From NCBI GenBank assembly GCA_029262775.1, contig JAJCYR010000091.1, positions 124,001 to 188,000 on the forward strand: a stretch of 64,000 nucleotides of DNA, in the 5' to 3' direction. Below, one piece after another: positions 1 to 64,000 of this stretch. The translations under genes were made by a program, and so were the position numbers. A model generated the notes under the pieces. That model was not told where the DNA came from, did not search any database, and saw nothing but the letters and a program-made list of their open reading frames with translations. Positions within the stretch are counted from its first letter, which is position 1, and every line of letters starts with the position of its first letter. The stretch is from Bacteroidota bacterium. GTDB lineage: Bacteria > Bacteroidota > Rhodothermia > Rhodothermales > UBA10348.

Positions 1-751
1 CCAAATAGGGCCGGGAAGGCGTATCCCAGACACTGGTGTTGCTGGCCGTATATCCACCATTTGAGGACGAATAAACCGCCTCAACCAGTTCGTCGTCGTG
101 CATGAGCACGTAGCCTGCTGTGTCGTTGGCCGCCTTGCGTGCTGCGGGCGTAATGGACGACTGTCCCCGGTACACCTGGCTGCGCTCATCGTCCTGCAAA
201 ACTCTGCCAGATTGCATCACAGCCAGCGCGTAGGTCCTGGCCACGATGGCCATGGCACGCGCACCCTCTGTGTCGTTGAGGCCATATTCAGCAGAAACGA
301 CCGCGGCCACATACTCCTCCACTGGGACGATGTTGGTAATCCCGGAGCGTCCTGTTTGTGGGTGTATCCGGATATCCAGTGAGCCGGTGTAGGTGTTGAC
401 ACCCACTCGAAAGGCCTGTCCTGGCTCCGTCGTGAGCGTGAACGAGCGGCCGCGAACCGACTCCCGGCCCCAAGTAACGTGGAGATCCTTCCCGCTGCTC
501 GTGGTCGTGAGGGTGGCTCCAGACGGAAGGCGAGTGCCTTCGCCCGTGTCCATGTTGACGAGCACGGCGCCGGTCGGAGGTACCATAACACGCGTAGCGC
601 CTGTTTCCTGTGAGAGCACCACACGTACGTGTGTTTGATCTGTCACCTGTGCATGAAGCGGTCCGGACAGCACCGAAAGCTGAGCAGCGATGAGCATCAG
701 GACCAGAAGGGTCGGCCGGAAAGGGGAGGACGTGGAGCGCAGTGCTGGCAT
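1..751 (-). CDS. SpoIID/LytB domain protein, 3' end beyond window
   Basis: This gene reads leftward off the window edge, so only the first 250 codons are present. I translated it by hand from the ATG at 749-751. The product starts with basic residues and a hydrophobic segment ending in LHAQ, which looks like a secretion signal. From about residue 140 it carries the SpoIID/LytB pattern: IVPVEEYVAAVVSAEYG, then GARAMAIVARTYAL, then VYRGQ and a SSNGGYTAS stretch. In the family this domain cuts or binds denuded peptidoglycan, and bacteria that do not sporulate also carry it. The role here is inferred to be envelope or cell-wall related. Catalytic residues beyond the edge cannot be assessed. No convincing ribosome binding site precedes the ATG. 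Confidence 0.8.
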   Translation of the reverse strand, partial: MPALRSTSSPFRPTLLVLMLIAAQLSVLSGPLHAQVTDQTHVRVVLSQETGATRVMVPPTGAVLVNMDTGEGTRLPSGATLTTTSSGKDLHVTWGRESVRGRSFTLTTEPGQAFRVGVNTYTGSLDIRIHPQTGRSGITNIVPVEEYVAAVVSAEYGLNDTEGARAMAIVARTYALAVMQSGRVLQDDERSQVYRGQSSITPAARKAANDTAGYVLMHDDELVEAVYSSSNGGYTASNTSVWDTPSRPYL

Positions 752-989
752 GGGAGCGTTGTTGGTTTCTGTCTCCGGTATCGACAATCGCCACCCGTGA
801 TTTAAGTAATGCTGAACCGCGCCGATCCGGGCGTGACTCGTGTTGGTAACCGGCAGCCTGGCCACAAAGTTGGACCATTCAGCACGAGCAGGGCACGGCT
901 CAGCCCAACCCGGTAACCATTCAGATCCGATACGGCAATTTTTCTGCTGGAGCCCGTAACAAATCCCGGCACATGTTCATCCTATTGAC

Positions 990-1086
990 GGGTGAGCTAC
1001 TGTGGCATCTCTGAGAAGGGTAAACCACAACGGTAGCTGCAAAGAGACCTCCGGTGAAGTGGGTGCACCGGAGGTCTCGCTTTTTA
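990..1086 (+). ncRNA. Candidate structured small RNA ending in a terminator
   Basis: The stretch from 752 to 1123 holds no credible gene. Near its right end the plus strand can fold as a hairpin: AGCTAC (995-1000) pairs with GTAGCT (1033-1038), and TGTGG (1001-1005) with CCACA (1025-1029), leaving a three-base bulge. A perfect 13-bp terminator-type stem and five T residues follow at once. The T-run lies on the plus strand, while both neighbouring genes run on the minus strand, so this RNA would be independent of them. I do not recognise an Rfam family. It could instead be the 3' UTR of accD read on the other strand. No clear promoter is visible; TTGACG at 985-990 is only suggestive. Confidence 0.35.
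1044..1085 (+). terminator. Rho-independent terminator, possibly bidirectional
   Basis: GAGACCTCCGGTG at 1044-1056 and CACCGGAGGTCTC at 1066-1078 form a perfect 13-bp stem with a 9-nt loop. Five T residues at 1081-1085 follow on the plus strand. On the minus strand the stem is followed only by TTTGC, so it may also stop accD transcription, but less strongly. Confidence 0.75.
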
Positions 1087-1123
1087 TGTGCCACTCCAGC
1101 AACTATTTCTGACAGTCCTCTAT

Positions 1124-1969
1124 TCAGGCCCGTACCATATCCAGCAGGTGCCCCAGTTCGTCCCTGAGCGAGCGTCTATCTACAATCCGGTCGATGAACC
1201 CCTTTTCGACCAGGAATTCAGAGGTCTGAAACCCAGCAGGGAGGTCCTGCCCCATGGTTTCGCGAATGACGCGGGGACCTGCGAAACCGATGAGGGCTCC
1301 AGGCTCGGCCAGATGCAGGTCACCCAGCATGGCAAACGAAGCGGTTACGCCACCGGTTGTCGGGTTGGTAAGCAGCACGATGAAGGGCAGGCCCGCGTCG
1401 TCGAGTTTCGCCAGATGTGCACTTGTCTTGGCCATCTGCATGAGCGAAAGCGCTCCTTCCATCATACGGGCACCTCCACTCTGACTGATGACGAGTACGG
1501 GCCACTTGTTTTCGTAACCCCGTTTGATGGTGCGGGTAATGATCTCCCCAACGACCGACCCCATGCTGCCACCGATGAATCCGAAATCCATGGCAGCAAC
1601 GGATGTCTGGTGGCCATGGATTTTTCCTGCCGCGGCGCGTGCGGCGTCGATGAGACCGGTCTTTTCCCGCGTCTGCGTCAGGCGATCTGCGTACTTTTTT
1701 CTGTCGGTGAAGAGGAGGGGGTCGGTGGGTGTCAGGTTCTGATCGAACAGTTCGTACTCCTGGTCATCAAACAACAGGTCAAAATAGCCAAGGCTGGACA
1801 TTTTGAAGTGGTACGTGCACTTGGGGCAGACGCGGTGATTTCGTTCAATCTCGCGGCGGTTCATGGTTTCCGAGCAACCCGAGCATTTGACCCATTGGCC
1901 GTCGGGGACCTCGATCTGCTGGCTGGTTTTGGTCTTGATACCGGCCGATTTTCGAATGAACCAGGACAT
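1124..1969 (-). CDS. accD: Acetyl-CoA carboxylase carboxyltransferase subunit beta
   Basis: The 281-residue product is the usual length for AccD, the beta half of the carboxyltransferase that moves CO2 from carboxybiotin to acetyl-CoA to make malonyl-CoA for fatty acid synthesis. An N-terminal zinc ribbon is visible as C29-x2-C32 and C48-x2-C51. The crotonase-fold core follows, with SQSGGARMMEG and the glycine-rich PTTGGVTASFA segment that binds acyl-CoA. The cytosolic enzyme needs AccA, AccB and AccC, none of which is in the window. The gene sits 24 bp downstream of tsaB on the same strand and is probably co-transcribed. The strong stem-loop at 1044-1085 follows its stop codon. Confidence 0.97.
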   Translation of the reverse strand: MSWFIRKSAGIKTKTSQQIEVPDGQWVKCSGCSETMNRREIERNHRVCPKCTYHFKMSSLGYFDLLFDDQEYELFDQNLTPTDPLLFTDRKKYADRLTQTREKTGLIDAARAAAGKIHGHQTSVAAMDFGFIGGSMGSVVGEIITRTIKRGYENKWPVLVISQSGGARMMEGALSLMQMAKTSAHLAKLDDAGLPFIVLLTNPTTGGVTASFAMLGDLHLAEPGALIGFAGPRVIRETMGQDLPAGFQTSEFLVEKGFIDRIVDRRSLRDELGHLLDMVRA

Positions 1970-1993
1970 ATGACCTCGTAGATGATCGTGTTC

Positions 1994-2683
1994 TCAGGAA
2001 CCGCCAAACGGCAGCCTGTCAAAAATACTGCCGGTGCGCGGGCGTGCTGCCACGTCTTTCAGATAATACGGCTCGAACGTGGATGCTTCTTCCTGAAGGT
2101 ACGCATGAGGATTTTTCTGCACGAGTCGGGCCGCCCATGTGGCGGTTGCGCCAGCCTGCGTTTCAAGCAGGGTTCGTGATCCGAGATGACGAGACAGCCA
2201 GGATACAACGTCCGCATCGGGGACTACCGCATCGGGTCCAACGCTCTCGGGCCAAGCCAGCGCACCGGTTTTGTCTGAAACCATCTGGTATGCGCCCATG
2301 TACCACTCGCCCTTACGGGCAGGAAAGCGGGGTACGATCGTGACCGCTGTATCGACCGAAAACTGACCAGGCGGCCTGCTGCTCCAGGCGGCGAACGCCA
2401 TTACTTCGAGCGTGGAAACCGCGTACAGCGGTACACTGAGCGCCAGGCACAGGCCTTTGGCCGATGCCAGTCCGATCCGGAGTCCCGTATAGGAGCCAGG
2501 GCCGGCGACAACAACGATTCCGTCCACGCGCCCCCTTTCCATGCGGCCCAGCAATTCTGCAGCAAAAGGTGCGACCAGCTTTGCGTGTGAGCGCGTTGCG
2601 TCCGATCTGCGCTCCTCGACGTGCTGGCCGTCAAGAAGCGCCACGGAGCAGGCGTCCCGGGATGTGTCAATGGAAAGAAACAT
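1994..2683 (-). CDS. tsaB: tRNA threonylcarbamoyladenosine biosynthesis protein TsaB
   Basis: This 229-residue protein matches TsaB (YeaZ), the inactive ASKHA-fold partner that dimerises with TsaD during synthesis of t6A37 in ANN-decoding tRNAs. It opens with the FLSIDTS phosphate-binding strand and has the family hallmark AGPGSYTGLRIGLASAKGL near residues 60-78, then the typical LYAVSTLEVMA. The length is normal and the start ATG is unambiguous. It precedes accD on the same strand, and the region upstream is shared with the divergent EF-G-like gene. TsaD, TsaC and TsaE are not in the window. Confidence 0.95.
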   Translation of the reverse strand: MFLSIDTSRDACSVALLDGQHVEERRSDATRSHAKLVAPFAAELLGRMERGRVDGIVVVAGPGSYTGLRIGLASAKGLCLALSVPLYAVSTLEVMAFAAWSSRPPGQFSVDTAVTIVPRFPARKGEWYMGAYQMVSDKTGALAWPESVGPDAVVPDADVVSWLSRHLGSRTLLETQAGATATWAARLVQKNPHAYLQEEASTFEPYYLKDVAARPRTGSIFDRLPFGGS

Positions 2684-2764
2684 GAGCCGTCTCCAAATCC
2701 TTACCTGGCCCCCCAGGTTCCCAAGTCGGAGAAACCCCTACAGTGCATGTGAGGCGCTCCAGAG

Positions 2765-2792
2765 TTGACTTAATGGAGAGTGCGCGTATTTT
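2765..2792 (+). promoter_or_regulatory. Candidate sigma-70-like promoter for the EF-G-like gene
   Basis: TTGACT at 2765-2770 and TATTTT at 2787-2792 are separated by 16 bp. They lie 43 bp upstream of the chosen ATG, in the space between divergent tsaB and the EF-G-like gene. This placement also argues that the reading frame upstream of 2836 is not translated. Confidence 0.4.
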
Positions 2793-2835
2793 ATCAGCCC
2801 GCAAACCGGATCGCCAATCAGACCGTCAGGTGATT

Positions 2836-4953
2836 ATGAAAGTATATGATGCAGATCACATCAGAAACGTGGCCCTTGTGGGGCACCAGGGCAGTGGAAA
2901 GACCATGCTCGCCGAATCCATGCTGTATGCCGCCGGTGCGTTGAAGCGCATGGGCAGTATAGAGGAGGGGACCACGATCAGCGACTATCATGCAAGCGAG
3001 AAGGAACGCGGCATGTCGGTGTTCGCCTCATTCCTGCATGTCGAGTACCTGGGTAAAAAAATCAATGTGATGGACACGCCGGGGTACCCGGATTTCGTGA
3101 GTGAGGTTGCCGCTTCTCTTCATGTCACAGACTCCGCCCTTTTTGTGATCAATGCTGGGGAAGGTGTACAGGTGGGTACGGAGCTCGCCTGGCGCTCCGC
3201 TGTACGGCAGAACACGCCCTCCATGTTTGTGATCAATCATCTGGACAAGCCCGATGTGAGCTTTCGGGACGTCATAGGGCAGATCAAAGATCGATTTGGT
3301 CGCGGGGCTACTGTGGTCCAGATCCCGGGGGGATCCGGTAGCCGATCCATCATCGATGTATTGATCATGAAGCAGATCCTGTTCGATGACCAGGGGAAGA
3401 TGACGTTGTCCGCCATTGATGATGCGTTCGCGGACGAGGCGGAGCAGCTCCACAACGAGTTGGTGGAAAACATTGCGGAGAATGATGAGAGCCTGATGGA
3501 CCTGTATTTCGAGAAGGGAACGCTGACGGAGGAGGAAATGCGGGTGGGTTTGCGGGAGGCCATGATCCGGCACCAGTTGTTTCCCATATTCCTGACCAGT
3601 GCCACGAAGAACATCGGAGTTTCGCGCCTGATGGAATTCGTCGGAAACGTGTGCCCCACTCCCAACCAGATGCCGCCAGCTCCGCTGGCCAGTGGCGGAG
3701 CCATTATGCCGGACTCGGCGGGAGAACCCATCGCGCTCATTTATCATACGATGTCGGAAGCCCATGTCGGCGACTACTCGTTTTTCCGGATTTACTCCGG
3801 AACTCTCGAGACCGGGATGGATCTGGTAAACGCCGCGACGGGCGTGACCGAGCGGCTCGGGCAAATCTTCACCATCAACGGCCACGACCGGGATCCGGTG
3901 GAGCGGATGTATGCCGGAGACCTCGGGGCGCTGGTCAAGCTCAAGAACACGCACACGAACAATACCCTGCATCTGAAAGGAAGCAGTGCGGTCATGGAGC
4001 CTTTCGAAATCCCCTCGCCGAGATATTCAGCGGCCGTGGTGACGGTCAAGGAGGGCGAGGAAGACAGGCTGGCGGCCGGGTTGCACCAGTTGCACGAGGA
4101 AGACCCGTCGCTACAGATAATCCACGACCAACTTCTGAGCCAGCTCGTCTTGAGTGGGCAGGGAGAAATGCATCTGGAAATAGCAAAATACAGGCTGAAG
4201 AACCGGTTCAGCGTGGAAGTGGAATTCATCCGCCCCAAGGTGGCCTACAGGGAGACTATTCAGCAGCAGGCCCGTGCGAAATATCGTCACAAGAAGCAGA
4301 CCGGAGGAGCCGGGCAGTTCGCGGACATTTCCATGCTGGTCGAGCCCCTCAATGGGGACTTCGTGCCGCCAGATGACATCAAGGTCCGGGGCGAACACAC
4401 GGAGACCACCGCCTGGGGTTCTACCGTCCACTTTGTAGATGCCATCGTGGGCGGTGTCATCGACATGCGGCGATTTTTCGGCGCCATCCAGAAAGGGGTC
4501 ATGGAGGCTTGCCAACGCGGACCCGTGGCCGGTTACCCGGTAGGCGATGTCCGCGTGGTGGTTCATGATGGCGGTATGCACCCCGTCGACTCGAACGAGG
4601 CGGCCTTCAAGTCGGCTGCCCGCGTATGCTTCCGGGATGCGTTCCGGCAGGCACGCGCGGTCATGTTGGAGCCGGTACACCACCTCGAGGTGCTGATTCC
4701 CGATGCGTACACGGGAGATGTCATGGGAGACCTGAATACGCGTCGGGCACGCATTCAGGGTATCGAAACCGAGGGTCCCTTCCAGAAGGTCATCGCCGAT
4801 GCCCCGGAGGCCGAACTCCATCGGTACTCCACTTCGCTGAGGTCCATGACCCAGGGTAGGGGGCTGCATCGATCCGAGTTTACTGGATATGAGCCCATGC
4901 CGCGGCATGTTCAGGAGGAGATTGCCTCGGAGGCGGTCGAGGATGAAGAGTAG
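2836..4953 (+). CDS. Elongation factor G-like GTPase (second EF-G type)
   Basis: The 705-residue product has the EF-G layout: a G domain with P-loop GHQGSGKT (16-23) and DTPG (80-83), a beta-barrel domain, then domains III-V with the GQGEMHLE and CFRDAF regions. Canonical EF-G drives translocation on the ribosome. This protein belongs with EF-G paralogues common in the Bacteroidota group, whose exact role is not settled. The guanine-specificity motif NKxD reads N-H-L-D (134-137), a deviation from canonical EF-G. I chose the ATG at 2836 because MKVYDADHIRNVALVGH matches where EF-G proteins begin and AGGTGA lies just upstream; the open frame reaches back to 2743 without supporting features. It is followed after 8 bp by the amidase gene. 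Confidence 0.85.
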   Translation: MKVYDADHIRNVALVGHQGSGKTMLAESMLYAAGALKRMGSIEEGTTISDYHASEKERGMSVFASFLHVEYLGKKINVMDTPGYPDFVSEVAASLHVTDSALFVINAGEGVQVGTELAWRSAVRQNTPSMFVINHLDKPDVSFRDVIGQIKDRFGRGATVVQIPGGSGSRSIIDVLIMKQILFDDQGKMTLSAIDDAFADEAEQLHNELVENIAENDESLMDLYFEKGTLTEEEMRVGLREAMIRHQLFPIFLTSATKNIGVSRLMEFVGNVCPTPNQMPPAPLASGGAIMPDSAGEPIALIYHTMSEAHVGDYSFFRIYSGTLETGMDLVNAATGVTERLGQIFTINGHDRDPVERMYAGDLGALVKLKNTHTNNTLHLKGSSAVMEPFEIPSPRYSAAVVTVKEGEEDRLAAGLHQLHEEDPSLQIIHDQLLSQLVLSGQGEMHLEIAKYRLKNRFSVEVEFIRPKVAYRETIQQQARAKYRHKKQTGGAGQFADISMLVEPLNGDFVPPDDIKVRGEHTETTAWGSTVHFVDAIVGGVIDMRRFFGAIQKGVMEACQRGPVAGYPVGDVRVVVHDGGMHPVDSNEAAFKSAARVCFRDAFRQARAVMLEPVHHLEVLIPDAYTGDVMGDLNTRRARIQGIETEGPFQKVIADAPEAELHRYSTSLRSMTQGRGLHRSEFTGYEPMPRHVQEEIASEAVEDEE

Positions 4954-4961
4954 GTCTGCGC

Positions 4962-5984
4962 GTGTCGCGTAAAGAAATACTTCGGGGCGTTTACGAAGAA
5001 AACAGGCGCATACAGGAAGACGGCAAGGGCGCGCCGACCAGGGTACATGGGCAGCGTCGCGGCTTGGGGCCGGGGGGGGTGGCCGCTGTGGTTGCGCTCG
5101 TTATTGTCGCGGGTCTGGTATTCTGGAGTGACGCATCCCGCCGGATAGACACAGACACGGTCTCGATGTCGACGTCTCCGGGAGCTGGCTTCGAAATGGC
5201 CATACCGGACGACTCCATGCTTCGAGAGTTGAATTTGCCTGTGGGTACGTCGTTCGAGGAATTGACCAGTTCAGCCGTACCCATCGCCGACCTTTTTGAC
5301 CTCGGTGTGCGCACTATTGTGATCGATGCGGGGCACGGCGGAGTCGACGGGGGGGCGCAGTCCGTTGTGGGACTCCAGGAAAAGGATATCACCCTCGATG
5401 TGGCCACACGACTGTCCAGGCGTTTGCAGAGATACAGGGTGTACGACGTACTGATGACACGGGAAACGGACTCCTCGTTGTCCCTGCGGGAGCGTGTTCT
5501 CTATTCGAACGACAACGGAGCAGATATCTTCGTCTCCATTCATGTGAACTGGTTTCCATCGGATTCGGTCTATGCACTGGAAACGTATTATTTTGGGGGC
5601 CAGGCCGATGCGCTGACGCTGAAGCTGGCGGAACGTGAAAACCGCAATTCGGACTATACGGTGGCGGAATTCAACCGCCTCGTGAGTGGTATGTCAGACC
5701 GCATCAAAGGGGAGGAGTCACGTCGTCTTGCGCTCGCTGTGCAGCGAAGTATGATTCGGAATACCCGATTGGAAACGGGGCCGGTGGATAACTGGGGAAT
5801 CAAATCAGGTCCTTTCGTAGTGCTTGTTGGAACCGATGCCCCTGGCATCTTAGCTGAAATTGGTGTAATTAGTAATGGGCCGGAGGCGGCGCGTCTCGCA
5901 ACCGTCGAATACCGGGAACGGTTGGCCCTGTATCTCGAAGAGGGAATCATCAACTATTTGAACCAAATGGCATCCAGCAAGTGA
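4962..5984 (+). CDS. Membrane-anchored N-acetylmuramoyl-L-alanine amidase
   Basis: This 340-residue protein starts at a GTG and has one transmembrane helix at about residues 38-54, leaving the rest in the periplasm. The Amidase_3 domain starts near residue 117 with VIDAGHGG (zinc His 124), continues with E140, SIHVN (His 194) and the late catalytic segment ILAEIGVISN. It should cleave the amide between muramic acid and L-alanine in peptidoglycan, as AmiA/B/C do. It lacks the AMIN domain of those enzymes. It lies between the EF-G-like GTPase and the MamK-like actin, and its stop codon at 5982-5984 lies 2 bp before the actin ATG. This suggests co-transcription, and possibly a shared role in envelope growth. 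Confidence 0.92.
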   Translation: MSRKEILRGVYEENRRIQEDGKGAPTRVHGQRRGLGPGGVAAVVALVIVAGLVFWSDASRRIDTDTVSMSTSPGAGFEMAIPDDSMLRELNLPVGTSFEELTSSAVPIADLFDLGVRTIVIDAGHGGVDGGAQSVVGLQEKDITLDVATRLSRRLQRYRVYDVLMTRETDSSLSLRERVLYSNDNGADIFVSIHVNWFPSDSVYALETYYFGGQADALTLKLAERENRNSDYTVAEFNRLVSGMSDRIKGEESRRLALAVQRSMIRNTRLETGPVDNWGIKSGPFVVLVGTDAPGILAEIGVISNGPEAARLATVEYRERLALYLEEGIINYLNQMASSK

Positions 5985-5986
5985 TT

Positions 5987-7027
5987 ATGGCTGCAGAAAA
6001 GAAGACTACTAAAAAAAAGGCGTCGTCCAATGTCCTGTACATCGGTATGGATCTCGGTACATCCCGAAGTGCCGTCGTTGCCAGTAGCGGCAAGAGGGAC
6101 TGGGTCCATAGCTATGTGGGTTGGCCGAAGGATTTCGTGGCCCGGAAGCATCTGGGAAAAGATGTGCTGTTCGGGGAAGAAGCTCTTTCGAATCGGTTAT
6201 CGGTGCATTTGTCGCGACCGCTGGAGCAGGGAGTAATCCGGGATGGCACGGTGCGCGACGAAGATGCCGTCCGGGAATTGGTGCATTACCTGATTGAGGC
6301 TGCTGCGCCAGGAGATTCGACGGAGGTGTACGCCGCTGTAGGCGTACCTGCCGAGGCCCTGCGAGTCAACAAAATGGCCATCAGGGACGCGGTCAAGGAG
6401 TATGCCGATCGGCTCATGGTGGTGTCGGAGCCCTTTGCCATTGCGTACGGAATCGGTATCCTGAATAATGCGCTTGTCATTGACATTGGTGCTGGAACCA
6501 TGGATTTCTGCATCATGCACGGTACCATGCCGACGGAAGATGATCAGCGCACGCTGACTGTCGCGGGCGACTACATTGACCGGCACCTCCTTGACGTGCT
6601 ATCTGAAAAGTACCCGAATGCCCGTTTCTCAGAACCGTTGGTCCGCCAGGCAAAGGAGCAGGGGGCGTTTGTGGGCAGTGGAAAAAACAGGGTCAAGGTC
6701 AAAGTCCCGGTAGACGGGGTAACGACTGAGCTTGACATCACTCCCGAAATGCAGCGGGTGTGCGCCAGTATTGTTCCGGTGATGACAGAAGCCATGATGG
6801 ATCTGATCTCTGAATACGAGCCTGATTTCCAGGATGAGGTCAAGCAGAATATTTACCTGGCAGGTGGCGGCAGTCAGATTCATGGACTCGACAAGGCATT
6901 GGTCGATGCACTCAAAGACTATGGTACCCTGAACGTGAAGGTGATCGACGATCCTCTGTACGCGGGTGCGGAAGGTGCGCTGGCTCTGGCCCAGGACATG
7001 CCCGACGAATACTGGGAGGACATGTGA
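5987..7027 (+). CDS. MamK/MreB-family actin-like protein
   Basis: The 346-residue protein has the ASKHA actin fold: phosphate-1 motif IGMDLGTSRSAVV, phosphate-2 motif VIDIGAGTMDF and adenosine motif YLAGGGSQIHGL. An N-terminal lysine-rich tail precedes the fold. Several blocks resemble magnetosome actin MamK as I remember it: VGWPKD, PLEQGV, VVSEPFAIAYG, TEDDQRTLTVAGDYID, and the C-terminal EYWEDM where MamK ends its fold with QYW. It is therefore closer in feel to MamK than to MreB. No magnetosome genes are nearby, so a different filament function, perhaps in envelope organisation with the adjacent amidase, is the better inference. I chose the ATG at 5987 over the overlapping GTG at 5981. 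No mreC, mreD or rodA follows. Confidence 0.82.
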   Translation: MAAEKKTTKKKASSNVLYIGMDLGTSRSAVVASSGKRDWVHSYVGWPKDFVARKHLGKDVLFGEEALSNRLSVHLSRPLEQGVIRDGTVRDEDAVRELVHYLIEAAAPGDSTEVYAAVGVPAEALRVNKMAIRDAVKEYADRLMVVSEPFAIAYGIGILNNALVIDIGAGTMDFCIMHGTMPTEDDQRTLTVAGDYIDRHLLDVLSEKYPNARFSEPLVRQAKEQGAFVGSGKNRVKVKVPVDGVTTELDITPEMQRVCASIVPVMTEAMMDLISEYEPDFQDEVKQNIYLAGGGSQIHGLDKALVDALKDYGTLNVKVIDDPLYAGAEGALALAQDMPDEYWEDM

Positions 7028-7041
7028 CGGGGTTCGCGAAC

Positions 7042-7077
7042 AGAAAAAGCCCCGCCGGGTACTCCCAGCGGGGCTTC
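7042..7077 (-). terminator. Rho-independent terminator after tRNA-Met
   Basis: AGCCCCGC (7048-7055) pairs with GCGGGGCT (7068-7075), with three more internal G:C pairs. On the minus strand the stem is followed by five T residues (complement of 7044-7048). It begins three bases beyond the tRNA 3' end. The reverse orientation, which would serve the actin gene, has a weak T-run. Confidence 0.8.
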
Positions 7078-7078
7078 G

Positions 7079-7152
7079 TGGCGCGGGAGAGACTTGAACT
7101 CTCGACCTCCGGGTTATGAATCCGACGCTCTAACCACCTGAGCTACCGCGCC
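7079..7152 (-). tRNA. tRNA-Met (CAT anticodon)
   Basis: The minus strand folds as a 74-nt cloverleaf. The acceptor stem is GGCGCGG/CCGCGCC, the D-arm GCTC/GAGC, the anticodon loop TTCATAA with anticodon CAT, and the T-arm GAGAG-TTCAAGT-CTCTC, with discriminator A. The paired first acceptor position (G1-C72) argues for elongator rather than initiator. A minor tRNA-Ile read after lysidine modification cannot be excluded from the anticodon alone. The last anticodon-stem pair is an A-C mismatch, which I recall from other Bacteroidota-type tRNA-Met genes. CCA is not encoded. Confidence 0.93.
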
Positions 7153-7234
7153 TTACCAAGGCCGAAAATACGGTGGTGCGGATCGCGGATCAACGCCCGA
7201 CCAGAATCAGGGTTCTTTCTTAATTACAGTTTAT

Positions 7235-8389
7235 ATGGGCTGGGATAGAGTTATTGGACAGGAGCGGGTCAAGCACATGCTTGCGAGCGCCATAGCCTCG
7301 GATCGGGTGGCACATGCGTGGTTGTTTTACGGTCCGGCGGGGTCGGGTAAACGGGCAGCCGCCCTCGCGTTCGCGCAGGCACTGCAGTGCAGGGAGCGTT
7401 TCGATGGTACCGTCTGTGGTGCGTGTCCCGGGTGTCACAAAGTGCCCCGCATGGTGCATCCCGACGTGCATATCCTCATTCCGCATGCAAACGATGCGGT
7501 ACTGCAGGAATTGGGAGCCCGGGTGGCACTTTTGGCCGAGTCGCCTTATGCGGTGATTGACTACACCCGTCGTCCGAGTCTGGATGGGGCAGGCGGTGCG
7601 AGCAACAAACAGGTGTCGTATCTGCTCGGCCAGGTGCAGGAAGAGTTGCGTGCTCCCATGAGCTACAGACCTGTTGAGGGTTCGTGGCGCATTGCCATCC
7701 TTACACATGCACAATCCATGCGAACGGAAAGCGCCAATGCATTCCTGAAATTATTGGAGGAGCCGGGCAAAAACACCGTTTTTATTCTACTGGCCGAGCG
7801 TCTGGATCAGGTGCTGCCGACGATCATGAGTCGGTGCCAGCAGGTGCGCTTTACGCCGCTGGATGCGGTTGAGATAGCTGAGGGCCTTGAGCGGGAGGGG
7901 CTGGCCCCACCGGACATGGCTGCGGTCCTTGCCCGTATGGCCGATGGATCGTATGAGCAGGCGCGTGAACTGGCCATGAGCACAGAACTGAGGAGTTCGC
8001 GGGATTTTGTGCTGGATTTCCTGCGGCACGCCTTCAAGGCTTCTGGCGATGACATGATGACACGGGTAGATGAGCTGGCTGCACAAGGACGGGAGTCCAT
8101 CAAATTCCACCTGCTTGTTCTGCTCGGTCTCATCCGGGACCTGTTATTGTTCACCGAAGCGGGGAAGGATGCTCCGATCGTCAACCTGGATTGGCAGGAG
8201 GTGCTCACGAAGTTCGCAGCGGGCCTTCCGCATGCGCGACTCGATACGATGGCCGAGGCCGTCGAGCACACCATGTACATGGTAGAGCGGAACGTAAACC
8301 AGAGGACCGCTCTCGCACACCTGGCGACAACCCTGAGCAGATCAATGCGCGGAGACATTCAGGTGGAGGCGATACCCCGTCTCAGGTGA
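7235..8389 (+). CDS. holB: DNA polymerase III subunit delta'
   Basis: The 384-residue product is the clamp-loader delta' subunit, which with delta and tau/gamma loads the beta sliding clamp. It begins with WDRVIGQERVKHML, has a P-loop-like GPAGSGKR (33-40) and a four-cysteine zinc module (C52, C61, C64, C67). The LEEPGKNTVFILLAERLDQVLPTIMSRCQ segment is diagnostic, with the SRC motif that supplies the arginine finger. It is transcribed away from the tRNA. Its 3' end overlaps the converging glycosyltransferase gene by 31 bp. Confidence 0.95.
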   Translation: MGWDRVIGQERVKHMLASAIASDRVAHAWLFYGPAGSGKRAAALAFAQALQCRERFDGTVCGACPGCHKVPRMVHPDVHILIPHANDAVLQELGARVALLAESPYAVIDYTRRPSLDGAGGASNKQVSYLLGQVQEELRAPMSYRPVEGSWRIAILTHAQSMRTESANAFLKLLEEPGKNTVFILLAERLDQVLPTIMSRCQQVRFTPLDAVEIAEGLEREGLAPPDMAAVLARMADGSYEQARELAMSTELRSSRDFVLDFLRHAFKASGDDMMTRVDELAAQGRESIKFHLLVLLGLIRDLLLFTEAGKDAPIVNLDWQEVLTKFAAGLPHARLDTMAEAVEHTMYMVERNVNQRTALAHLATTLSRSMRGDIQVEAIPRLR

Positions 8390-9609
8390 TAACGGTCCAT
8401 GATGGCATGTGCGTAATCCACGTATCGGTCCAAACTGCTTTCGCGCGAGAAGAACGTGCTCCGGTGAACGGCATTCCGGCTCCATGTGGCTACAGCCGTA
8501 GAGAGATCTGGTCGAGCGCCCCACACCACGTCAAAGTTCAAATCGTTCCAGGACACGTGCGGTCCGAGTGCATGCGAGCGTACCTCTGATCCGAGAGGGC
8601 CATCGGGATCGCACACGGCGAGGATGGGAGCACCGGAGGACACGGCCGGGATGAGCTTCGAAGGAAGGAATGCATGTCCTGCACCGCGGCGCTCGGTAAT
8701 CACGTAGAAATCGCACCAGGACAGCCACTCGGCCAGTTGTTCTTCAGAGGTGAGCGGCATGAGCAGGAAGCGGGAATCGGCGACGTGGTCCAGCCAGGTT
8801 CGGAGCTCATCTACGCGCGCTCCGCCAGCATGAATTCGAAATATGAACTCCTCTCGCCTCTCGTGAAGAGCCATGCAAAACGTGAGCAGATCCTGTTTTG
8901 CACCCAGGTTGCCTGAGTACAGTAAACGGAGAGGCGTGTGTGTGTTCACTCTGTTTCGAAGCACCTTCGACAGATGGCGGGTCATGTCTGCATGGAGCCA
9001 GTTGGGTAGGCACGCGACACGCCTGGGTCCTCGCGGAATGCTCTTGAGAGCCGTCACCATGGACTCGGAGATACTTGACCAGGCATGAGCCCGTCGAAAC
9101 AGCCCATTCTGGATCCACAGCATGAACCGTGCCGATGGACCGGCCAGTCCACCTGCGACAGCGGCCTGAGCCGAGAGATCCTGGACATTGAGCCACAGAG
9201 GAGCACGAACGAGCCGGGATGCCACGATGCCGTAGGCCACCGAACCAATCAATGGGCAGAACGCCATGACCAGGTCGTACTCTCCTTTCGAGGGCCGTCT
9301 TCGAAGCAGTGACAGGAAAAACGATGCCTCGTGCAGAAGACGCTGGGACAGACTGTTGGGGTCAGGCGGGATATATAACCCGTGCCGTTCAATATGGACT
9401 CCGTGCTCCCGACTGTCCCGGATCGTGATCCCGTTGTGGCCGGAATTGTCCCGCCATTCGGGATAATAGGAAATGGCACACTTCACGGTCACGTCCCATC
9501 CTCGCTCTACGAACCCCTCACACAGGTCGGTAAAAAGAATGCCGCCTCCAAGGTCGGGCTTGAAAACATTGACTATGACAAGGAGACGCGGTTTCAATGT
9601 CTTGTTCAA
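8359..9609 (-). CDS. Glycosyltransferase family 4-type (GT-B) protein
   Basis: This GT-B fold protein of about 417 residues has an N-terminal LLVIVNVFKPDLGGG acceptor-side motif and a C-terminal half with LRLLYSGNLGAKQ and SKLIPAVSSGAPILAV, as in colanic-acid WcaI-like and related sugar transferases. It is expected to act at the inner face of the membrane in surface polysaccharide assembly; donor and acceptor cannot be read. The open frame extends to a GTG at 9657, but that codon lies inside the terminator stem at 9646-9677. I therefore prefer an internal TTG, either 9609 or 9597, and the start is uncertain. It converges on holB with a 31-bp overlap. It is an isolated glycosyltransferase without other polysaccharide genes here. 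Confidence 0.8.
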   Translation of the reverse strand: MNKTLKPRLLVIVNVFKPDLGGGILFTDLCEGFVERGWDVTVKCAISYYPEWRDNSGHNGITIRDSREHGVHIERHGLYIPPDPNSLSQRLLHEASFFLSLLRRRPSKGEYDLVMAFCPLIGSVAYGIVASRLVRAPLWLNVQDLSAQAAVAGGLAGPSARFMLWIQNGLFRRAHAWSSISESMVTALKSIPRGPRRVACLPNWLHADMTRHLSKVLRNRVNTHTPLRLLYSGNLGAKQDLLTFCMALHERREEFIFRIHAGGARVDELRTWLDHVADSRFLLMPLTSEEQLAEWLSWCDFYVITERRGAGHAFLPSKLIPAVSSGAPILAVCDPDGPLGSEVRSHALGPHVSWNDLNFDVVWGARPDLSTAVATWSRNAVHRSTFFSRESSLDRYVDYAHAIMDRYHLRRGIAST

Positions 9610-9645
9610 TGTCTTGCGATCAGGCAAAGCAGGCGATGAGTGTAA

Positions 9646-9677
9646 AGAAAAAAGCACAGCCGCGAGGCGGCTGTGCT
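9646..9677 (-). terminator. Rho-independent terminator downstream of purF/small ORF
   Basis: A perfect 11-bp stem, AGCACAGCCGC (9653-9663) with GCGGCTGTGCT (9667-9677), encloses a 3-nt loop. On the minus strand it is followed by six T residues (complement of 9648-9653, the last within the stem). It ends the purF transcription unit and separates it from the glycosyltransferase. Confidence 0.85.
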
Positions 9678-9744
9678 GATTCTTTCCAGTACGCAGCCGG
9701 TTGAGCGACCAACCGGTACTGGTTCGGAGCGGATGTAGCCAAGG

Positions 9745-9936
9745 CTACAGGAGTTGAAACACCATGAGAACAATCAGGCCTACGACGCCCGCTCCAAACG
9801 TCATCGTTCTGATCGCACGATCGACGGGATTACGCATAAGGGCGTGGCTGTATGGTTCGGTAGGACGGCGAGACACGCGGAAAGTACGAAGCGTGCTCCC
9901 GGAGTAAAACGAATCAGGACGCAAAAGAATGCACAT
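9745..9936 (-). CDS. Small single-pass membrane protein (hypothetical)
   Basis: The interval between purF and its terminator is 327 bp and contains one open frame. The 63-codon version starts at ATG 9936; a shorter 30-residue version starts at ATG 9834. Both end in a hydrophobic helix, FGAGVVGLIVLMVFQLL, that could span the membrane with the N-terminus in the cytosol. No clear ribosome binding site precedes either ATG. The position between a gene and a terminator on the same strand makes it likely to be transcribed. No family is recognised, and it may be non-coding 3' UTR. Confidence 0.35.
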   Translation of the reverse strand: MCILLRPDSFYSGSTLRTFRVSRRPTEPYSHALMRNPVDRAIRTMTFGAGVVGLIVLMVFQLL

Positions 9937-9984
9937 ATGTTAAATTCATCATATGTTCACATAAGCGATTGGTTATGATCCGTT

Positions 9985-11484
9985 TTACCACTCATTCTCG
10001 TCTTTCATGGTCATATGCTCGACTGGAACGGGATAGTTCTTCGAAAAACACGCATCGCAATAGCCCAACTTCGATTCGTTGGCGGCACGTACAGCCCGCA
10101 TCATGCCGTCAATGGTCAGGTAGGCAAGCGTATCCACCTCCAGCCACGTTGCCATGGCTTCAATGTCTCCGTCAAACCGATTGGCCAGAAGCTCATCGTG
10201 CGTCGGGAAATCCATGCCATAAAAGCAGGGAGATACTACAGGAGGTGAAGACACCCGGAAGTGAACCTCTCGTGCTCCCGCTGCCCGAACCATGCGTACC
10301 AGTTGTCGGGCGGTCGTTCCCCGAACAATGGAGTCGTCGACCATCACCACGATGCGGTCCTTCAGGACGCCTGCAACTGTGTTGAATTTGGTGCGGACAC
10401 GTTGCTCCCTGGCTGCCTGACCCGGAGCGATGAAGGTGCGCCCCACATAGTGATTACGGATCAATCCGATCTCATACCGGCAGCGGTTACCGAGCTTCTC
10501 GCATTCACTCACATACCCGAGTGTTGCCGTATTGGACGAATCCGGAACGCTGATGACAATGGGACGCTCAGCATCGTCAGGCACACTTGGGACGGGAGCA
10601 TCATGGGCTAATTCCTTGCCCAATTTGCGCCGGACTTTGTCTACCATCTCACCAAAAATCTTGGAATCAGGTCGGGAGAAATAGACATATTCAAAGACAC
10701 ACTGGCTGACTCCATGATTTCGGGCCAGGTGGATGGAGTGGAAATTTTCCGTGGCACATCCATTGTCGTCAATGACCAGGACTTCACCGGGTTCAATATC
10801 CCGCACGTACTTGGCACCGATCAGGTCAAAGGCACAGGTTTCCGATGCGACGCAGTATCCTGTATCGGACCCGGCAGGTCCGTCGAGCCGGCCAAGAGCC
10901 AAGGGTCGAAACCCGTTGGGGTCCCGAACAGCTATGAGCTCGTTGTCTGTCAGGATGACCAGAGAAAAAGCCCCCTCAAGTTGAGATACCGCATCCACGA
11001 TCTTGTCAATCTGCTTGCGACGGGTGCTCTGCGCAATCAGATGAAGAATGAGCTCTGAATCGGATGTGCTCGAAAAAAGCGTGCCCCTTTCAATGAAGGA
11101 ATTCCGTATTTCCCGAGCGTTCGAAATGTTGCCGTTGTGTGCCAGGGCCAGATTGCCGTCGCGGTAGTGAACGCGAAAGGGCTGAATGTTCGTGGCATTG
11201 TTGGATGCCCCTGAGGTGGAATAACGGTTGTGACCGATTCCGCTTGTACCGAAGAGCGTAGTCTCGAAAATGGAGGCATCAGCGAACACGTCAAGGACCA
11301 GTCCAGGGCCCTTGTGGGATGGCATGACCTTGCGGCCCCCTGCTTCATCGAACACACTTGTCACAATTCCTGCTGATTCCTGCCCTCTGTGCTGAAGTGC
11401 ATGGAGTGAAAGGTAGATCTTGTGTGCGGCATCGGTGACATTGAACATGCCGGCAATGCCGCAGGAATCTTTGTGTTGGCGCAT
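9985..11484 (-). CDS. purF: Amidophosphoribosyltransferase
   Basis: The 499-residue enzyme makes phosphoribosylamine from PRPP and glutamine, the first committed step of purine synthesis. A seven-residue propeptide precedes the catalytic nucleophile Cys8 in DSCGIAGMF, which must be exposed by processing. The glutaminase domain shows HNRYST and ALAHNGNI. The phosphoribosyltransferase domain has the PRPP loop VVMVDDSIVRGTT. Four cysteines (VSQC, SPCF and the CDAC pair near the C-terminus) fit the iron-sulfur type of PurF known from Bacillus. It is a lone pur gene with a terminator 300 bp downstream. Confidence 0.97.
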   Translation of the reverse strand: MRQHKDSCGIAGMFNVTDAAHKIYLSLHALQHRGQESAGIVTSVFDEAGGRKVMPSHKGPGLVLDVFADASIFETTLFGTSGIGHNRYSTSGASNNATNIQPFRVHYRDGNLALAHNGNISNAREIRNSFIERGTLFSSTSDSELILHLIAQSTRRKQIDKIVDAVSQLEGAFSLVILTDNELIAVRDPNGFRPLALGRLDGPAGSDTGYCVASETCAFDLIGAKYVRDIEPGEVLVIDDNGCATENFHSIHLARNHGVSQCVFEYVYFSRPDSKIFGEMVDKVRRKLGKELAHDAPVPSVPDDAERPIVISVPDSSNTATLGYVSECEKLGNRCRYEIGLIRNHYVGRTFIAPGQAAREQRVRTKFNTVAGVLKDRIVVMVDDSIVRGTTARQLVRMVRAAGAREVHFRVSSPPVVSPCFYGMDFPTHDELLANRFDGDIEAMATWLEVDTLAYLTIDGMMRAVRAANESKLGYCDACFSKNYPVPVEHMTMKDENEW

Positions 11485-11543
11485 GCGACGGGATGGCAGG
11501 GAAGCAGGACGGCCGGGGTCTGGACTGGCCGCGTAGGTGTCTT

Positions 11544-12935
11544 CTACTGCGGAGCGTCAGTGTCGGTTTCTGAACGTTTCATGCGAACGCGGACAACCCG
11601 GTTGTTCTCGACCTCTTCAACCGTGAATTCCAGCTTGTCTTGTCGGAATGCATCGCCTGGGTTGGGTATTTCACCCGCCAGGTGAAACATCAGGCCTCCC
11701 AGAGTTTCGAAGTCAAACTGATCGGTATCCAAAGTGACACCGGCAATTTCGTTGATCTCGTCCAGGTCAATACGCGCGTCAAACACGTACTCCGTGTCTG
11801 AGAGTCGTTCGTACTGGTCGAATTCGCTTTCATCCTGCTCATCCCGGATATCTCCCACGATTTCTTCCAGAACGTCCTCGAGGGTAACAAGGCCCGCTGT
11901 TCCGCCGTATTCGTCCACTACCATGGCGACGTGGGTCTTTCGGGCCTGAAAATCGGACAGTAGATCGTCCAGCTTTTTGAAGAGGGGCACGAACACCGCA
12001 GGTCTTGCAATCCGGGTCCAGTCCACGTTCTCCCGGTCGGGGTGTTCAATTACCAGGCGCAGTACGTCTTTCGCATAGATGATGCCCAAAATGTTATCCA
12101 GGTGTCCTACGTACAACGGAATACGCGAGCGGCCACTCTGCCTGATGAGGGCGATGGCGTCCTGAACACTCGAGTCGGCAGGAAGGGCGACGACATCCAG
12201 ACGGCTGACCATGATTTCGCGCACACTGGTCTCCCCGAATTCAACGATGGAGTGTATGAGTTCACGTTCCGTCTCCTCCAGATGTCCATGGGCTTCACCG
12301 ATTTCCGCCATGGTTTTAAGATCGTCTGCAGAAAGCCGGTCCGCTGTGTGGTGAAATCGAGCATTGAAGGACTTCATGGTCCGCGCAAGCAGGATCGAGA
12401 GCGGGTACAATACCCGGTGCAGAATGAGCAGCAAGCCACTGATCCGTTTGGCGAATACCGCTGGACTGCGATTTGCCAGGAGCTTCGGCGTGATCTCCGA
12501 AACGACGAGCAGGACGAAAGTAAGTACGATGACCTCTACCAGAACGGTCACCCAGGGATTCCACCCATTGACTTGAGCCACACTGTGGGTCATAAGGGCA
12601 GCTACAATGGCGGCGCCGACATTGACCAGCGTGTTCAGGATCAGAATGGTGACCAGTACCGAGCGTGGTGTCTCGAGGAGGTGAAGTACGCGTAACGCAG
12701 CTGGTGACGGGTCTTCAGCCAGCTTCTCCCGGGATCGGCTGTCCAGAGAGAACAGCGCTACCTCAGAGCCCGAAAAGAGGGCAGAAAAAATGAGTAGACA
12801 CGCGATTCCGATCAGACCAGCCACCATGGCTGCATCCGAAAGAATTACGGTGTCGGGGAATTCCTGTGCGATGTTCTTCGCAGCATCCAGCGTTCGGATC
12901 AGGAAGAACAAAGAAGGAGGTTCGTCGGGGTCCAC
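11544..12935 (-). CDS. GldE-like CNNM/CBS-domain membrane protein
   Basis: This 463-residue protein starts at a GTG with MDPDEPPS, an opening I recall from GldE proteins of Bacteroidota. It has an N-terminal DUF21 membrane module (roughly residues 35-200, about four helices, including [12 protein letters not shown]), a pair of CBS domains ([10 protein letters not shown] to LRLVIEH, and [14 protein letters not shown] to [24 protein letters not shown]), and a CorC_HlyC domain at the end. Family members are linked to magnesium export or, as GldE, to gliding/T9SS function. The assignment to GldE rests on gene family and lineage, not on neighbours. It is 10 bp downstream of the sodium-dependent transporter and likely co-transcribed with it. 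Confidence 0.85.
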
Positions 12936-12945
12936 GGTCAGGTTT

Positions 12946-14313
12946 TCAGAAGTACTGTTGCGTCACGATAACATAGACAAGGATGCCAGCGACGGCAACC
13001 GGGCACACAAATTTGACGAGGAAACCAAACGCGGAAGATGCTGGCAAACGATGCCCACTCGACTCGAGGGCTGTGATTACTGCGGGTATGCCCCACTTCC
13101 ACCCGGCGAACACGCACACCATCAATGCCCCGATAGAGAGGGAATAGTTGCCCCAGATGATGTTCTGCAGGCTGAGAAAATCAATTCCAAGCCCCGGAAG
13201 ACTGTAGAAGAAGGAGCCCTCTGTCTGGGATAGTGCGCTGGGGACAGCCAGCGCAAAGCAGGCCGTGCCCAGAACAGTCACCGCCTTGGTACGGCTCCAG
13301 CCCTTTTCGTCCACAAAATAGGAAACGACCACCTCCAGCAGGGAGATAGTGGAAGTGAGTGCCGCAATGGCCAACAGTGCGTAGAAGGCGATCGCAAAAA
13401 TCTGTCCTGCGGGTATCTGTGCAAACACGGTCGGCAGGACGACGAAGACCAGTCCGGGTCCCGCTGTGGGAGCCACTCCTGCCGAAAACAGGGCCGGAAA
13501 AATGATCAGACCGGCCAATAGCGCAATAGTCGTATCAAAAATGGCAACGATGATACCCGCCTGATGGATGTTCTCACCTTCAGGCATGTAGGAGCCGTAG
13601 GTGATCATGGCACCCATGCCCAATGACAGGCTGAAGAGTGCCTGTCCAAGCGCCGCGGCAACGACCCCAACGGTTATTTTGCTGAAATCGGCTGAAAAAA
13701 TGTATGCGAGCCCTTCCGCTCCCCCTGGAAGCGTCATGGAGCGAATGGCCATGCCAATCAGCATAACCAGTAGGATGGGCATGAGGATCGTCGTAGCCTT
13801 CTCAATTCCTCCCGAAATGCCTCCCCGGACAATCATGGCTGTGATGGCCAGAAAAGTACCGGCAAGGAACACCATGAGTCCAGGATTACCAATCAGTGCT
13901 CCAAAGACAACACCACTCTGCTCGGCGGTGGTGACCCCGTTGAGCGCCCCAGTTACGGCCCCCCACAGGTAAGAGAGTGTCCAGCCGGCGATGACGGCGT
14001 AGAAGGACAGGATCACAAATCCAGTAAGGATGCCGAGCCCTCCGAGCCAGCGCCAGCGTGTGCCCGGTGCCAGCACGGCAAACGCGCCCACCGGGTTGCG
14101 CTCCGTCTTGCGCCCAATGGCCAGCTCAGACAATACGACCGGCACGCCAATCGCGAATACGAAGAACAGATAAATCAGGACGAAGGCACCGCCGCCATTC
14201 TCACCGGCCGTGTAAGGGAATCGCCAAATGTTGCCGAGGCCGATTGCCGATCCGGCAGCAGCCAGGATGAATCCCATTTTGCCGCTCCATTGACCGCGTG
14301 CTGCAGATGCCAT
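12946..14313 (-). CDS. Neurotransmitter:sodium symporter (NSS/SNF family)
   Basis: This 455-residue integral membrane protein has about twelve helices and the NSS signature MGFILAAAGSAIGLGNIWRFPY in helix 1, followed by FVLIYLFFVFAIGVPVVLSELAIG. Family members couple sodium uptake to transport of amino acids or similar amines; the substrate is not predictable here. The open frame runs back to 14421, but the extra 36 residues would be read across the ssb terminator at 14370-14408, so I start at ATG 14313. It precedes the GldE-like gene by 10 bp on the same strand. Confidence 0.92.
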   Translation of the reverse strand: MASAARGQWSGKMGFILAAAGSAIGLGNIWRFPYTAGENGGGAFVLIYLFFVFAIGVPVVLSELAIGRKTERNPVGAFAVLAPGTRWRWLGGLGILTGFVILSFYAVIAGWTLSYLWGAVTGALNGVTTAEQSGVVFGALIGNPGLMVFLAGTFLAITAMIVRGGISGGIEKATTILMPILLVMLIGMAIRSMTLPGGAEGLAYIFSADFSKITVGVVAAALGQALFSLSLGMGAMITYGSYMPEGENIHQAGIIVAIFDTTIALLAGLIIFPALFSAGVAPTAGPGLVFVVLPTVFAQIPAGQIFAIAFYALLAIAALTSTISLLEVVVSYFVDEKGWSRTKAVTVLGTACFALAVPSALSQTEGSFFYSLPGLGIDFLSLQNIIWGNYSLSIGALMVCVFAGWKWGIPAVITALESSGHRLPASSAFGFLVKFVCPVAVAGILVYVIVTQQYF

Positions 14314-14369
14314 GTGTTCTATACTCTTATGTGATGATTGGATCGGTCCAATAACCCCCACAATCCCAA

Positions 14370-14408
14370 TAAAAGCAAGCGGGGCAGCGTGTTTTGACGC
14401 TGCCCCGC
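14370..14408 (-). terminator. Rho-independent terminator of ssb
   Basis: GCGGGGCAGCGT (14379-14390) pairs perfectly with ACGCTGCCCCGC (14397-14408) around a 6-nt loop. On the minus strand it is followed by TTGCTTTTATT. It separates ssb from the downstream transporter gene. Confidence 0.85.
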
Positions 14409-14449
14409 CTGTAGTCGCCATTGAGGTGCCTGCAGCACCCCATCATCCG

Positions 14450-14929
14450 TCAGAACGGCAAATCGTCGTCTGGCTCAAACGTGTAGTCATCGCCGGAATC
14501 TGCTGCGGCCGAAGGCGCGGCCGCCTTCGCAGCACCCGCCGGTTTGGACGACCGGGCAGCAGGGGCGCTGTCCGAGTAGCTGGCTCCGCTTTCGCCTCGG
14601 CCACTGAGCATCATCATCTCACGGGCCTTGACTTCGGTGACGTACTTCGTGTTGCCATCCTTGTCGTCATAGGATCGCGTTTGGAGTGAGCCCTCGAAAT
14701 AGACCTGACTACCTTTGGTGAGATACTCATTGCAGATTTCTGCAAGGCGGCTCCAGGTGACCACACTGTGCCACTCGGTTCTTTCCACCCATTCTCCGGA
14801 TGCATCCTTGTACGACTCGTTGGTGGCCAAACGCAGATTGCAGACGGCCGTGCCCGATCCCGTGTAACGTAGTTCGGGGTCCTGGCCCAGGTTGCCGACC
14901 AGAATGACTTTGTTTACTCCTCTTGCCAT
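14450..14929 (-). CDS. ssb: Single-stranded DNA-binding protein
   Basis: The 159-residue protein has the OB-fold of SSB at residues 1-105, from [19 protein letters not shown] to [14 protein letters not shown] flexible Ala/Ser/Gly-rich linker and the acidic tip DDDLPF follow; the tip docks partner proteins. It coats ssDNA in replication, repair and recombination. It is transcribed alone, with GGGAGGT about 12 bases upstream of the ATG and a strong terminator after the stop. It is divergent from mazG across 125 bp. Confidence 0.96.
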
Positions 14930-15054
14930 GATTTTTCTAACACCTCCCGTGTCTCTGAATTCCTTTGATAACTGTTTTCCCGTAATGACGGTCTATTCAT
15001 AGAGCCGCAAATCCGTCAAACGTAACTTACCGAACGCAACAACCAAGGTTCGGC

Positions 15055-15867
15055 ATGCCGGAAAAGATCTACGAGAAAAGTTTTCAAGAGTCGGCCGACG
15101 CCCTCGAGGCGTGGAATGACTTCGTTGCCATAGTACGGCAACTCCGCAGGGATTGCCCGTGGGACCGTGAGCAGACCCACGACAGTATCAAGCACCTGCT
15201 CATCGAGGAAGCCTATGAAACGCTCGAGGCCATTGATGACGAAGACTGGACCGGCCTGCGGAAGGAACTTGGGGACCTGTTATTGCACGTCGTCTTTCAT
15301 GCCGTGATAGCCGCTGAGACAGGAACCTTCACTGTGAAAGATGTGATTGAGTCTGAAACGGAGAAACTGGTCCGGAGGCACCCCCACGTGTTCGGGGATG
15401 CGCACGTCGGAAGTGTCGATGATGTTCTCACGAACTGGGAGTCGATCAAGATCCGGGAGGGAGAGAAGAAATCGGTCATGGAGGGCGTTCCGAGGCAATT
15501 GCCAACGCTGCTCAGGGCGTTCCGGATGCAGGAAAAAGCGGCTGGCGTCGGTTTTGATTTTCCCACATTGGACGATTCATGGGATAAGGTGACCGAAGAA
15601 CTGGCCGAGTTCAAGGAGGTCATCGCGGCAAATGGCCCCATGGTGCGAAAGGAGGAAGAACTGGGCGACCTGTTGTTCTCAATTGTCAATCACGTGCGCC
15701 AGGCCGGTATCAACCCGGAAAATGCCCTCTCCCGGACGAACGACAAATTCCTGCGCCGATTCCAGGGCGTGGAGCAGCGTCTGGGCACACAGGGAATTTC
15801 GATTGTCGATGCGACGCTCGAGCAGATGGACGCGCACTGGGACGCGATCAAGCGCGGCGACGGCTGA
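15055..15867 (+). CDS. mazG: Nucleoside triphosphate pyrophosphohydrolase MazG
   Basis: The 270-residue product has the two-domain layout of E. coli-type MazG. Domain 1 contains LRRDCPWDREQTHDS and IEEAYETLEAID with the magnesium-binding EExxE, then KELGDLLLHVVFHA. Domain 2 repeats the motif as TEELAEFKEV and EEELGDLLFSIVNHVR. The enzyme hydrolyses NTPs to NMP and pyrophosphate, cleaning the nucleotide pool and tuning the stringent response in organisms studied. It converges with the amidohydrolase gene after 18 bp. Confidence 0.96.
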   Translation: MPEKIYEKSFQESADALEAWNDFVAIVRQLRRDCPWDREQTHDSIKHLLIEEAYETLEAIDDEDWTGLRKELGDLLLHVVFHAVIAAETGTFTVKDVIESETEKLVRRHPHVFGDAHVGSVDDVLTNWESIKIREGEKKSVMEGVPRQLPTLLRAFRMQEKAAGVGFDFPTLDDSWDKVTEELAEFKEVIAANGPMVRKEEELGDLLFSIVNHVRQAGINPENALSRTNDKFLRRFQGVEQRLGTQGISIVDATLEQMDAHWDAIKRGDG

Positions 15868-15885
15868 CATGGAATGCGGTTGAAT

Positions 15886-17229
15886 TCAGTTGTCCGCAGG
15901 TAGCACGTTCACGGGCGTATTGCGGCCTTCGTCCCGGTTCAGGAATTCCTCATAGAGTTCCGTCTGGCGGTTCGTAATGGGCACATTGAAGCCGTCAATG
16001 AAGAGGGCCGTAATGTGGGACTTCGGTTCAAAGGGGTCTCCGGTGGACACGAACAGGTTGGCCTTTTTCCCGACCTCGAGCGAGCCATAGTCATCATCAA
16101 TACCCAACACTTCGGCAGCAGTCAACGTGACGGCACGCAGTGCTTCCTCCCGACCCATGCCATAGGTGGCGGCAAAGCCTGCATTGAATGGCAGATTCCG
16201 CACGTTCTCAGACTCCCCACTACGCAGCGCTACTTTTACACCGGCCTTGCTCATGAGTCCTGCGTTGGCATACGCTTTGTCGTACCGGTCCGAGTTACGT
16301 GAGGGTGTGGCGAGTACCGGTCCTGCAAAGACAGGAATTCCGGCTTCCGCAAGCTTGTCCGCCACACGCCAGCCTTCACTTACCCCGCTGAAAACAACAT
16401 GCTCCAACTCGCGCGTTTTCACCCAGTCAATGGCGACTTCGATGTCTTCCGCTGCGTTCACCTTGATCATCAACGGCATGTCACCGGAGACTGCGTTTCG
16501 GAGCGCAGCCATTTCAGGTACGTATTCTGGTGTCTGCTTTCCTGACGGGTCCTGTTCCCACGAAGTGGCAATACGGTGGTAAAGTTCTGCCCGGTCCCAG
16601 ATCTCGTTCAGCTTTTCCATGGCTTCGCGATACCGCTTTTCCGGATCGTCATCATCATCCTGCCTACCGAAAGAGAATCTGGGGGGGGACTTGCGTGGAA
16701 ATTCAAGAATCATGAGGCGCACTCCGCCTGCCGTCATCTGTTCGGGGGTGTATCCATGCAGGTTGACCGCTGCGGCCATTCCGGGGAAAAGGCCTCCTGC
16801 CGGTTCGGAAACGACAGTGGTTACGCCGCTGACACGAGTAACGGGTATGGCGACCGCGTTCGGGTTGATGGCCGTCAGGGCGTCCATCTGGGGTGTCAAA
16901 TCGCCAACTTCATTGGTGTCATTGGTTTCGCGAACCGACCCGATCTCGACGAGGCCGAGCTGCGTACCGGAATCGATCATACCCGGGTATACGTGCTGCC
17001 CGCCGGCGTCGATGACCTTGGCACCGGGCGGAATAGCTACATCACGGCCTATGGCTACTATGCGGTCCCCTTCGATGACAACGGTCCCCTGTTCCAGAAC
17101 GCCGTCTGAGATCGTCTCTATGCGGGCATTTGTGATGGCATAGGTGCCCTGCCTGGCCCGATCAGTATCCTGGATCGTGTCCTGAGCCAGCAGGGAGGCC
17201 ACTACGAGCAGAAGTGTCAATACGTTCAT
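15886..17229 (-). CDS. Exported amidohydrolase-fold protein lacking the HxH metal site
   Basis: The 447-residue protein has a short N-terminal hydrophobic segment (MNVLTLLLVVASLLAQ) that should send it across the inner membrane, then the composite beta domain and TIM barrel of imidazolonepropionase-like amidohydrolases (ITNARIETISDG, PGMIDSGTQLGL, and the C-terminal LEVGKKANLFVSTGDPFEP). Where active members read PGxIDxHxH, this one reads PGMIDSGTQ, so the two histidines that bind metal are absent. It may be a pseudoenzyme, a binding subunit, or use other ligands. Its start overlaps the stop of the next amidohydrolase by 4 bp. It is the last of three consecutive paralogues. Confidence 0.85.
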   Translation of the reverse strand: MNVLTLLLVVASLLAQDTIQDTDRARQGTYAITNARIETISDGVLEQGTVVIEGDRIVAIGRDVAIPPGAKVIDAGGQHVYPGMIDSGTQLGLVEIGSVRETNDTNEVGDLTPQMDALTAINPNAVAIPVTRVSGVTTVVSEPAGGLFPGMAAAVNLHGYTPEQMTAGGVRLMILEFPRKSPPRFSFGRQDDDDDPEKRYREAMEKLNEIWDRAELYHRIATSWEQDPSGKQTPEYVPEMAALRNAVSGDMPLMIKVNAAEDIEVAIDWVKTRELEHVVFSGVSEGWRVADKLAEAGIPVFAGPVLATPSRNSDRYDKAYANAGLMSKAGVKVALRSGESENVRNLPFNAGFAATYGMGREEALRAVTLTAAEVLGIDDDYGSLEVGKKANLFVSTGDPFEPKSHITALFIDGFNVPITNRQTELYEEFLNRDEGRNTPVNVLPADN

Positions 17230-18542
17230 GGTTTTTCGTGGTATCCGGTTTCCTGTTCGATGAAGGTATCGAGATCGGCGCTCGGTGAAATCTGAAGGCG
17301 GACATCGTCCGGATCATTTTCGCGGTCGAAGTAGCGCACACCGTCCACATAGGTCTGCTCCGCGATGGCGTAAATACTCAGCGGGTGTGCGCTGAAGACA
17401 GCAAGGTCGGCATCTTTACCAATTTCAATGGAGCCGACGCGTTCCGCAATGCCCAGTTGCCTGGCAGGGTTGATGGTAATCAGGGCCAAGGCCTCGGCGT
17501 CCGTCAAATCTCCATAGCGCTGGCTCTTGGCCGCCTCATGGTAAAGGTGCCGGTTGAGCTCAGCCGAATCGGAATTGATGGATGTTACCACGCCATTACG
17601 CGTCAGGATGGCAGCGTTATGTGCGGTCGAGTAGTAGACCTCGAACTTGTAGGACCACCAATCCGAAAAGACAGATGCCATGGCTCCATAGGCTGCCAGT
17701 TCCGGCGCCACTTTGAACGCCTCATTGGCGTGCTGGAAGGTGATTTTGTCAACGCCATAGTCACCCAGGACGCGGACCAGCATAAGGATTTCGTCGGCCC
17801 GGTAACTATGGCTGTGCACCAGGATGTCTCCGCGCAGGATATCGGCCATGGTTTCCAGACGCTCGTTATAGGCCGGCGGCACGGCGCGCGGATCCGCATC
17901 AGCCTCGTGGGCATCCCACGCTTCCATGTAACGCCTGCCTTCCTCAAATGCATTACGGAGCACCTGCTCAACACCCATGCGCGTGGCGGGCACGATGGCG
18001 CCCGTTCCGCCGCTTCCACGGCGCCCATGCACACGTGTCGGATTCTCGCCAAGCGCAAACTTGATGGTTCGCGGAGCCCCCTCAAAACGGATGGCATCGG
18101 GATCGGTTGCGCCCCACCGGTGCTTGATGGTTTCGTTCTGACCCCCAATCACGTTGGCTGAGCCGTGCATGATATGGGATGTGGTTACACCCCCCGCAAG
18201 TGCCCTGTAAATACCTATATGGTAGGGATTGGTGACGTCTTCCATCGTCACCTCGGCCGTAACGGGTGACGACGCCTCGTTGACACTCGAGAGCGCGATG
18301 TGGGAGTGAGCGTCAATGATTCCGGGCATGACAAATTTTCCGGTCACATCGACCGTTTTCACGCCGCGAGGGGCCCGCAGATTCTGGCCCACCCCGGTTA
18401 TTTTTCCATCCTGCACGAGCACGTCAGCATTTTCAAGCGTCCCGTTGGTCACCGTAAGGACGGTTCCGCCGCGAAGCAGTACGTCCTGCGCGGATGCTGG
18501 GAGTGCAACCAGCAAGGCCAGCAGAAGAAAGAATGATTTCAT
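17226..18542 (-). CDS. Exported metal-dependent amidohydrolase
   Basis: This 438-residue paralogue has a cleavable-looking signal (LLALLVALPASAQ) and retains the metal site: MPGIIDAHSHIAL supplies HxH, later histidines lie in HSHSYRADE and FQHANEAF, and SINSDSAELNRHL gives the aspartate. It should be a periplasmic hydrolase of the imidazolonepropionase/Xaa-Pro type; the substrate, perhaps cyclic imides or dipeptides, cannot be read. It overlaps both neighbours by 4 bp (18539-18542 and 17226-17229), so the three are very likely translated together and may form a hetero-oligomer of which this is the active member. Confidence 0.87.
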   Translation of the reverse strand: MKSFFLLLALLVALPASAQDVLLRGGTVLTVTNGTLENADVLVQDGKITGVGQNLRAPRGVKTVDVTGKFVMPGIIDAHSHIALSSVNEASSPVTAEVTMEDVTNPYHIGIYRALAGGVTTSHIMHGSANVIGGQNETIKHRWGATDPDAIRFEGAPRTIKFALGENPTRVHGRRGSGGTGAIVPATRMGVEQVLRNAFEEGRRYMEAWDAHEADADPRAVPPAYNERLETMADILRGDILVHSHSYRADEILMLVRVLGDYGVDKITFQHANEAFKVAPELAAYGAMASVFSDWWSYKFEVYYSTAHNAAILTRNGVVTSINSDSAELNRHLYHEAAKSQRYGDLTDAEALALITINPARQLGIAERVGSIEIGKDADLAVFSAHPLSIYAIAEQTYVDGVRYFDRENDPDDVRLQISPSADLDTFIEQETGYHEKP

Positions 18543-19939
18543 TGTTTTTCGTAGTTCACGGGTGTACCATCCACAAACACGCGGACGACCTTCATGTCTT
18601 CAGAAAACAACTCGCCCTTGACGAGTGTCAGGTTGGCCATGTATCCCTCGGCAACCCGGCCTTGGGTTGCGCCAACACCCACAAACGTTGCCGCATGGAC
18701 GGTGAGTGCGGCCAGCGCAGCGTCCGCAGAGAGTCCTGAATGGATCATGGCTCGCAGATTGGGCATGACTTCCTCGGTTTTCATGCCGTAGGTCGTAAAG
18801 GCGAAGGTGAGCCCTTCCCGTTCGAAAAGGGCTGGCATGCCAACGTACTGCTGCCGGGAGTGGAGTTGCCGGATTTCGAGGTTGCGCCGCTCGGCCTCGA
18901 TATCACGGAACGTGGCGGTGCGAAGATCCGGGTCCATCTCGAATGTTTCCAGCATCGTCGCGAGTGAATCGTCCTTGATTTCCTTCATCCAGTCGGCCTT
19001 CTCTGGAAGCGCCAGGGTCACGGCGAGTGGTACGCCCGCGTCACGTAGAACAGGCACGGCGTCAAACCCGCCGGAGAGGCCCGCCAATTTCATCCGGAAG
19101 CCGAGTGTATGCTGAAGGTCAATTGACCGGTGAATTTCCAGCGCGTTGTCGGTGAAGACGAGCACAGCCTGTTCGTGGCGCGTCACTGGAAAAAAGGCCT
19201 CGTGGACAGGGTCCTGGGGCGGACGCGTAAGGCCGGTGGGGTTGTCTGTGTACAACTCTTCGACGGCGCGTCGCCGCTCCGATTCCCTGTACAACTGGCG
19301 CACTTTGGCCATGATAGCCATGGGTGTTCCCGGATAAACGCCGCGTGCTCCCTCAAACTCCAGAAACAGATCCGTTGGACCTCCGAAGCGCATGGATTCA
19401 TTATGCAGTAGTGCCACCGCGCCCGTACCCGGGAGCATGCCGCCGTGGGGAACGACGTGCGCGGCCGTGAATCCGAGCTTCCGGTACGCATCGACCGATT
19501 TGTCGGACGGGTCAAGGTGGTCACGCACGTCAACCTGGGGCTGAATACCTGCGCGTTCCGGTGTTGGATTTGACCGGTCTGGAACGGGCGGAAGATTATC
19601 CGGCCGCTTGGGCTCGGGGATGCCCGCGTTCGAGAGGGCATCGATGAAGCCGGCGACCACCGTCAGGGAATCGCCCTCGATGATGGCGGCATCCCAGGGA
19701 ATGGAGACATTCCGTCCAACCGATTCAATGACGCCATCGCGGACAACGACCGTACCGCGTTCAATAACCTGGCCGGGTTCCTGAATGATTCGGGCATTCT
19801 GGATGGCCCAGGCGCCCGTGACAGACGGGATGTCGCTGCCCGATTGTGCCTGGGCAGCAGGCGGGACGGTTGCCACAAGGAGTCCCGCAAGGATCACCGA
19901 TAAGAGGCCGGGTGCCAGAAAATATTTTTGTTGTATCAT
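18539..19939 (-). CDS. Exported amidohydrolase-fold protein lacking the HxH metal site
   Basis: From ATG 19939 the product is 466 residues, with a signal peptide (LLSVILAGLLVATVPPAAQAQ). The amidohydrolase beta domain is clear (WAIQNARIIQEPG, GTVVVRDGVIESVG), but the expected PGxIDxHxH reads AGFIDALSNAG, so it also lacks the two metal-binding histidines. The C-terminal LTVHAATFVGVGATQGRVAEGYMANLTLVKG is typical. The open frame extends to 19975, but that start precedes the signal peptide and overlaps the upstream gene. It begins 17 bp after the microcompartment vertex gene and overlaps the active paralogue by 4 bp. Confidence 0.83.
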   Translation of the reverse strand: MIQQKYFLAPGLLSVILAGLLVATVPPAAQAQSGSDIPSVTGAWAIQNARIIQEPGQVIERGTVVVRDGVIESVGRNVSIPWDAAIIEGDSLTVVAGFIDALSNAGIPEPKRPDNLPPVPDRSNPTPERAGIQPQVDVRDHLDPSDKSVDAYRKLGFTAAHVVPHGGMLPGTGAVALLHNESMRFGGPTDLFLEFEGARGVYPGTPMAIMAKVRQLYRESERRRAVEELYTDNPTGLTRPPQDPVHEAFFPVTRHEQAVLVFTDNALEIHRSIDLQHTLGFRMKLAGLSGGFDAVPVLRDAGVPLAVTLALPEKADWMKEIKDDSLATMLETFEMDPDLRTATFRDIEAERRNLEIRQLHSRQQYVGMPALFEREGLTFAFTTYGMKTEEVMPNLRAMIHSGLSADAALAALTVHAATFVGVGATQGRVAEGYMANLTLVKGELFSEDMKVVRVFVDGTPVNYEKQ

Positions 19940-19956
19940 GTTGTAAATATTCTGTT

Positions 19957-20235
19957 TCAGGCTTCTGCAGACCATTCGTCCACTACGCCCAGTATAATGA
20001 CGTTGGCCGGCACATCGGAGGCCTTCATGAGCTGTTGGACGGCGGCACCTTCCCGGGCCACAACCACAATGTCGTCTACACCCGCACCATAACCCGGGTC
20101 CATGGCGAGCATGTCGAGTTCACCGTCCAGATCACCGAGCGTGTCGACTGGATGGACAATGAGGAGCTTGCCGCTTCTCAAAGGTTCTTCTTTCCGGGTC
20201 GATACGATGGTCCCGGTTACGCGGCAGAGTTGCAT
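19957..20235 (-). CDS. EutN/CcmL-family microcompartment vertex protein
   Basis: The 92-residue product (from the second in-frame ATG, 20235; an alternative ATG is at 20265) fits the pentameric BMC-P family that caps the corners of carboxysomes and metabolosomes. It opens with MQLCRVTGTIVSTRKEEPL, continues with KLLIVHPVD, has the pore-side loop GYGAGVDDIVVV where family members read GAGxGDxVLV, and closes with NVIILGVVDEW where they read AAIVGIVD. No hexameric BMC-H or trimeric BMC-T shell protein is in the window, so the vertex protein is an orphan here. Upstream on the same strand are the AAA+ ATPase and a class I aldolase, downstream the amidohydrolase trio. It may cap a shell encoded elsewhere or have a shell-independent role. 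Confidence 0.85.
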   Translation of the reverse strand: MQLCRVTGTIVSTRKEEPLRSGKLLIVHPVDTLGDLDGELDMLAMDPGYGAGVDDIVVVAREGAAVQQLMKASDVPANVIILGVVDEWSAEA

Positions 20236-20320
20236 GTGGGTGGGGTCACATTGAACATGGAACATGTATTTCCGGTAATGTACACAGACGGTCTGGATAG
20301 TTCCGGCAAAAATCCATCCT

Positions 20321-22084
20321 CTACTTTACGAGGTGGCGCAGCTCCTCAATGCGCCGGACCACGGTTTCCCGGTCCATGTTCCGATAGCGCTCCGGAAGCA
20401 GGGCCCGGGAGGTGCATTCCATGACGGCTACGAGCGTCTGCAACTCCACTTCAAGTGGATAGGTCGGGGGCATGAAGTCGTCGACCACCTCCTTCAGGAT
20501 CCGGGGCGTCACATGGCCCTTCGTACGCCCATCGGCCGCTGCCCGGAAACGGGCACGGATCAGAAGCGCTTCCATATCGGCCCCCGAATAGGTCCGCTCG
20601 CCATTGAGCAGGGCATCGGGCACATCGGTCATCTTCAGGGCGACCCCGGTTCGCTTCATCATGACGGTGAGCAATTCTTCGCGTTCTTCCCGTGTTGATG
20701 GGTAGAAGAGGGCAATGTGCTCCTCGGCCCGGCCCTGCCGTTTGAGGTCGACGGGCATATAGTCGGGGCGAGCGGTGAGTAGAAAGAAAATGATCTTCCC
20801 GCGGTGCTCGGTGTTACTCATGAACTGAGCAATCTGGCCGAATACCCGTTTCGAGACTCCTGAGTCGCCGCCGGCATCCCGGTCGCCGAGCGCAGCATCG
20901 GCCTCGTCTATCATGACGGCTACGGGCGTCATGGCCTCCAGCAGCGCCAGGATTTTCTCCAGGTTGGCTTCGGTCTGGCCCTGCCACTGACTCCGGAAAT
21001 TTTTCAATTTCACCATCGGAATGCCGAGCTCGCCGGCGAAGCACAGAATGGTGAATGTCTTACCCGTACCCACCGGCCCACTCACCAGATAGCCCATGGG
21101 CAACACATCGCGGTGTCCGGCCTGCAGGGCCTTGGCTGCCTTCCTCAGGTGTGATTTCGCCTCCGAGTGACCCGCCACATGACCCAGCGTCATATCTGTC
21201 TCGACGAATTCCAGCATGCCGTAGGCTTCGGCCTCGATGAATTCCTTTTTGAGGTCGGACAGCGTGTCGAACGTGAGCGATGTACCATTCTCGAGCACAT
21301 CGGCCAGAATGGTCCGAAGCTGTATGAACCCGAGGCCGGCGGTCTGCGCGGCGAGCGCGTCAACGTCCACCTCAGACCGGGACGCGAAGGTCTCCTCACG
21401 GCCCCGAAGGTACCACGACGCAAAAGCACGCCGCGGCGCTTCGGCGGGAATAGGAATCTGTATTTCGGCTGTGTACGGGCTCTGAACCATCTGTTGGTTC
21501 AGCTCCGACAGATTCTGTGCGACGAGTGTGACGGTGAAGTCACTGGCCATGAAAAGCGGGTCATGGGACCATTTTTGAAGGAAAACGAGTGCATTCCGGT
21601 CTTCGGACGAGTAGGAACCCGCTTCCGACATGGGAACCACCGTTTCCGCATAATCAATTACGCACGCAATGCGCCTGCCATCGGCGAGCCGGATCCGGAA
21701 ATAGTTCTCCAGGATGGAAAAGACGCGGACCGGGTCCTTCGGGAGCTTCTGGGCATACTCGGTGCCGAATATGGTGTCATACCCGCTGAGTGCCTGGTTG
21801 AAATCCTTGCGGGAGGCCTTGTCGGCGAAATGAATGCCGCTGGAGCGGTCGTAGAACAGCACCACGTCGCGCGAGGCAAACAGGTCACCCACCAGGAAGT
21901 CGGTGAGCGACACGTACGTCTCTTCGCCGGTTTCGTCCAGCGTGGGCACGAGATCCCTTACCGCGCCAAACAGAATGAACTGGGTGAGGGTCTTGGTGAA
22001 GTACTTGCGGGCAAAATCACGTGCCCAGTCGGGATAATGGGCCGTGTACTTCTCCAGCAGGGAGGGCTCGTGGGCGTCAGGCAA
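20321..22084 (-). CDS. AAA+ ATPase with degenerate N-terminal domain (Ycf46-like)
   Basis: The 587-residue protein has two NTPase-like halves. The first (about 30-270) lacks a P-loop but keeps a hydrophobic Asp strand, [13 protein letters not shown]. The second carries Walker A GPVGTGKT (336-343), Walker B VMIDEADA (390-397), a sensor-like FFLLTARPD and the helical lid region [15 protein letters not shown]. This arrangement resembles Ycf46-type ATPases of cyanobacteria and plastids. The role in this lineage is unknown; remodelling of an enzyme or shell assembly is one inference from context. It overlaps the upstream aldolase stop by 8 bp and precedes the EutN/CcmL gene by 85 bp, so the three look like one transcription unit. 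Confidence 0.8.
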
Positions 22085-23156
22085 TGGTTACGTCTTTGTT
22101 GAGGTAAATGTCCTGGATGGCGTTGAGGATGTCGACGCCATCGTTCATGGGTCGCTGGAATGCCTTCCGACCCGAAATCAGGCCCATGCCACCAGCACGT
22201 TTGTTGATTACGGCCGTTTTCACGGCCTGTTGCAGGTCATTGTCTCCCGATGCGCCACCCGAGTTGATGAGCCCGGCGCGCCCCATGTATCCGTTGGCCA
22301 CCTGGTAGCGCGTGAGGTCTATCGGATGGTCTGAAGAAAGCTCCGTGTAGATGCGTTCGTCGAGTTTTCCATAGCTGGAGTTGCCCGAGTTCAGGGCCCT
22401 GTACCCCCCGTTCTGTGTGGGCTGCTTCTGCTTGAGAATGTCGGCCTGTATGGTCGCCCCGAGATGATTGGCCTGTCCTGTGAGGTCGGCACTGGACTCG
22501 TGGTTGACACCGTCCACCTTGAAGCCGGAGTTGCGCATGTAGCACCACAGAATGGTCATGAGTCCGAATTCGTGCGCAATGGCGAACATCTCGGAGACCT
22601 CCTCAAGCTGGCGATTCGACTCTTCCGAGCCGAAGTAAATCGTTGCACCGACGCCCACGCATCCCATATTCCAGGCCTCCTCGATGCGCGAGAACAGGAT
22701 CTGATCGTAGGTATTGGGGTGCGTCAGGAGTTCATTGTGATTGAATTTCATAATGAACGGAATTCGGTGGGCATACCGACGGGCGACCGCACCGAGCACG
22801 CCGTATGTGGAAGCGACACCGTTGCATCCACCCTCAATGGCCAGCTTGACAATGTTTTCAGGGTCGAAATAGATGGGGTTCTTGGCAAACGAGGCGCCGG
22901 CAGCGTGCTCAATACCCTGATCGACCGGAAGAATGGAGATGAATCCCGTGCCCCCGAGCCGGCCGTTTCCGAAGAGCTGTTGCATGGATCGCAGGACCTG
23001 GGGGCTGCGGTCGGAGTCCATCCAGACCCGCTCCACGAAATCCGGCCCTGGAAGGTGCAGGAGACTCTTGTCAATGGTCGTGCTCCGGTGGTCGAGCAGG
23101 AGGGTGGCTTCGTCGCCAAGGATGTCGGCAATGCGGGTAATGGATAGATCTGGCAT
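22077..23156 (-). CDS. Class I fructose-bisphosphate aldolase (DhnA/FbaB family)
   Basis: The 359-residue product matches the archaeal-type class I aldolases that cleave fructose 1,6-bisphosphate by a Schiff-base lysine rather than zinc. Typical blocks are [54 protein letters not shown] and the phosphate-binding [12 protein letters not shown]. It should be cytosolic and act in glycolysis/gluconeogenesis. Other members of this broad family act on deoxy-sugar phosphates, which would fit a microcompartment context, so the substrate is not certain. It is the first gene of the leftward unit, followed with an 8-bp overlap by the AAA+ ATPase. Confidence 0.9.
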
Positions 23157-23189
23157 GGATGGATCCGAAAGTGTGTTGGTTACCCCATG

Positions 23190-24317
23190 TTACCGGTTTT
23201 GAGGCCATCGGGCAAGTTGAAGTTCGTCCGGAATGGCTGCGGGAGAGCGGAAATAATGGTGAAGTTCGCCGGACAGGAGCGGGGCGAGCAGAAGTCCCTT
23301 CGAGCCGAGGCCCGTAAAAACCCACACGTCGGGCTGATCGGGGACGGGGCCGATCATGGGAAGCCGGGTGCCGGGCACTGTGGCGCGGCAGCCCGCCATC
23401 CGTTCCACAATCTGGGCATTTTGGAGGGCGGGAACCATGCGGGCAGCCCGGGACAGGAGGGCGTCCCCGATGTCCGGGTCGGGGGACATGTCCACAAAGG
23501 TATGTTCGTAGGTGCTGCCCACGAACAGCGTGTCGCCCTCGTCCACGATGTACCCATGGCCCGACAGCGCGGGCAGAGGAGGCAGGCCCAGGGGCCGTGC
23601 CACGCGGACTGATTGTCCTTTGACGGCATGCAGGTGCAGCCGGGGCAGGCTCGCGTGCAGGAAGCTGCTCGACCACGGGCGCATGAGGTTATTGCCCAGA
23701 CAGAGCAGCAGGCGCCGTGTGCGGACCGGGGTGTCCAGGCCGTTGAGTTTAACATCGATGGGTGGACGGGGCAAGGCGCCGGGCTGATCCGCGGGGCGCC
23801 AGGACATGAGTGCGGCAGGAAACAGCGTATCTGCTCCGCGCTTCACCGCCAGGTCCACAGCGGCCCGGACCAGTCGGGGAATGGAGACGGATTGGCCAGC
23901 GTCGACGCGAAGCAGTCCAAACGGGGCATGAACGTGCGGCCAGTCCGTGGGCTCCGGAATCCAGGTGCCGAGATCCGGATGGTCCCGCGCTGCCCGCTCA
24001 AAGTCAGTCGCCTGCGCCTCGTCCTGGGCTGGACGGAGCACGCCGGGAGCACTTCCTGCGCCGGCTCCCGCTCCCGCTGAGTACTCCGTGACATTGAGGA
24101 GGGTGTGTAGCGACGAAAGGGCTTCCCGGGCCCTCCACGGCACATTCGCCCGGCGCGCCATGAGCGGATTGACCAGTCCTGCACCCACGCCACTGGCTCC
24201 AGCGGCGGGGCCAATGGCATCTGCGAGGAGCACGCATTCGTGCCGCGACAGCGCTGCCGCTGCACAGGCGCCAGCCAAACCTGCGCCCACTATCAGCGTA
24301 TCATACACACTCTTCAC
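23190..24317 (-). CDS. FAD-dependent oxidoreductase (DAO/MnmC-C-like)
   Basis: This 375-residue flavoprotein begins with the dinucleotide-binding motif TLIVGAGLAGACAAAAL and ends with a second FAD contact, GLGSKGLLLAPLLSGEL. Together with SGVGAGLVNPLMARRA this resembles the C-terminal oxidase domain of the tRNA-modifying enzyme MnmC and related amine oxidases. Lacking the methyltransferase half, it could finish cmnm5U to nm5U in tRNA or oxidise another amino acid; the sequence does not decide. An Ala-Gly repeat (GAGAGAGS) sits in a loop near residue 85. It is divergent from thiO across 88 bp and lies upstream of the aldolase unit with a 33-bp gap. Confidence 0.82.
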   Translation of the reverse strand: MKSVYDTLIVGAGLAGACAAAALSRHECVLLADAIGPAAGASGVGAGLVNPLMARRANVPWRAREALSSLHTLLNVTEYSAGAGAGAGSAPGVLRPAQDEAQATDFERAARDHPDLGTWIPEPTDWPHVHAPFGLLRVDAGQSVSIPRLVRAAVDLAVKRGADTLFPAALMSWRPADQPGALPRPPIDVKLNGLDTPVRTRRLLLCLGNNLMRPWSSSFLHASLPRLHLHAVKGQSVRVARPLGLPPLPALSGHGYIVDEGDTLFVGSTYEHTFVDMSPDPDIGDALLSRAARMVPALQNAQIVERMAGCRATVPGTRLPMIGPVPDQPDVWVFTGLGSKGLLLAPLLSGELHHYFRSPAAIPDELQLARWPQNR

Positions 24318-24319
24318 AG

Positions 24320-24348
24320 TTGACCGTCTTCGTGGTGCGGAATAGAGT
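24320..24348 (+). promoter_or_regulatory. Candidate promoter of the thiamine operon
   Basis: TTGACC (24320-24325) and TAGAGT (24343-24348) are spaced by 17 bp and point toward thiO, whose ATG is at 24406. The short leader leaves little room for a TPP riboswitch, and I see no thi-box sequence in it. Confidence 0.4.
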
Positions 24349-24405
24349 GATTACCATGCGTACGTTACGCAACACCGACCACTGCCGCACAGTAGCCATC
24401 CCGAT

Positions 24406-25545
24406 ATGAGCGCAAGAAATGCAGATACACTTATTGTAGGGGGGGGCATTATTGGCCTTTCCATAGCATGGCGACTGGCCCGGACCGGTCACCGGGTCAC
24501 CGTACTGGAACGCGATACGGCGGGTGCGCATGCCTCCCGTATGGCCGCTGGTATGTTGGCGGCCACCGCCGAGGTGGGCTACGAGGAATTCGATCTGTAT
24601 GCGCTATGCACGCACTCGGTTATTCGGTGGGCATCGTTTGCATCTGAGCTCGAGGAGGACAGCGGAATACCCGTCGATTTCCGATCGGAGGGTACCATGG
24701 TCGTTGCCCGCGATCCGGATGCGGCCCGTGCGCTGCGCCGTGCGTTTGAATTCCAGCAGGAGCACGGATTTGAAGTGCAGTGGCTGACCCGCGCCGAGGC
24801 GCTGGAACGCGAGCCGTTCCTCTCGCCCCGGATTGCCGCGGCCGTCTATGCGGCCGATGACCATTCGGTGGACAATCGCGCCGTCATCCATGCCCTTGTC
24901 GCCGCCATACGTAAACTCGGCGGTCGCGTCGAAGAACAGACCGCCGTCACGGAAATCACGATGGATGCATCGGGCAGCAACCACCACGTCCGAACCGCCC
25001 CTGGAAACACCGAGTGGACGGCACCGCAGATTGTCCTCGCTGCCGGGGCGTGGTCCCACGGCGTCCCAGGACTGCCAGATGAGGTGCGTCCGCCCGTGCG
25101 CCCGGTCAAAGGGCAGATCCTGACCCTTCGGATGGAGGCTCCCTTCAAACTGGAGCACGTGGTCCGGGGAGCCCGGGCCTATCTGGTGCCCCGCTCCGAC
25201 GGCCGGCTGGTGATCGGTGCCACGAGTGAGGAAATGGGTTTCAATACGGAGCTTACGGCAGGGGGCATGTGGTCCATCCTGGACGGAGCTCGGGAGCTTG
25301 TGCCAGGAGTTCACGACCTGCCCGTCATGGAGACCAATGTGGGGCTCAGGCCGGGCAGTCGGGACCACCAGCCCATCGTCGGCTGGAGTGCCGTACCTGG
25401 ACTTTTCGTGGCTACCGGCCATTACCGTCACGGTGTCATCCTGTCATCTGCGACGGCCGATGCTGCCGCCGACGCGCTTCTGGGCCGCGACATGCCAACC
25501 ATCATGCACCCGTTTTCTCCCACCCGATTCCAGACGCAGGCATGA
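24406..25545 (+). CDS. thiO: Glycine oxidase ThiO
   Basis: The 379-residue flavoenzyme opens with the FAD motif TLIVGGGIIGLSIAWRLA and includes ASRMAAGMLAA, the long VNVGLRPGSRDHQPIVG region and a final GHYRHGVILS, all typical of ThiO. It oxidises glycine to the imine (dehydroglycine) used to build the thiazole ring of thiamine in aerobic bacteria. It heads a tight five-gene cluster; its stop TGA overlaps the thiS start ATG (25542-25545). Having ThiO rather than the radical enzyme ThiH fits aerobic growth. Confidence 0.95.
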   Translation: MSARNADTLIVGGGIIGLSIAWRLARTGHRVTVLERDTAGAHASRMAAGMLAATAEVGYEEFDLYALCTHSVIRWASFASELEEDSGIPVDFRSEGTMVVARDPDAARALRRAFEFQQEHGFEVQWLTRAEALEREPFLSPRIAAAVYAADDHSVDNRAVIHALVAAIRKLGGRVEEQTAVTEITMDASGSNHHVRTAPGNTEWTAPQIVLAAGAWSHGVPGLPDEVRPPVRPVKGQILTLRMEAPFKLEHVVRGARAYLVPRSDGRLVIGATSEEMGFNTELTAGGMWSILDGARELVPGVHDLPVMETNVGLRPGSRDHQPIVGWSAVPGLFVATGHYRHGVILSSATADAAADALLGRDMPTIMHPFSPTRFQTQA

Positions 25546-25760
25546 GAGCACGCCACTGTTTTGTCAACGGAGAGGAACGCGCACTGGGGACCGGGATGAC
25601 CATTTCGGGCCTCGTTCGAGCGGAAGGTCTCGATCCGGAGACGGTCCGGGGAGTTGCTGTTGCGCTCAATAATACCGTAATTCGCAGGAATGAGTGGTCC
25701 GGGGCACTTGTGAACCACGGCGACCGGGTCGAAATTGTCACTGCACAGCAAGGCGGATGA
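25542..25760 (+). CDS. thiS: Sulfur carrier protein ThiS
   Basis: This 72-residue beta-grasp protein ends in the required di-glycine (TAQQGG), which is adenylated by ThiF and turned into a thiocarboxylate that donates sulfur to the thiazole. The start is the ATG overlapping the thiO stop, and its own stop overlaps the ATG of thiG. The sequence shows the ubiquitin-like order of strands ([30 protein letters not shown]). No thiF is in the window. Confidence 0.93.
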
Positions 25761-26560
25761 GCGTTATGGAACAGGAAGACCAGTTTGAAGTCGGCGGCCT
25801 GCGACTCCGGTCGAGACTGCTCATCGGATCCAGCGGATATCCGAGCCCGCAGGTCATGATGGAAGCTGTCGAGGCATCCGGTAGCGAGCTGCTCACGGTG
25901 GCCATTCGGCGCGTGAACCTCGGAGACACATCCGGGGAGAGTCTGCTTGGCATGCTTCGCTCGCTTCCGATCCATCTGCTTCCAAACACGGCAGGGTGCT
26001 ACACCGCCCGAGAAGCGGTTCTCGTCGCTGAACTGGCGCGCGAAGCGCTGGAAACCAACCTCATCAAGCTCGAGGTGATTGGAGACGACGAGACCCTTAT
26101 GCCCGATGTGGAGCAGCTCCTCCAAGCCGCACGGACCCTGATCGATTCCGGGTTCACGGTCATGGCATATTCCAATGATGATCCGGTTACGTGCCGGAAG
26201 CTGGCCGATATGGGGTGCGCCGCCGTCATGCCCCTTGCCTCTCCCATTGGCAGCGGCATGGGGCTCACAAATCCGTTCAACCTGGCACTCATCCGCGAAT
26301 TTCTTCCGGATATTCCTCTTCTGGTCGATGCGGGCATCGGGACCGCCAGTGACGCCGCGCACGCCATGGAACTCGGGTACGATGGGATTCTGCTGAATAC
26401 GGCCGTATCACAGGCCAAACATCCTGTCCAAATGGCGACGGCCATGCGGTTTGCCGTTGAGGCTGGGCGTTTGGCGTGGCGGGCAGGCCGCATTCCGCGG
26501 CGCGGCTACGCCCAGGCCTCTTCGCCGCTCGAAGGTCGCATTGAAGCCACGCCGACATGA
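25757..26560 (+). CDS. thiG: Thiazole synthase
   Basis: The 267-residue TIM-barrel enzyme condenses deoxyxylulose phosphate, dehydroglycine and ThiS-thiocarboxylate sulfur into thiazole phosphate. Visible hallmarks are [33 protein letters not shown], the Schiff-base lysine in [25 protein letters not shown] and [19 protein letters not shown] start at ATG 25757, which overlaps the thiS stop; the frame is open upstream to 25694 but that is inside thiS. The C-terminus overlaps the thiE start by 4 bp. Confidence 0.96.
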
Positions 26561-27177
26561 AAACGCTGCCCAGACTCCTCCTGATTGCCGACCGCTTCAC
26601 GCGCGAAGACGTGGCGCACCGGATTCGAATGGCGGTTCAGCGGGGCGTACCCTGGGTGCAACTCCGGGATCATGAGGCGTCGATGGATGCCATTGAATTT
26701 GCCACGGGTGCCCTCCTTCGGGATCTGTACCGGATCAATCCCGACGTGCTCATATCCATGAACTCCCGCCTGACCCGTGCCGAAGCCCTGAACCTGCCCC
26801 TGCATACGGGTTTCCATGGGGTTTCAACAACCGAGGCCGTGAATGTGCTGGGAGACGAGCACCTGGTGGGCACGTCGGTGCATTCCCGGTTCGAGGCGGT
26901 GGACGCATTCCGGGATGGCGCGAAATATGTCACGTTCAGCCCTGTGTTCGAGTCGCCCAGTCATCCCGGACAGAAAGGGTGGGGCGTGGATATTCTGGCA
27001 AAGGTCTGCCAGGCCGTATCCGAGATTCCCGTGATCGCCCTTGGTGGGATTACCCCGGAGCGGGTGGCCGATTGTCTGCGCGCGGGCGCCCACGGTGTGG
27101 CGGCGCACTCCGGTCTGCTACGGAACATTGAACACACCGATACGGTCTCCCGCTATCTCACCGCCCTTGAAACCTGA
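26557..27177 (+). CDS. thiE: Thiamine phosphate synthase family protein (ThiE/TenI)
   Basis: By position and overall sequence this 206-residue barrel is the thiamine phosphate synthase that joins HMP-pyrophosphate to thiazole phosphate. Conserved blocks include [32 protein letters not shown] and [14 protein letters not shown]. Two motifs are off consensus: the usual HxGQxD segment reads LHTGFHGVS, and the pyrophosphate loop has SPSH where many ThiE proteins have a TxTK-type sequence. This leaves open the TenI-type reading (thiazole tautomerase), which shares the fold and occurs in similar operons. It starts 4 bp inside thiG. Confidence 0.82.
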
Positions 27178-27190
27178 TATCCTGCATACC

Positions 27191-28009
27191 ATGACGCCAG
27201 CCGTTGCACTTACCATTGCCGGCAGTGATTCCGGCGGTGGAGCCGGAATCCAGGCCGATATCAAAAGCATGCAGGCCAACGGTGTTTATGCCGCATCGGT
27301 CATTACGGCCATCACCGCGCAGAATACCGTGGCGGTCACGCAGGCCATGGACCTGCCTGTGGATATCATTGCCGCGCAGATCGATGCCGTCATGGAGGAT
27401 TTACCGGTTCGCGCCGTGAAGACCGGGATGCTGTCTTCGGTGGCAATTATCGAGGTGGTCGCCGAACGCCTGGCCCACTACGGCGTCGGGAACCTCGTTG
27501 TGGATCCGGTCATGATTTCGAAGAGCGGTTTTGACCTGCTCCATCCCCACGCCATGACGGCCCTCAGGGACCGGATGTTGCCTCTGGCAATGGTCTGCAC
27601 GCCCAACGTCCAGGAAGCCATGCGTCTTACCGGCATGTCATCCATCCGGACCGAGACTGATGCCCGCCGGGCGGCCTGTATCATCCATGAAATGGGTCCA
27701 CGCGCCGTGCTGCTCAAGGGTGGGCATCTGGAAGATGAAACCTACGCCATTGACGTGCTCTATGATGGGCGGGATTTCCGGGTATATCGCGAGGAGCGCA
27801 TCCACACGAAAAACACGCATGGGACCGGTTGTACGTACGCATCGGCCATTGCCGCAAACCTGGCGCAGGGAATGGCCCTGAACGCGGCGGTGGCGAGGGC
27901 CAAACTCTACGTGACCAAGGCCATCCGTGCTGGCTTGTCCATCGGGGCGGGACATGGACCAACGGATCATTTCCACTTTCTCAGGGAAGTCTCGGCACCA
28001 CGATTGTAG
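27191..28009 (+). CDS. thiD: Hydroxymethylpyrimidine/phosphomethylpyrimidine kinase
   Basis: The 272-residue ribokinase-fold enzyme phosphorylates HMP and HMP-P to HMP-PP, the pyrimidine half of thiamine. It begins with [19 protein letters not shown], contains [11 protein letters not shown] and ends the kinase core with [21 protein letters not shown], the anion hole with its catalytic region. I start at ATG 27191, 13 bp after thiE; the frame is open further upstream inside thiE. It closes the cluster, which lacks thiC, thiF and thiL within the window. Confidence 0.95.
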
Positions 28010-28016
28010 GGCCTGT

Positions 28017-29345
28017 CTATATTCCCCCGGCTGTTCGGAACAGGCGTCCGTTCTTCAGGACGACGTCAATGGCTTCGAGGGCGTGCGTGTCCACCAGCGG
28101 GTTGGACGGCATGGCCACAATGTCGGCCGCCCATCCCTTTTTGATCAGTCCGCGCTCCCCCTCCAGACCCATCATGAGCGAGGCGTTCAGCGTCATGGCG
28201 CGAAGCTGATCGGCTGGGGAAATACCGGCCTTTCGGAAGTTTTCCAGAATAGTAAAGGTCAACGAACTGCGCGTCTCGCCTTCCTTGGTGTACACAATGT
28301 CCGATCCGAAAACGTACCGTACTCCGAGGGCATGGGATCGGCGAAGTCGGTCCACGAAGGCCTCGTGTTCCGCTTCAATAGCCGATAAATCGTCGCCGGT
28401 GAATGATTGTGACAGGCCCTCGACAGTGAACTCGGTGCCTACAATCCAGACACCGGCTGCCTTGGCGGCTTCGAGCACCTCATTGGACATGTACGGGCCG
28501 TGTTCGATCGTGTGCACGCCCGCGGCGATGGCGTTGCGGGCGCCCTCTTCGGTCCAGCAGTGCGCCGAGACGTACGTGCCGGCGCGGCGCGCTTCTTCCA
28601 CGAAGAGCCTGATTTCATCGACAGAATAGATGTAGCGCTGGTCGTCGACTACTATTTTGATGAAATCGGCTCCGAAATGTAGATTTTCGCGCACAGCCTT
28701 CACGATTTCACCAGGCGTGTCGGCGTAGAAATACTCGGGTTCGCCGAGAGATTTCTTCTCGGGTTGCAGGAAGAACTGGCCTCCGAATGGCGCAATAATG
28801 CGCCCGGCGGTGTGCATGGTGGGGCCGGGCACGAGGCCTTCCGCTATGGCCGTCTTGAGCGCCGTATCGCCATAATTACCACTGTTGCCGACGTCCCGAA
28901 TGGTCGTGAAGCCAGCTGCCAGCATGTCGCGGGCATTCGCCACGCCCTGGATGGCCCGGTAGGGTGTATTGTCGAGGAGCGATGTCACGAAGAAGTTGCC
29001 GCCGTCTTTTTTGCGATCCACGACCAGGGACATGTGCGTGTGCGTATCAAACAGGCCAGGCATGACGTAGCGGTCGCTGAGGTCCAGCACGCTGTCTTCA
29101 GGCGCATGGCCCACACCGCCGCGCCACGGGCCTATCCGCTCAATGACGCCGTCCCGGACGACGATCTCCTGGTCGCGCAGGACAGACCCGCCTTCCACAT
29201 CGACGAGGTGTCCGGCGCGGACGGTGAGATTCTGGGCGGTGGCGCCAGGGGGTGCGATCAGCACCAGGGCGATTATCGCCAGTACAGGTAGTGCCGGGAA
29301 GGGTGTCGCCAGGAAGGACGTGAGGGCAGGCGGGGGTTTTTGCAT
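28017..29345 (-). CDS. Exported metal-dependent amidohydrolase
   Basis: This exported amidohydrolase (442 residues from ATG 29345; in-frame ATGs also at 29360 and 29384) begins with a signal segment, LAIIALVLIAPPGATAQ. The active site looks complete: PGLFDTHTHMSL for HxH, FIKIVVDD with a candidate carbamylated lysine, SAHCWTEEG and HTIEHGPYM for later histidines, and VFGSDIVYT for aspartate. It is closest to Xaa-Pro dipeptidase/imidazolonepropionase-like proteins that clear peptides or lactams in the periplasm. It converges with thiD after 7 bp and is divergent from the permease gene. Confidence 0.86.
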   Translation of the reverse strand: MQKPPPALTSFLATPFPALPVLAIIALVLIAPPGATAQNLTVRAGHLVDVEGGSVLRDQEIVVRDGVIERIGPWRGGVGHAPEDSVLDLSDRYVMPGLFDTHTHMSLVVDRKKDGGNFFVTSLLDNTPYRAIQGVANARDMLAAGFTTIRDVGNSGNYGDTALKTAIAEGLVPGPTMHTAGRIIAPFGGQFFLQPEKKSLGEPEYFYADTPGEIVKAVRENLHFGADFIKIVVDDQRYIYSVDEIRLFVEEARRAGTYVSAHCWTEEGARNAIAAGVHTIEHGPYMSNEVLEAAKAAGVWIVGTEFTVEGLSQSFTGDDLSAIEAEHEAFVDRLRRSHALGVRYVFGSDIVYTKEGETRSSLTFTILENFRKAGISPADQLRAMTLNASLMMGLEGERGLIKKGWAADIVAMPSNPLVDTHALEAIDVVLKNGRLFRTAGGI

Positions 29346-29411
29346 GACAGCAGGATGCATGGATGATGTATTGCAATGTATCATGGAGCGCCCATTTGTG
29401 CCCAGTACCTG

Positions 29412-29437
29412 TTGTCCTTATTACTTGTCCTTATTAC
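29412..29437. repeat. Perfect 13-bp tandem duplication upstream of permease
   Basis: TTGTCCTTATTAC occurs twice in direct, immediately adjacent copies (29412-29424 and 29425-29437), 22 bp before the permease ATG. It lies in the short divergent promoter region between the amidohydrolase and the permease, so it could be a doubled regulator site or a slippage product. Confidence 0.7.
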
Positions 29438-29459
29438 GCCCATCCGGTCCGCCACCCCC

Positions 29460-30857
29460 ATGACGACGCTGAAGAAAAGCCTGACCACGTTCGATGGGGT
29501 CGCTCTGTTGATCGGGATCACCATCGGGTCCGGCATCTATTCGACACCGTACCTGATCGCTGGGTATTTCGGGTCATTCTCCGCGGTGCTCACAACGTGG
29601 CTCGTGGTGTCAGCGTTCGTGTTCACGGGCGGTCTTGTGTATGCCGAACTCGGAACCCGCATGCCCACGACGGGAGGAGAGTATGCCTACATTCGGCGGG
29701 CCTGGGGGGACTGGGCCGGTTTCTTCTTTGGCTGGGCACAGCTGATCATCATCCGGACGAGTCCGGCGGCCGGGTTGGCGATCGTGGCAAGCGACTATAT
29801 CGGGTTCTTTGTGCCGCTCACGGGTTTTTCGCATACGCTTGTGGGGCTTTCGATTATTGCCCTTCTGGGGGTGTTCAATTATGTAGGCGTGCGTTGGTCG
29901 GCGCTGTTCCAGCGCGTCACAACGGTCATGAAAGTAGGTGGACTTGTCCTCTTCGCGGTTCTTTTCCTGTTCCTGCTCTCCGGATCGGAAAGCCAGTTGG
30001 ACACGGTGTCGGCGCCGCTGAAGGACGACGGATTTTTGCCCAACCTGATTCCCGCGCTCATGCTCATCGTGTTCACTCATACCGGCTTCGACCGTGTGGG
30101 GTACGTGGCCGGGGAAATGAAGAACCCGAGGGATGTAATCCCGCGCAGCATGGTCATCGGACTCGGCATTGTTATCGGCGTTTACGTGAGTGTGATCACG
30201 ATCTATCACCACGTACTCGGGATGGATGCGCTCCGGGCGACCACCATCCCAGCGGCCGCCGTGGCCCAGGAAATGATTGGATCTGTGGGCGCGACGGTGA
30301 TTGCGCTCCTGGCCATTGTATCGGCCATATCCTCGATAAACGGGACGATGCTGTCGTCGAGCCGGGTGTACTACGCCATGGCGCGTGACGGTCTTTTCTT
30401 CAAGACGCTGGATTATGTACACCCGCGGTTCCGTACGCCGACGCGTGCCATCCTAATGCATGTCATCTGGGGCGGCGTGCTGCTCGTCGTGCGGGGTTCG
30501 TTCGAGTCCATTGCTGCCGGCATGATTTTCGCCATCCTGATCTTCTACACCATGACGACGCTTGCTCTTTTCAAGTTCAGGCGCGAGGGAGTGGGCGAGA
30601 CCAGTTCGGACGGGGAGCCTCACAAGGTCTTCCGGATTCCTCTCTATCCGGTGCTGCCCGTCCTGTATCTTGTGGGTGTGGTCGGACTCCTGTTGTTTCG
30701 CGCCGTCTTCCAGTGGCGCGAATCGCTGGTCGACCTGGCGTTCGTGCTCACGGGGCTGCCGGTTGCCTGGTTCTGGCTACGGGGTCGTGATCGCCGTGAT
30801 GGCCGGGAGCCGGGTCCCCACGGGCCAGAAAGCACCACCCGTTCACCTACGAACTGA
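29460..30857 (+). CDS. APC-superfamily amino acid permease
   Basis: The 465-residue transporter has about twelve membrane helices and the APC helix-1 motif GVALLIGITIGSGIYSTP, then AELGTRMPTTGGEYAYIRRAWG and the VAGEMKNPRDVIPRSMVIG block common to LAT-type exchangers and amino acid permeases. Specificity cannot be read. I start at ATG 29460; the frame is open to 29376 but that crosses the promoter region and tandem repeat. It is followed after 14 bp by a class-IV aminotransferase, suggesting import and transamination of the same amino acid group. Confidence 0.9.
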   Translation: MTTLKKSLTTFDGVALLIGITIGSGIYSTPYLIAGYFGSFSAVLTTWLVVSAFVFTGGLVYAELGTRMPTTGGEYAYIRRAWGDWAGFFFGWAQLIIIRTSPAAGLAIVASDYIGFFVPLTGFSHTLVGLSIIALLGVFNYVGVRWSALFQRVTTVMKVGGLVLFAVLFLFLLSGSESQLDTVSAPLKDDGFLPNLIPALMLIVFTHTGFDRVGYVAGEMKNPRDVIPRSMVIGLGIVIGVYVSVITIYHHVLGMDALRATTIPAAAVAQEMIGSVGATVIALLAIVSAISSINGTMLSSSRVYYAMARDGLFFKTLDYVHPRFRTPTRAILMHVIWGGVLLVVRGSFESIAAGMIFAILIFYTMTTLALFKFRREGVGETSSDGEPHKVFRIPLYPVLPVLYLVGVVGLLLFRAVFQWRESLVDLAFVLTGLPVAWFWLRGRDRRDGREPGPHGPESTTRSPTN

Positions 30858-30871
30858 AAACCCTGCGCTGC

Positions 30872-31777
30872 ATGCTCCAGACCGTCGATCCCCGCAATAC
30901 CGACCTGCTTGTGAATATCAATGGCGTGATGTACACGCGGGCCCTGGCGGGTATCAGTCCGTTCGATTCGGTGGTGCAGGGAGGCGACGCCGTGTGGGAG
31001 GGTCTGCGCCTGTATGAAGGACGGATTTTCCGGCTGAAGGAGCACCTTGAACGGCTGGTGGGTTCGGCGAAGGCGCTCGCATTCGCGTCTATTCCGTCGT
31101 TCGATGCACTGGTTACAGAAATACGCAAGACGTTGGAGGCCAATGAAATGCGGGATGGCGTCCACATCCGCTTGACCCTTACGAGGGGCGAAAAGGTTAC
31201 GTCTGGCATGGATCCGCGTCTGAACCAGTCCGGACCCACTCTTATTGTGCTTGCCGAGTGGAAGGCGCCCGTGTATGACAAAAGTGGTCTTACCCTCGTG
31301 ACATCGTCCGTCCGGCGGTTTCCGCCCGACTGCCTGGACCCTAAAATCCATCATAACAACCTCTTGCCGTCGATACTCGCCAAAATAGAAGCCAACGCGG
31401 CCGGCGCCGACGCCGCGCTCATGCTGGACAGGCAGGGATTTCTGGCCGAGGCCAATGCCACGCACGTGTTTCTCGTCGTGGGGGGAGTGGTCTGTACTCC
31501 CAGGACCGATGCCTGTCCGGAGGGCATAACCCGCGCTACGGTGCTCGAGCTGTGTCGTGATGTCGGTATCCCGACGCGCGTAGATCATTTTTCAACGACC
31601 GACGCCTACCGCGCGGACGAAATGTTCTGTTCGGGTACAATGGGTGAGCTGGCAGCCATTACCCGGCTCGACGGGCGCCCTGTCGGCACCGGCGCGCCAG
31701 GCCCCATGACGCAGCGATTGTCTGACATGTACCGTGAAGCTGTTCTGCACACCGGATTCGATATCTTTGCGTCATGA
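30872..31777 (+). CDS. Class-IV aminotransferase (branched-chain/D-amino acid type)
   Basis: The 301-residue PLP enzyme has the fold-IV hallmarks: GDAVWEGLRLYEGRIFRL near the start, the PLP lysine in DPKIHHNNLLPSILAKIEA, GFLAEANATHVFLV and the late phosphate-binding FCSGTMGELAAI. It could be a branched-chain aminotransferase (IlvE), a D-alanine transaminase or 4-amino-4-deoxychorismate lyase; GTMGEL and the overall length favour the IlvE-like group. It follows a permease and its stop overlaps the start of the nuclease gene by 4 bp, an odd pairing with DNA repair functions. Confidence 0.88.
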   Translation: MLQTVDPRNTDLLVNINGVMYTRALAGISPFDSVVQGGDAVWEGLRLYEGRIFRLKEHLERLVGSAKALAFASIPSFDALVTEIRKTLEANEMRDGVHIRLTLTRGEKVTSGMDPRLNQSGPTLIVLAEWKAPVYDKSGLTLVTSSVRRFPPDCLDPKIHHNNLLPSILAKIEANAAGADAALMLDRQGFLAEANATHVFLVVGGVVCTPRTDACPEGITRATVLELCRDVGIPTRVDHFSTTDAYRADEMFCSGTMGELAAITRLDGRPVGTGAPGPMTQRLSDMYREAVLHTGFDIFAS

Positions 31778-33012
31778 AAATTCTGGTTACCGGTGACATT
31801 CACATGGGACGGACATCGTCGCGCCTCGGCGCGGCGACACGCTCCGGTGATCCTGCGCATACGTCTGCAGCTGCCTGGAACCGCGCCGTGGACGTAGCCG
31901 TGTCCGAAGCGGTCAGCGCGGTGTGCCTGACGGGCGATGTAATTGACAGCGGCAACGCATTCTGGGAAACTACCGGTGCATTCCGTGCCGGCGTGGAGCT
32001 ACTCGCGAACGCGGGTATTCGGACCCTTGCCGTTTCCGGTAATCATGACTGGGACGTGTTTCCCCGCCTGACCGCCGATTTGTCCCCCAACTGGTTCCAT
32101 CTCGTCGGGCGCAACGGGCCGTGGGAGCGGGTTACGCTCAAGGATAGCGATGGCAGGGACGTGGTGCATATCGACGGATGGTCGTTCCCGTCGCGCACGG
32201 TCACTACCGATCCCACCGAACGTCGTGATCTGCCCGCCGATCCCCACGTTCCCGTGCTTGCCATGGTGCACGGAGATCTGGATGTGCGCGATTCGCGTTA
32301 TGCACCGCTCTCGCGGAAGCGGCTGGGCCAGCACGCGGTAGCCGGGTGGCTGCTGGGACACATCCACGCGCCGCTCTACGAAGAGGGCCCGCCGTTTCTG
32401 CTCTATCCGGGCTCTTTGCAGGCCCTTGACCCGGGTGAAACGGGGCCGCATGGTGCCTGGCTGATAGAAATCGCGAACGGACGCGTGCAAATGCCCCGGC
32501 ACGTGCCCCTGTCCAGCGTCATCTATGCCGCGCCGGAATATGACGTGTCGTCCTGGACGGATTTCCTGGTCGATGCGCAGGCCGCGCTCCTGCGCACCGC
32601 CCGGGCCCTGGCCAGTGACAACCCGGAAGCACGTGTGGCGTCGCTGCGTCCAGTATTCCGCGGACGCACGCCGCTCAAGCACGTGATACCCGAAGAAATG
32701 GCTGCGCTGGACCAGTTCACGGACAGCGTGGATGGTCTTGAAGTCGTGGTCGATCGCACGCAGGACCACACGGCACCCGATTTGAACCTGGAGGAGTTGG
32801 CATCACGGCCCGGCGCGCCCGGCGAACTGGCCCGGCTGGTGCTGGCGCTCGACGGCGCCGCCCTTCCGGCGGGCGCGGCCGTTCCGGACGTGCAGGCACT
32901 CGTTCGCCGGGCGCGCCGGGCCGCTGATATGTCGTATGATGTCGATGATGCAACCGTAGCACGGACGGTGCGGCAGACTTCGCTCGACCTGCTTGACCGC
33001 CTGATGTCATGA
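31774..33012 (+). CDS. SbcD/YhaO-like metallophosphoesterase
   Basis: This 412-residue protein has the five calcineurin-like metal motifs in order: GDIHMG, LTGDVIDSGN, SGNHDW, MVHGDLDV and GHIHAPLY. It resembles the nuclease partner of SbcCD/YhaON pairs, which open hairpin or protein-blocked DNA ends. The C-terminal 170 residues would be the ATPase-binding cap. The gene overlaps the preceding aminotransferase and the following SMC-like ATPase by 4 bp each, so the nuclease and ATPase are translationally coupled, as sbcD-sbcC and yhaO-yhaN are. Confidence 0.88.
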   Translation: MKILVTGDIHMGRTSSRLGAATRSGDPAHTSAAAWNRAVDVAVSEAVSAVCLTGDVIDSGNAFWETTGAFRAGVELLANAGIRTLAVSGNHDWDVFPRLTADLSPNWFHLVGRNGPWERVTLKDSDGRDVVHIDGWSFPSRTVTTDPTERRDLPADPHVPVLAMVHGDLDVRDSRYAPLSRKRLGQHAVAGWLLGHIHAPLYEEGPPFLLYPGSLQALDPGETGPHGAWLIEIANGRVQMPRHVPLSSVIYAAPEYDVSSWTDFLVDAQAALLRTARALASDNPEARVASLRPVFRGRTPLKHVIPEEMAALDQFTDSVDGLEVVVDRTQDHTAPDLNLEELASRPGAPGELARLVLALDGAALPAGAAVPDVQALVRRARRAADMSYDVDDATVARTVRQTSLDLLDRLMS

Positions 33013-36000
33013 GCGTACGCATTAACAGTATTCATCTGAGGCGGCTCCGGGGGACCGGAGCTGCACTCCACGTGGAGCATCTGGCACCCGACATCAACGT
33101 CATCCATGGACCCAATGGCGTCGGCAAATCAACGCTTGCACTGGCCCTGCAGGAAGCCCTCTGGCCGGGAAGTACAGAGCTTGACCGGCCCACTCTCGAT
33201 GCCCGGTTGGATGCAGACGGGACGCCGTGGAATGTAAGCATAGAGGCCGGATACGCGGTCCACGATGGGCCCCAGGGGGGGCGGCCCGACTTTGGCTCGC
33301 CGGACAGGCGCCCCCGATACCTGTTGGCGCTGCACGATCTGGTCATGTCGGAGTCAGGGACGGACGCGGAGTTCGCTGCCCGTGTGTTGCGTGAAAGTCT
33401 TGGGGGACATGATCTGGATGCTGCAGCCACAGCGCTCGGGTTCGCCGCATATCCGACGGAGTCGCGTAAACTGAAGACCGGATTGAAGGCAGCCCGGCAG
33501 GCTCTGGAAGAAGCCCGGGCACGTGCACGCGGTCTGGAAAAGAGCCGGCAGGCGCTCACGCAACTGGAGACGGAGCGCCGGGACGCAGACCGTGCCCGCG
33601 CCGAAGCTGCTGTCGTGGAGCGGGTCCTGGCTGTAGTGCGTGCGCGATCGACCCTGCAGGCGGCGATGAACACACTGGAAGAAATTCCCGTAGCCGCTGG
33701 ATTGTTGCGCGGCAACGAACAGGAAGCACTGCAGAATCTTCGGTCCAGGGAGTCCGGACTGGTCGAAAAAATCAAAAAGGCAGAGCACGACGTGGCGCGC
33801 CTTGATCGCCTGATTTCCGAAAAGGCTCTTGCGGGTGATCCTGTGGATGCCACGCGCCGAGGGCACTGGAAGTCGCTCGTAAAGCAGGTGGAAGACTGCG
33901 AGCGTGACTTGAATGAGTATCGCAGAGCCAGGATCGAAGCAGAAGACGCGCTTCAGGTGCTCGAAAGCAGGCTGAGTGATACAGCGGGAGCGATGGCAAC
34001 GGTGTCGCTGTCCCGGGACATGGCGCGTGTGCTCGGCCGCCTGTTCCGCGACTGGATCAACATCGAAGGCCAGGGCGCGCTACTGGAACAGCAGCGACGG
34101 GCACATGAGGTGACCCGTTTGAAGCTGGACGAGCACATCCGTACTGGTGGCGGGATGCCCGGCGACGCCCTTCGAATGGCGCTCCGGCAGCTGGAGGCGT
34201 GGCTCAGGGCGCCTGAACCGGACCGTCCACACGAGCGCGCCGCCGTATGGGTTGTGGCGCTTGCTGTGCTGGCGGTCGTCACAGGCGTGGTCTCGGCCCT
34301 TTTTGTTGGCCCCGCGTTTCTTCTCGCTTCCGTGTTGGCCGCCGTGCTGTTCTATCTCTATCGGCAGGGGCGCAGGCCGCCGGAGATCACCCGGCGGCCC
34401 GACATCGAGCGCCTGTGGAACGAAACTGGTGTTCCGGCACCTGCCTCCTGGACCAAAGAAGACGTTATCGAGACCCATAAGGCCCTGTCTGAGCAGCTGG
34501 CAAAGGGCGAACGTATTGCCGAGGACGGACATGCACTCGATGTGCGCATGCAGGGATGGGAAGAAGACAGGAAGACGTGGCGTGCAGAGCGCATACGTGC
34601 ACTTTCGGAATTGGCGGCACTGGGTCAGAAGATAGGGTGGCCCCTGACGGAGAAGGACGCGGCCGAGGATGGTGACCTGATGGCACAGGGGCTTTGGCTG
34701 ATCCGCTTGTCAGAAGATCTGGTCGCGCACGGAGACCTGCAGGCACAACTGACAAAGGCTGCGGCTGCCCAGGAATCATCCAGGAAAGAGCTGCATCGCC
34801 TGTTGGGAGACCTCGTTGAACTCACCAATGCCCTTGGAATCGACGCCGCCCCTGGTAGCGCTGGGGCAGCCCGCGAGGTACTGGACCTGCTGGAGAACCG
34901 GATTCAGGAACTCGAAACGGCGCAGCAGGAACGGACTGCCTTTATGAGACGATTGGAAACGGAGTGGCGACCCGATCTGGAGGAGGTCAAGGGCGAGATG
35001 GCTCAGTTGTTTGCTGGGGTGGGACTCTCGCCGGGGGATGATGTCGGGCTTTCCAGACTGTTGGAACTCCGCGATACGTGGATAGCGGCCAGCGAGGCGA
35101 AGCGCGTGGCCGAACACGACGTGCAGCGGACCGAGCGCGCGTTGAGTACGTCACCGCCACCCGATGATATGAAGGAGAACGTGGAGTCGCTGCTCGTGTT
35201 GGAGGAAGCAGAGCTTGACAGGCGGAAGAGGCATCTGGAGGAGCAGGCGGCGTCCCATGACGAACTGACAGAGCGCATGGAAAGGATCAAGGCCGAACTT
35301 GGTGTGGCGCTCCGCGACCAGGATGTTGCCCGGGCCGTCGCGGCGCGGGATGTCGCCGAGGACGCACTGGACAGCGCCAAAGCCCAAAATGAGCGGGCAA
35401 TCATTGGAAGCGAAGTCGTCCGCTTCGTCCGTGAACAGACGGTTCAGGGCACCTTGCCGCAGGTCTTTGTGCGTGCCCGGAATCTTCTGGCCGGCTTCAC
35501 GGCCGGTGCGCTTGAATTGGATCTGGACCTGGAGTCACAGGAACCTCGATTTCTGGCCAAAACGGATGGATCCCTGCGGGCACGTCCGGTTGCTGAGTTG
35601 TCCGTTGGGGAACGGGTCCAACTACTCATGGCCGTTCGGATGGCCTTTCTGGAGCAGGAGGAGGCGTCCGCCTTGCCGCTCATTCTCGACGAGGCGCTGG
35701 GGACGACGGACGACGAGCGGTCGCGGGCTGTGCTCAGCGCGCTGATGGAGCTCGCCTCACGTGGACGACAGCTGTTCTATTTCACGGCACAGTCGGATGA
35801 AGTGGGGAAGTGGCTGGAAATGCTACAGAAGCTTCCCGGGTCGGCTGAAGAACGCGTGACGGATCTGGCCGCCGTACGCATGGGGACGGCGAAATCAGCG
35901 GCCCCTCTTCCGTCGCGTACGGGATATGAGTCGCAGCCCGCAGTTCCGGCACCCAGGGGACATGACCATGATTCCTATGGGCAGGTACTGGGGGTTCCCG

Positions 36001-36554
36001 GGATTCGTCCGCACGAAGAGGATGTGGGGGCCGTGCATATCTGGCATGTGCTGGACAGCGCAGAAGACGTATACAGGCTTCTGGTCCGCCGTGTTCAAAC
36101 CATTGGTCAGTTCCGCGTGTTGGCAAGCGGTGGTCACCAGGCCACGGGTTCGGAGGCCGATCGATCTGCGGTGTATGAGCGCATTGATGTGCTGGAAGAC
36201 GCCCTGACCCTGTGGAAGCGCGGACGCGGTAGGCCGTTGACACGCGATGTCCTCGAGGCGGCTCCCGGCGTGACACGTCGCAAACTACCTGAGGTATGGG
36301 ACTTGGCACGGAACAAAGATTTTCGGGCCGCGGCGCTCGTCGACGGGCTCGAAGCGGGAGAGGTGAAGCACTTTCACGGGGACAAGCGGGAAGAGCTCCG
36401 TGCGTATCTGGAAGAGAACGGGTTCATTTCCAGAGAGGAGTCCCTCTCGGCCTCGGATGCGGCGCTGCAATTGCAGCGCCGCCATCCCGGGGCCAGTATG
36501 GCATACGTCGAGCGTGTTGTGGCCGTGTTGTGGCGGGACGAGCGGCAGTCGTAA
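33009..36554 (+). CDS. SbcC/YhaN-like ATPase with membrane helices and C-terminal extension
   Basis: The 1181-residue protein has an SMC/Rad50-type split ATPase: Walker A GPNGVGKS (34-41) at the N-terminus, long coiled-coils rich in E/R/A, and at about residues 860-905 the signature ELSVGERVQLLMAVRMAF and Walker B LPLILDEALGTTDDERS. The middle carries a hydrophobic pair of helices (about 412-450, starting AVWVVALAVLAVV) instead of a CxxC zinc hook, as in B. subtilis YhaN. An additional 240 or so residues follow the ATPase and are not explained by that family; they contain a proline-rich linker and a helical region ending VERVVAVLWRDE. It pairs with the upstream nuclease. A membrane-tethered DNA-processing role is inferred. 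Confidence 0.85.
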   Translation: MSVRINSIHLRRLRGTGAALHVEHLAPDINVIHGPNGVGKSTLALALQEALWPGSTELDRPTLDARLDADGTPWNVSIEAGYAVHDGPQGGRPDFGSPDRRPRYLLALHDLVMSESGTDAEFAARVLRESLGGHDLDAAATALGFAAYPTESRKLKTGLKAARQALEEARARARGLEKSRQALTQLETERRDADRARAEAAVVERVLAVVRARSTLQAAMNTLEEIPVAAGLLRGNEQEALQNLRSRESGLVEKIKKAEHDVARLDRLISEKALAGDPVDATRRGHWKSLVKQVEDCERDLNEYRRARIEAEDALQVLESRLSDTAGAMATVSLSRDMARVLGRLFRDWINIEGQGALLEQQRRAHEVTRLKLDEHIRTGGGMPGDALRMALRQLEAWLRAPEPDRPHERAAVWVVALAVLAVVTGVVSALFVGPAFLLASVLAAVLFYLYRQGRRPPEITRRPDIERLWNETGVPAPASWTKEDVIETHKALSEQLAKGERIAEDGHALDVRMQGWEEDRKTWRAERIRALSELAALGQKIGWPLTEKDAAEDGDLMAQGLWLIRLSEDLVAHGDLQAQLTKAAAAQESSRKELHRLLGDLVELTNALGIDAAPGSAGAAREVLDLLENRIQELETAQQERTAFMRRLETEWRPDLEEVKGEMAQLFAGVGLSPGDDVGLSRLLELRDTWIAASEAKRVAEHDVQRTERALSTSPPPDDMKENVESLLVLEEAELDRRKRHLEEQAASHDELTERMERIKAELGVALRDQDVARAVAARDVAEDALDSAKAQNERAIIGSEVVRFVREQTVQGTLPQVFVRARNLLAGFTAGALELDLDLESQEPRFLAKTDGSLRARPVAELSVGERVQLLMAVRMAFLEQEEASALPLILDEALGTTDDERSRAVLSALMELASRGRQLFYFTAQSDEVGKWLEMLQKLPGSAEERVTDLAAVRMGTAKSAAPLPSRTGYESQPAVPAPRGHDHDSYGQVLGVPGIRPHEEDVGAVHIWHVLDSAEDVYRLLVRRVQTIGQFRVLASGGHQATGSEADRSAVYERIDVLEDALTLWKRGRGRPLTRDVLEAAPGVTRRKLPEVWDLARNKDFRAAALVDGLEAGEVKHFHGDKREELRAYLEENGFISREESLSASDAALQLQRRHPGASMAYVERVVAVLWRDERQS

Positions 36555-36561
36555 CCCATTT

Positions 36562-37278
36562 TCACCGCACCAAACCGTCGAAGTACACATCCGGCCATGG
36601 CTCGTCGATGAGCGTATAATGCCACCACTCAGCGCTGTAATTCCGGAACCCCGCCTCTTCCATGAGGGCCTTGAGCAAGGTGCGGTTGGCCTGGGCAATA
36701 CCTGAAATCGTCGTGTCGGCGGTCGCTGACGTGGGGTCGAAGTAATCGAACGGGGTACCCATGTCGAGCAGCACGCCCTCCCGGGACAGACTGAGGTCGA
36801 TGGTGCTACCGCGGCTGTGGCCGGAGCGGGCTGCAATGTAGCCGTGGGCAAACAGGCTGTCTTTGGGTACGTCAGGGTAATACTCCGACTTTTCCAGTGT
36901 GTCGGCTGCGTCCGCGGCCCATGTGACGAAGTGGTCCACGGCGCGTTGTGGCCGGAAGCAGTCAAAAACATGGAGCTGCAGGCTGTGTCGGGAGCTGCCG
37001 GGCGTGGCACGGGAGAGGGCAGCAGCCGCCCGTTTCAGGGACTTGGCTGCTTCGGGCGTGAGCAGGCACTCCGGGCCTTCGTATCCGCGCACGGGTAGGC
37101 CCAGAAAGTTCTTCGGTCCGGCATACCGGATATCCAGCACAGCGTCCGGAACGGCGTCCGAAATGGCCACGAATTGGGTTGCGGGTGTTTCGGGGTTTGT
37201 CGTGCACCCCCAGACGACAACCGCGCTGGCGGCAAGGATGGAAAAAGCGGGACGGGCGGGAATCCGGCGAAAAAACAT
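36562..37278 (-). CDS. D-alanyl-D-alanine dipeptidase, VanX type, lipoprotein
   Basis: The 238-residue protein begins with a lipoprotein signal whose lipobox ends VVVWGC, so it is probably anchored in a membrane. The VanX/DdpX core shows VLDIRYAGPKNFLG, FDCFRPQRAV, the zinc-binding SGHSRGSTIDLSL and the catalytic EWWHY. Such enzymes split D-Ala-D-Ala; in chromosomal, non-resistance settings they recycle cell-wall dipeptide. No vanA- or vanH-like genes are near, so a resistance role is unlikely. It converges with the YhaN-like gene after 7 bp and lies 12 bp downstream of a glycosyltransferase gene. Confidence 0.92.
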   Translation of the reverse strand: MFFRRIPARPAFSILAASAVVVWGCTTNPETPATQFVAISDAVPDAVLDIRYAGPKNFLGLPVRGYEGPECLLTPEAAKSLKRAAAALSRATPGSSRHSLQLHVFDCFRPQRAVDHFVTWAADAADTLEKSEYYPDVPKDSLFAHGYIAARSGHSRGSTIDLSLSREGVLLDMGTPFDYFDPTSATADTTISGIAQANRTLLKALMEEAGFRNYSAEWWHYTLIDEPWPDVYFDGLVR

Positions 37279-37290
37279 GGCAATGTCGGG

Positions 37291-38445
37291 CTACAGGTGG
37301 GAGAGACGTGCTTCAATATGATCAGCGGCGCATTGCCAGTTGAAGGCGTCTACGACCCGCTTTCTACCGGCTGCGCCCATGGCTGCCGCTCGCTCCGGAT
37401 CTGCGAGTAGCCCCGACAGTGCCTTTCCCAGCGCAGCAGCGTCGTCGGGAGGTATAAGCAGTCCGGTATGGCCGTGTTCAATGGCATCTGGAATACCGCC
37501 TGTGTCGGCGCCGATTACCGGCGTAGCGCACGCGTTGGCCTCCAGGAACACGATCCCGAATCCCTCCACATCGGGACGCGCCTCCCGCGCTGGCAACACG
37601 AACACGTCGGCCGCCGAGTAGAGGGTGCGAAGCTCGGCGTACGGAATACGGCCCAGGAAATGGACGCGCTCCGAGATCCCGAGGCGGCTGGCGAGTGCAA
37701 CGAGGGCATCCCGGTCCGGCCCGTCGCCCGCCACGACGTAGGAGGCACGGGGATGTGTACAAAGCACACCCGGAAAGGCCTCAAGCACCGTATTCACCCC
37801 CTTTCGGCCCACGAGTCGGCTGACGGTCAGAATCAGGGGCCCATCGGGCAGGCCCAGTTTTGCCCGAAGGGCAGCGCACTCCGCCGTATCGACCGGAAAA
37901 AAAACAGAAGGGTCGGTGCCGTTGTTGACGATCTGGATCTGCATGGCGAGAACGCCGAACGGGACCAGGAGGGAGGCTGTATAGCGACTCACCGGCAGCA
38001 GAAGGTCGGCGCTGCGGACGATGCGGCGTCGGAGGGCGTTGTACACGGCCTGCCCTCCGGGTACGCGCACGGGTTCAAGCAGGAGTTCGCGGCCGTGTGC
38101 GGCAAGGGCGATGGGAATGTGGTGGCGACGCACACCCGCCATGAGAAGCGCGAGCGCCGATGGCCAGGCCACGGCAAACGCGACGTCAACGGTAGCCTCC
38201 GCCATGAGGCGCCGTACGGCGGGCACGGCCTTGATGGGAAACGTGTCCTGGTTCGATGCCACGCGGATCGTGTGCACGCCAGCAGCGGCGAACTCGTTGT
38301 CGTGCGGCGGGGCATCCGGCCGATCCGGACATACGACGCTGATGCGGTGACCGTGCCGCGCCAGACCGCGGGCAACCTCTGCCGCGTAGGTTTGCGTGCC
38401 GCCGACGTCGGGTGGAAAGTCCTGGGTGACGACGAGTATGTGCAT
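37291..38445 (-). CDS. Glycosyltransferase family 4 protein (PimB-like)
   Basis: The 384-residue GT-B enzyme opens with HILVVTQDFPPDVGGTQTY, includes LILTVSRLVGRKGVNTVLEAF and the donor-binding VEGFGIVFLEANACATPVIGADTGGIPDAI with the E-x7-E motif. It resembles mannosyltransferases of the PimB/PimC type. The acceptor, a lipid or surface glycan, is unknown. Its start overlaps the stop of the HTTM-like gene by one base (TAATG), so it is coupled to two membrane proteins upstream. Confidence 0.9.
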   Translation of the reverse strand: MHILVVTQDFPPDVGGTQTYAAEVARGLARHGHRISVVCPDRPDAPPHDNEFAAAGVHTIRVASNQDTFPIKAVPAVRRLMAEATVDVAFAVAWPSALALLMAGVRRHHIPIALAAHGRELLLEPVRVPGGQAVYNALRRRIVRSADLLLPVSRYTASLLVPFGVLAMQIQIVNNGTDPSVFFPVDTAECAALRAKLGLPDGPLILTVSRLVGRKGVNTVLEAFPGVLCTHPRASYVVAGDGPDRDALVALASRLGISERVHFLGRIPYAELRTLYSAADVFVLPAREARPDVEGFGIVFLEANACATPVIGADTGGIPDAIEHGHTGLLIPPDDAAALGKALSGLLADPERAAAMGAAGRKRVVDAFNWQCAADHIEARLSHL

Positions 38446-39338
38446 TACGCGGAGGCGGTGCTGCCTGGAAGGCCGTTCAAGAAGTGAGGGCCTTCCAGAA
38501 GGCGATCAATAAGGCCAGCCCAGGGGTAGGCGAGCAGCAACAGGATGGCGTTGTTGGCGGGAAAATTGATCTGCATGGACATGAAAATGCCGATATGCAT
38601 GGCAATGAGCAGCGTCATGATCCACGGGCGAAGACGGGGGGACCAGATGAGCACACCAACCAATTCTGTCAGAATGCCGAAAGTCAGGATGGCCGTGGCG
38701 AGCGGATACTGATCCAGCACGAACTGCTGGAGGCGGTTGATGTTGATTTCCCCTGACTTGGAGAAGACATCGACCGTTCGTTCCTGGATCCACATCCACA
38801 TGTGGCCGCCATCTACCCAGAAGGGACCGGATGCGATGAGTTTGGACATGGCGGCCGTCGTGTAGCCAAGCCCCAGGAAGAAGATGATGACGCCGAGGGC
38901 GAACCGGCGACTGTGCTGCTCCTCCCGGAAGGCAAGGTACGCCAATCCCAGAGCAACGGCGGTAAGCCCCACGACGTTCGAGCCATGGGAAATTTCTCCG
39001 AGACTGTAGCGCGACACGTACTGCAGATGGAAAAACACTGCGAGCAGCATGTAGCCGCTACGGTGCAGCCGGAAGAAACCGACGAGCGCCGCCACCGACA
39101 TGAGGCCGGCGTTGACCAGAGAGAGATTGTTATCGAACATGAACGAAATATCCACGAAGCGGGCGATTCCGAGGGGCAGGACCACGTCGGAAATATTCGG
39201 AATATAGCGTCCCCACTCCCAGCCGAACCAGAGGGCCCAGCCGACCATGACAACCTCGAAGATCCGGAAGAACAGGATCTCGCCTCTCGTTTCAACACGT
39301 TCGGGCTGGAACAGCATGTGCATGATACGTTCCATCAT
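38445..39338 (-). CDS. HTTM-like polytopic membrane protein
   Basis: The 297-residue protein has roughly seven to eight hydrophobic segments, starting FFRIFEVVMVGWALWFGWEWG and ending NNAILLLLAYPWAGLIDRLL. The spacing of helices and aromatic-rich first segment recall the HTTM domain found with vitamin-K-dependent carboxylase-like proteins, though I see no catalytic residues to assign. It overlaps the preceding 157-residue gene by 4 bp and the following glycosyltransferase by 1 bp, so the three are co-translated. Function unknown. Confidence 0.7.
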   Translation of the reverse strand: MMERIMHMLFQPERVETRGEILFFRIFEVVMVGWALWFGWEWGRYIPNISDVVLPLGIARFVDISFMFDNNLSLVNAGLMSVAALVGFFRLHRSGYMLLAVFFHLQYVSRYSLGEISHGSNVVGLTAVALGLAYLAFREEQHSRRFALGVIIFFLGLGYTTAAMSKLIASGPFWVDGGHMWMWIQERTVDVFSKSGEININRLQQFVLDQYPLATAILTFGILTELVGVLIWSPRLRPWIMTLLIAMHIGIFMSMQINFPANNAILLLLAYPWAGLIDRLLEGPHFLNGLPGSTASA

Positions 39339-39808
39339 GGCGTCATCTCCGGATGTAGGATGGTGGTGTCGGGCGTCATGACGATATAGGGCTCGTAGCG
39401 CACCGAGATGGACCGGTCTTCACTGAGTTCACCTGTGACACGGTATATGAGGAGGGAGCGATCGGCCAGGTTGGTATGGAACAGTTTGCGAAGCGCGGCA
39501 GTGCGACGGGGCGTCCAGTCGCGGGACTTGGATACGAAATTTGCCACGTCATTCTGGTTGATTCCCGTGGGCTCGACGGCGAAGGGTAGGCCCAGAATCT
39601 GGTCCCGCGACGTCGGTTCCCATAGAATGGTGTCGGTATCGTTATCCGATATATCCCGGACCACAGCCCTCACCCAAGGGTTGCCGGCTTGTGAGAACAT
39701 TGGATAAATGGAAAACGGCCAGAATTCCCCTAAATTCGTGCTGACCAAAACGGCGTAGACCAGGAACGTGCCCAGTAGCCATTTTTTTGCCCTGTTCAGA
39801 TATGACAT
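39335..39808 (-). CDS. Conserved protein with one membrane anchor
   Basis: The 157-residue product has a single N-terminal transmembrane segment (WLLGTFLVYAVLVSTNL) followed by WPFSIYPMFSQAGNPWVR, a motif I associate with small proteins partnered with HTTM-type membrane proteins, and a soluble domain of about 120 residues outside the membrane. No enzyme motif is seen. It overlaps the HTTM-like gene by 4 bp. Its ATG (39806-39808) lies inside the first codons of the divergent gene starting at 39802, so the two coding regions overlap head to head by 7 bp. Confidence 0.75.
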   Translation of the reverse strand: MSYLNRAKKWLLGTFLVYAVLVSTNLGEFWPFSIYPMFSQAGNPWVRAVVRDISDNDTDTILWEPTSRDQILGLPFAVEPTGINQNDVANFVSKSRDWTPRRTAALRKLFHTNLADRSLLIYRVTGELSEDRSISVRYEPYIVMTPDTTILHPEMTP

Positions 39809-40755
39809 ACGTTCAATTTCAGACTGCGTTTGAGAAGTGGCGGCGCTTTCGCGAGACCCGCGCAGGTCATGCGTTTGTCAGCACACTTCGGGTGGTATTG
39901 CTGGTGGGTATTCTGGTGCTCCTCGGATGGCAACTCACGTCGGTCGGCTGGTCGGAGGTGTTTCGAAATCTACCGGTTCATCCGCTTTTCTATCTGCTTT
40001 TCCTCTTATTGTACGTGTTGCTTCCAGTTGCAGAGTCGTTCATTTACAGAGTAACGTGGGAGTTTGATGTTCTCAAAGCGTTTCCGGCCTTTATAAAGAA
40101 ACGGATTTTCAACAAGGATGTCGTTGGATATTCGGGTGAAGTCTATTTCTTTGAGTGGGCGAGAAAACAGGTAGGACTGCCGAAGCGTGCCATTGCCGAG
40201 ACCATTCGTGACAACAACATTATTTCGTCGGTGGCATCGACCGTCGTGTCGGTAGTCCTGGTGAGTATTTTCCTGACAGCGGGTGAGTTGTCACTGGACC
40301 GTCTGGTGGGAGAGCGTATGGTCATGTGGTTTTTGCTCTCTGTGGTTGGATTTGTAATCCTGATTCCATTATGGATCCGTTTTCGGCACTTTCTCTTCAG
40401 TATGGAGTGGCGAACGGCCGGGATTATTCTGCTCATCCAGGTCGGGCGGCTCATTACCGGCCAAATACTCCAGATCGGAATGTGGGCCGTCGTCATGCCC
40501 GATGTGCCCTTGACAGTGTGGTTCACGTATGCGGCTGTCAGTATTATCCTGTCCCGTATTCCGTTCCTGCCCAACCAGATGCTGGTATTCACCAGTATCG
40601 GCCTTGGACTGTCCGGACCACTCAGTGTGGCGCAGGCCCCGCTGGCAAGCATGCTGGTAGTCGCTGCGGGACTCGATAAACTGCTTAACCTGACGCTCTT
40701 TGGGCTCATTACACTGACCGGCAGGGACCGAAACGCGGCTCATCAGAACACGTGA
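39802..40755 (+). CDS. Polytopic membrane protein of unknown function
   Basis: From ATG 39802 the product is 317 residues with about eight hydrophobic helices (for example VVLLVGILVLLGWQLTSVGW, YLLFLLLYVLLPVAESF and a C-terminal LVVAAGLDKLLNLTLFGLI). The layout resembles the lysylphosphatidylglycerol-synthase-type integral membrane family (UPF0104), but I see no decisive motif. The frame extends 15 bp further upstream to 39787. The gene is divergent from the 157-residue gene with a 7-bp overlap at the starts. Confidence 0.7.
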   Translation: MTYVQFQTAFEKWRRFRETRAGHAFVSTLRVVLLVGILVLLGWQLTSVGWSEVFRNLPVHPLFYLLFLLLYVLLPVAESFIYRVTWEFDVLKAFPAFIKKRIFNKDVVGYSGEVYFFEWARKQVGLPKRAIAETIRDNNIISSVASTVVSVVLVSIFLTAGELSLDRLVGERMVMWFLLSVVGFVILIPLWIRFRHFLFSMEWRTAGIILLIQVGRLITGQILQIGMWAVVMPDVPLTVWFTYAAVSIILSRIPFLPNQMLVFTSIGLGLSGPLSVAQAPLASMLVVAAGLDKLLNLTLFGLITLTGRDRNAAHQNT

Positions 40756-40870
40756 TGTTCACACTGATTACATGGAACGCAGCGTAAAGCAGCGGGTAGA
40801 GAGCAACAGAGGACAAACGAGTCTTTATTCTACAAAACGATCTCCACTTTTCATAACGCACCGTACGGCC

Positions 40871-41575
40871 ATGGAAATCATTCAGTCCCAACCCGCGACG
40901 GCTCCCTTCACGGAGCGCACCATAGCAGACCTCGTGTCGGAAGACTTCAGACGGGGTATCGTCTTCAAACAGTTTGGTATAGACTTCTGCTGCGGGGGCG
41001 GCAAAACCGTGGCCGATGTATGTGCAGCCAAAGGTATTGCACCAGAAACGCTGCACCAGGCACTCGCGTCCGCCCAGGCCGCATCGGGGCGGAGCGTTCC
41101 GTCCCAGGCGGGCTCATGGTCACCGGCATTCCTGTCCGACTATATCGTTAACGAGCACCACACATGGGTCCGTGAACGCATTCCGGTACTGAAGGCCTTC
41201 ACCAGGCGCGTAGCGGCCGTGCATGGGCACCACTATACAGAACTCGCGGAAATCCGGGATGTCTTCTCGGGCCTGGCAGAGGAACTGGAGGCGCACATGG
41301 ATGACGAAGAGCAGCGCGTCTTTCCCCTCGTTACGAGCGGTGATTCTGTGGAAAACCTGTCCGAGTTGATCAGCGGGTTGGAATCGGAGCACGAGGCCGC
41401 GGGGAGTGCCATGGCCCGCCTACGCGAGTTGACGCATGACTTTACGCCCCCTGAAGGTGCCTGCAATACGTTTCGCGCTGCTTATGCCGGCCTCGAGGAG
41501 TTTGAGGAAGACCTGCACGCCCACGTACACCTGGAGAACAACGTGCTGTTCAAGCGGGTGCTGGAAGGCTGTTGA
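40871..41575 (+). CDS. Iron-sulfur cluster repair di-iron protein (RIC/ScdA/YtfE type)
   Basis: The 234-residue protein has the two-domain RIC layout. The N-terminal ScdA_N domain shows FGIDFCCGGGKTV with the paired cysteines. The C-terminal hemerythrin-like domain carries histidines and glutamates in NEHHTWVRERIP, HGHHYTELAEI, HMDDEEQRVFP, SEHEAA and HVHLENNVLF, which would hold a di-iron centre. RIC proteins rebuild iron-sulfur clusters damaged by nitric oxide or peroxide and can act on NO-bound iron. I start at ATG 40871 since MEIIQSQ aligns with family starts; the frame opens at 40772. It lies about 10 kb from the nitrite/NO reductase cluster and fits the same nitrosative theme. Confidence 0.92.
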   Translation: MEIIQSQPATAPFTERTIADLVSEDFRRGIVFKQFGIDFCCGGGKTVADVCAAKGIAPETLHQALASAQAASGRSVPSQAGSWSPAFLSDYIVNEHHTWVRERIPVLKAFTRRVAAVHGHHYTELAEIRDVFSGLAEELEAHMDDEEQRVFPLVTSGDSVENLSELISGLESEHEAAGSAMARLRELTHDFTPPEGACNTFRAAYAGLEEFEEDLHAHVHLENNVLFKRVLEGC

Positions 41576-41602
41576 AAAATCAGAGCGCGCCCTTCTGGAA
41601 GA

Positions 41603-42328
41603 TCAGTTGGCGAAGCAGTAAAACCGGCCGTCACCGCCAGTAGCCCGAAGGTTTTCCAGGCTGCAACCGCGGGAAGGATGCGCTGAATTCCAGGATTCGG
41701 GGTTGGCACCGCCACCCGTGCGGTCATGATGACCTACCTGGGCGCTGCCGTCTTCGGCAGAGCTTGTCCAGTCGCCGCACGTGTGGTCCGTCTCGTCGTC
41801 TCCAAACGAGGTGCCATCCAAGCGGGAGCCCGTCAGAATATCGTGCATGTTGGGCGCGTCGCCGCGGCCGTTGAGCGTGTCGCCGCGTTCGGTCAGCTGC
41901 GTGGCCTTCGTCAGAAAATTATCTCCATGTAGTTGGTCAAGATTGGCCGCGACCTGGACGCCTGCAGCGTTTACCCAGGGTCCGCTGCCAATGCGGTCAC
42001 GCGCATGGATGGTCGTCGTGCTCAGATACGCGCGCCACGTCCCGTCTCCCGCGCCGACATCCTCTGCGAGCGACTGGCACAGCGCATCGGCGCCGTCAAG
42101 GCCGCCCAGATCGGCTCCTGCCCCCGGATTCCGGCTCGTAATAAAAAACGACATGTTGTCGGCCACCGTAACGGCAGTCTGGGCGTCAGAGGCAGACTCC
42201 GGTTCCATGGAGGGGGGTGTGTCCGGCTGGGCACATGCTGCCAAGAGGAGAGCACCCAGGCCGAAAAGCAGGCCGGCGGGGAGCATACGTATGGACGTGA
42301 CAGAACGCGTGGTGGGAACGGGATGCAT
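41603..42328 (-). CDS. Lipoprotein with lectin/endostatin-like domain
   Basis: From ATG 42328 the product is 241 residues. A signal with lipobox LLLAAC (Ala-Ala-Cys) precedes a short acidic linker and a domain of about 190 residues. That domain has MSFFITSRNPGAGADLGGLDGADALC, WRAYLSTT, GPWVNAAG, CGDWTS and a terminal GGDGRFYCF; this arrangement recalls the C-type-lectin/endostatin-like DUF1554 domain of secreted proteins. Cysteines are probably disulfide-bonded outside the cytosol. A later ATG (42286) could also start it. The open frame back to 42445 covers the promoter region shared with the divergent T9SS gene. Confidence 0.68.
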   Translation of the reverse strand: MHPVPTTRSVTSIRMLPAGLLFGLGALLLAACAQPDTPPSMEPESASDAQTAVTVADNMSFFITSRNPGAGADLGGLDGADALCQSLAEDVGAGDGTWRAYLSTTTIHARDRIGSGPWVNAAGVQVAANLDQLHGDNFLTKATQLTERGDTLNGRGDAPNMHDILTGSRLDGTSFGDDETDHTCGDWTSSAEDGSAQVGHHDRTGGGANPESWNSAHPSRGCSLENLRATGGDGRFYCFAN

Positions 42329-42459
42329 GGTAGGGACAGATTTTTGGATGGATACGACGCTTGCAATGTAATAAATTGAACATCCAAAGTACCCATGGGT
42401 GACGATCTTCTCTCCTGTGACTACTTCCAGCCCGAAAATCCACATCTCCGAACAACTAC

Positions 42460-43275
42460 ATGCGTAACGCGATACTGCTCTCTTTTCTGATCCTGTTCAC
42501 GTCCCCCTCGCGGGCCCAGACCGCCGGCCTCATGATCAGCGAGGTTCACGCCGAGGAAGAATGGGTCGAACTTGTCAATGCGGGTACCGAAGCCATCGAT
42601 ACGGGGGCCTATTTCCTGTGTCAATTCCCCACTTACGCATCCATTCAGGGGCTGAATATGGTCGCGGGCAATCGCCTGCTCGCGCCGGGAGAGTATCTGG
42701 CCGTGTCCTTCAGCGCGCTGGCTCCTGCGAGTGGAGAGGTCGGGCTCTATGTGCCCGGAACGTCCGATTTTGGAGACGCAGACAGCATGATCGACTATAT
42801 GGAGTACGGATCCGGGAATCATACGCGCGAGCCCCTGGCCGTGTCGAACGGTTTCTGGGAAAGCGGTGCGTTCGTCACCACGCCGGCATCTGGGCAGTCC
42901 ATGGCCCGCGCCAGTTTCAATGTGTTCGGCCCGGACAATTGGGAGGCGGCCGAGCCGTCTCCTGGCGCTCCGAACGGCATTGTAACGTCTGTGGACGACA
43001 ACGGGGCTCTCCCATCGGGCGTCACCATTTCGCCTGTCTACCCCAATCCGGTTCGGGATGCCGCCTCGTTTGACGTGCACCTCGCACGGACGGAGCAGAT
43101 GCGGATCACCCTCCACGACATCCTGGGTCGCGAGGTTTCGAAAATCTACAGTGGATCGATATCGGCCGACGAGTCCTTCAGGGTGGACATGAAGGGACTG
43201 GCGGGAGGCATGTATTGGATACGCGTTGAGGGGGAGACGTTCAGCAGGGTGTTGCCGCTGGTTCGCCTGAACTGA
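42460..43275 (+). CDS. Secreted lamin-tail-domain protein with T9SS sorting signal
   Basis: The 271-residue protein has a signal peptide (ILLSFLILFTSPSRAQ), an N-terminal lamin-tail-like domain beginning LMISEVHAEEEWVELVNAG with the surface LAPGEYLAVSF strand, and a C-terminal type IX secretion sorting domain: YPNPVRDAASFDV, then LHDILGREV, then GMYWIRVEGE. It is thus expected to cross the outer membrane by T9SS and be released or anchored at the surface. This is the clearest lineage marker in the window. The ATG is 131 bp from the divergent lipoprotein start. Confidence 0.9.
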   Translation: MRNAILLSFLILFTSPSRAQTAGLMISEVHAEEEWVELVNAGTEAIDTGAYFLCQFPTYASIQGLNMVAGNRLLAPGEYLAVSFSALAPASGEVGLYVPGTSDFGDADSMIDYMEYGSGNHTREPLAVSNGFWESGAFVTTPASGQSMARASFNVFGPDNWEAAEPSPGAPNGIVTSVDDNGALPSGVTISPVYPNPVRDAASFDVHLARTEQMRITLHDILGREVSKIYSGSISADESFRVDMKGLAGGMYWIRVEGETFSRVLPLVRLN

Positions 43276-43392
43276 CAGTCCTCGGCAGCAGGCGACGGGC
43301 GACGGGCGCATAATATGAACGGCGAGTGAATCCTGGGAGCTAATGTGAACGTACGGTACATCCGATTGCATCCACCCAGATCCAGCCGGTTC

Positions 43393-45606
43393 ATGATCCG
43401 TTGTACCTCTCGCCTCGCAGTTCTTACCGTGGGCGTTGCGCTTGCGGTGCCAGTTCCCCTCCACGCCCAGACGCAGGATGGCGGCGCCACGTTGCATGTT
43501 CAGCCCATCGGTTCCGAAAACAGCCTTCAGGCCATTTTTGCTGATCAGGCACCCCGGATCGATGGCATTCTGGACGATGAGATCTGGAAGCAAACGCCCG
43601 TTGCCGACAGTTTCGTCCAACTTGACCCCGTTGATGGGGCACCGCCGAGCCAGCCATCGGCCATGCGTATTGCATATGACCGGGAGAATCTCTACTTCGG
43701 TCTGAGTTTCTATGACAGCGACCCGGATCAGATCCGGGCGCGCAACCTGCAGCGTGGCGGGCCGAACGGAAACGACGACATGTTCTGGCTGCTGATCGAC
43801 ACGTACAACGACGATCGCAACGCGTATCTGTTCGAGACGAATGTGTTGGGTACGCAGGACGATGCCATTATCACGGACGAAAGCATGTCGTTCAGCGACT
43901 GGCAGTGGGACGGTATTTATGAGAGCGAGGGCCGCATTGCCGACGATGGCTGGCACGTGGAGTTGGCCATTCCGTTCAAAACCATTCGATTCGACAACGA
44001 GGACGAATTGACGATGGGCGTGGCCATCATGCGGTTTTTGAACCGGACGGGCGAGCGCTCGCTCTGGCCCTACATTCCCCGCAGTTTTTCCGCTGGGATA
44101 TTCCAGGTGTCCCAGTACGCCGACCTCGAGGGCATTGAAGGCGTCAAGCCGGGACGCAATGTGCTTATCAAGCCGTATGTCATTTCAGGCGCGCAGAAGT
44201 CGCGTGTTACCGAAAACGGTTTCGAGACCGACACCGATCAGGATCTTGGTCTGGACGTGAAATGGGCCATGACCCCCAATTTTACGTTCGATGCGACCGT
44301 CAACACCGACTTTGCGCAGGTGGAATCGGACAACGTGCAGCTTGATTTGACCCGTTTCAATCTGTTTTTCCCCGAAAAAAGAGAATTTTTTCTGGAGCGA
44401 CAGGGTCTTTTCGAGTTTGGTGATACGGGGCAGACGCAGACCTTTTTCTCACGGCGGATCGGGATCTCCAACGATATACTGGCCGGTGGTCGTCTCGTCG
44501 GCCAGTTCGACAAGGTATCGATCGGGGCCATGAATCTGCAGACTGACGACAACGATGAATTCGGCCTACCGGGAGGCAACAATACCGTACTGCGGGCCCG
44601 GGTGGACGTGATTGACCGTACCACCGTCGGCGCGATTTTCACCAACCTGGAGCAGGACAATTCCTGGAACCGCGGGTACGGTGCTGACCTGCGTCGCCGC
44701 TTTTGGGGCAACAGTGAGTTTTCCGCCTGGTTCTCGCGCATTGAGGACAAGGACCCCGACAGGTCGGACGGTGCGGGGTCGGTGAACCTGGCTCTCAGAT
44801 CTGCCGACTGGTCCCTGGGCGCGGCGCACGACAACGTGGGCAAGCGTTTCAATCCGGCACTCGGCTTCGTGCGCCGCCGCGACATGAAAAGTTACGCGAC
44901 CAATGCCACGTACAATCCGTTTCTCGGAGACGGGTTTTTCCGCTCCTACGCGGTCTCGGCGAGCGCCCAACTCATCAACGGACAGGACAACCAGAAACAG
45001 TCTTCCGATTTGGGACTCAATGGCAACTTCCGCTTTCGGACAAACGACCGGATAAACTGGTCGTTGGGACGCAATTTCGAGCGCCTCGAGGAGTCGTTCT
45101 TCCTGCGCAGCGACGTCGAATTGCTGCCCCGGGACTACGTCTCGAATTCGGGGTCGATTGGGTTCCGGACAGACAACAGCAAGTTCTTCTCGGCCAGTGG
45201 CAATTTGCGCTATGCAGAGTTCTTCGGGGGCGACCGGACAACCTATCGGGCCGGTATTGGGCTCCGGACAGGAAAGTATCTGAATATGGATGCGACCATC
45301 TCCCATCAGGAATTTGACCTGCCAGTGGCCAACGGAGCCTTCAACGCCACCACGTTCGGTATGAACCTGAATGCCGCATGGAGCCGTAAGCTGTTCGCCA
45401 ACACGCTTATTCAGTACGATAATTTTTCTGGCGATCTGCAGGCCAACGTCCGTATTGACTGGATTCATTCGCCGGGAGCGGACCTCTTCATCGTGTTCAA
45501 CACGAGTTATAATTTCACGGGCGAAGACGACCAGTTCGATGTCCGGAACGCCCTGTTGAACGACCGCGTGGGAATTGCCAAACTGACGTACGTGATCCAG
45601 CTCTGA
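43393..45606 (+). CDS. DUF5916 outer-membrane protein with CBM9-like N-terminal domain
   Basis: From ATG 43393 the product is 737 residues with a clear signal peptide (LAVLTVGVALAVPVPLHAQ). The N-terminal 200 residues form a carbohydrate-binding family-9-like sandwich (PRIDGILDDEIWKQ, RIAYDRENLYFGLSFYDSDP, FWLLIDTYNDDRNAYLFETN, GWHVELAIPFKTIRF). The remainder is a DUF5916 beta-barrel-like region with LFFPEKREFFLERQGLF and many alternating strands to an aromatic-poor C-terminus. Such proteins are frequent in Rhodothermota and Gemmatimonadota; the role is unknown but a surface barrel is inferred. The frame is open to a GTG at 43345, which I reject since it lies before the signal peptide. Confidence 0.85.
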   Translation: MIRCTSRLAVLTVGVALAVPVPLHAQTQDGGATLHVQPIGSENSLQAIFADQAPRIDGILDDEIWKQTPVADSFVQLDPVDGAPPSQPSAMRIAYDRENLYFGLSFYDSDPDQIRARNLQRGGPNGNDDMFWLLIDTYNDDRNAYLFETNVLGTQDDAIITDESMSFSDWQWDGIYESEGRIADDGWHVELAIPFKTIRFDNEDELTMGVAIMRFLNRTGERSLWPYIPRSFSAGIFQVSQYADLEGIEGVKPGRNVLIKPYVISGAQKSRVTENGFETDTDQDLGLDVKWAMTPNFTFDATVNTDFAQVESDNVQLDLTRFNLFFPEKREFFLERQGLFEFGDTGQTQTFFSRRIGISNDILAGGRLVGQFDKVSIGAMNLQTDDNDEFGLPGGNNTVLRARVDVIDRTTVGAIFTNLEQDNSWNRGYGADLRRRFWGNSEFSAWFSRIEDKDPDRSDGAGSVNLALRSADWSLGAAHDNVGKRFNPALGFVRRRDMKSYATNATYNPFLGDGFFRSYAVSASAQLINGQDNQKQSSDLGLNGNFRFRTNDRINWSLGRNFERLEESFFLRSDVELLPRDYVSNSGSIGFRTDNSKFFSASGNLRYAEFFGGDRTTYRAGIGLRTGKYLNMDATISHQEFDLPVANGAFNATTFGMNLNAAWSRKLFANTLIQYDNFSGDLQANVRIDWIHSPGADLFIVFNTSYNFTGEDDQFDVRNALLNDRVGIAKLTYVIQL

Positions 45607-45750
45607 CCCGCGGCGGCGCGGCTGGGACCGACGACCGTTCGCCGGGCGATTCCCTGCATTCGGAAGCGGGGATTCCCGGCCTGAATATGAACAACGTCTG
45701 TTCCGCCTCGCCGTATAACATGGCAGACCACCCACGATTGGAGGCCTGTC

Positions 45751-46503
45751 ATGAACACCGAACGAAGAGTTGCCTTGGTTACTGGCGCCGCATCCGGAAT
45801 TGGACGCGCCATTGCTGAACTGTACGTATCGCGCTGCTCGGCCGTCGTGCTGAGCGACGTGAATGAAAAGGCTGGTGAATCGCTGGCCGAAGCGCTGCGC
45901 ATAAGCGGCGGGGAGGCGGTGTTCGTGAAGGCCGACGTGTCGAGGCCCGAAGACTGCGAGCGGACTGTGGAGGAGGCACTGACGCACTTTGGACGACTGG
46001 ATATGGCGTGCAACAACGCCGGAATCGGAGGCGAGCTGCATCCGACGGCGGAGTATCCGGTAGATGCCTGGAACGACGTCATTGCCATCAACCTGTCAGG
46101 TGTCTTCTACGGCATGAAGTATCAGATTCCTGCCATGCTCCGAAGCGGCGGTGGATCGATTGTCAACATGGCGTCCATCCTGGGCGCGGTTGGGTTTGCC
46201 GGAGCCCCGGCCTATACGGCGGCCAAGCACGGCGTCGTCGGGCTGACCAAAGCGACGGCCCTCGAATACGGCGAACAAGGTATCAGGGTCAACTCGGTGG
46301 GTCCTGCGTTCATAAGCACGCCCATGATTTCGGACTTCGAGAACGATCCAGACATGCATCAGATGCTGACCGGGCTGCACGCCGTGGGACGGCTGGGCAA
46401 GCCCCACGAAGTCGCTGAACTGGTCTACTGGCTTACGTCTCCCGAAGCCAGTTTTGTGACCGGATCCTACTACCCAGTGGATGGTGGCTTCCTTGCCCAA
46501 TGA
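45751..46503 (+). CDS. Short-chain dehydrogenase/reductase
   Basis: The 250-residue protein is a classical SDR: cofactor motif TGAASGIGRA, NNAG, an active-site serine in NMASILGAVG, the YTAAK catalytic pair and the late VRVNSVGPAFISTPM. The acidic residue after the second strand (VLSDVNE) favours NAD over NADP. Substrate unknown. GGAGG lies 9 bases before the ATG, a good ribosome binding site. It stands alone after 144 bp of non-coding DNA and runs into a truncated P-type ATPase fragment. Confidence 0.93.
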   Translation: MNTERRVALVTGAASGIGRAIAELYVSRCSAVVLSDVNEKAGESLAEALRISGGEAVFVKADVSRPEDCERTVEEALTHFGRLDMACNNAGIGGELHPTAEYPVDAWNDVIAINLSGVFYGMKYQIPAMLRSGGGSIVNMASILGAVGFAGAPAYTAAKHGVVGLTKATALEYGEQGIRVNSVGPAFISTPMISDFENDPDMHQMLTGLHAVGRLGKPHEVAELVYWLTSPEASFVTGSYYPVDGGFLAQ

Positions 46504-46750
46504 TGCTGTGCACGACGGCCTGACAAGCGCGGAAGCACGCACACTGCTCGCGCTCCATGGCCCCAACGTGCTCCCGGAAAAACCGCTGCCCTCATGGTGG
46601 CAGGTCGGGCTCCGGCAGCTCCGAAGCCCACTCATTTACATCCTGGCAGCGGCAGCGGTCGTGTCCGTTCTGATTGGGCACGTCCACGATGCCGGTTTCA
46701 TTGGGGTGGTGGTGGGTCTCAATGCCCTGATCGGCGGCGTGCAGGAATGA
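46481..46750 (+). pseudogene. N-terminal fragment of a cation P-type ATPase
   Basis: The 89-codon frame encodes only the cation_ATPase_N region and first membrane helices: DGLTSAEARTLLALHGPNVLPEK, then SPLIYILAAAAVVSVLIG and FIGVVVGLNALIGGVQE. In intact enzymes the last motif continues directly into the actuator domain and then the phosphorylated DKTGT domain; here a stop follows at once. About 800 residues are missing. It overlaps the SDR 3' end by 23 bp. The stop coincides with the end of the hydrolase remnant on the other strand, indicating a deletion or rearrangement junction near 46750. Confidence 0.75.
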
Positions 46751-46751
46751 A

Positions 46752-46925
46752 TGGCTGAGAAAAGTAGTCAGGCTTTCCAGCATCTGCTCCTGGGTGTGGA
46801 GTTGACCGTGGTTGTAACCATGGAACTCCACAAGGTGTACCTCCGCTGGCTCGCGGCCCGCTCCAACCCGTAACTCCTCCGTTCGAGAGGCCCAGATCAA
46901 CACCTGTGGGGTGGCGTAGTTGGGA
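46752..46925 (-). pseudogene. C-terminal remnant of an alpha/beta hydrolase
   Basis: Reading the minus strand from about 46925 gives TPQVLIWASRTEELRVGAG, then EVHLVEFHGYNHGQLHTQEQML and ESLTTFLSHSF. That is the end of an alpha/beta-hydrolase or S9-peptidase-like protein: the strand before the acid residue, the catalytic-histidine loop (GYNHG) and the last helix. The nucleophile part is absent, and no start codon with a signal is present. It overlaps the 3' end of the polytopic membrane protein in another frame. This is my identification by eye and has not been searched. Confidence 0.5.
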
Positions 46926-48120
46926 GACAAAGTGTGGCTACCAGCATACGGGTCATGGCAATGAGTGGAAGCAGGGCAATCCCGGCAACGACAGGGCCTG
47001 CCCAGGTCCCCCGCAGGCTCTCGGGCCAGAGCCCGGTCAGTAGGAAGAGGCTCATGAGGACGAGTATGATCGAGATCTGCAAGGTGGGCCAGCCGCGTGT
47101 CCATCTGCTGCCGAAGCGGTCGTGCACCGCGGCCACGAGGCCCGTTGTGACAATTCCGAGTAGCACCAGGTGGAGCCATGGAATGCGGAGTCCGGCCGTC
47201 AGGCCCCACGATGCGATCTGAGGAATGGCGAGTCCCACGTGTACGACAATTTTTACGTACATGAGCGTCACCGGCAATGTCCATACCCGGTGCAGTCGCG
47301 TACGAACCGTCCGCAGGACGAGCCACAGTCCAGCCACCGTAAGGAGCGCTCCCAAACTACCCACCAGCCGAAGAGCCCACGGAAGGCGTTCGGGCGCAAC
47401 CCCCAGTAGGAAAAGCGTGGGAATACCGGCCACAAGAAGCCAGAAGGCATGCCGGGGAATGGACCGGTGGGCCGAGCGGAGCATGGCCGCCAGGACGCTC
47501 AGCATGAGCCACCCCTCGGCGAATAAATCCAGGAAAACGTGCAGCGAAAGCTCGTACGCCAGCGAGTGGTCCAGCCCCATCGCCATGGTCATTCCGAGGC
47601 CCCATGCACCCATTGATGCGACGATGAGCAGCATCAGGGCGGCGTCGTGCATGTGGCGGACGTCGCGGCGAGGAATGCCGCCAGCGTCTTCCGCGGTCGA
47701 TGGCCCACCTTGTGGCGACAATTTCCCACGCCAGCGGTCCCGCAGGTACCGGATACCGAATGCGTACCAGGTCAGCATGGTGGAAGTCGAAAGCACGATA
47801 GAGAGGGGCTTGTAGCCCAGCAGCAGGAAGGGTGCCCAGGCCAGCACGGCCAGTACCAGAAGCACCATGATGTGGCGGCCGTACCTCGCCGGTTCAGGGA
47901 GCATGAGGAGCATGACAACGGGCGTCACCCACCCGAAGTACATGACGTGGGTATGTGCGTGCCGGATGTGGCCCATGTCGAGTGGTACGGCTCCTCCCGG
48001 CCACGGAAACTCGGCTGGAATGCCCAGAAACTGTATGCTGCGGAAAAAGAATCCGGTTCCGGCGGCCAGGATGAAACACGCGATGGCCCCCATCCACACG
48101 CGTTTTTCGACGGTGTACAT
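46897..48120 (-). CDS. Polytopic membrane protein of the nitrogen-oxide cluster
   Basis: From ATG 48120 the product is 407 residues with about eleven to twelve hydrophobic helices. Histidines cluster at helix ends (HIRHAHTHVMYFGW, MHDAALML, SLHVFLDLFAEGW), suggesting heme or copper ligands, as in NnrS- and heme-copper-related proteins, but I cannot assign a family. The start overlaps the stop of the upstream gene by one base (TGATG). It is the last gene of the leftward oxidoreductase unit. The C-terminus (PTTPPHRC) abuts the hydrolase remnant and may have been altered by the rearrangement. The frame to 48249 is open but overlaps the upstream gene. Confidence 0.75.
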   Translation of the reverse strand: MYTVEKRVWMGAIACFILAAGTGFFFRSIQFLGIPAEFPWPGGAVPLDMGHIRHAHTHVMYFGWVTPVVMLLMLPEPARYGRHIMVLLVLAVLAWAPFLLLGYKPLSIVLSTSTMLTWYAFGIRYLRDRWRGKLSPQGGPSTAEDAGGIPRRDVRHMHDAALMLLIVASMGAWGLGMTMAMGLDHSLAYELSLHVFLDLFAEGWLMLSVLAAMLRSAHRSIPRHAFWLLVAGIPTLFLLGVAPERLPWALRLVGSLGALLTVAGLWLVLRTVRTRLHRVWTLPVTLMYVKIVVHVGLAIPQIASWGLTAGLRIPWLHLVLLGIVTTGLVAAVHDRFGSRWTRGWPTLQISIILVLMSLFLLTGLWPESLRGTWAGPVVAGIALLPLIAMTRMLVATLCLPTTPPHRC

Positions 48121-48884
48121 CAGGGAATGGTCGCCACGTATTTGGTGTAACTGCGGATCACGTTGCCGCCGGGTGTCATGACCAGCACTTCGAACTGTTG
48201 TTGTCCGACCACGCGCGCCAGGTCCTGTTCCCGCAGCGTGAACGTCCACGGTGCCTCATCGAGGCGACTGAGCGGCTTTCCGGCTGTTTCAATTTCCAGC
48301 CGTCCTATCCCGTCCCCGGGACTCACCGTGCAGGTCAGGCGCGCGGCGTCCCGGTTCCTGCCGCAATCGAGTGTGGGGTTGACATCGACCTCGGGATTAC
48401 TGCTCGCAATCGTGCCAAATTCGAAGAGCACATGCTCGGGTGGATACAACCCGAACAGAATGACATGCACCATGAACACAAGGAAATTGACCAGCGAGAG
48501 GTGTTTGGCCAACCATTTCCCGGGGTTCGAATCGAAGCATCGTCTCATGTATGGCGTCACAATGGGGACGAGCAGCAAATGCGTAGTGGGACCCCAAATG
48601 ATGACCAGAAAGCCATACGCTGCAATGAACTGGACCCACGTCCATGAGGGCTCATAGGATAGCAGGAGGTTGCCTGCTGACCAACAGAAGAACCCGAACA
48701 GAAAAAGGGCTCCGCTTTTCATGAACCGCCAGGATGGCGTGCTGGCGTAGTAGAGGGCCTTGTAGGCCAGCCACAGGGATTTCAGGGCCCCGTGTTTCTT
48801 TCGCTGGCCTGGCTGGTGGCGAGGTTTGTTTCGGGGTCGGTCGACCGAGCGTTCAATATGCATGGACTGCTCAATGAACGTCAT
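48120..48884 (-). CDS. Membrane protein with C-terminal extracytoplasmic domain
   Basis: The 254-residue product has a basic N-terminal stretch, three to four hydrophobic helices (GALFLFGFFCWSAGNLLLSY, FIAAYGFLVIIWG, LVNFLVFMVHVILFGLYPP) and a C-terminal domain of about 100 residues that looks like an immunoglobulin-type sandwich (LTCTVSPGDGIGRLEIETAG, FEVLVMTPGG). No known family is recognised. It lies 7 bp after the heme-copper subunit I gene and is coupled to the next membrane protein, so it probably serves assembly or electron transfer in that complex. Confidence 0.7.
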   Translation of the reverse strand: MTFIEQSMHIERSVDRPRNKPRHQPGQRKKHGALKSLWLAYKALYYASTPSWRFMKSGALFLFGFFCWSAGNLLLSYEPSWTWVQFIAAYGFLVIIWGPTTHLLLVPIVTPYMRRCFDSNPGKWLAKHLSLVNFLVFMVHVILFGLYPPEHVLFEFGTIASSNPEVDVNPTLDCGRNRDAARLTCTVSPGDGIGRLEIETAGKPLSRLDEAPWTFTLREQDLARVVGQQQFEVLVMTPGGNVIRSYTKYVATIP

Positions 48885-48891
48885 TCTGTTG

Positions 48892-50598
48892 TTACCCGAT
48901 TTCCCACAGACGCGACAGCAGGTACCAGTTCAGTATGTAGGCAATCACGAACACGGCCAGGAAAATGAGTGTGAACATGAATGTGCCTCGCATGGACTGC
49001 AGGTGTACGGGGTTTCCGTCACCGTGCCAGGAATGGAGCGGTCTGAATACGGTCGATGGTTCGAGTTTCCGACCGAAGAGCAGCGATCCGACGGAGATAA
49101 CGGCGAACAGGATGCCCCCAACGATAGCCAACAGCGCCGCAATACCGAATATTACGAAAAGAGGCTCCGCAGCCGCGAAGTTGAAGTCCGTGCCCGGGAT
49201 GTTCATGACCGACGGATGACGCCGCGGAATGCCGTACAGGATTCCGAGGTACATCATCATGAGTGTGGCCAGTGCCATGAATCCGGAATAGAACCAGGGC
49301 TGGATACGGGCGAGGGGTGCCAGGATCAGCTCCTTCTTGAACATGGTCTGGATGACAAAAAACACCAGCCCCATGAACGTCATGGTGGTTCCAAGCACGA
49401 CCGTGGCATGGAAGTGGCCCACCGTGGCCCACGTGTTGTGCCAGGCCAGGTTGAGCTGCATTTGACCCATCAGAACCCCCGTAATGCCTCCCATGAAGCC
49501 AAACAGCACGATGGAGAAGATGACGGCCGAGAACACCGGGTTGCTCCAGGGTGCCGACCATAGCCATCCGAACAGGCTCTTACCGGCACCCCGCTTGCGG
49601 CGACCTGCTTCAAGACCGGCTGGAATGGCGAACGCATGGATCATGCTTGCCAGCACGGCGCCATAGACCGCGTAGGACGTATTCCACACCTTCCAACTGG
49701 CGGCAAGCGCGGGGTCGGCCATGAGGTGGTGTGCGGCGCCCATGTTGATGAAGAAGAGATACAGAATGAAGGCGGAGCGCGAGACTTTCTCACTCACCAC
49801 CTCGGCGCCGCCCACCACGTGGGTCAGGAAGTACCATACCGTGATCATCGCGGCAAGATTGATCTGCTGGGTTCCATGACCAATGATCCAATACATCTGT
49901 CGGTACCAGGCGGCATCGATGTGCTCGAGCAGACCAATCCGCCACATATACGTCGGAACGTAGGTGATCAATCCACCCAGGAGTGCCTCCACGGCGATGA
50001 TGGCCGTAATGAAGGCGCCAAACGCAACGAGTGGTAGACTTTTGTTCGGATGCTGGATTTTTTCCTGCCAAATGGCGACAAAGAAGGGCAGGGCTGCAAT
50101 CACCGTACCCAGAATGAAGACAATGACGCCGAGATAAAACCATTCAGAGGACGGCAGTGGCGCATACGATGTCAGGACGGGCGCATGATCCGGGGCCGAC
50201 GTCGTCATGATGGCCCAGTTGATTGCAACGGCCGAGCCGAGCATGAGCACATAACCGATCAAGGCGAGCTTTGGAGCGGGTAACCTGCGTCCCAGCACCA
50301 TAGGACCGCCCACATACAGGATGGCCACTTCCATGAAGACCATCCAGAAGATGAGCAGATTCCATGCGTGCACGCTGAGCCAATTGTAGAAGGAGGCGGG
50401 CTGCAGCAGTCCGACCACTTCCCAGCGGGTCAGCACGACAAGGATCGCGGAAAGCCCTCCCAGTACGAGGGCGACAACGGCCGTCAGGCCGAATATCTTG
50501 ACGAAGTTCTCGGCCGTGCGGTCAATTTTCATGCCCGTCACGGAGCAGGTGCGAAATCCGTCAGGCCCGTAGTCGTTGGTAAACAGTTCTTTGATCAT
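48892..50598 (-). CDS. Heme-copper oxidoreductase subunit I, probable NO reductase
   Basis: The 568-residue protein has about fourteen helices and all metal-binding histidines: low-spin heme ligands H77 and H397, high-spin heme ligand H395 (GHFHATVV), CuB ligands H241, H290 and H291 (MGAAHHLMADP). In oxygen reductases the helix-VI motif is H-P-x-V-Y, with a tyrosine cross-linked to the histidine; here it is GHGTQQI, so Q245 replaces the tyrosine. This loss is characteristic of NO reductases, and its B-family appearance with a CuA subunit II suggests an eNOR-like enzyme reducing NO to N2O at the inner membrane. I recall such an enzyme being described from Rhodothermus. Reclassification needs alignment. 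It follows subunit II by 3 bp. Confidence 0.82.
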   Translation of the reverse strand: MIKELFTNDYGPDGFRTCSVTGMKIDRTAENFVKIFGLTAVVALVLGGLSAILVVLTRWEVVGLLQPASFYNWLSVHAWNLLIFWMVFMEVAILYVGGPMVLGRRLPAPKLALIGYVLMLGSAVAINWAIMTTSAPDHAPVLTSYAPLPSSEWFYLGVIVFILGTVIAALPFFVAIWQEKIQHPNKSLPLVAFGAFITAIIAVEALLGGLITYVPTYMWRIGLLEHIDAAWYRQMYWIIGHGTQQINLAAMITVWYFLTHVVGGAEVVSEKVSRSAFILYLFFINMGAAHHLMADPALAASWKVWNTSYAVYGAVLASMIHAFAIPAGLEAGRRKRGAGKSLFGWLWSAPWSNPVFSAVIFSIVLFGFMGGITGVLMGQMQLNLAWHNTWATVGHFHATVVLGTTMTFMGLVFFVIQTMFKKELILAPLARIQPWFYSGFMALATLMMMYLGILYGIPRRHPSVMNIPGTDFNFAAAEPLFVIFGIAALLAIVGGILFAVISVGSLLFGRKLEPSTVFRPLHSWHGDGNPVHLQSMRGTFMFTLIFLAVFVIAYILNWYLLSRLWEIG

Positions 50599-50601
50599 GG
50601 G

Positions 50602-51141
50602 TTACCTCCGCACGATGAATGAGCCGTGCATGGTCCGATGGCCGACACCACAGAATTCGTTGCAGACCACGTGATACACGCCCGGTTCGTCGAACTTCAT
50701 GGGCAGGACCCATTCGTAATCGGGCAGGAGTTGAAGCGACATCTGCTTGCTGAGCGCATGTTCGGGCCGGATGGAGAGTCCGTGCTGTACATCATAGCTG
50801 CTCATGTGCACCTGGTACTGCTTTCCGGCTTCGAGTACGACAGGAAATCCGTCGAACGAAAATCGTGCCGCCGCTACATATACATGCTCGTCGGCAGGGA
50901 TGATACCGTCTTCCGTCTGCGTACCGGCCTTCTTGAAATCCTGCACCTTCTGCATGAACTCGGCCGTGGAGACGCGGTAGGTCGGTCCGGCCTGGTTCTG
51001 CTTGCCATAGGAGGCCCACACGATCATGGATGCGAACAGGAGAAGGCACCAGACAACACTGATCCGGATCCAGGTCTTTTCGAGCACCGATACGCCTGCA
51101 ATCCACCAGTTGCCCTGGGGGGAGTGAAGTGGTGAGCTCAT
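50602..51141 (-). CDS. Heme-copper oxidoreductase subunit II with CuA site
   Basis: The 179-residue protein has one N-terminal membrane helix (VVWCLLLFASMIVWASYG) and a cupredoxin domain in the periplasm. The CuA ligands are complete: a histidine in DVQHGLSI, then CNEFCGVGHRTM giving both cysteines, the second histidine and the methionine. It should accept electrons from cytochrome c and pass them to subunit I. I start at ATG 51141, preceded by a strong GGAGGT site; the frame back to 51186 lies inside the small upstream gene. It overlaps nothing and is separated from that gene's stop by 2 bp. Confidence 0.9.
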   Translation of the reverse strand: MSSPLHSPQGNWWIAGVSVLEKTWIRISVVWCLLLFASMIVWASYGKQNQAGPTYRVSTAEFMQKVQDFKKAGTQTEDGIIPADEHVYVAAARFSFDGFPVVLEAGKQYQVHMSSYDVQHGLSIRPEHALSKQMSLQLLPDYEWVLPMKFDEPGVYHVVCNEFCGVGHRTMHGSFIVRR

Positions 51142-51143
51142 GA

Positions 51144-51302
51144 TCAACCTCCAGTAGGGATAGTGAGAATATCGACGAGCCCCCACACGATGTAGGAGAG
51201 CACGAAGAACACGATGGCCGCGCCGGCAAGGAGCCAGATACTGTCAAAGAGCTCGACCTGCCAGGGGCGTTCGTTTTCCGGCGATTCAAAGGGTTCAGAC
51301 AT
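51144..51302 (-). CDS. Small single-helix subunit of the heme-copper complex
   Basis: This 52-residue frame starts at ATG 51300-51302 and ends with TGA two bases before the subunit II ATG. The product has an acidic N-terminus (MSEPFESPENERP) and one membrane helix, LLAGAAIVFFVLSYIVWGLVDIL. Small one-helix subunits are usual companions of B-family heme-copper oxidases. It is the first gene of the leftward unit, and the GGAGGT for subunit II lies in its last codons, so it is very likely translated. It is too short to appear among long open frames and is easy to miss. Confidence 0.75.
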   Translation of the reverse strand: MSEPFESPENERPWQVELFDSIWLLAGAAIVFFVLSYIVWGLVDILTIPTGG

Positions 51303-51344
51303 GGGTGTATGTGGGTTGATGTCGGCGTTGAGCAGGGATCCATC

Positions 51345-51400
51345 TGTATTATATACAAAAGAGTATTAAGTCTTTATATAATTCATGCGAAAAATGGATT
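51345..51400. promoter_or_regulatory. Divergent control region with two inverted repeats
   Basis: Between the leftward reductase unit (start 51302) and nirK (51524) is an AT-rich stretch unlike its surroundings. TGTATTATATACA (51345-51357) is a near palindrome with a TATAAT -10-like box on the minus strand. AATTCAT (51380-51386) and ATGGATT (51394-51400) form a 7-bp inverted repeat with one mismatch and a 7-bp spacer. These are candidate operators for a NO- or oxygen-responsive regulator. Neither matches the NsrR or FNR consensus I know. Confidence 0.4.
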
Positions 51401-51472
51401 TCGGACCGGCAAACGAGATAATATTATTTGGTTTCTTGCACGTGCGCTGTGCCATGGTGTAGACTTGGCGTC

Positions 51473-51510
51473 TACCACTCTACCACTCCACCACTCCACC
51501 ACTCCACCAC
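51473..51510. repeat. 8-bp tandem repeat upstream of nirK
   Basis: The unit YACCACTC is repeated four times in full plus a six-base partial copy: two copies start with T (51473-51488), two with C (51489-51504), then CACCAC. The array ends 13 bp before the nirK ATG, where the ribosome binding site should be. The unit is not a multiple of three, so changes in copy number would shift any upstream frame and alter leader length. Confidence 0.85.
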
Positions 51511-51523
51511 GTACCCGCCTACC

Positions 51524-52933
51524 ATGTCTGCTCTCCTGCGCCCATCCCTGCCTATCCTGTGTCTTGTGTCGGCCTCACTCGTCAACCTGAATTGTGCGCC
51601 CAATACCATCCAGGGCGAGGAAAAGGCCGTCCTGACCGCTGCACCAAACGTTCCGCCGCCCCTTACGCGGGATTACCCCACCAAGGTGATAGTGGAACTG
51701 GAAACCGTCGAAAAAAAAGGACGACTCTCCGATGGCGTCGAATATGAGTTCTGGACCTTCGGTGGCGATGTGCCGGGATCGTTCATCCGCGTACGCGAAG
51801 GAGATCTGGTCGAATTTCACCTGAACAACCACCCAACCAGCAAAATGCCGCATAACATTGACCTGCATGCGGTTACGGGTCCCGGTGGGGGAGCTGCCGC
51901 ATCGTTCACGGCTCCCGGGACGGGTACCACGTTCTCCTTCACCGCGCTCAACCCGGGCCTATTTGTGTACCACTGCGCCACGGCTCCTGTCGGTATGCAC
52001 ATATCCAACGGCATGTATGGGCTCATTCTGGTCGAGCCCAAAGAAGGGCTGCCTGCTGTGGACCGTGAGTATTATGTAATGCAGAGCGAGTTCTACACGA
52101 GGGGCGACTACGGCGATCCGGGCCTGCAGCCGTTCGACATGGGCAAAGCCATTGAGGAAGATGCCGATTATGTGGTTTTCAACGGCGCGGTCGGCGCACT
52201 CGCGGGCGAGCATGCGCTCGCTGCCAACGTGGGGGAAACCGTACGCCTGTTCGTGGGCAACGGTGGTCCCAACCTTATCTCCTCGTTCCACGTGATTGGG
52301 GAAATTTTCGACAACGTCTACCAGGAGGGTGGCACGCTCGTCTCACAGCACAACGTCCAGACGACGCTCGTGCCTGCCGGCGGCGCAGCCATAGTAGAGT
52401 TCGGCGTAGATGTGCCGGGCAACCTGATCCTGGTGGACCATGCCATTTTCCGCGCCTTCAACAAGGGGGCGCTCGGCAGCCTCGTGGTTGCGGGGGAAGA
52501 GAACGAGGCCATCTACTCCGGGCTGCAGGAGGAGACGGTCTACCTGCCCGAAGGTGGTGGCATCCAGAATGTTCCGTTGACCGAGGCGCCCGACGCCGAA
52601 ATCGAAGACCCGATGGTGGCCGGAGCACGTATTTTCACATCGAACTGCGCCGCCTGTCATCAGCCGGATGGTCAGGGGCTTCGGGGTTCGTTCCCACCAC
52701 TCGCAGGCTCAGACTACCTTCTTGACGACCCTTTTCGGGCCGTGAATGCCGTCGTACATGGGCTCTCCGGAGAGATTGTCGTTAACGGCGAGACCTACAA
52801 CGGCGTCATGCCGGCCGTGCGCCTCTCGGACGCTGAAGTGGCTGCCGTTGTGACCTTCGTTCTGAACTCGTGGGGTAATGACGGTCCCGAGATCAGCCCG
52901 ATGGACGTGAGCAAGGCCCGTAGCGAGCACTGA
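51524..52933 (+). CDS. nirK: Copper nitrite reductase fused to cytochrome c
   Basis: The 469-residue protein has a signal segment ([16 protein letters not shown]), two cupredoxin domains and a C-terminal class-I cytochrome c. Type-1 copper ligands are H110, C151, H159 and M164; type-2 ligands are H115, H150 and H306; the catalytic aspartate (D113) and histidine (H256) are also present. The heme site is CAACH (375-379) with M429 as likely axial ligand. The periplasmic enzyme reduces nitrite to NO, and the fused cytochrome supplies electrons, as in Ralstonia-type fused NirK. I start at ATG 51524; the frame upstream crosses the tandem repeat. It is divergent from the predicted NO reductase, which would remove the product. 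Confidence 0.95.
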
Positions 52934-52961
52934 CCAGGCCCACGCATTACCCCCGCACGTC

Positions 52962-53333
52962 ATGCCGCTCCTGAGCAGGCTCTTCATCAAAACCGCGTTC
53001 ATTCACCTGTTCGCCGGTCTTGTCATGGGCGTCTTCTGGTCCCATCCGGCCGTATTCCACGTGCTCACGGTCGGATGGCTGACCCAGCTCATTTTCGGCG
53101 TGGCCTACTGGCTGTTCCCGCGGTACTCGAAGGAATCTCCCTACGGCCATCACCACTTGGTGGGTGCGGCCTGGGGGCTTCTCAACGCCGGGCTTATACT
53201 GCGCATTCCGTCTGAGCCTCGGGCCCACATCGACCCCTGGGGAAGTCTGCTCGTGGCCTCATCGCTACTTCAGGCAACCGCCGCAGCGCTGCTGGTCGTC
53301 TACTTCTGGAGCCGCGTCAAAACCCGCAGATAA
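52962..53333 (+). CDS. Small four-helix membrane protein, NirK-linked
   Basis: The 123-residue protein has about four membrane helices with histidines near their ends. The block FHVLTVGWLTQLIFGVAYWLFPR is shared in form with the next gene (H-x6-G-W/F-x2-Q, then GVAxWxxPR), so the two are paralogues. HPAVFH and GHHHLVG add possible metal ligands. The pattern recalls truncated heme-copper-oxidase-like or NnrS-like proteins, but no catalytic set is complete. It follows nirK by 28 bp. Confidence 0.75.
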   Translation: MPLLSRLFIKTAFIHLFAGLVMGVFWSHPAVFHVLTVGWLTQLIFGVAYWLFPRYSKESPYGHHHLVGAAWGLLNAGLILRIPSEPRAHIDPWGSLLVASSLLQATAAALLVVYFWSRVKTRR

Positions 53334-53345
53334 CGCCTTCCCGCC

Positions 53346-53831
53346 ATGCCACAGCATAGTGTTTTGCTTGTGCGATGCGCACTCCTGTGGTTCATGACCG
53401 GCGTACTGCTCGGAGTAGCCATGCTCTTCGAGCGCTCCGGTCTGGCCAGTGGCAACTGGCTTTCCGGCGGCGACTGGAGCGGCATCTGGATGCTTCGCCC
53501 CTCCCATGCCTGGATCATGCTGACGGGCTTTATGATCCAACTCGCGCTCGGCGTAGCACTCTGGATCCTTCCGCGGAACCGGCGACGCGCAGGACTGGGG
53601 AAAGCGATCCTCCTCTCGGCCACGGCGGCGCTCAATCTGGGTGTCGTCGTCGTTGCCGCCGCACCGCTTGTGGCAGGAGAGCCCGGCGCGGACGAGCTCC
53701 TGAATGGTTTCCGAGTGGCCGGAATGGCGCTTCAGATGGCGGGCATCGGGGTGCTCGTCCGCGCCGTGTGGCCACGTATCCAGTCCGCTGACGCCATCCG
53801 GAGCGGTCTCAACCGGAAAGGGGAAGCGTAA
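53346..53831 (+). CDS. Small four-helix membrane protein, paralogue of upstream gene
   Basis: The 161-residue product has about four helices and contains SHAWIMLTGFMIQLALGVALW followed by ILPRN, matching the motif of the preceding gene. It lacks that protein's HHH cluster. It starts 12 bp after it and ends convergently inside the last 23 bp of the sensor kinase gene. A role in NirK maturation, electron delivery or NO handling is inferred from position only. Confidence 0.75.
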   Translation: MPQHSVLLVRCALLWFMTGVLLGVAMLFERSGLASGNWLSGGDWSGIWMLRPSHAWIMLTGFMIQLALGVALWILPRNRRRAGLGKAILLSATAALNLGVVVVAAAPLVAGEPGADELLNGFRVAGMALQMAGIGVLVRAVWPRIQSADAIRSGLNRKGEA

Positions 53832-56800
53832 TCACGAATGTGGCGCCACCGCCGGGCGTGTCTTCGAGCGTCAACGTGCCGCCGTGGCCCTGTGTGACAA
53901 TCTCATGAGACATGCTCAGCCCGAGCCCTGTTCCTTCGCCCGTAGGCTTCGTCGTGAAAAAAGGCTCGAATATTCGGCTTCGAAGGTGCTCCGGGACGCC
54001 CGGTCCGTTGTCGGAGACCCGTATTTCCACGTGATCATCGAGACGCCGCGTCGCGACCGACAGCATTCCGTTCTTGAGCGGGCGAACGACATCGAGCGCG
54101 TTTCCCACGAGGTTGATCAGCACGCGTCCCATATCCTGCGGGGATATCCGGGCGTTTTCAACCTCCTGGCCAAACGACGTATTGACGTCCACCTGCAGGT
54201 CCTGGAAGCGGGCGCGGTAGCCATGCCAGGCCAGGTTCACGTACTCCTCCACGAATCCGTTGATGGACACATCGAACCGCTCTGAATCGCCCTGACGGGC
54301 ATGCTCCATCATGCCCCGCACAATGGAATCGGCTCGTTTTCCATGCTTGGAAATCTGCTTGGCGTTGAGATGCAGCCCGGACACCAGGTCCTCGATCTCG
54401 GCGCGCACGCTCGCCAGACGCTCCCCATCGTTGGCGTCGAAAAGCTCCCTGAGTTCCGATGCCAACTCGGCGTTCACGTCGGCGAAGTTCGTCACAAAAT
54501 TGAGCGGATTCTTGATCTCGTGGGCAATACCCGCCGTGAGCTGCCCAAGAGATGCCATTTTTTCCTGCTGCACCAATTGCTGCTGGGTCTGTTTGAGCTC
54601 CTCGACGGTCGTATTCAATTGCCGGTAGGCGTTCGCGTTGTCGAGCGCGACCGATGCATAGGCCGCCATGGTTTTGAGTAGGTTCAAGTCGTCTTCCGTG
54701 TATGCATTCCGCTTGAAGCTCTGAACCGTGATGACGCCCAGGACGCGGTCCTGTGTCGTCAGCGGCAGGTAAATCAGCGATAGCGGCTGGCGGCTCACCG
54801 ATCCGTCTTCAAGCGTGCCACTCGTGGTCTCGAGCGAATCGAGGTATTTGCTGTACTCGCTCTCGATGTCGTTGATGAAGACTGGCTCGCGATGCGAAAT
54901 ACACCAGACCGGAAACTGGTTCACGTCGCGCATATCGCGTGTGTAGGGAGCATAGCGTTTGCCGTCCTCGATGGCCATGCGGTAGTCGAGCAGGGCTTCT
55001 TTCTCATTGTAAATGCCTACGCCAAAAATGGGAGCGTTGGTGAGTTCATTTACATGCATGTAGAGCCGACCGAAAATCGTTTCAAAATCGAGTGATGACG
55101 TAATTTCCTTGCCAATTTCGGACAGCCGCTCAATATTCCTGCGGCGCGCATTCTCTGCCTGCAGGGCCTTGGCTTCTGACTCGGCCGCCTCGGCCCGAAG
55201 CCCGATTTCTTTGATTTCCGAGCGGGTGCGTTCGCGCTTTACGACACGCGCGTGCTGCACGCGCGCGCCCCCGGCAACGATACCAATCAGAAGTGCCGCA
55301 AAAAGCAGATACCCCCACGCTGAGCGGTACCATGGGGGAAGCACCGAGACATCCATGGAAATGCCGGTAGTATTCCATATGCCGTCGGAATTGGCTGCTT
55401 TGACGCGCAGTGTATACTCTCCGGGTGGGAGGTTCGTATAGGCGGCCGTGCGCTGCGTACCGGCGTTCACCCAGTCGTCACTATACCCCTCCAACTGATA
55501 GGAGAACGTGTTTCGGGTCGGATTCGTGAAATGCAGTGCCACAAAATCTACAGAAAAACTGTTCCGGGCGTACGGGATCTCGAGTGCAGCAACCAGTTCC
55601 TGCTCCTCGCCATTCACGCGGAGCGCCGTGAAGGCGACCGGGGGAGCTACGCCGTTGGTGGTCAATCGCTCCGGTACGAAAGCCGTGATGCCACGCACAT
55701 CCCCGAAGTAGAGCATGCCGCCGCTCCCTTTCGTGAACGCATTCTGCATGAACTCCAACTCGCGCAAACCATCCTCGGTACCGTAGTTCCGGAAAGCCCC
55801 CGTGTCGGGATTGAACATGGAAACACCCCGGTTGGACGTGATCCAAAGCATGCCATTATTATCTTCCAGCATGCCATAGATGTGATTGTTGGCAAGCCCC
55901 GCCTGCTCATTGAAATGGCGCTCCACCGTGCGCGTATTCATGTTGAAACGATCCAGGCCCCCCATCGTGCCAACCCACAGAATGCCCGGCTCGACGGCGC
56001 GCTCGAGGATGACTTCCGCGTGGTTGTTGGCGATCGTTGTCGTGTCGCGGACATTGTACGGATAGTGTTCGAACGTTTCCGCCTCGCGCTCGAACCGGGA
56101 GATCCCGGATCCGAGAGTAGATATCCAGAGCGCCCCGTCACTGCCAAGAATGATATGCGCCGGTATCATGGTGAGCGCCGGGTCCAGCGTGGGCGTAGCA
56201 AAGCGGCGCACCGTGCCCGTTGTGGCATCCAAGCGGTGCAGCCCTCCAAAATTGCCGACCCAGATGGTACCGGGCTCGTCAGCCGCCTCGAAGAGCGCAT
56301 GAACGGAGCTCCCGTCGATTTGCGTAGAATCGGTACGGGAGCGCGGCAGGCGGCGGCAGATCAACGTTGCCGGGTTGCATGCACTGACGCCCGATGTCCC
56401 CACCCACAGTTGTCCGGATTCAGAAACCATGAGAGATTGGATGGTGCCCGGCCAAAAGGTCAAGTCGTTATTTGGGTCAGCCGTGATGCGCCGGGCTTCT
56501 CCCGACGAGAGATGGTAGCGCGTAAGGATATGCTTGCCGGCATTCGATGAGACGCCCGTCCAGAGGTTGCCACGTGCTTCGAGCATGGCCCAGATACTCC
56601 CATCGGCTACGGGTGTGTCGGCGTTTTCAGGATCGTTCCGAATGTGGGCTATACTGACGGATGTCGGATTGAACTTGCCCAGCCCCTTGTTGCCGTAGCC
56701 GACCCAGACCGTGCCAGAGTGGTCGGCAAACACCGTATTCGCCATATCCGACGCGATCGAATTCGGGTCCTCCGGGTCATGGTTGTATGTGCTGAACGTT

Positions 56801-57837
56801 TTCGATACGGTGTCGAAGCGAAGAAGTCCACCTCCGCTTGTGCCGATCCACAGGACGTCGTCGCTGAGTGGATCGTTTGTGATGGTCAAAACCACGTTCA
56901 ATTCACTGAAAAGGGGTTCATCGGGATACGGGACCCAAACGGTGCGTTCGCCCGTGTGAGAGTCAAAACGCATAAGCCCTCGGCCCAGTCCGTACCAGAA
57001 AAACTGTTCGTCGCGAGCATCCGACGCGCTTCCATAGACCACCTGCGGCGCGGAATTACCCTGCACCTGGCCGGTCGAGAAATACCGGCGGATAGCGCCT
57101 GTCGCCGGGTTCACGCCAGCGAGCCCGTCGTCCGTGCTGACCCAGATGGTACCGTCAGGACCTTCGCGCAGGAAGAAATAGCTGGATCCCGGGAGGCTGG
57201 TGGAATCGCCAGCCACGGGCTCGAACCGCTCGAATACACCGGTGCGCGCCGCATCCAGTCGGCTCAGACCGTCGTCGGAAGCCACCCATATGGTGCCGTC
57301 GCTGGCCTCGAGGCTGGCGAACACGATGCCGGATGCCAAACTTGTGGAATCGGCCGGATCGTGGACAAAATTCTCAAAATGCCCGGTTTCAGGGTCGAGA
57401 CGAGACAATCCCGTCAGAGTAGCCGCCCACATGCTGCCATCTTTCGATTCATTGACGCCCCACACCCACCCGTTTCCGATAGAGGTGGTGTCGAAGGCGA
57501 CAGGTTCGTAAATCTTGAATTCGTGCCCGTCGTAGCGGTGCAGCCCTCCCTGGGTCCCGAACCAGAGAAAGCCCTTGCTATCCTGCGTGATCTGGTATAT
57601 CGTGCCTTGACCTATGCCATCGGTCAAGTCCAGGTTATCCATGCGGATGGAGGGGGCCTCGGCGACGTTGACAGACGGCAGGTCGGGGGGCGTGTCGACC
57701 TGGGCGTGCGCCGGGTTGGTGGCAAGGGCAAGGGCGAGGAGGCAGGCAGTGGACAGGAGACAGGCGCTGAGAGGCTGCAGAACGGCTGCGAGCACGCCGC
57801 ATGCCGCGCGTGCACGCTCTCGGAGAATCGGGTACAT
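53809..57837 (-). CDS. Two-component sensor kinase: propeller, Y_Y_Y, GAF, HisKA, HATPase
   Basis: From ATG 57837 the product is 1342 residues. A signal peptide (ACLLALALATNPAHAQ) leads to a large periplasmic region of repeated Reg_prop motifs (for example WFGTQGGLHRYDG, WVASDDGLSRLD, WVGTMGGLDRF), then a Y_Y_Y domain (FSYQLEGYSDDW, LPPGEYTLRVKAANSDG), one membrane helix (WGYLLFAALLIGIVAGGARV), a coiled-coil, a GAF domain, and a kinase core with phospho-acceptor His in AGIAHEIKNPLNFV and ATP motifs LVGNALDVV, DNGPGVPE and GLGLSMSHEIV. Unlike Bacteroides hybrid sensors it has no receiver or AraC domain. No response regulator is adjacent. The start at 57837 precedes the signal peptide; the frame opens further at 57981. 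Confidence 0.92.
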   Translation of the reverse strand: MYPILRERARAACGVLAAVLQPLSACLLSTACLLALALATNPAHAQVDTPPDLPSVNVAEAPSIRMDNLDLTDGIGQGTIYQITQDSKGFLWFGTQGGLHRYDGHEFKIYEPVAFDTTSIGNGWVWGVNESKDGSMWAATLTGLSRLDPETGHFENFVHDPADSTSLASGIVFASLEASDGTIWVASDDGLSRLDAARTGVFERFEPVAGDSTSLPGSSYFFLREGPDGTIWVSTDDGLAGVNPATGAIRRYFSTGQVQGNSAPQVVYGSASDARDEQFFWYGLGRGLMRFDSHTGERTVWVPYPDEPLFSELNVVLTITNDPLSDDVLWIGTSGGGLLRFDTVSKTFSTYNHDPEDPNSIASDMANTVFADHSGTVWVGYGNKGLGKFNPTSVSIAHIRNDPENADTPVADGSIWAMLEARGNLWTGVSSNAGKHILTRYHLSSGEARRITADPNNDLTFWPGTIQSLMVSESGQLWVGTSGVSACNPATLICRRLPRSRTDSTQIDGSSVHALFEAADEPGTIWVGNFGGLHRLDATTGTVRRFATPTLDPALTMIPAHIILGSDGALWISTLGSGISRFEREAETFEHYPYNVRDTTTIANNHAEVILERAVEPGILWVGTMGGLDRFNMNTRTVERHFNEQAGLANNHIYGMLEDNNGMLWITSNRGVSMFNPDTGAFRNYGTEDGLRELEFMQNAFTKGSGGMLYFGDVRGITAFVPERLTTNGVAPPVAFTALRVNGEEQELVAALEIPYARNSFSVDFVALHFTNPTRNTFSYQLEGYSDDWVNAGTQRTAAYTNLPPGEYTLRVKAANSDGIWNTTGISMDVSVLPPWYRSAWGYLLFAALLIGIVAGGARVQHARVVKRERTRSEIKEIGLRAEAAESEAKALQAENARRRNIERLSEIGKEITSSLDFETIFGRLYMHVNELTNAPIFGVGIYNEKEALLDYRMAIEDGKRYAPYTRDMRDVNQFPVWCISHREPVFINDIESEYSKYLDSLETTSGTLEDGSVSRQPLSLIYLPLTTQDRVLGVITVQSFKRNAYTEDDLNLLKTMAAYASVALDNANAYRQLNTTVEELKQTQQQLVQQEKMASLGQLTAGIAHEIKNPLNFVTNFADVNAELASELRELFDANDGERLASVRAEIEDLVSGLHLNAKQISKHGKRADSIVRGMMEHARQGDSERFDVSINGFVEEYVNLAWHGYRARFQDLQVDVNTSFGQEVENARISPQDMGRVLINLVGNALDVVRPLKNGMLSVATRRLDDHVEIRVSDNGPGVPEHLRSRIFEPFFTTKPTGEGTGLGLSMSHEIVTQGHGGTLTLEDTPGGGATFVITLPLSG

Positions 57838-57914
57838 GGGTGAGGCTCGGGGTGGTGGTGAAACCCGAGTATACGGCAGCCGCAGGAATACCTGCCCGGC
57901 AGTGGCCTTCCATG

Positions 57915-58421
57915 TTATGGCAAGGGTACGTCGCCTTTGGCGGCCGCGAGGACCCAATCCGGGATGGCCACGCCCGAACATGCCGCAGAATCTATAGGCG
58001 CGTCTGCCGCGGTGGCGCCCGCTGCGCCTGTATGTGCATGGTTCCTACTCAGACCGCGCCGAATGCGCTTGAGGCCAGCGGCTGGTGAGCGGTCCACGCC
58101 TGTGAGCCACACCGGGTCGGCGAGGCGCGCCCGTTCCGGACGTTGTTCAACGCGGCGCGCGATGAACCTGCCTAAAAACAGATCGGGAGGCGGGGGAGAC
58201 AGCTGCTGGAGGCCCGTCATGACGAGCGCACATGCATCGCCGCTGCCAGCCCGGTATTCGAGCCACGCCCAACGCGTGTGCTGTACGGTCCTGTTCGCGT
58301 GTGCGAGCACACGGGCAGAGGGGTCCAGGATCCACGCTTCGGCCACGGGTCGTGGCAGGGCGCGGTATCCGAGAATACCCGCAAGAAGCACCATGGCAAT
58401 GGTGGTCTTGGGGTAAAACAT
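57915..58421 (-). CDS. Hypothetical exported or membrane-anchored protein
   Basis: From ATG 58421 the product is 168 residues with an N-terminal hydrophobic segment (TTIAMVLLAGILGYRALP) that could be a signal or anchor, then a soluble region with WAWLEYRAGSGDACALVMTG and a basic, alanine-rich tail. No family is recognised. The frame opens at 58649 but runs through the upstream gene's 3' end. It is preceded by a perfect inverted repeat (58479-58497) and followed after 77 bp by the sensor kinase on the same strand. Confidence 0.6.
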   Translation of the reverse strand: MFYPKTTIAMVLLAGILGYRALPRPVAEAWILDPSARVLAHANRTVQHTRWAWLEYRAGSGDACALVMTGLQQLSPPPPDLFLGRFIARRVEQRPERARLADPVWLTGVDRSPAAGLKRIRRGLSRNHAHTGAAGATAADAPIDSAACSGVAIPDWVLAAAKGDVPLP

Positions 58422-58478
58422 GGTGTGATTGGTGGTGTGTTCCGCCGTTATCGGCAGGCTCCGGGATGATATTAAAAG

Positions 58479-58497
58479 TGTAACAATAAGAGTTACA
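58479..58497. promoter_or_regulatory. Inverted repeat TGTAAC-N7-GTTACA
   Basis: Perfect 6-bp arms TGTAAC (58479-58484) and GTTACA (58492-58497) flank a 7-bp spacer in an AT-rich patch. The site covers the stop codon of the upstream membrane protein and lies 58 bp before the start of the hypothetical gene at 58421. It resembles an operator for a dimeric regulator. Confidence 0.45.
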
Positions 58498-59062
58498 TAT
58501 CCCGAAGCATGCGAGCGGTCTCGACGAGTGTCGCGAGGAGCGCCCACACAAGGGCCGCGCTGACACCAATGAGGATAATTTCCCGCCACGGAGCGGGGAC
58601 AAACCGCATGCCCAGAATCATGAGTACGATAGCCGTGACCATTCCCCAACTGCGGGCCAGGAGGTGGCGCTCGGCGCCGAGGAGCCCCATGCAGTAGAGC
58701 GGGGCAAGGAGGCTGTAGATGACGTGCGCGCCGCCGCGCCTCGAGCCCTCGCCGCGCCCCGAACCCTCGCCCAGGCCCTCACCCACGGCCAGTTGAACGG
58801 CGCGTCTACGCAGTCTCGGTATGACCTTGCGGTGGATGGCCCGGTACCCTTCTCCGTAGCCAAATGCAATGAGACTTGCCCCTACCGCTGCCCAGTGCCA
58901 CGCGCTGAATTCCTCGAATGTCGCCCCGGCTGCCATGGGCCACAGGCGCCAAATGCCGCGGGCAAGTAGGAGTGCAAACCCCAAAAGACCCCACGCAGCG
59001 ACGAATTTGCCAGCCATGGAGGGCTCGGTTCCGGAATCGAAATGTACAGTGGTCTGCGACAT
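58493..59062 (-). CDS. Integral membrane protein of unknown function
   Basis: The 189-residue product has four to five hydrophobic helices (FVAAWGLLGFALLLARG, WAAVGASLIAFGYGEGY, MVTAIVLMILGMRFV, IILIGVSAALVWALLATLV) interrupted by a basic, glycine-rich loop (GLGEGSGRGEGSRRGG) that should be cytosolic. No motif assigns a function. It lies 71 bp after the PfaD-like gene on the same strand. Confidence 0.65.
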   Translation of the reverse strand: MSQTTVHFDSGTEPSMAGKFVAAWGLLGFALLLARGIWRLWPMAAGATFEEFSAWHWAAVGASLIAFGYGEGYRAIHRKVIPRLRRRAVQLAVGEGLGEGSGRGEGSRRGGAHVIYSLLAPLYCMGLLGAERHLLARSWGMVTAIVLMILGMRFVPAPWREIILIGVSAALVWALLATLVETARMLRDM

Positions 59063-59133
59063 GAAAGCCGCCTATTCCATCGGCCCCCCATGGTTCCGCC
59101 GCCAGGCCGAATGCGTGCACAGGAGCACCAACT

Positions 59134-60585
59134 TCATGCCAGCAGCACACGCAGCACGTCACCTGCCGAGTAGGACAGCTGCTCCCCAGTCTGCTGCTCC
59201 CCGGTCTGGAACTGGCGCACCAGCGGGAAGTCGTCTCCTATGGTCACAATGGGCGCTTCCACATACCCGTTTTTCTGCACCTTGACGACACCAGCCGTCG
59301 ACAGCAGGTTGTTGCACAGGCAGCGCCGCCCCTCGGTGTCTTCCGTGCGGCCACCCTTGGCCACGTAGTCCTCGACCGGTTCAGCGGCGCATCGGTATGC
59401 GACGTTTCCGTCGTCATCCTGGACGAGTGTCCGCAGCATGCCCACATCGCACAGCCGGGGTCGCGCCTCGTAAACGGCCTCATCGGACATGGTCCCCGCA
59501 AGCTGCGCCACCTTGAAGGGAAATCCCGTGGGCGATGCGACGGGGCTCGTTTTCATGTCCGCCTCGCCCCTCGCCACCCGCTCGAGCAGTTCCATCCGCA
59601 GTTCTTTCCGGATGCCCGATTCGTGGCACAGCGCGAAGGCTGTGCCTACCTGAATGCCTGTGGCGCCGGTCGTTTGCGCGGCCGTGAGTGCTCCGGCTCG
59701 GCCGTAGCCGCCCGCAAGCCAGAAGGGCTTGCCGAGTGCCCGCATGCCGTCGAGTTCCACCTCATCCTTGGGCCCGTAGATGGGCTCACCGTCTTCGCTC
59801 AGGGTCATTTTCCCCCGCGGCGGGGCGTTGTGACCGCCTGCGACGGGGAGTTCCACTACGAATCCGTCCACTTCGCCTTCGCTCCTCTTGATGAGCGCGG
59901 AGGCCAGAACCACCGAACTCACGATGGGCACGAAGCGCGGCCGCTTGAGGGGGCCAAGGCGCGCGGCAATGCCTGGAAAAATGCGCTCCGGGTCGAAGGA
60001 TATGGATATGGCCTCTTCCCGCGGGCCCGGCTTGGCCCCCTTTACGTCGAGGCGGTACGATACGGCTTCGTGGCGCGAGAGCTTGTCCAGGAGGCCCGCG
60101 ACCTGGGTCGGAATACCGGCCCCCATCAGCACCCAGTCTACACCCGCCAGCATGGCGCCATAGAGCGATGCGAGCGTGGGGAGCTGGATTTTCTCGAGCA
60201 AATTGAGTCCGACCTGTCCAGAGTGGCCCCGTCGCGCCAGATGCACTTCCACGAAATTCGACATGGCCGTAATCTGATCCAGAAAGCGGGGTGGCGTAAT
60301 GGAGTAGATGGGGTGCGAGGGAAGCTGCTCACCGGGTTGCGGTCCGCCCTCGCGGAACCAGCGTGAAATCATACGGCGCGCCGACTCCTGAAACGGGAAT
60401 TCCGCGAGGGCGGACCGTATGTGGCCCGCCGGGTCCCCTTCGAAGAGGCGATTGGCCACCACGTGACTGATCGCCGTCCCGGAGACCACACCCAATTGCC
60501 CCCGGCGGGCCACAGCCGCCGCCAGTTGCCAGTTCGAAACGCCCACACCCATGCCGCCCTGGATGATGGAAGGTAAGTTGATCAT
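59134..60585 (-). CDS. PfaD-like flavin enoyl reductase/nitronate monooxygenase family
   Basis: The 483-residue TIM-barrel flavoprotein begins PSIIQGGMGVGVSNWQLAAAVARRG and carries MGAGIPTQVAGLLD, VELPVAGGHNAPP, WLAGGYG and TTGATGIQVGTAFALC, the FMN-phosphate and substrate blocks of the 2-nitropropane dioxygenase/FabK/PfaD superfamily. Its length, and a C-terminal region with CLCNNLLSTAGVVKV, fit PfaD-like proteins rather than short NMO. PfaD works with polyketide-type synthases in polyunsaturated fatty acid production; no such genes are here, so activity is open. Near the end a short in-frame repeat (QTGEQ twice) precedes LSYSAGDVLRVLLA. The frame opens at 60879 but overlaps prfC; I start at ATG 60585. 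Confidence 0.82.
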   Translation of the reverse strand: MINLPSIIQGGMGVGVSNWQLAAAVARRGQLGVVSGTAISHVVANRLFEGDPAGHIRSALAEFPFQESARRMISRWFREGGPQPGEQLPSHPIYSITPPRFLDQITAMSNFVEVHLARRGHSGQVGLNLLEKIQLPTLASLYGAMLAGVDWVLMGAGIPTQVAGLLDKLSRHEAVSYRLDVKGAKPGPREEAISISFDPERIFPGIAARLGPLKRPRFVPIVSSVVLASALIKRSEGEVDGFVVELPVAGGHNAPPRGKMTLSEDGEPIYGPKDEVELDGMRALGKPFWLAGGYGRAGALTAAQTTGATGIQVGTAFALCHESGIRKELRMELLERVARGEADMKTSPVASPTGFPFKVAQLAGTMSDEAVYEARPRLCDVGMLRTLVQDDDGNVAYRCAAEPVEDYVAKGGRTEDTEGRRCLCNNLLSTAGVVKVQKNGYVEAPIVTIGDDFPLVRQFQTGEQQTGEQLSYSAGDVLRVLLA

Positions 60586-60709
60586 GGACTTGGCACCGTA
60601 TCGCCCCGAAGAATTGTCATTGTAGAGTAAAAACTCCGAATACAGCGGCAAACGACCGGACCGTGGGCTTGTTGCCCTCTGTTTGGCGTAGGGGAAACCC
60701 CGGCGCGGC

Positions 60710-62284
60710 TCAGTCGAAGACGTGCTCTTTTGTGCTGCGGAACGTGAGCGTCTTCCACTTTTCGACGGTGTCATTGAGCCACCACATGGAGGGGGCCATG
60801 TAGACCAGCGAACCGTCCACATCCCGGGCCAGGTTGCCGGCCTGTTTGCGCGTGAACTCGCGCAGGGCTTCCTCATCACTCGACTCCACCCAGCGCGCGC
60901 CGGCGTACGACATGGCGCTCATGATCACCTCCACATTGTATTCGCTCCTGAGCCGCTCCTGGACGACTTCGAACTGGAGGGGCCCCACAGCGCCCAGTAT
61001 GTAATCCGTGTTCACTAATGGACGAAACATCTGGATGGCGCCCTCTTCGACCAGATGCTGGAGTCCTTTCTCCAAATGCTTGGCGCGGAGTGCATTCTTG
61101 ATGCGGGCTTTCTGGAAATGCTCGGGCGCAAAGCTCGGGATGCCTGTGAATTGGAGGGGTTCCTGCGCGGTCAGCGTATCGCCAATGCGGAGCGTGCCGT
61201 GGTTGGGAATGCCGATGATATCGCCCGGCCAGGCCTCGTCCGTGCCCTCGCGCCCCTGGGCCATGAAGGCCATGGCATTCGCAAGCCGGAAGGTCTGATC
61301 GGTGCGTCCATGGCGTACCCATATGCCGGGCTCGTATTTGCCGGAGCATATGCGAAAAAATGCCACCCGGTCGCGGTGTCGCGGGTCCATGTTGGCCTGG
61401 ATTTTGAACACCACGCCCGAGAGCGCGGTCTCGTGCGGCGATACGGGCCGTGTTGTCGTTTGACGCCTGCTCGGCGGCGGGGCAATCTCAACGAACGTAT
61501 CGAGCAGTTGCGGGACGCCAAATCCGTCGAGGGCGCTGCCAAAGAGCACGGGGGTCTGTTCTCCCGCGAGGTACGCATCTACAGAAAATTCTGTGCCGGC
61601 CTCCAGCAGGAGTTCCGCATCGAAGCGGAGATCATTCGCGGCGGAGCCGAGGAGCGCGTCGAGCTGGCTGCTGGACAAATCGGGCATGGGGATGGGGTCC
61701 TCCTCGTCAACAAGGTGCAGTACCTTGCGCTGCAGGTCGTAGGTGCCTTGAAACCGGGCTCCGGCGCCGATGGGCCAGGAGAGCGGCACCGCGTCAATTT
61801 TGAGAGAGGTTTCAATGTCATCCAACAGCTCGAGCGGCCCCTGGCCCTCGCGGTCCATTTTGTTGATGAACGTGAGAATGGGGGTCGTGCGCATCCGGCA
61901 GATTTCCATGAGCTTATGGGTCTGCGTTTCGACGCCCTTGACGCTGTCAATGACCATGAGCGCGCTGTCGACAGCCGTCAGAACGCGATAGGTATCTTCC
62001 GAAAAGTCATGGTGACCGGGCGTGTCGAGCAGGTTCACGACGCGGCCGCGGTGCTCAAACTGCATGACGGAAGACGTGACCGAGATACCCCGTTCTTTCT
62101 CGATGGCCATCCAATCGCTGGTGGCGTACCGATCTGTCTTGCGCGCCCGCACATCCCCTGCCTCCCGGATGAGGCCACCAAGGAGCAGAAGCTGCTCGGT
62201 AAGCGTGGTTTTTCCGGCATCTGGGTGGGAAATAATGCCGAATGTGCGGCGACGATCGCTCTGTCGAATCTGTTCTTTACTCAT
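60710..62284 (-). CDS. prfC: Peptide chain release factor 3
   Basis: From ATG 62284 the product is 524 residues. It is a translational GTPase with P-loop SHPDAGKT, switch regions [11 protein letters not shown] and [16 protein letters not shown], and FINKMDREG. The EF-Tu-like barrels and RF3-specific C-terminal domain follow ([41 protein letters not shown]). RF3 ejects RF1/RF2 after peptide release using GTP. The frame is open to 62359 without a plausible start. It lies 80 bp after the FTR1 gene. Confidence 0.95.
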
Positions 62285-62364
62285 GGCCGTGCATGTACGC
62301 ACGGGACGCGTCGGGTTCCTACGTATCCCGGCTCGGTACATATCCACCAAGCCGCCCACCAGCG

Positions 62365-64000
62365 TCAGGATGCGGCTCGACGAGAAAGGACTCCGGACGA
62401 AAACATTCCGACCAGCAGGATAACAACGACTACGCCTTGTGCGAGCAGGCTTTCACCGCTCGGGTACAGGCCTATGAGGTCCACGCGAAACGACGTATCG
62501 AGCACCGTCACGGGTAGAAAACCGGCCTCCTGGAGTGCATGAATCCCTTTTCCCGCCAATACGACGCACAGTAAGCCGAGTACGAATGCAGAGTACCGGA
62601 ATATATCACGGATAGGCAGGCGCCGGGAATGATGCAGGGCGAGTGGCGCCAACATCAGGATGACGAGCATGGCAGAAAGCGCCCCGCCGACCACGGCGCT
62701 TTTCGTGCCGTCGCCCGCTTCGAGCGAGAGGGCGGAGAGGAACAGCACCGATTCGAAAGCCTCTCGAAAGACCGCAAAAAAAGCCAACGATGCCAGGCCG
62801 AAGAGGCTTCCCGTCCCGAGTTTGCGCATAATGCGCTCCTCAACGAAGGCCTGCCACCGGCGGGCAGCTGTCATGCTGTGCATCCACAGGCCCATGTACA
62901 GGAGAACGACGACCGCAAGGAGGGCAATGGCGCCTTCCATGAGTTCGCGGTGGGCGGCCTGGAAATCCAGTAGCAGATCGGACAGGAACCAGCCGGCAAT
63001 GCCTACGGCTACGGCCGCCAGCCATCCGCCGTGTACCCAGCGGGAGGCGCGGCGCTGTTCGGCGGCGTGGAGGACCCCCAAAATGGCCAGAATGATCAAG
63101 AACGCTTCCAGTCCCTCGCGCAGCAGGATGGAAGCGGCGACCAGAAACGAAAACCAGAATCCACCGCTCTCGGCGGCAAGCGTGGTACGGGCCGATTCAA
63201 TGGTGGCTTTGGCACGGTCTACGGCGTGGGTGAGCGCCGTTACGCCAGCGTCATTTTCGATGTCGTTTCGAACGGCCGTCATGCGATTTTCGATCTCAAT
63301 GAGGAGCGTGCCGTCGCGCGCGCCAATAGCGGGCTCGAGAGGTTCAATTCCTTCCAGATAGGAGCGGAGTGCGAGTTGACGCGCGTCGCTTGTGCGCCCC
63401 GCCGTGTAGGCCACGAGTGCGCTGTCAAGCCGGGCCTCGGCTTGGTCCAAGGCCGTCTCAAACAATTGGACGGGTCGATGCGTGCGAAGTGCGTGAACGG
63501 CATCCTCTGGATCCATGATGCCGCGGCGGCGGAGCGAGTCGCTCAGCGCACCATCTCCCAGCATGGCGACTGCACCGAGCAGGTCGCCGGGAGGCATGCG
63601 GCCCGTACCGGATTCGTGCTGAAGTGATTTGACAAAAAATGCAACGTCCCATACTTCCTGGTCCGATAGGGACTGAAAGGCGGGCATGGAGGTACCTTCA
63701 ACACCAAGACGGATGGTATTGTACGCCTGGAACGGCGATATAGAGGCAATTCGGTCGCCGCTGCTGAACAGGGTTGGCGGTGGGCTAAGAGTTGCTGCGG
63801 CTGGGCCGTCTGCCGCGCCCGAGATACCGTGACACGCGGCGCATTGCTGAACGTAAATGGCCTCGCCGCGCGCCCAGTCAGGCCACTGTGTGGGCATGCT
63901 GAGGACATGGGTCCGGGCCAGAATGTCATTTCGGATAGCCCGCGCCAGCGCCGCTATCGCGTCCGGGGCCGCTTTTTCGTCGATTCGGCTCGAGAGTTGA
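62365..64000 (-). CDS. Cytochrome c-FTR1 fusion iron permease, 5' end beyond window
   Basis: The reading frame is open through the window's right edge, so the N-terminus is missing; 544 codons are visible. Order: a helical region before the heme ([17 protein letters not shown]), a cytochrome c domain with CAACHG and late methionine ([23 protein letters not shown]), a helical linker, and an FTR1 permease with about seven helices and the two REGLEAFLI / REAFESVLF iron-binding motifs (RExxE). Such fusions oxidise or handle ferrous iron at the membrane and move iron inward. An internal ATG at 63897 is not the true start, since the upstream frame matches the family. Confidence 0.88.

Follow-up and report, generated by a model that had tools for sequence, protein, structure and literature searches.

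A predicted eNOR-type nitric oxide reductase and its companion membrane protein next to nirK in a Rhodothermota genome

Gene content of the locus

The window, i.e., the whole stretch of 64,000 nucleotides analyzed here, comes from a MAG that is about 95% complete. It carries genes assigned to an eNOR, a B-family-derived heme-copper NO reductase, and a copper nitrite reductase gene on the opposite strand. The features are listed below by their positions in the window.

46897-48120, minus strand: orf450, a polytopic membrane protein that closes the apparent operon and was found in congeners only
48120-48884, minus strand: orf254, an eNOR-associated membrane protein encoded 7 nt downstream of subunit I
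48892-50598, minus strand: subunit I, the catalytic heme-copper subunit assigned to eNOR (COX1 Pfam match, six His, Q244-Q245, eNOR clade)
50602-51141, minus strand: subunit II, with one TM helix and a CuA cupredoxin domain (CNEFCGVGHRTM plus an upstream His)
51144-51302, minus strand: small subunit candidate of 52 aa with a single TM helix (MSEPFESPENERPWQVELFDSIWLLAGAAIVFFVLSYIVWGLVDILTIPTGG); a similar ORF is present at most eNOR loci
51347-51385, strand unspecified: 39-bp conserved block in the nirK/eNOR intergenic region (TATTATATACAAAAGAGTATTAAGTCTTTATATAATTCA), identical in the relative L027
51428-52933, plus strand: nirK, encoding a Cu nitrite reductase with a cytochrome c domain fused to its C-terminus (TIGR02376 and Cytochrom_C matches)
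52962-53333, plus strand: short membrane protein after nirK, possibly heme-binding and NO-related (COX1-like Pfam match of 16 bits, under the cut-off)
53346-53831, plus strand: short membrane protein after nirK, also possibly heme-binding and NO-related (COX1-like Pfam match of 28 bits, under the cut-off)

The five minus-strand genes are arranged head to tail in the order of the 52-aa protein, subunit II, subunit I, orf254, and orf450. Neighboring genes in this run are separated by 2 to 7 bases, except for orf254 and orf450, where the stop of the former and the ATG of the latter (at 48120) overlap by one base; with this spacing, the five genes likely form an operon. The subunit I ORF is intact (568 aa) and matches the COX1 Pfam family at 172 bits (E = 1.9e-50). 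Immediately upstream, the cupredoxin subunit II gene starts with an ATG at 51141. The CoxB/NosZ cupredoxin matches of its product are weak. The CuA ligand set is complete, as stated in a preliminary description of this DNA, and in the examined loci, eNOR subunit I is accompanied by an adjacent homologous subunit II. The 52-aa ORF falls inside the range covered by that description (48892-51302) and was left unnamed there. Short ORFs with a Y..WG..[DE]-type motif are found just upstream of subunit II at most eNOR loci, both archaeal and bacterial; loci for ba3-type O2 reductases also have short ORFs, but without this motif. At the other end of the apparent operon, orf450 encodes about 407 aa, is 71–75% identical in two relatives, and gave no match in a Pfam search. 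Among the loci examined, it was found in congeners only and not at the Rhodothermus loci, including that of R. marinus. The orf450 protein also carries a His-rich helix.

On the plus strand, a complete nirK gene is adjacent to the eNOR genes and transcribed divergently from them. The preliminary description spoke of a "divergent nirK," which is correct for orientation; divergence in sequence is ruled out because NirK scores 360 bits against TIGR02376 (cut-off 296 bits). The C-terminus of NirK has a Cytochrom_C match (E = 3.4e-12), and the true start of the gene is probably further in than 51428. The 39-bp block between the two transcription units is unchanged in L027 although its flanks have diverged, and is a candidate for a shared promoter or regulatory site. 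Within the window, no FNR-like TTGAT-N4-ATCAA, TTGAC-N4-GTCAA, or NsrR-like ATGTATTT-N-AAATACAT sequences were found. Homologs of the two short membrane proteins after nirK adjoin eNOR in Salinivenus (L028).

Active site and family placement of subunit I

Subunit I was aligned with the Thermus thermophilus ba3 enzyme (1xme; the structure chain numbering is canonical + 6) and with the aa3 and cbb3 homologs from the same genome. All six canonical heme and CuB histidines noted in the preliminary description are kept. By alignment to ba3, H77 and H397 are the low-spin heme ligands, H395 is the active-site heme ligand, and H241, H290, and H291 are the CuB ligands. The helix VI motif is G240-H241-G-T-Q244-Q245-I (GHGTQQI), in which the V236-Y237 pair of ba3 is replaced by Q244-Q245. 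The site of the cross-linked Tyr that characterizes B-family O2 reductases is accordingly occupied by Gln245, and the alignment bears out this earlier reading. A Tyr supplied from helix VII, as in C-family (cbb3) oxidases, is ruled out by I284 at the corresponding position in the alignment with ba3 and the own-genome cbb3. The Gln-Gln pair is present in 91/91 homologs, whereas Val-Tyr is present in 16/16 B-family O2 reductases. Given this conservation and the E-value of the COX1 match, the motif is not a chance occurrence. Further eNOR-specific invariants among the 91 aligned sequences are E90 (A85 in ba3), N247, Y280, N306, Y309, and H321. Y256, S318, and E330 are also invariant, and the invariant H321 replaces the equivalent of ba3 T312. 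Of these residues, Y256, S318, H321, and E330 align with the K-channel region of ba3, in which Y248 and S309 have equivalents in the window protein. The two enzymes further share the fold and CuA.

The residue at the Tyr position differs among families, being Y in O2 reductases, E in cNOR and qNOR, N in sNOR and CuANOR, and D in gNOR (PMC8756737). Gln at this position is diagnostic for eNOR subunit I (PMC8756737, Table A4), and one predicted proton channel is listed for eNOR in the same paper. In the window protein, neither the N of sNOR/CuANOR (bNOR) nor the D of gNOR is present at this site. The traits of cNOR and qNOR, i.e., a Glu at the Tyr site together with a NorC heme c subunit or a fused quinol form, are likewise missing, with Q245 and a CuA subunit II found instead; the best solved relatives of subunit I belong to the B-family, not to cNOR/qNOR.

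The phylogeny is a quick IQ-TREE analysis with SH-aLRT support, based on 106 rows (91 eNOR and 15 B-family sequences) without reference sNOR, gNOR, bNOR, or nNOR sequences. Its eNOR references are Gln-bearing sequences and sequences from the same genera as the described eNORs, not the exact accessions of the papers. The eNOR and B-family rows are split at a support of 100, which rules out clustering of subunit I with O2 reductases. Another clade, with a support of 100, unites the window protein and those of two congeners with Salinivenus, Rhodothermus, 44 haloarchaeal sequences, and a single bacterial MAG of unassigned affiliation; the nearest groups to the window subunit I are Salinivenus, Rhodothermus, and haloarchaea. 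The haloarchaeal eNORs are nested among Rhodothermota lineages in this tree, for which long-branch warnings were given, and this pattern suggests that eNOR was transferred between the two groups. Named Rhodothermus MAGs have a subunit I that is 71–72% identical to that of the window, and a second eNOR type (about 41% identical) is present in other genera of the window's family-level group.

Based on the diagnostic Gln and the tree placement, the subunit I locus is an eNOR, a member of a family that has already been described, in agreement with the B-family-derived NO reductase proposed in the preliminary description; NO reduction itself is taken from the family. The expectation that annotation pipelines would mistake such genes for cytochrome c oxidase also proved correct, as the Thermus, Thermomicrobium, and Defluviimonas eNORs are annotated as "cbb3-type cytochrome c oxidase subunit I." With eNORs routinely labelled in this way, organisms that make N2O, a greenhouse gas, are overlooked.

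Other bacterial eNORs (Thermus, Verrucomicrobiota, Myxococcota, Rhodobacteraceae, and others) share the Gln-Gln site, CuA, and the small TM ORF with the window, but are only 39–47% identical and orf254 was not found at their loci. Some also differ in one low-spin heme ligand. The His corresponding to H397 is a Lys (GHFKGTV) in five eNOR loci (L078, L091, L101, L102, and L107), including one on a T. thermophilus plasmid and some in Bacteroidota and Aquificota MAGs, and the tree places the Thermus copy away from the remaining four. This substitution implies His/Lys coordination of the low-spin heme; no pertinent report of such a Lys-ligated heme in eNOR was found in literature searches. In addition, an otherwise conserved helix X His (H387 in the window, HNT motif) is V or Q in the haloarchaeal loci L041, L043, L044, L057, and L072.

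Predicted role in a nitrite-to-N2 chain

The full-length heme-copper oxidoreductases found in the MAG are aa3, cbb3, and eNOR. As the former two are the only other full-length heme-copper oxidases found, there is no cNOR or qNOR, and no other NO reductase was found in the MAG. A clade II nosZ is located on contig C51. No match to narG or napA was found in this roughly 95% complete MAG, such that nitrate reduction is not supported. The nitrite-to-N2 gene set of this Rhodothermota genome rests on eNOR, the sole NO reductase found. The contig that bears the window (G000:C91, 233,570 bp; the window is C91:45571-109570) is an inverted repeat, with perfect reverse complementarity at its ends, across its centre (over the 13,570 bp checked), and between two gene regions. 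This structure is almost surely an assembly artefact by which gene counts in the MAG are inflated. The second eNOR copy is part of the exact mirror image within the contig, which rules out a paralog.

We are highly confident that the locus encodes an eNOR, whose predicted mode of action is as follows. Most likely, the enzyme reduces NO to N2O within a nitrite-to-N2 chain, as expected from its family. NO would be made by the divergently encoded NirK, and the NosZ encoded elsewhere in the genome would remove N2O. A cytochrome c, plausibly shared with NirK, would deliver electrons to the CuA of subunit II, from which they would travel by way of the low-spin heme (H77/H397) to the site formed by the H395-ligated heme and CuB (H241, H290, and H291). 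Two NO molecules would be coupled to N2O at this site, where the Tyr needed by O2 reductases for O2 splitting is replaced by Gln245 and the eNOR-specific Gln244 takes the place of Val. The position of Y256, S318, H321, and E330 in the K-channel region makes proton uptake from the cytoplasm plausible, and this K-channel-like set could render the reaction electrogenic. Because CuA, the hemes, and much of the K-channel are common to eNOR and O2 reductases, the enzyme may also carry out minor O2 reduction. A passage in PMC11388526 that cites Murali et al. (2024) refers to eNOR as biochemically characterized.

The distribution of nirK bears on whether the enzyme serves respiratory denitrification or, as an alternative that we regard as rather unlikely, mainly NO detoxification. 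Among 60 genomes, nirK is present in 10/11 with eNOR compared to 8/49 without (p = 5e-6); because the species are related, the figures by genus are the better ones (5/6 vs. 3/27, p = 0.001). This association has exceptions that suit detoxification. Eight of the 18 nirK-bearing genomes in this set have no eNOR, and in the relative G010, eNOR is present but nirK is not, so detoxification may be a further role of the enzyme. Furthermore, genes for an Rrf2 regulator and a DUF542 protein, both of which are associated with NO stress, are located near the Thermus eNOR. However, the divergent pairing of eNOR with nirK and the presence of nosZ in the genome speak for respiratory denitrification, and the retention of CuA and of putative proton-channel residues would suit energy conservation.

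Far less probable is a ba3-like O2 reductase of the B-family whose unusual active site can dispense with the cross-linked Tyr. The best solved-structure relatives of subunit I are indeed those of T. thermophilus ba3 (E about 1e-35), and ba3 resembles the window enzyme in having a CuA subunit II and counterparts of Y256 and S318 in the K-channel. Nevertheless, the replacement of Val-Tyr by Gln-Gln is invariant across a clade that is separate from the B-family, nirK is adjacent to and associated with eNOR, and O2 is already served by aa3 and cbb3. Least credible is another B-family-derived NO reductase (sNOR, bNOR/CuANOR, gNOR, or nNOR), since, although B-family-related NO reductases have been described and several have cupredoxin subunits (PMC8756737, PMC11388526), the N of sNOR/CuANOR and the D of gNOR (PMC8756737, Table A4) contrast with the Q found here, and the window protein groups with Rhodothermus, Thermus, haloarchaea (including Natronomonas), and Chloroflexota, i.e., the taxa in which eNOR was described.

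Distribution of orf254 and comparison with related loci

In the predicted structure of orf254 (mean pLDDT 86), helices at the N-terminus are followed by a beta domain at the C-terminus. C174 and C185 are invariant and could form a disulfide at the outer face of the membrane. Assignment to a known family was rejected, as the window protein has no Pfam family and 7 of its 26 relatives have weak bacterial Ig (Big_7) matches. Foldseek returned Ig/FnIII-like matches only, and given their low TM-scores, the function is not identified by fold.

Within the Rhodothermota-haloarchaea eNOR group, orf254 follows subunit I in 49 of the 51 loci with enough sequence; the two exceptions, L071 and L075, branch deepest in the group. 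At the 31 other eNOR loci, no tblastn match to orf254 was found, and 30 of these have room for the gene. The same linkage is seen at the level of genomes. Among the relatives, orf254 is present in 5/5 genomes with the window's eNOR type and in 0/6 with the other type. Among 146 haloarchaeal genomes, eNOR is present in 28, orf254 in 28, and both in 27 (Fisher p = 4e-27, uncorrected for kinship). The exceptions are G141, which has eNOR and no orf254 match, and G105, which has a broken orf254 without eNOR (C2:672401-672878). Another partial match was found in G028 (C1:164317-164676, L123), which is from the same genus as R. marinus and also has no eNOR. These fragments in G028 and G105 look like remnants left after loss of the eNOR operon.

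Taken together, we propose that orf254 most likely serves eNOR in a dedicated role, either as an accessory subunit or in assembly. Its Ig-like domain is probably exposed at the outer face of the membrane, where it may dock the electron donor or help CuA or heme assembly. We lean toward the view that the eNORs of the Rhodothermota-haloarchaeal subclade have in orf254 a dedicated partner not described before, which moved with the enzyme between bacteria and archaea. As a near-obligate partner, it marks one eNOR subclade across the two domains. The literature searched, which did not extend to the main eNOR paper, held no description of orf254 or of any eNOR accessory protein; the orf254 link is the sole part of this analysis beyond the published work found, and its novelty is provisional.

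The R. marinus locus (G042, taken as R. marinus DSM 4252) resembles that of the window in its subunit I (71% identical), the GHG[ST]QQINLAAM site, the CuA subunit II (62%), the small TM ORF, and an orf254 homolog downstream. However, the orf254 homologs are just 36% identical, and nirK is apart from eNOR in this genome (C1:1417 kb and C1:174 kb, respectively). The eNOR studied by Murali and co-workers in 2024 reportedly came from R. marinus, and orf254 offers a concrete protein for testing in that system.

The haloarchaeal eNORs (Natronomonas, Natrinema, Halorubrum, and others) belong to a different domain of life, yet their subunit I is 61–68% identical to that of the window, falls in the same clade, and has the orf254 partner. 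One haloarchaeal locus differs from the window in having a UbiA/heme O synthase-like gene between eNOR subunit I and orf254 (L031:7753-8802). A gap of similar size separates these two genes in eight other loci, and this arrangement suggests a modified heme for the enzyme.
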